Below are positions 1 through 11,766 of a stretch of 11,766 nt of DNA, one piece after another. Both the position numbers and the translations under genes were made by a program. How positions within the stretch are numbered: the stretch's first letter is position 1; each line of letters starts with the position of its first letter. Origin of the DNA: a bacterium (lineage in GTDB: Bacteria > RBG-13-66-14); contig JAIOSI010000090.1 in assembly GCA_021107695.1 (NCBI GenBank), positions 1-11,766 on the forward strand, given 5' to 3'. The notes below the pieces were generated by a model. The model had not been told where the DNA came from. It saw only the letters and a list, made by a program, of their open reading frames with translations, and ran no database searches.

Positions 1-357
1 GTAAAACCCTCACTTGGGTTTATGGTTAAAAGTAGCGGGGAATCAGTGTAAAATTATTATACCTTCACTGCGTCAAATCAAGGTTTACGTAAGTTATCTC
101 TGAACGGTTTTGGGTTACATGCTCCTGAAATTCATAAATACATGACCATACCAATTCCAGCAGAGGATTTACCTCCGTTACAATTTCCGTATGAATTGAT
201 GCCAGGGTCTAGCTGTGATTTTTATGTTAAAGTTGGAGAAATAAAGAAGGCAATAAGGGGGCAAGCAGGAGGTAGTGTCAAGCTTATACCTTATTTTATG
301 GATGCTTTAGGCGAAAAACATAAAGGCAAAGCTATAACGCTTCAGTTAAAAGAATAA
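1..357 (+). pseudogene. 3' end of a small beta-sandwich-type hypothetical gene, interrupted by a stop
   Basis: Frame 1 reads from the window edge to a TAA at 49-51, then stays open to the stop at 355-357. Both halves read like one protein. Features such as FTASNQGLRKLSLNGFGL, a later FPYELMPGSS turn and a terminal FMDALGEKHKGKAI segment resemble small bacterial Ig-like proteins of unknown function (N-G-R strand, LP..L.PG turn, D-LG-y-sK end). The first ATG after the stop is at 142, in mid-domain and without a Shine-Dalgarno sequence, so an independent 71-residue gene from there is unlikely. Base composition is clearly more AT-rich than the neighbours, hinting at foreign origin. The upstream part lies outside the window. 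A sequencing error or a recoded stop is possible. Confidence 0.45.
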
Positions 358-396
358 TATTTTTTTAAAACTATCGGCCTCAGCCTTAGGAGAAAA

Positions 397-969
397 ATGA
401 AAACCACCCTTCTGCTGCTATTAACCGTTCTACTCCTCTCTGCCTCGGCGGTCTGTCTGGGACCTTTCGACAACCTTTTCGGTCTCAACGACGATCCAAT
501 CACCACCATCGGCATGCGACTGGGCTATCACTCGCCGTTTCGGGAGTACGGCGAGGGCTTTAATGGCGCGCTTACCGGCGGGCTGCGCATCGGCTGGTGG
601 ATGGAGCCATTCCTCGACCTGAGCCTCAACTTCGAGTACGCCGCCCCAGCGTGGAAAGAGGTTGCTGACGCGGCGGAGCAGGAAAGCTCAATTCTTTCCT
701 CGTACCTTCAGGTCAAGTTCCTCCTCACCTCCCCCTTCTCGCCCTACCTGGTCGGCGGCCCCGGGCTGTACTATCACTACCAGAACGACGGCACGGAGGT
801 CTCCCAGCTGCGTTTTGGCCTGAACGTCGGTGGCGGGGTGGAGTTTGGCTTCGTCGGGATCATCGGGGTTTTTATGGAGGGCGTTCTGCACTGGCTGCCC
901 GAAGATCCAGACATGGACGCGCTGCACTACGTCAACGTTCAGGCTGGAATCTACGGTTTTATCTGGTAA
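397..969 (+). CDS. secreted outer-membrane beta-barrel protein
   Basis: This 190-residue protein starts with a classical signal peptide (MKTTLLLLLTVLLLSASAV, cleavage likely near residues 18-22). The rest has no hydrophobic helix. It alternates short amphipathic strands with glycine and aromatic residues, for example GMRLGYHSPF, GGLRIGWWMEPFLDLSLNFEY, YLQVKFLL, YLVGGPGLYYHY and VGGGVEFGFVGI, and ends in GIYGFIW, an aromatic terminus typical of Bam-assembled barrels. The length fits an eight-stranded barrel of the OmpW/OmpA-like 'outer membrane protein beta-barrel' class; the exact family is not recognised. AGGAG lies four bases before the ATG. A weak hairpin follows the stop. The GC-rich codon use contrasts with the AT-rich fragment upstream. 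Its ligand or role is unknown. Confidence 0.8.
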   Translation: MKTTLLLLLTVLLLSASAVCLGPFDNLFGLNDDPITTIGMRLGYHSPFREYGEGFNGALTGGLRIGWWMEPFLDLSLNFEYAAPAWKEVADAAEQESSILSSYLQVKFLLTSPFSPYLVGGPGLYYHYQNDGTEVSQLRFGLNVGGGVEFGFVGIIGVFMEGVLHWLPEDPDMDALHYVNVQAGIYGFIW

Positions 970-1006
970 ACCGGGGGATTGCTCCCTTAATGACACGTTA
1001 CGCAAA

Positions 1007-1028
1007 AAACGAGCTTTTCGACTCGTTT
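1007..1028 (+). terminator. weak intrinsic terminator after the beta-barrel gene
   Basis: Arms AAACGAG (1007-1013) and CTCGTTT (1022-1028) are perfectly complementary across an 8-base loop. They are followed by the interrupted U-tract AGTTTAT. The stem is short and AT-rich at its base, so termination may be partial. Confidence 0.45.
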
Positions 1029-1067
1029 AGTTTATCTCGGTAGAAGGCTCCGGGGTATCCGAACAGG

Positions 1068-1205
1068 CTACTCGAGCTTTTCTTTGCGCTGGCGGAGGAG
1101 GTCGATAATGAAGCCGACCAACGGAATAATCGCCAGCAGAGCCATCGTTACCACGACGTTAAGCTTTGACCCGCCAGAGGAGCTGGAGCAGCCCTTTGCC
1201 GCTGC
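1068..1205 (-). pseudogene. orphaned C-terminal sorting tail (GlyGly/Synerg-CTERM-like)
   Basis: Read leftward, this frame gives GCSSSSGGSKLN, then a hydrophobic stretch (VVVTMALLAIIPLVGFII, about 18 residues), then the basic tail DLLRQRKEKLE and a stop at 1068-1070. A Cys/Ser/Gly linker, one membrane helix and a basic end is the tripartite form of C-terminal sorting signals removed by rhombosortase-type or related proteases. The frame is blocked by TAG at 1206-1208 and TGA just beyond, and no start is available, so the body of the protein is missing. It overlaps the opposite-strand fragment at 1171-1293. The resemblance is by shape only; I could not test it against a family model. Confidence 0.4.
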
Positions 1206-1293
1206 CTACAAGGGGGAGCGTCATCGCCTGCTGCTGGACTACATCGTTGCCCTGACCGACCACGAGGTGGTTCACCAGTTCACGGAAGAGTAG
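1171..1293 (+). pseudogene. C-terminal fragment resembling dGTP triphosphohydrolase
   Basis: The rightward frame ends PPEELEQPF...RHRLLLDYIVALTDHEVVHQF and stops at 1291-1293. The segment R-x-L-L-L-D-Y-I-V-A-L-T-D recalls the conserved end of bacterial dGTPases (v-DYIAGMTDR-a). Nothing upstream of about 1171 in this frame looks like that enzyme: the catalytic HD domain is absent and the frame runs antisense through the sorting-tail fragment. It therefore appears to be a truncated 3' end left by rearrangement. The identity is tentative. Confidence 0.3.
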
Positions 1294-1320
1294 AGTAACG
1301 CTATTTCCTAATCTTCCTCT

Positions 1321-1338
1321 ACCCTCTGGGGAGAGGGT
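1321..1338. repeat. palindromic intergenic repeat (CTCTGGGGAGAG family)
   Basis: ACCCTCT and AGAGGGT form a perfect 7-bp stem around GGGG and are followed by GGGTGAGGGG. The CTCTGGGGAGAG core and a trailing G-rich GAGGGG motif recur near 11292-11336, so this is a dispersed family. It may also cap the transcript ending at 1293. Confidence 0.6.
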
Positions 1339-1391
1339 CGGGGTGAGGGGTAGCCACCGCACCGCGTTGTCTTATTGAGACAATATTACTA

Positions 1392-1420
1392 TTGACACCT
1401 TTTCTTAACTGAAGTAGACT
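1392..1420 (+). promoter_or_regulatory. sigma70-type promoter for the FeoA-domain gene
   Basis: TTGACA (1392-1397), a 17-base spacer and TAGACT (1415-1420) match the -35 perfectly and the -10 at four of six positions. The predicted start near 1427 leaves a leader of about 47 bases to the ATG. No convincing Fur-box was recognised. Confidence 0.6.
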
Positions 1421-1473
1421 TTGATGCAGGAAAATTGATGTGGGACTGTTCAACTTAAATCTGGAGATTACCG

Positions 1474-1776
1474 ATGCCGACTCAGACCGACGCCCCGCTG
1501 TTTATAGACCAGCTCGCCGTTGAGGCGGAGTTTGAGATCACCCGGGTTCACGGCGGTCGCCGGGCTAACCAGCGGCTGGCGGAACTGGGACTACCGATTG
1601 GTGCTCGGGCGAGAATCATCGAGCGACATCCCCTGATTGTGCGGGTCGGTGAAACCAGCCTCGCTCTGGGACGGGGACTGGCGGGCAAGGTGGAGGTGAG
1701 ACTGCTCTCCGGTGAATCCGAGGGTAAGCATCAATGGTGTGGGCGTCGTCACCACGGATTTCACCGCAAGCATTAG
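1474..1776 (+). CDS. FeoA-domain protein with His-rich tail
   Basis: The protein has 100 residues; about residues 8-80 form an SH3-like FeoA domain. Visible features are IDQLAVEAEFEITRVHGG, the hallmark NQRLAELGLPIGARARII (r-L-elGl-pG-v-vi), HPLIVRVGETSLALGRGLAGKVEV and the closing strand. In ferrous iron transport FeoA is a small cytosolic partner of the FeoB permease; free-standing FeoA-domain proteins can have other roles. GGAG sits seven bases before the ATG. The last 20 or so residues exceed the usual FeoA length of about 75-85 and are rich in His, with one Cys (HQWCGRRHHGFHRKH), either a metal-binding tail or a read-through end. No feoB follows: a terminator comes 20 bases later, so this is a single-gene unit. 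Confidence 0.8.
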   Translation: MPTQTDAPLFIDQLAVEAEFEITRVHGGRRANQRLAELGLPIGARARIIERHPLIVRVGETSLALGRGLAGKVEVRLLSGESEGKHQWCGRRHHGFHRKH

Positions 1777-1794
1777 AGTTAACCAGCAGAATAC

Positions 1795-1823
1795 AAAAAG
1801 CCGACTGTAGGGTCGGCTTTTTT
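1795..1823. terminator. bidirectional intrinsic terminator
   Basis: GCCGAC (1800-1805) pairs with GTCGGC (1812-1817). The stem is flanked by A5 on the left and T6 on the right, so it has a U-tract on either strand. It can end the FeoA transcript rightward and the PAS-PAS transcript leftward, whose stop is at 1866. Confidence 0.85.
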
Positions 1824-1865
1824 GATTTCACACAAATTCAACAAACACGCGGGTCGAATCTGGCT

Positions 1866-2708
1866 TTATCCGCTGATGTCCTTCCGGCTGTCGGTAACAT
1901 CCTCGGAAATTCCGGCAACCATCCAGATGTTGCCCTCTTCACCGGGAATTGGGAAGGCACGGTCGTGGATCCAGCGTACCTGACCCTCGTGGTCGATGAT
2001 CCGATAGACCTCGTCGTAGGTACCGAGGATGGCGTTGGTCGAGAAGGAATCAACTATGCGGGCGCGGTCTTCGGGGTGAACGTTAGCAGACCAGCTCCAG
2101 CCCTGGACATAGAGACTTTCGCGGGAGTAGCCCCAGATTGCCTCGTAGGCGGCACTGATGTAGAGAACCTGCTGGTTGTCCCAGTCGGTGATCCAGAGTG
2201 CCAGGTTGACGTTATCCAGCAGCAAACGCAGTAGCTCCAACTCGGTGATTGTGCCGTCCTTCGCCCGCTGTGCCAACCGCTCCAGATTCAGGTTTTGCCG
2301 CTGCAATGTAACATCGCGCAGGAAGACAACCGCCCGGTCTGGCTCACCCTCTTCGTCTGCCAGCGGAAACGCCTGAGCCTCGATAATCAGCTCGCCACCG
2401 CCGGAGTGGTAAGTTTGCTCTGCGGTAACGGACTCGCCAGTTTCAAAGGCTTTTCGAAGCGGGCAGGTGTGCAGCTCGTTATCGCAGGGAGAGTGGTTGA
2501 GGTGCATTGCATCGTAAAAGTATCGCTTCAATGCTTCTTCTTCGGGCAGGTCAAAGTGCGTCAGTGCCGCCTCGTTAATCGCCAGGACTCGATAGTCCCT
2601 GGCGAGGATCAGGACGCAGCTGGGGTGCTTTTGAAGAAACCCCAATCCTTGCTCGTCCGGATACTGAAGCGCACTGTTACCAAATTCAGGATTTGCTCCA
2701 GAGCTCAC
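1866..2708 (-). CDS. soluble tandem PAS-domain protein without output domain
   Basis: Two PAS domains fill this protein. The first (about residues 20-135) contains LILARDYRVLAINEAAL and a cysteine-bearing loop (HSPCDNELHTCPLRKAFETGES), and ends in VVFLRDVTLQRQ. The second (about 155-275) is PAS_3-like with VLYISAAYEAIWGYSRESL, HPEDRARI and VRWIHDRAFP, ending AGISEDVTDSRK. There is no kinase, GGDEF or HTH domain and no membrane helix, so it may be a stand-alone sensor or a truncated kinase. I chose GTG at 2706-2708 because GGGAGGGG lies four bases upstream; an ATG at 2727-2729 would add seven residues but lacks a ribosome site. A promoter lies upstream at 2764-2792, and the shared terminator lies about 45 bases beyond the stop. 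Confidence 0.85.
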   Translation of the reverse strand: MSSGANPEFGNSALQYPDEQGLGFLQKHPSCVLILARDYRVLAINEAALTHFDLPEEEALKRYFYDAMHLNHSPCDNELHTCPLRKAFETGESVTAEQTYHSGGGELIIEAQAFPLADEEGEPDRAVVFLRDVTLQRQNLNLERLAQRAKDGTITELELLRLLLDNVNLALWITDWDNQQVLYISAAYEAIWGYSRESLYVQGWSWSANVHPEDRARIVDSFSTNAILGTYDEVYRIIDHEGQVRWIHDRAFPIPGEEGNIWMVAGISEDVTDSRKDISG

Positions 2709-2763
2709 GATACCCCTCCCTGACCTCATGCCATGGAAATAGGTTATGTTTTTATCCGAGAAC

Positions 2764-2792
2764 AGTTTACCAGAGTGAGCTGATTAGGTAAA
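2764..2792 (-). promoter_or_regulatory. sigma70-like promoter for the PAS-PAS gene
   Basis: On the minus strand TTTACC (2792-2787), 17 bases and TAAACT (2769-2764) give a plausible promoter. The -35 equals that proposed for the kinase operon at 6532-6560. It lies immediately outside the left end of the inverted-repeat element at 2799. Confidence 0.45.
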
Positions 2793-2798
2793 GTTTTT

Positions 2799-3164
2799 TG
2801 GATAATCATTTGAAACCGGACCAGCAAAGCGGCTACGGCATGAATTGCGCCCAAATCGTACTCCGGCTAAGAGAGAGGCGGTGGCGGGATCCTCTGGCTG
2901 CTTTCACCTGGGCATAGCTAGTTTTACGCAGCGTGCCACCACCGTCCCTGCGCCTTTTTCGGAGGTGTAATGCAGTTCCGGCTGATGAAGCAGATAGGCA
3001 AAAATGTTCGCTAAAAATAACCATATCAACTTGATATTTACAACGTTATAGACTTGCCATCTCCTGTACCAGTCGTAAAAATCCCCTATACCATCAAATC
3101 AACAGAACCTCTAACCCTGCCACTATTAGTCGTATAGATTGGTTCACGGCTGAGTGATTATACC
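2799..3164 (+). mobile_element. MITE-like element, copy 1 (366 bp)
   Basis: This intergenic stretch aligns along nearly its whole length with the reverse complement of 8300-8737. The best part is 2932-3132 against 8390-8592, where I estimate about four in five bases agree. The ends are imperfect terminal inverted repeats: GGATAATCATTTGAA at the left and the complement of TGAGTGATTATACC at the right. It contains a 15-bp perfect palindrome (ATATCA-ACT-TGATAT, 3023-3037) and a degenerate leftward sigma54-like box at 2938-2928 whose -24 to -12 spacing is 3 bp short. Compared with copy 2 it lacks about 57 bp near the right end. No transposase or clear target duplication is visible. Confidence 0.6.
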
Positions 3165-3177
3165 AAGATGAAACTGA

Positions 3178-4524
3178 TTAAGTAATGTCGTACTCTATCA
3201 GGCGGCGGCGTAGCGTTGAAAGCGAGAGTCCCAGCGCGTTGGCGGTGAGCTGGCGATTGCCCTGATAATGCGCCATTGCCCGGATGATCAGCTCCCGCTC
3301 CATCTCATCCAGCGGGCGAATACTGCCAGTTACCTCAGCGGGATTGGTGCTTTGTTGTGGGGTTGCCTGGAGGAGTGAAGCCGGATCGGGCAAGCCGCCA
3401 GCTGCCAGAATCACCGCTCGTTCAAGGATGTTGCGCAGCTCACGGGCGTTACCGGGCCAGGGATAGCCAGCAAGTGACTTCAGCTGCTCCGCCGGAAGCG
3501 AGGTTATGGTTCCTCCGGTAAGTCCCTTCAGGAGAGAAGCTGCGATTTTGGGGATGTCGCTCAGTCTTTGACGCAGCGGCGGAATCTGGATGGTAATCAC
3601 CGCCAGTCGGTAGTAAAGGTCCCGGCGGAAGCGTCCGGCGGCGATCTCCTCGTCGAGGTTGCGATTCGAGGTCGCGATTACCCGGACATTAATGCTGACT
3701 TCGTTACTTCCACCGAGGCGTCGCAGGCGGCATTCCTCAAGGACACTCAGGAGTTTGCTCTGGAGTTGCAGGGGCATCTCGGAGATTTCATCTAGAACGA
3801 GGGTGCCGCCATCGGCCAGCTCGAAGACCCCTTTGCGGCGGGTGGTGGCTCCGGTAAAGGCACCCTTCTCATGACCGAACAGCTCGCTTTCGATCAGCGA
3901 TTCGGGGATGGCGGCGCAGTTGAGGGTAATCAGGCTGCCACTATCTCCGACGAGGCGATGGATGGCGCGAGCGGCAACATCCTTACCAACACCAGTTTCA
4001 CCGGTAATCAACACCGTTGCCCGGCTTCCCGCTGCCATCTTGACCAGTTGGCGAATCTCCTGAATCGCCGGAGAATCACCCTCGATGGTATCGCATTGCT
4101 TTCTGCTTCGCAGACGATAGCTGCTGACTCGTTCCCGCTGTTCCAGATTGCTCATCTCAACGGAGTTGCGGATCGACAGGTAAAGCTCGTCGAGGTCCAG
4201 GGGCTTGCTCAGATAATCGTATGCCCCCGCCTGAATCGCTTCCACGGCGGCGCGATAGCTGCCGAAGGCGGTAGCGAAGATGATCTTTGTCTCCGAGTTT
4301 AACTTCACCAGCTCCCGACAAACGGCAAGACCATCGTCGCCTGCAGACAGGTTCTGATCAAGGAGAACGACATCGGGCTGCCAGTTGCGAAACTGCTCAA
4401 TTCCGCTGGCTCTGGTCTGAGCCGACCGCGCCTGATAGCCCTCCATCCGCAAGCCATCGCAGATAGACTCGCAGAAGGCGACATCGTCGTCAATAACCAG
4501 AACTTTGGCTTCTTTGGGGGACAT
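3178..4524 (-). CDS. NtrC-family sigma54-dependent response regulator
   Basis: This full-length 448-residue activator has three domains. The receiver (1-120) has the acidic pocket IDDD, phospho-acceptor D56, T85 and K107. The AAA+ sigma54-interaction domain (about 146-375) has Walker A GETGVGKD (175-182), the sigma54-contact loop GAFTGA (221-226), Walker B LVLDEI (242-247) and the arginine-finger region RFRRDLYYRL. The Fis-type helix-turn-helix is at about 408-448 (NRQLTANALGLSLSTLRRRL). Once phosphorylated, such proteins bind enhancer DNA and remodel sigma54 polymerase. It starts 36 bases after the kinase gene, in the same direction, so it is that kinase's likely partner. The ATG has only a weak ribosome site, which may mean translational coupling. 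Likely targets include the Roadblock operon at 8087. Confidence 0.97.
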   Translation of the reverse strand: MSPKEAKVLVIDDDVAFCESICDGLRMEGYQARSAQTRASGIEQFRNWQPDVVLLDQNLSAGDDGLAVCRELVKLNSETKIIFATAFGSYRAAVEAIQAGAYDYLSKPLDLDELYLSIRNSVEMSNLEQRERVSSYRLRSRKQCDTIEGDSPAIQEIRQLVKMAAGSRATVLITGETGVGKDVAARAIHRLVGDSGSLITLNCAAIPESLIESELFGHEKGAFTGATTRRKGVFELADGGTLVLDEISEMPLQLQSKLLSVLEECRLRRLGGSNEVSINVRVIATSNRNLDEEIAAGRFRRDLYYRLAVITIQIPPLRQRLSDIPKIAASLLKGLTGGTITSLPAEQLKSLAGYPWPGNARELRNILERAVILAAGGLPDPASLLQATPQQSTNPAEVTGSIRPLDEMERELIIRAMAHYQGNRQLTANALGLSLSTLRRRLIEYDIT

Positions 4525-4560
4525 TTGTTTAATGTCAGGGTTGTTTGCTGGTGCTGATTG

Positions 4561-6474
4561 TTACGCTGCAGGGAAGCGGATTTCGAATTTTGCTCCCTTG
4601 CCCGGTTTACTGTCCAGACGTACGGCTCCGCCCATCTGTTGCATCAGCTTCTGGACAATTGCCAGCCCCAGACCACTGCCATCCCGACGGGTGGTGTACA
4701 GCGGGGCAAATACCTTGTACTGCTCTTCTTCGGCAATACCAACGCCGTTGTCGCTGACCCGGAGGTAAAGCCAATCTGTGTCCCAACGGGTAGAAATTGT
4801 TATCGTTGGATTGTCGCAATCCTGAGTGGCGTGAATGGCGTTATCCACCAGATTGAGGATGATCCTCATCAGAGCGTCGCGGTCGGCTTTAGTGATTTTA
4901 TCGTGAGAACCTGGCTGATAATTCATCCTCACTCCGGCACTCTTCGCGTTGTCAATCAGGATGCCGATTTTTTCTGTAACGAAGCGGTCGAGATGCAGCT
5001 TCTCCGGCTCCAGCTCGTCGAACTTCTGATATTCCTTAAGCACCCGCAGCATCTGCTCGGCACTCTTGAAGGTGTCCAACGCCCGCTGGAAGTAGATGTC
5101 GCGTTTCTCTGTGGAGAAGCGGTCGATGTTTGTGTACAGCACGTTTAGCGTTGTCTTGAGTGTGTTGAGGGCGTTGCCGATCTCGTGGCGGATGGCGGAG
5201 AATATCTGCTCGATCTGCCGGAACATTGCCTGACGCTGTCTTGTCTCGTTGGCTTCGCGGAGTGCCTTCTCCGCTTTTTTCATTGCCGTAATATCCCTGG
5301 CAACATGCACCACGCCAATCAGCCCTTCATTCTCGTTAACAAGGGGCGTAACACTGATATATAGAAACGTGTCATCTTCGGGGTTGTGGAACTCGCTGCT
5401 CAGAACCTCTTTGGTTTTGAGTGGCGACTTTCGGAGGCGGGTTTCTCTGAGCATAACCAGACCGTCATGATACCACTCATTACACCGGGTTCCGATCATC
5501 TCTTTTGGTTTCACGTTGAAGTACTCCGCGCAGCTTCGGTTAACCCGCTCTATCACACCATTGGGATCAACAACCATGATCTGATCAGGCACGGTATCGA
5601 AGGTATGTTCCCATTGTTGCTTGCCCCGTTCGATGACTTTCTGAATCTGCTTGCGCTCGGTGATGTCGGTCATCTGGACAATCATGTAGTCAACGGAGTT
5701 GTCTTCAGCGATGATAAAGTCAATGCTGAGGTCAACGATAATTGAGTCGCCGTTTTTCTTCAGGAAGGTCAGTTCGGCGGAATGACTACCGTGCAGACTA
5801 GCAAGCTCCTCGTGAGTTTCCGTATTTAGTGCGCCATTAAACAACCTGTCATCTTTTTTGGCCAGTAGCTCAAAGAGGGGATGGCCATGAAGCTCATCAT
5901 CCTGATAACCGAGGATCCGACAGAAAGCAGGGTTGACCATTGAAATTCGGATTTCGCGATCCGTGAGGGCGATGCCGACGGGGGAGTTCTTCCAGATGGA
6001 ACGATAACGCTCCTCGGACTTTCTCAATTCCTCTTCGGCCTGTTTGCGGCGGGTGATGTCCACAACATATCCAAGATAATGGGTAATGTTTCCCGCCTCA
6101 TTTCTGAGAATTGTTGTGTGATCAATAAGCCAGATTATCTCGCCATCTTTGCGGATAACCCGGTAAGGCTCATGTTCAAACTTACTTGCTCCGCTTTCGC
6201 TGAAGTGCCTGACCTCACTGCCAATGCGTTCGACATCATCCTTGTGGAGAATGTCGGCATATAAAATCTTGCCGGAAGTCCAGTCGCTGGCTAAGTAGCC
6301 AAAGATACTCTCAACATCTTCCGAGACGTACTCAACGGGCCAGCCTTCTTCGTTTCTCCACTTAAAGATAACCACGCTTCCAGTAAGAAACATGTTTTGT
6401 CCCTCAAGCGAGAGCTGGTACACCTGTTCTTGTACCTTCTCAGCCAGTTTTTGGTCATTTTTACCAGATGTCAT
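4561..6474 (-). CDS. soluble triple-PAS, NtrB-like sensor histidine kinase
   Basis: The 637-residue kinase has no membrane segment, so it should sense a cytoplasmic cue. PAS domain 1 (about 30-145) ends YLGYVVDITRRKQAE, PAS 2 (about 150-275) ends IVQMTDITERKQ, and PAS 3 (about 285-402) ends VVHVARDITAMKKAE. The dimerisation helix carries AIRHEIGNALNTLK with phospho-acceptor H430; the HEIGN form is nearer NtrB/AtoS-type kinases than HELRTPL kinases. The ATPase domain has the N box ILNLVDNAIHAT (540-550), DNGVGIA (575-581) and GSGLGLAIVQKL (599-610). AAGGA precedes the ATG by about seven bases. A sigma70-like promoter lies 58 bases upstream of the start. The NtrC-type regulator gene follows in the same operon and is the expected phosphate acceptor. 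Confidence 0.95.
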   Translation of the reverse strand: MTSGKNDQKLAEKVQEQVYQLSLEGQNMFLTGSVVIFKWRNEEGWPVEYVSEDVESIFGYLASDWTSGKILYADILHKDDVERIGSEVRHFSESGASKFEHEPYRVIRKDGEIIWLIDHTTILRNEAGNITHYLGYVVDITRRKQAEEELRKSEERYRSIWKNSPVGIALTDREIRISMVNPAFCRILGYQDDELHGHPLFELLAKKDDRLFNGALNTETHEELASLHGSHSAELTFLKKNGDSIIVDLSIDFIIAEDNSVDYMIVQMTDITERKQIQKVIERGKQQWEHTFDTVPDQIMVVDPNGVIERVNRSCAEYFNVKPKEMIGTRCNEWYHDGLVMLRETRLRKSPLKTKEVLSSEFHNPEDDTFLYISVTPLVNENEGLIGVVHVARDITAMKKAEKALREANETRQRQAMFRQIEQIFSAIRHEIGNALNTLKTTLNVLYTNIDRFSTEKRDIYFQRALDTFKSAEQMLRVLKEYQKFDELEPEKLHLDRFVTEKIGILIDNAKSAGVRMNYQPGSHDKITKADRDALMRIILNLVDNAIHATQDCDNPTITISTRWDTDWLYLRVSDNGVGIAEEEQYKVFAPLYTTRRDGSGLGLAIVQKLMQQMGGAVRLDSKPGKGAKFEIRFPAA

Positions 6475-6531
6475 CGCAATTCCTTCAGCCGTGGGTGAAT
6501 AGACTTCAGACAGCCTCGCACCACTGTAAAG

Positions 6532-6560
6532 ATTCTAGCAGAGTACAATAAAGAGGTAAA
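6532..6560 (-). promoter_or_regulatory. sigma70-like promoter for the kinase-NtrC operon
   Basis: Minus-strand TTTACC (6560-6555), a 17-base spacer and TAGAAT (6537-6532) lie upstream of the kinase gene, giving a leader of roughly 50 bases. It makes the kinase-activator operon separable from the Roadblock operon upstream. Confidence 0.6.
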
Positions 6561-6584
6561 GTAGCGGGAGCGACAACCGCAACC

Positions 6585-6610
6585 GGGGCGGAAGTGAAAC
6601 CTCCCGCCCC
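6585..6610 (-). terminator. GC-rich hairpin after the 61-residue gene
   Basis: Leftward RNA forms a 10-bp stem, GGGGCGGGAG with CTTCCGCCCC (one G-U pair), around a 6-base loop, starting 27 bases past the small gene's stop. No U-tract follows, so it could be a 3'-end stabiliser or an attenuator between the two operons rather than a strong intrinsic terminator. Confidence 0.45.
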
Positions 6611-6636
6611 TGTTTTGGCTCTTATGTGTTATGTCG

Positions 6637-6822
6637 CTACATCGGAGCTGTACCCAGTACCGTCTGAACCGCCTGGGTCAGCTTTGCTACACTGTCCGGT
6701 GTATCGTCGTCCTTCGCCGCCATATTGCTACTGATACCAGAAATCTTGGCGATTTGCATCTTCTGAGGCATCGTGGCGTTGGCGTTGATGTACTCGTAGA
6801 TCTTTACAAGTTGGGCAGCCAT
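6637..6822 (-). CDS. 61-residue protein of unknown function, partner gene of the Roadblock regulator
   Basis: This is a small soluble protein with no signal peptide, membrane helix or Cys cluster. The N-terminal half is helical and mildly amphipathic (MAAQLVKIYEYINAN..MPQKMQIAKISGIS). The middle is polar and acidic (AAKDDDTPDS), and a second helix follows (VAKLTQAVQTVLG). I do not recognise the family. AGGA lies nine bases before the ATG, and the gene starts 26 bases after the Roadblock regulator's stop in the same direction. This argues for a real translated gene in the same sigma54-driven transcript. By position it could be an adaptor or effector for the regulator, but nothing in the sequence proves this. 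Confidence 0.7.
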   Translation of the reverse strand: MAAQLVKIYEYINANATMPQKMQIAKISGISSNMAAKDDDTPDSVAKLTQAVQTVLGTAPM

Positions 6823-6848
6823 GATTCAGTTCCTTTCAATCTTTTGGG

Positions 6849-8087
6849 TTAGCGCAGAATGTCGGCACTCTTCTGGGCGAAGGATTCGAGACGCATCTTG
6901 ACCATCCCGATGGGTGAATCGTGATCTATCATCAGCACGACGTGGAAGTGTGCCTTGCCCGGATCTTTCTTGAGCGGATCGGTTCCCTCGTTCATACACA
7001 GCCCGAAGAGATGAGCATCGTCACTCTCGACGTGAACAAGGTGTCCGGCGGAAATCCCAATCTCCTTGGTCAGCTTTTGAGCATCGTAGAGCAGGCTGTT
7101 AACATCCACGCCGAACTTGTCAATCTCCAGCCCACCAGTTGCGTGTTTACCCATCAGTTCACCAGCCGGGGTGAAAACGGCGATTCCGTGGAATCCATCC
7201 AGGTTGTTGAATTCCGCCATCAGATCTTTGAGACTAGCCATAACTTCCTCCTCTAAATCAAACTTTGGTGCTGACATCTCTTTTTCAATCTCAGCAGCCG
7301 GGTTAGGTTCAGGTTCACTTTCAACAGTTAGCTCATCGCTTTCTTCGATCAGTTCCAGTGCCTTGCTCAGGCTGTCCGCCTCCAATACCGGTTTTGTTGG
7401 AGCCTTGCCCCTGTTCTCTTCATCGGCAAGGCGTAACGCCTCCATCTGCAGCTCCATCATCGGCGTTTTGATGCGACGCTTAAAGACAGGACGCTGCTTC
7501 TTAACCGTAATCGTTACATCTTCCCAGGACATGATCTTCAGTGCTGCTTCGTCTGGCTTCAGCTTGCCCAGAGTGGCGTCGAAGAGCTTGCCCCGGGCGA
7601 AGCGCAGAACACCGGTATCTCCCCAGATGGAGCTGTGGATGTCCAGCCGACAGGTCTTCTGCTCCATCTCGATTAGCTGAAGAAAGCTGCTCAGGGTAAC
7701 GCCGCGGAGTTTACCCTCTCTGCCCCAGCTATCGGCGGCCTTGCCGATCAGTCGGTACAGTTCGTCTATCTCGATCGGTTTCTCGATATACGAGATCGAG
7801 TAGTCGTCGAAGGCGCGTTCGATATCCTGGGTGCCATAGGCGGTCATAACGATGCAGGGCAGCTCCGGGAACTCTTTAACGGCGCGGGCAATCAGATCAA
7901 AGCCATCCATCCGGGGCATCTTCAGATCGGTAACCATTACACCGATGTTGCCTTCCTGGAGTATCTCCAGAGCCTGTCGTCCGTTGTAGGCAACCCGATA
8001 GCTGAAGTTATCGGTGTTCTGCTCCAGCCCGTCAATCAGACTCTCCAGGAAGACTTCATCATCATCTACGATAAGAACTTTCATCAT
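6849..8087 (-). CDS. receiver-PATAN(DUF4388)-Roadblock/LC7 response regulator
   Basis: The 412-residue protein has no DNA-binding domain. The receiver (1-118) has IVDDDE, D54, MTAYG with T82, and K103 followed by P104. Residues about 126-205 resemble the DUF4388/PATAN domain: LRGVTLSSFLQLIEMEQKTC, then GVLRFARGKLFDATLG and an EAALKIMSWED segment. A charged, Glu/Pro-rich linker (about 215-275) follows. The C-terminus (about 280-412) looks like a Roadblock/LC7-type domain (ASLKDLMAEFNNLDGFHGIAVF..GELMGKH and a late HVVLMIDHD strand). Roadblock domains in bacteria, such as MglB, regulate small Ras-like GTPases in motility and polarity; no such GTPase lies in this window. AGGAGGT sits seven bases before a double ATG. 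A sigma54 promoter and palindrome cluster lie upstream. It is the first gene of a two-gene operon. Confidence 0.93.
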   Translation of the reverse strand: MMKVLIVDDDEVFLESLIDGLEQNTDNFSYRVAYNGRQALEILQEGNIGVMVTDLKMPRMDGFDLIARAVKEFPELPCIVMTAYGTQDIERAFDDYSISYIEKPIEIDELYRLIGKAADSWGREGKLRGVTLSSFLQLIEMEQKTCRLDIHSSIWGDTGVLRFARGKLFDATLGKLKPDEAALKIMSWEDVTITVKKQRPVFKRRIKTPMMELQMEALRLADEENRGKAPTKPVLEADSLSKALELIEESDELTVESEPEPNPAAEIEKEMSAPKFDLEEEVMASLKDLMAEFNNLDGFHGIAVFTPAGELMGKHATGGLEIDKFGVDVNSLLYDAQKLTKEIGISAGHLVHVESDDAHLFGLCMNEGTDPLKKDPGKAHFHVVLMIDHDSPIGMVKMRLESFAQKSADILR

Positions 8088-8117
8088 TGTTTACCTCCTT
8101 TCTCACTTGCTCATAGA

Positions 8118-8134
8118 AGCAAGAGTCGTGCCAA
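8118..8134 (-). promoter_or_regulatory. sigma54 (-24/-12) promoter for the Roadblock operon
   Basis: The minus strand reads TTGGCACGACTCTTGCT, an essentially perfect match to the TGGCACG-N4-TTGCW consensus, with invariant GG and GC at the correct 10-bp spacing. The predicted start near 8107 leaves a short leader to the ribosome site and ATG at 8087. An NtrC-type activator with an intact GAFTGA loop is encoded in the same locus. Confidence 0.8.
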
Positions 8135-8212
8135 TTTTTAACAAGAAGCGCGGGTTGTGTGCTGGCCGTGGTTTACAGAGCCTGACCCGATGTACCGAAT
8201 CCGACAGAAGCC

Positions 8213-8262
8213 ATGAACTGTTCATAATGAAGTTCATTTTGAACGGATTGTTCATTCTGAAC
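8213..8262. promoter_or_regulatory. palindrome cluster, likely enhancer (UAS) for a sigma54 activator
   Basis: Two perfect-arm 13-mers of form GTTCA-N3-TGAAC occupy 8232-8244 and 8250-8262. A third with one mismatch is at 8220-8232, and ATGAAC-T-GTTCAT overlaps it at 8213-8225. Their centres fall about 119, 131 and 149 bp upstream of the predicted sigma54 start, the usual enhancer range. The local activator at 3178-4524 is the obvious candidate binder (inference). Confidence 0.6.
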
Positions 8263-8299
8263 GACTTGGTCGCCAAGTGAACTACAACCAATTATTCAG

Positions 8300-8737
8300 G
8301 GGAGAATCACTCAACAGCGTACCTGCTTGAGAGAGTAACTTATGACTATTATGCTAGTTACAGGCTGTTCTCGAAGACACTTCCAAGACGGCTAAAAGTG
8401 GCAGGGTCAGAGGCTCGGTTGATTTGATGGTGTGGGGGATTTTTACGGTTAGTATCGGCGAGGGTATATTTATAACATTGTATACATCAAGCTGATATGG
8501 TTCTTTTTTACAGCGAGCATCTTTGCTTGTCTGCCTCATCAGCCGGAGCTGCATTACACCTCCGAAAAAGGCGTAGGGACGGCGGTGGCACGCTTCTTGC
8601 GTAGCTTATAACCTGCCTGTCTACTTGCAGTTACCCGCAGCAACAATCGCGCCACCGCCTGCATTTTAGCCGGATTGCAGATTCGAGGTAATTTACGCAA
8701 CAGCCGCTCTACGAGTCCAGTTTTGAGTGATTATCCC
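8300..8737 (-). mobile_element. MITE-like element, copy 2 (438 bp)
   Basis: The reverse-oriented partner of 2799-3164. Its ends are 15-bp terminal inverted repeats with one mismatch: GGGAGAATCACTCAA (8300-8314) and TTGAGTGATTATCCC (8723-8737). The core 8390-8592 is the best-conserved part. Inside lie a rightward sigma54-like promoter (8586-8600), a palindrome (8484-8498), and arms GGCGGTGGC (8581-8589) and GCCACCGCC (8651-8659). A leftward 66-codon frame (8354-8554) starts at an ATG behind GGAGG. No transposase is encoded, so the element would be non-autonomous. No clear target-site duplication was found. Confidence 0.65.
8586..8600 (+). promoter_or_regulatory. sigma54-like promoter inside element copy 2
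   Basis: TGGCACG (8586-8592), CTTC and TTGC (8597-8600) keep the strict GG/GC spacing; the next base is G where A or T is usual. The start would be near 8612, reading toward padR. A 15-bp near-palindrome (ACATCA-AGC-TGATAT, 8484-8498) is centred about 121 bp upstream, matching the geometry of the Roadblock operon promoter. No clear ORF follows before the padR region, so a small RNA or long leader is possible. Confidence 0.5.
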
Positions 8738-8796
8738 TTATCCCGGAACCGAATCGACACCTCCGCCGTAAACGAGTCAACAGTCAACTGCTGCAG

Positions 8797-8872
8797 GCTG
8801 GAGTAGTCCAGAGCAAAAATAACCCTTGACAATCCTCAGGGGAAAAACTACACTACGCGAAACTACTCCAGC
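8797..8872. repeat. perfect 11-bp inverted repeat bracketing the padR promoter
   Basis: GCTGGAGTAGT (8797-8807) and ACTACTCCAGC (8862-8872) are exact reverse complements, 54 bp apart, with the whole -35/-10 promoter between them. They could be two operator sites for looping repression or recombination arms of an invertible promoter. Confidence 0.7.
8826..8854 (+). promoter_or_regulatory. strong sigma70-type promoter for padR-tolC
   Basis: TTGACA (8826-8831), a 17-base spacer and TACACT (8849-8854) give a perfect -35 and a -10 matching at four of six positions. The predicted start near 8861 leaves a leader of about 114 bases before the PadR ATG. Confidence 0.75.
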
Positions 8873-8876
8873 GTAG

Positions 8877-8897
8877 AGTACACTGCTCTGGTGTACT
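8877..8897. promoter_or_regulatory. operator-like palindrome downstream of the padR promoter
   Basis: Perfect 7-bp arms AGTACAC and GTGTACT are separated by seven bases, about 17-37 bases after the predicted start. The position suits repression by road-block or by overlap with initial transcription. PadR proteins commonly bind dyads near their own promoters, so autoregulation is the simplest reading (inference). Confidence 0.6.
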
Positions 8898-8974
8898 TTG
8901 GGCTAGAATTGAGATGATTGCTCTCAGCGTAATCAGCGGTTGCTGGTCAACGGCGAAGAAGTACAAAGGAAACG

Positions 8975-9610
8975 ATGTTTAAGGAAACAGCGAAAAGCAG
9001 CGGGATTCCCTTTGCCGAGGTGGTTGTTCTGGGTCTGCTGGCAGAGAAACCATGTTACGGCTATGAAATTGACAGCGAGATCAAGGCTCGTGGTCTAAAT
9101 CAGTGGGGTCATATCGCCTTTTCCTCAATCTACTACCTCCTTGGCAAGCTCGAAAAGCAGGGCTACGTAACCTTCCATCATCATAAAGAAGGCAAGTATC
9201 CCACCCGGAAGGTCTATTCACTCACCGAATCGGGTCGGGTCTTCTTAAAGGAGGGATTGCTGACGCTGCTCACCTCCGATGAGTCCAGGGAGGTGTGCAT
9301 TATGGGTGCTGCTTTTATCCATGTCTTGGAAAAGGAGGTCGCCCTGAAGGCATTACGGCAACAGCTCGATGGATTCAACAAACATGCCCAAAAGATTAAA
9401 GGGCATTTCGTGAAGATGACGAAGGTCTATCCCTTCCCCAACGCCGTGGCCCTGGCATCACTGGCCGAGCGGATGCACTCAACCATAACCACCTGGCTGT
9501 CAGAGTTTATCGATACTTTAGAAGATTATCCCTGGGAAAACTGGCAAAAGGTTTCCGAACGGGAAGTTAACGATTGTGTTTCCTGTGATGAAGAGGAAGA
9601 AGATGTCTAA
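8975..9610 (+). CDS. PadR-family transcriptional regulator
   Basis: The 211-residue protein has an N-terminal winged helix (about 15-92): VVVLGLLAEKPCYGYEIDSE, a recognition region HIAFSSIYYLLGKLEKQGYV, a wing with HHHKEGKYPTRKVYSLT and ESGRVFLKEG. The rest (about 95-195) is the helical dimerisation arm of the longer PadR subfamily (Vir_act_alpha_C type). The C-terminal tail (CVSCDEEEEDV) is acidic with two Cys. AAGGA precedes the ATG. The stop overlaps the start of the TolC-like gene, so the two are co-translated from one promoter. PadR proteins often repress adjacent efflux genes in response to small molecules, which fits here. Confidence 0.93.
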   Translation: MFKETAKSSGIPFAEVVVLGLLAEKPCYGYEIDSEIKARGLNQWGHIAFSSIYYLLGKLEKQGYVTFHHHKEGKYPTRKVYSLTESGRVFLKEGLLTLLTSDESREVCIMGAAFIHVLEKEVALKALRQQLDGFNKHAQKIKGHFVKMTKVYPFPNAVALASLAERMHSTITTWLSEFIDTLEDYPWENWQKVSEREVNDCVSCDEEEEDV

Positions 9611-10994
9611 CACCGGACGAATTACTCTGTTCCTGACCCTGACTCTGCTCGCCGGCTCGTTCACCGCTGGCGAAGTAGTCGTCTCTGCTCCTCCCGCGCT
9701 GGAGGACAACCTCCTGACCATTGACGAGGCGGTGGAGCTGGCGATGCTCAATAACCTCGACCTGCGGATGGCGAATGCCGATCTCGACTCTGCCAATGCC
9801 GCCAACTGGTCGGCGTGGACGAACTTCCTGCCCCAGGTCGCGGGCTCGGTAACCTATACGAAGTACGAAGGTTTCCCGACCTCTGGCGGAAGTGGTGGCG
9901 ACGGCGCGCCCACCGGACCGATGGACATCGAGATGGAGAGCTACTCCACGGCGTTAACGGTTTCTCAGCCGCTCTTCAACGGCGGGGCGATCTACTGGGG
10001 TAAGGTGATGGCGGGAGCCGGAGCCGAGATGGCAGAGCTTAGTCAGGAGGCCGCCCGTCAGACGGCGATCCTCACCACCCGCACGGCATTCCTCGACCTG
10101 CTCAAGGCCCAGGAGTTCCGCACCGTCCAGGAAAAGAACCTGGAGAGCCTGGCGGAACACCTGAGCCTGACCGAGTCTAACCTCGCCGTGGGGCTGGCTT
10201 CACGAGCCGATCACCTCCGCTCGATCTCCGAACATGCCGAGGCGGAAAAGCTGCTCATCACCGCTGACCACTCCGTTCGCCTCGCCCGGGGTGCGCTGGA
10301 AAACACCCTCGGCCTCGACCTTCCCGACAGCGTGGAGGTGGTTCCCGTCGGTGAGATTACCGTGAGCGAATCCACCCTGAGTCTGGAAGAGACCCTCGCC
10401 CTCGTCCGTCGATACAATCCCGCCCTCATCGCCGTACGCAAAACAGAACGCCTCGCCGAGGCTTCCGTCGGTCTGGCAGCCTCCGCCTTCTGGCCCAAAC
10501 TCAACCTCGGCGGAAGCTACGGCTGGGCAAACGGTTCCGACCTCACCTTCAGCGACGACAACGACTACTGGGCAATCAACATCATCGCCTCCTTCGATAT
10601 CTTTACCTCGACCCAGCGCGTAGCCGAGATGGCAAAAGCCCGCGCCGACGAGCACAAGAGCCTGGCGCAAATCGAGAAGACCGAGCGGGAGATGTTCCTC
10701 GGTGCCGAGGCGAGCTACCTTCAACTAAACACCGCCGCCAAGACCATCGAGGTTTCCGAGAAGCAGCTCGCCGCCGCCGCCGAGGGTCTTGACCTGACCA
10801 CCAACATGTACGAGCAGGGGCTGGTCTCCAACGCTGACTATCTGGACATGAACGTCAACTACCTCTACGCCAAGCTCGGCGAGATATCCGCCCGCTACGA
10901 CTACCTCGCCGCCCGTGAGTCCCTCGCCTCCTTCACCGGTCAGCAACGCGGTGCGTTGCATCACAGTATCGCGGCTGAAGAAACAGCGGATTAA
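9603..10994 (+). CDS. TolC-family outer-membrane efflux protein
   Basis: The 463-residue protein is normal for the family. A signal peptide (about 1-22, ITLFLTLTLLAGSFTAG) leads into two OEP repeats. Repeat one (about 38-235) has LTIDEAVELAMLNNLDLRMA, FLPQVAGSVTYTKYEG, LTVSQPLFNGG and long coiled helices. Repeat two (about 250-440) has LSLEETLALVRRYNPALIAV, FWPKLNLGGSYG, IIASFDIFTS and YEQGLVSNADYLDMNVNYL. It would form the outer-membrane exit duct of a tripartite pump; no inner-membrane pump or adaptor lies in the window. I chose ATG 9603, with GAGG six bases upstream and an 8-base overlap with padR. ATG 9588 would add five residues, four of them basic or Lys-rich, and is possible. The last 20 or so residues lie in a sequence duplicated downstream. 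Confidence 0.94.
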   Translation: MSNTGRITLFLTLTLLAGSFTAGEVVVSAPPALEDNLLTIDEAVELAMLNNLDLRMANADLDSANAANWSAWTNFLPQVAGSVTYTKYEGFPTSGGSGGDGAPTGPMDIEMESYSTALTVSQPLFNGGAIYWGKVMAGAGAEMAELSQEAARQTAILTTRTAFLDLLKAQEFRTVQEKNLESLAEHLSLTESNLAVGLASRADHLRSISEHAEAEKLLITADHSVRLARGALENTLGLDLPDSVEVVPVGEITVSESTLSLEETLALVRRYNPALIAVRKTERLAEASVGLAASAFWPKLNLGGSYGWANGSDLTFSDDNDYWAINIIASFDIFTSTQRVAEMAKARADEHKSLAQIEKTEREMFLGAEASYLQLNTAAKTIEVSEKQLAAAAEGLDLTTNMYEQGLVSNADYLDMNVNYLYAKLGEISARYDYLAARESLASFTGQQRGALHHSIAAEETAD

Positions 10995-11131
10995 CGACTA
11001 TTCCCACGGACGCGCTCTCGTTGGTCGCTTCCTTATCTCCCTCTCCACCGGTCAGCAACGCGGTGCGTTGCATCACAGTATCGCGGCTGAAGAAACAGCA
11101 GATTAACGACTGTCCCCACGGACGCGCTCTC
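10934..11131 (+). repeat. 86-bp direct repeat spanning the tolC stop codon
   Basis: 10934-11019 and 11046-11131 (offset 112 bp) differ at only three bases by my alignment. Each holds a perfect hairpin GCAACGC-GGT-GCGTTGC (10943-10959 and 11055-11071). The first copy encodes the last 20 residues and the stop of the TolC-like protein; the second repeats that tail outside the gene in another frame. A 25-bp segment at 11022-11046, next to the first copy, recurs exactly at 11273-11297. Confidence 0.9.
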
Positions 11132-11167
11132 TTCGTTCGCTCTGTTAATTTGGAGAGGACAATGTAG

Positions 11168-11189
11168 GGCGGGGACTTTAGTCCCCGCC
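11168..11189. repeat. GTAGGG-type palindromic repeat, GC-rich hairpin
   Basis: GGCGGGGACT (11168-11177) and AGTCCCCGCC (11180-11189) are perfect reverse complements, preceded by TGTAGG. The element at 11359-11379, read on the other strand, has the same TGTAGGG-plus-hairpin form. The hairpin could stabilise or end the padR-tolC transcript. Confidence 0.75.
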
Positions 11190-11227
11190 GTGAAGAAGCA
11201 GTGATGCTGGATTTTGGCAACGATTTT

Positions 11228-11265
11228 CTGACCGAAGGTCAGCTCTATGTGCAGCTTTAAGCTGC
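11228..11265. repeat. two adjacent small hairpins
   Basis: CTGACC-GAA-GGTCAG (11228-11242) is followed nine bases later by GCAGCTT-T-AAGCTGC (11251-11265). Both arm pairs are perfect. Neither has a U-tract. Confidence 0.5.
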
Positions 11266-11272
11266 CTCCCGC

Positions 11273-11310
11273 TGGTCGCTTCCTTATCTCCCTCTCCCCT
11301 CTGGGGAGAG
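11273..11310. repeat. second copy of the 25-bp repeat fused to a CTCTGGGGAGAG hairpin
   Basis: 11273-11297 equals 11022-11046 exactly. It runs into CTCTCCCC-TCT-GGGGAGAG (11292-11310), an 8-bp perfect stem of the same family as 1321-1338, followed by a GGGCGAGGGG stretch. Confidence 0.6.
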
Positions 11311-11358
11311 AACTCGTCCCACGGGCAAGGGCGAGGGGTTAACATCTAAAGCAGACAA

Positions 11359-11379
11359 GGGCGAACACAAGGTTCGCCC
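11359..11379. repeat. GTAGGG-type palindromic repeat, second copy
   Basis: GGGCGAAC (11359-11366) and GTTCGCCC (11372-11379) form a perfect 8-bp stem with a 5-base loop. The following CCTACA is the complement of the TGTAGG leader seen at 11163-11168, so the two copies face opposite ways. Confidence 0.65.
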
Positions 11380-11421
11380 CTACAGAGCCTTTCAGCACCC
11401 AAACATTTTATGGAGTTCTCG

Positions 11422-11766
11422 ATGAAGTCTTCAACAAAACAACCGATTACGCTAATCACCGGCTGCTCTTCCGGAATCGGCCTCGCTACCGCCGTAGAGC
11501 TGGCTCAGCACGGACACAAGGTTTACGCCACCATGCGTAACCTAAACAAGAAAGACGACCTCCTCAAGGCAGCCGAGGAGGCCGGGGTCTCCGTTGAGGT
11601 TCTGCCGCTGGATGTCAACGACAACGAGAGCATCGCCGCCGCAGCGGAGCAGATCAAACAGAACGATGGTCGGCTGACCAACCTGGTAAACAACGCTGGC
11701 TATGCCCATGTTGGGGTGCTGGAGGAGTTCTCCGATGAGGAGGTTCGCGCCCAGTTCGAGACCAAC
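11422..11766 (+). CDS. short-chain dehydrogenase/reductase, 5' part only
   Basis: The first 115 codons are present and the gene runs off the window. The Rossmann fold is clear: ITLITGCSSGIGLATAVELA holds the classical SDR nucleotide-binding motif TGxxxGIG (14-20 region). VYATMRNL ends the second strand, where a basic residue favours NADP(H). LPLDVND marks the adenine-binding acid, and NLVNNAGYAHVGVLEE gives the NNAG motif. The last residues, FETN, precede the helix that normally leads to the catalytic Ser-Tyr-Lys, not visible here. The sequence resembles the steroid/retinol-dehydrogenase-like classical SDRs; the substrate cannot be stated. GGAG lies six bases before the ATG. It follows a repeat-filled gap, so it probably has its own promoter. 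Confidence 0.93.
   Translation, partial: MKSSTKQPITLITGCSSGIGLATAVELAQHGHKVYATMRNLNKKDDLLKAAEEAGVSVEVLPLDVNDNESIAAAAEQIKQNDGRLTNLVNNAGYAHVGVLEEFSDEEVRAQFETN

Follow-up and report, generated by a model that had tools for sequence, protein, structure and literature searches.

A predicted sigma54 promoter with an upstream activating array ahead of a receiver-PATAN-Roadblock gene in an uncultured bacterial family

The window, positions 1 to 11,766 of contig JAIOSI010000090.1 of assembly GCA_021107695.1, raises the question of how its gene for a receiver-PATAN-Roadblock response regulator is switched on. A sigma54-like site and a cluster of palindromes precede this gene, and genes for a sensor kinase and an NtrC-type activator follow it. 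From sequence comparison we propose, at a probability of roughly 0.78, that the gene has a sigma54 promoter with an upstream activating array, and that the NtrC-type protein encoded at 3178-4524 drives it in a transcriptional cascade.

Promoter and palindrome array of the target gene

The elements at the promoter are the following.

6849-8087, minus strand: target gene, 412 codons, with a receiver domain (D53 if numbered from the second Met), DUF4388/PATAN and a Roadblock-type C-terminus (residues ~277-410)
8101-8094, minus strand: ribosome-binding site AAAGGAGG, read from the sequence, with the ATG at 8087
8134-8118, minus strand: sigma54 -24/-12 element TTGGCACGACTCTTGCT, a 17-mer assigned by sequence match and conservation among orthologues
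8220-8232, no strand: activator palindrome 1, GTTCATAATGAAG, one mismatch, predicted activator site
8232-8244, no strand: activator palindrome 2, GTTCATTTTGAAC, exact, predicted activator site
8250-8262, no strand: activator palindrome 3, GTTCATTCTGAAC, exact, predicted activator site

The 17-mer is near-consensus. It lies 30 nt 5' of the target gene and carries the GG of the -24 and the GC of the -12 element at the canonical spacing of a sigma54 promoter. A matrix with weights drawn from the sigma54 literature gives it 20.5 out of a possible 21.4 bits, and dinucleotide shuffling of the 120 nt ahead of the target gene does not reach this score once in 2000 trials. The near-perfect sigma54 site claimed by the sequence-only reading is present, and a sigma54 site is conserved in all seven genomes compared below. 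Transcription from sigma54 promoters starts 12 nt after the GC of the -12 element; the predicted start is 8107. Across the 1.83 Mb assembly there are five exact copies of TGGCACGNNNNTTGCW and none of its reversed control. With up to two mismatches the pattern is found three times in the window against 1.7 expected, which is not striking.

The palindromes are of the type GTTCA-N3-TGAAC, with three copies at 8220-8262 at unequal spacings of 12 and 18 bp. Their centres at 8226, 8238 and 8256 lie 119, 131 and 149 bp before 8107, the distances first read from the sequence. The exact GTTCANNNTGAAC is found at only four places in the 1.83 Mb assembly, two in the array and two within ORFs as called in the present analysis. 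With up to two mismatches, 14 palindromes are found in the window against 5.0 expected, and none of 200 shuffles reaches 14. We also fetched 30 of the 318 exact sigma54 sites. Two or more copies of TCA-N3-TGA within 260 bp are seen only at the window promoter and at a divergent promoter of one relative (G002); two further loci have one copy and 26 have none.

Conservation in the family and the candidate activator

The comparison set comprises seven genomes of one uncultured family, the window genome (G000) and six relatives (G001 to G006). An orthologue of the target gene is present in all seven, with 47-67% identity over the aligned part in the six relatives. In each genome a sigma54 site lies 16-30 nt 5' of the start codon, at a score that 0 of 2000 shuffles reach (20.5 bits in G000, 21.4 in G001, 18.2 in G002, 21.0 in G003, 14.0 in G004, and 18.2 in both G005 and G006). 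The presence of a sigma54 gene had been named as a check, and its outcome is divided: searches with the Pfam family and a family RpoN protein give no rpoN match in the window assembly, which is 70.6% complete, and G006 has none either, while five of the seven family genomes and all four near-complete ones carry a match, in two pieces in G004.

The core TCA-N3-TGA occurs in all seven 300-bp upstream regions, with 13 copies in total; the best of the 63 other palindromes of the form NNN-N3-reverse complement reaches three copies in three of these regions. Two or three intact copies are present in each of G000, G002, G003, G004 and G005, a number that no more than 5 of 2000 shuffles attain. In G001 and G006 only one copy is intact, as many as are found in 127 and 150 of 2000 shuffles, respectively. 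Upstream dyad sites of the kind expected for a UAS are in this sense conserved among the orthologues (core 7/7, more than one intact copy 5/7). The conservation on which the sequence-only reading had staked its palindromes thus holds for the core and fails for the 13-bp form: exact GTTCA-N3-TGAAC is found at the target gene in G000 and G003 only, and these sites are 3 of its 18 places across the seven genomes. Spacing between palindromes is 14 bp in G002, G004 and G005 and 31 bp in G003, and the distance to the promoter varies from about 79 to 217 bp among the seven genomes.

In G002, G004, G005 and G006 the pair of sites lies between two divergent sigma54 sites, one for each direction. In G002, G004 and G005 the opposite sigma54 site points towards kinase-like ORFs and, at the operon end, the NtrC orthologue; the G006 contig stops within the kinases of the divergent operon. 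In G002, for example, the target gene diverges from a group made up of a 61-codon ORF, three kinase-like ORFs and the NtrC orthologue. The spaced palindrome pair with at most one mismatch is found at four places in the seven genomes, all of them before the target gene. With two mismatches there are six places, and three of the six precede a receiver gene adjoining an NtrC paralogue; the reversed control of this search gives two places. The target gene of G006 is interrupted in its assembly (L158 5537-6449), by assembly error or by decay, and retains its sigma54 site and one palindrome intact.

In the window, the genes and elements 3' of the target gene are the following.

6637-6822, minus strand: 61-aa ORF directly 3' of the target gene
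6585-6610, minus strand: GC-rich hairpin after the 61-aa ORF, with no T run and outside the terminator list
6532-6560, minus strand: sigma70-like promoter candidate before the kinase gene, TTTACC, 17 nt and TAGAAT, with TG before the -10-like part
4561-6474, minus strand: sensor kinase with three PAS domains, H-box RHEIGN and HATPase
3178-4524, minus strand: NtrC-type activator with receiver, AAA+ domain with Walker A GETGVGK (175) and GAFTGA (221), and Fis-type HTH with SLSTLRRRL

The 61-aa ORF (6822-6637) is putatively coding and probably cotranscribed with the target gene, and these two probably make up the whole sigma54 operon; the hairpin at 6585-6610 is a possible end of the transcript. 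The divergent operons of G002 and G006 also start with 61-aa ORFs, which look unrelated to the one in the window. Kinase (6474-4561) and activator (4524-3178) follow on the same strand, and the candidate at 6532-6560 weakly suggests a sigma70-like promoter of their own; seven such sites are found in 2700-9000 against 4.4 expected by chance.

The 3178-4524 protein has the full set of NtrC-family features, namely receiver, AAA+ domain, Walker A, intact GAFTGA and Fis-type HTH. Its orthologue is encoded on the contig of the target gene in five of the seven genomes (G000, G002, G003, G004 and G005); in G001 it lies on a different contig. In G006 only fragments of NtrC-type genes were seen at comparable identity, on other contigs. 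The recognition helix SLSTLRRRL is common to the window protein and the orthologues in G001, G002, G004 and G005, and reads SISTLRRRL in G003.

We regard it as unlikely that the promoter is of sigma54 type with palindromes bound by a different activator, for example a paralogue of the NtrC-type protein or a bEBP whose gene lies in the part of the genome absent from the assembly. The relatives do possess another NtrC that shares 52-56% identity with the window protein and has the similar helix SLSTLRRRV, or SLSTIHRRL and SLSTVHRRL, and similar sites lie near it in G002, G005, G006 and G003. The paralogue beside the two-mismatch pairs has SLSTLRRR in both cases in which its end is on the contig. 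Because of these paralogues with a similar helix, the binder may differ in the relatives. In addition, the partial window genome already yields four strong bEBP matches. The four other activator helices readable there, from three strong matches and one fragment, however differ from SLSTLRRRL, so that the helix of the window protein is the only fitting one among those readable. Its orthologue is moreover the one found on the target gene's contig in most of the genomes and in the divergent operons of G002, G004 and G005.

Counting against the evidence from sites beside paralogues, no sigma54 site of at least 13.5 bits is found between the sites and the paralogue-adjacent receiver gene in G002, G005 and G006; one of 13.7 bits is present in G004. 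In G003, two more sites, 19 bp apart, lie just after the paralogue, and the paralogue gene itself is preceded by a 20.5-bit sigma54 site.

A palindrome alone cannot distinguish activator from repressor, and the irregular spacing of the copies would also suit an operator for a repressor or for a regulator unrelated to the sigma54 promoter. We consider such an operator highly improbable, since the sites stand about 79-217 bp upstream of the promoter, a usual location of activator sites at sigma54 promoters, are flanked by divergent sigma54 sites in four of the relatives and are found again next to NtrC paralogues. Direct control of the target gene by the NtrC-type protein of the same locus, as proposed from the window sequence, is instead favoured by the 7/7 conservation, the shared contig in five of the seven genomes, the shared helix and the sites beside paralogues.

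The promoter elements and their conservation, together with the helix match and the domains of the proteins, lead us to infer phosphorylation, binding and transcription as follows. The PAS kinase would phosphorylate the NtrC-type regulator, which would then bind the TCA-N3-TGA palindromes as dimers and assemble on them into an active AAA+ ring. This ring would loop to sigma54-RNA polymerase at 8118-8134 and open the promoter, switching on the receiver-PATAN-Roadblock gene and the 61-aa ORF. One two-component system would in this way feed a second, non-DNA-binding response regulator. The sequence-only reading spoke of a two-tier phosphorelay. That term is unjustified, because the evidence, one response regulator controlling transcription of another, supports a transcriptional link only.

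The target protein and related systems

The C-terminal piece of the target protein matches no Pfam Roadblock model at E up to 1 and no Pfam family above cut-off. Its AlphaFold model (pLDDT 87) has the alpha-beta-beta-alpha-beta-beta-beta-alpha order of the Roadblock/LC7 fold. The best PDB match in Foldseek is chain C of 6izw, an MglA-MglB entry from Myxococcus (E 1.9e-9), and Thermus MglB 1j3w is matched as well (E 3.9e-9). A profile built from six sequences matches two Roadblock chains, with E values of 2.7e-5 (Robl_LC7) and 7.9e-4. As the Pfam model is unmatched, we call the C-terminus Roadblock-type by fold and PDB profile. The description of the target as a Roadblock response regulator is consequently borne out for the window gene, by its MglB-like predicted fold, and does not extend to the six relatives, whose target gene lacks a full Roadblock domain (judged in G004 from a match ending at residue 312). 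The conserved target is therefore a receiver-PATAN protein. Stand-alone relatives of the Roadblock-type domain are encoded in G001 and G003.

Beyond the family, a deltaproteobacterial MAG (L072) and an Archangium MAG (L073) match the target over its full length, and L077 does so more weakly. The named loci do not show that receiver-DUF4388 genes are generally under sigma54 control: a site is found at 2 of 76 named loci, namely L072 and L073, against 9 of 935 background ORFs, which is no clear enrichment (76 of 79 loci were used; two were dropped for short upstream sequence and one for a match starting at residue 121). The site in the Archangium MAG is weak, a 13.1-bit sigma54-like match 46 bp before the full-length homologue, comparable in position to the window site.

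The window genome also encodes a GTPase that matches MglA of M. xanthus (E 1.5e-91). At L246:564-2831 an MglB-like gene is followed by this MglA GTPase and a PATAN-like gene; the MglB-like and PATAN-like genes were named by eye. The pair of MglB-like and MglA genes is present in all seven family genomes. In the seven mglBA loci there is no sigma54 site of at least 13 bits, and TCA-N3-TGA occurs only singly. Since the C-terminus has a predicted MglB fold and the genome encodes MglA and MglB, it is a reasonable guess that the output protein may act on the MglA/MglB polarity GTPase system, as judged from the modelled fold and the presence of these genes. The arrangement resembles MglA-MglB-RomR in that the window target joins a receiver N-terminus to a predicted MglB fold and the family encodes the MglB-MglA pair. 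It differs in that the target gene of the other six genomes has no full Roadblock domain.

The kind of control is already known and belongs to a textbook class of mechanism; the instance in this uncultured family is new. NorR sites have the core GTCA-N3-TGAC and hence share TCA-N3-TGA with the sites in the window. In Escherichia coli, three enhancer sites upstream of the sigma54 promoter of norVW are essential and form a scaffold for the NorR oligomer (PMC2941729). The window likewise has three predicted activator sites ahead of its sigma54 promoter. NorR, however, has a NO-responsive GAF domain, whereas the window activator has a receiver and an adjoining kinase, and its target is a response regulator gene. 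Nla28 of Myxococcus xanthus is a sigma54 activator that directly regulates genes of other regulators through clustered repeats; 8-bp direct repeats are proposed, and the regulator genes given as its targets code for activators (EBPs) (PMC9765219). The window system would share clustered repeats and sigma54 control of a regulator gene, but the window target has no DNA-binding domain, in contrast to the EBP targets named for Nla28. In Desulfovibrio vulgaris, 22 EBPs are response regulators, UAS lie at least 100 bp upstream, and EBP motifs were predicted by genome comparison, one of them yGTCA-N6-TGACr (PMC4641369). These two-component sigma54 regulons with upstream UAS are alike in kind, although the organism is another one and yGTCA-N6-TGACr is unlike the window motif. 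The available portions of the PATAN, Roadblock and Mgl literature on response regulators or sigma54, PMC11580455 and PMC9481161 included, describe no such promoter. With the proposed control the uncultured family gains a well-supported link from NtrC through sigma54 to a receiver-PATAN-Roadblock protein, with a site motif that can be tested. As MglB and MglA are encoded in this genome too, the link suggests that the amount of a polarity-type regulator is set by sigma54 in the lineage.

The dispersed hairpin repeat and other sigma54 sites

A second sigma54-like site, at 8586-8601 on the plus strand, belongs to a dispersed repeat.

8500-8700, plus strand: dispersed repeat copy with a hairpin at 8585-8655, whose sigma54-like arms are 8585-8601 (plus) and 8639-8655 (minus); not a conserved promoter

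Searching the assembly with the repeat gives 15 matches, which fall at 13 distinct places, that of the window copy among them. Only 4 of the 13 places keep the sigma54-like left arm intact; in the rest it is altered or absent. We considered and rejected the 8586 site as a divergent sigma54 promoter of the PadR gene, given its position within the repeat, the few intact arms and the finding that 8586-8990, ahead of PadR, holds no plus-strand ORF of at least 30 codons with an ATG or GTG start. Two inverted copies of the repeat, which is about 250 bp long, lie at 8500-8700 (plus) and 3021-2930 (minus) and flank the activator, kinase and target genes.

Hairpins with sigma54-like arms are common in G001 and G003. 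Exact sigma54 sites number 163 in G001 and 134 in G003, whereas the reversed pattern occurs once in G001 and never in G003; among the sites listed most have one spacer per genome. Ten such loci were fetched from these two genomes: seven are hairpins, two run off the contig end and one is neither. With seven hairpins among ten loci and a repeat copy at 8500-8700, the site at 8118 might be a by-product of the repeat with its sigma54-like arms, but this has scarcely any probability, since the site is without an inverted partner and recurs at the same place in all seven genomes, there too without a hairpin partner. A diverged copy of the hairpin lies 450 bp upstream of the promoter.

For the hairpins themselves, 25 elements were extracted (13 from G003, 10 from G001, 2 from G000). 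The sigma54 pattern is conserved in them by construction, because extraction required it in both arms. The outer stem pairs throughout in G003 (104 of 104 positions) and for the larger part in G001 (56 of 72) and G000 (11 of 16). Of the 25 elements, 23 lie outside called ORFs. The two arms of a hairpin carry convergent matches to the sigma54 consensus (L176, L183, L189, L190, L196, L199, L200, L236-L245 and window 8585-8655). Rfam at the gathering threshold gives no family in the window or in nine repeat loci, and in the literature on dispersed inverted repeats with sigma54 nothing fits among the matches listed (the best 8 of 9). It is a long shot that the hairpins capture sigma54 polymerase, either as a sink across the genome or as mobile promoters; if so, the sigma54 network of the family would be shaped by a repeat element.

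Other exact sigma54 sites in the family precede groES-like genes (L173, L192, L198), an Hsp20-type gene (L172) and genes for sigma70-family sigma factors (L175, L179, L187, L195). The identities of L173, L172 and L175 were checked, and L192, L198, L179, L187 and L195 were assigned by similar sequence. Such placements suggest that sigma54 controls a stress response in the family. At G000:C236:3133-3860 (L161, L185) an identical sigma54 17-mer stands before a gene for a 212-aa protein that bears cysteines and contains three similar stretches. This protein has no NCBIfam match, and its gene lies downstream of another pair of kinase-like and NtrC-type genes. Finally, the PadR and TolC-type outer membrane genes of the window (8975-10994) have counterparts, 45% and 52% identical, near the NtrC orthologue of G001 (L160:11186-13173).
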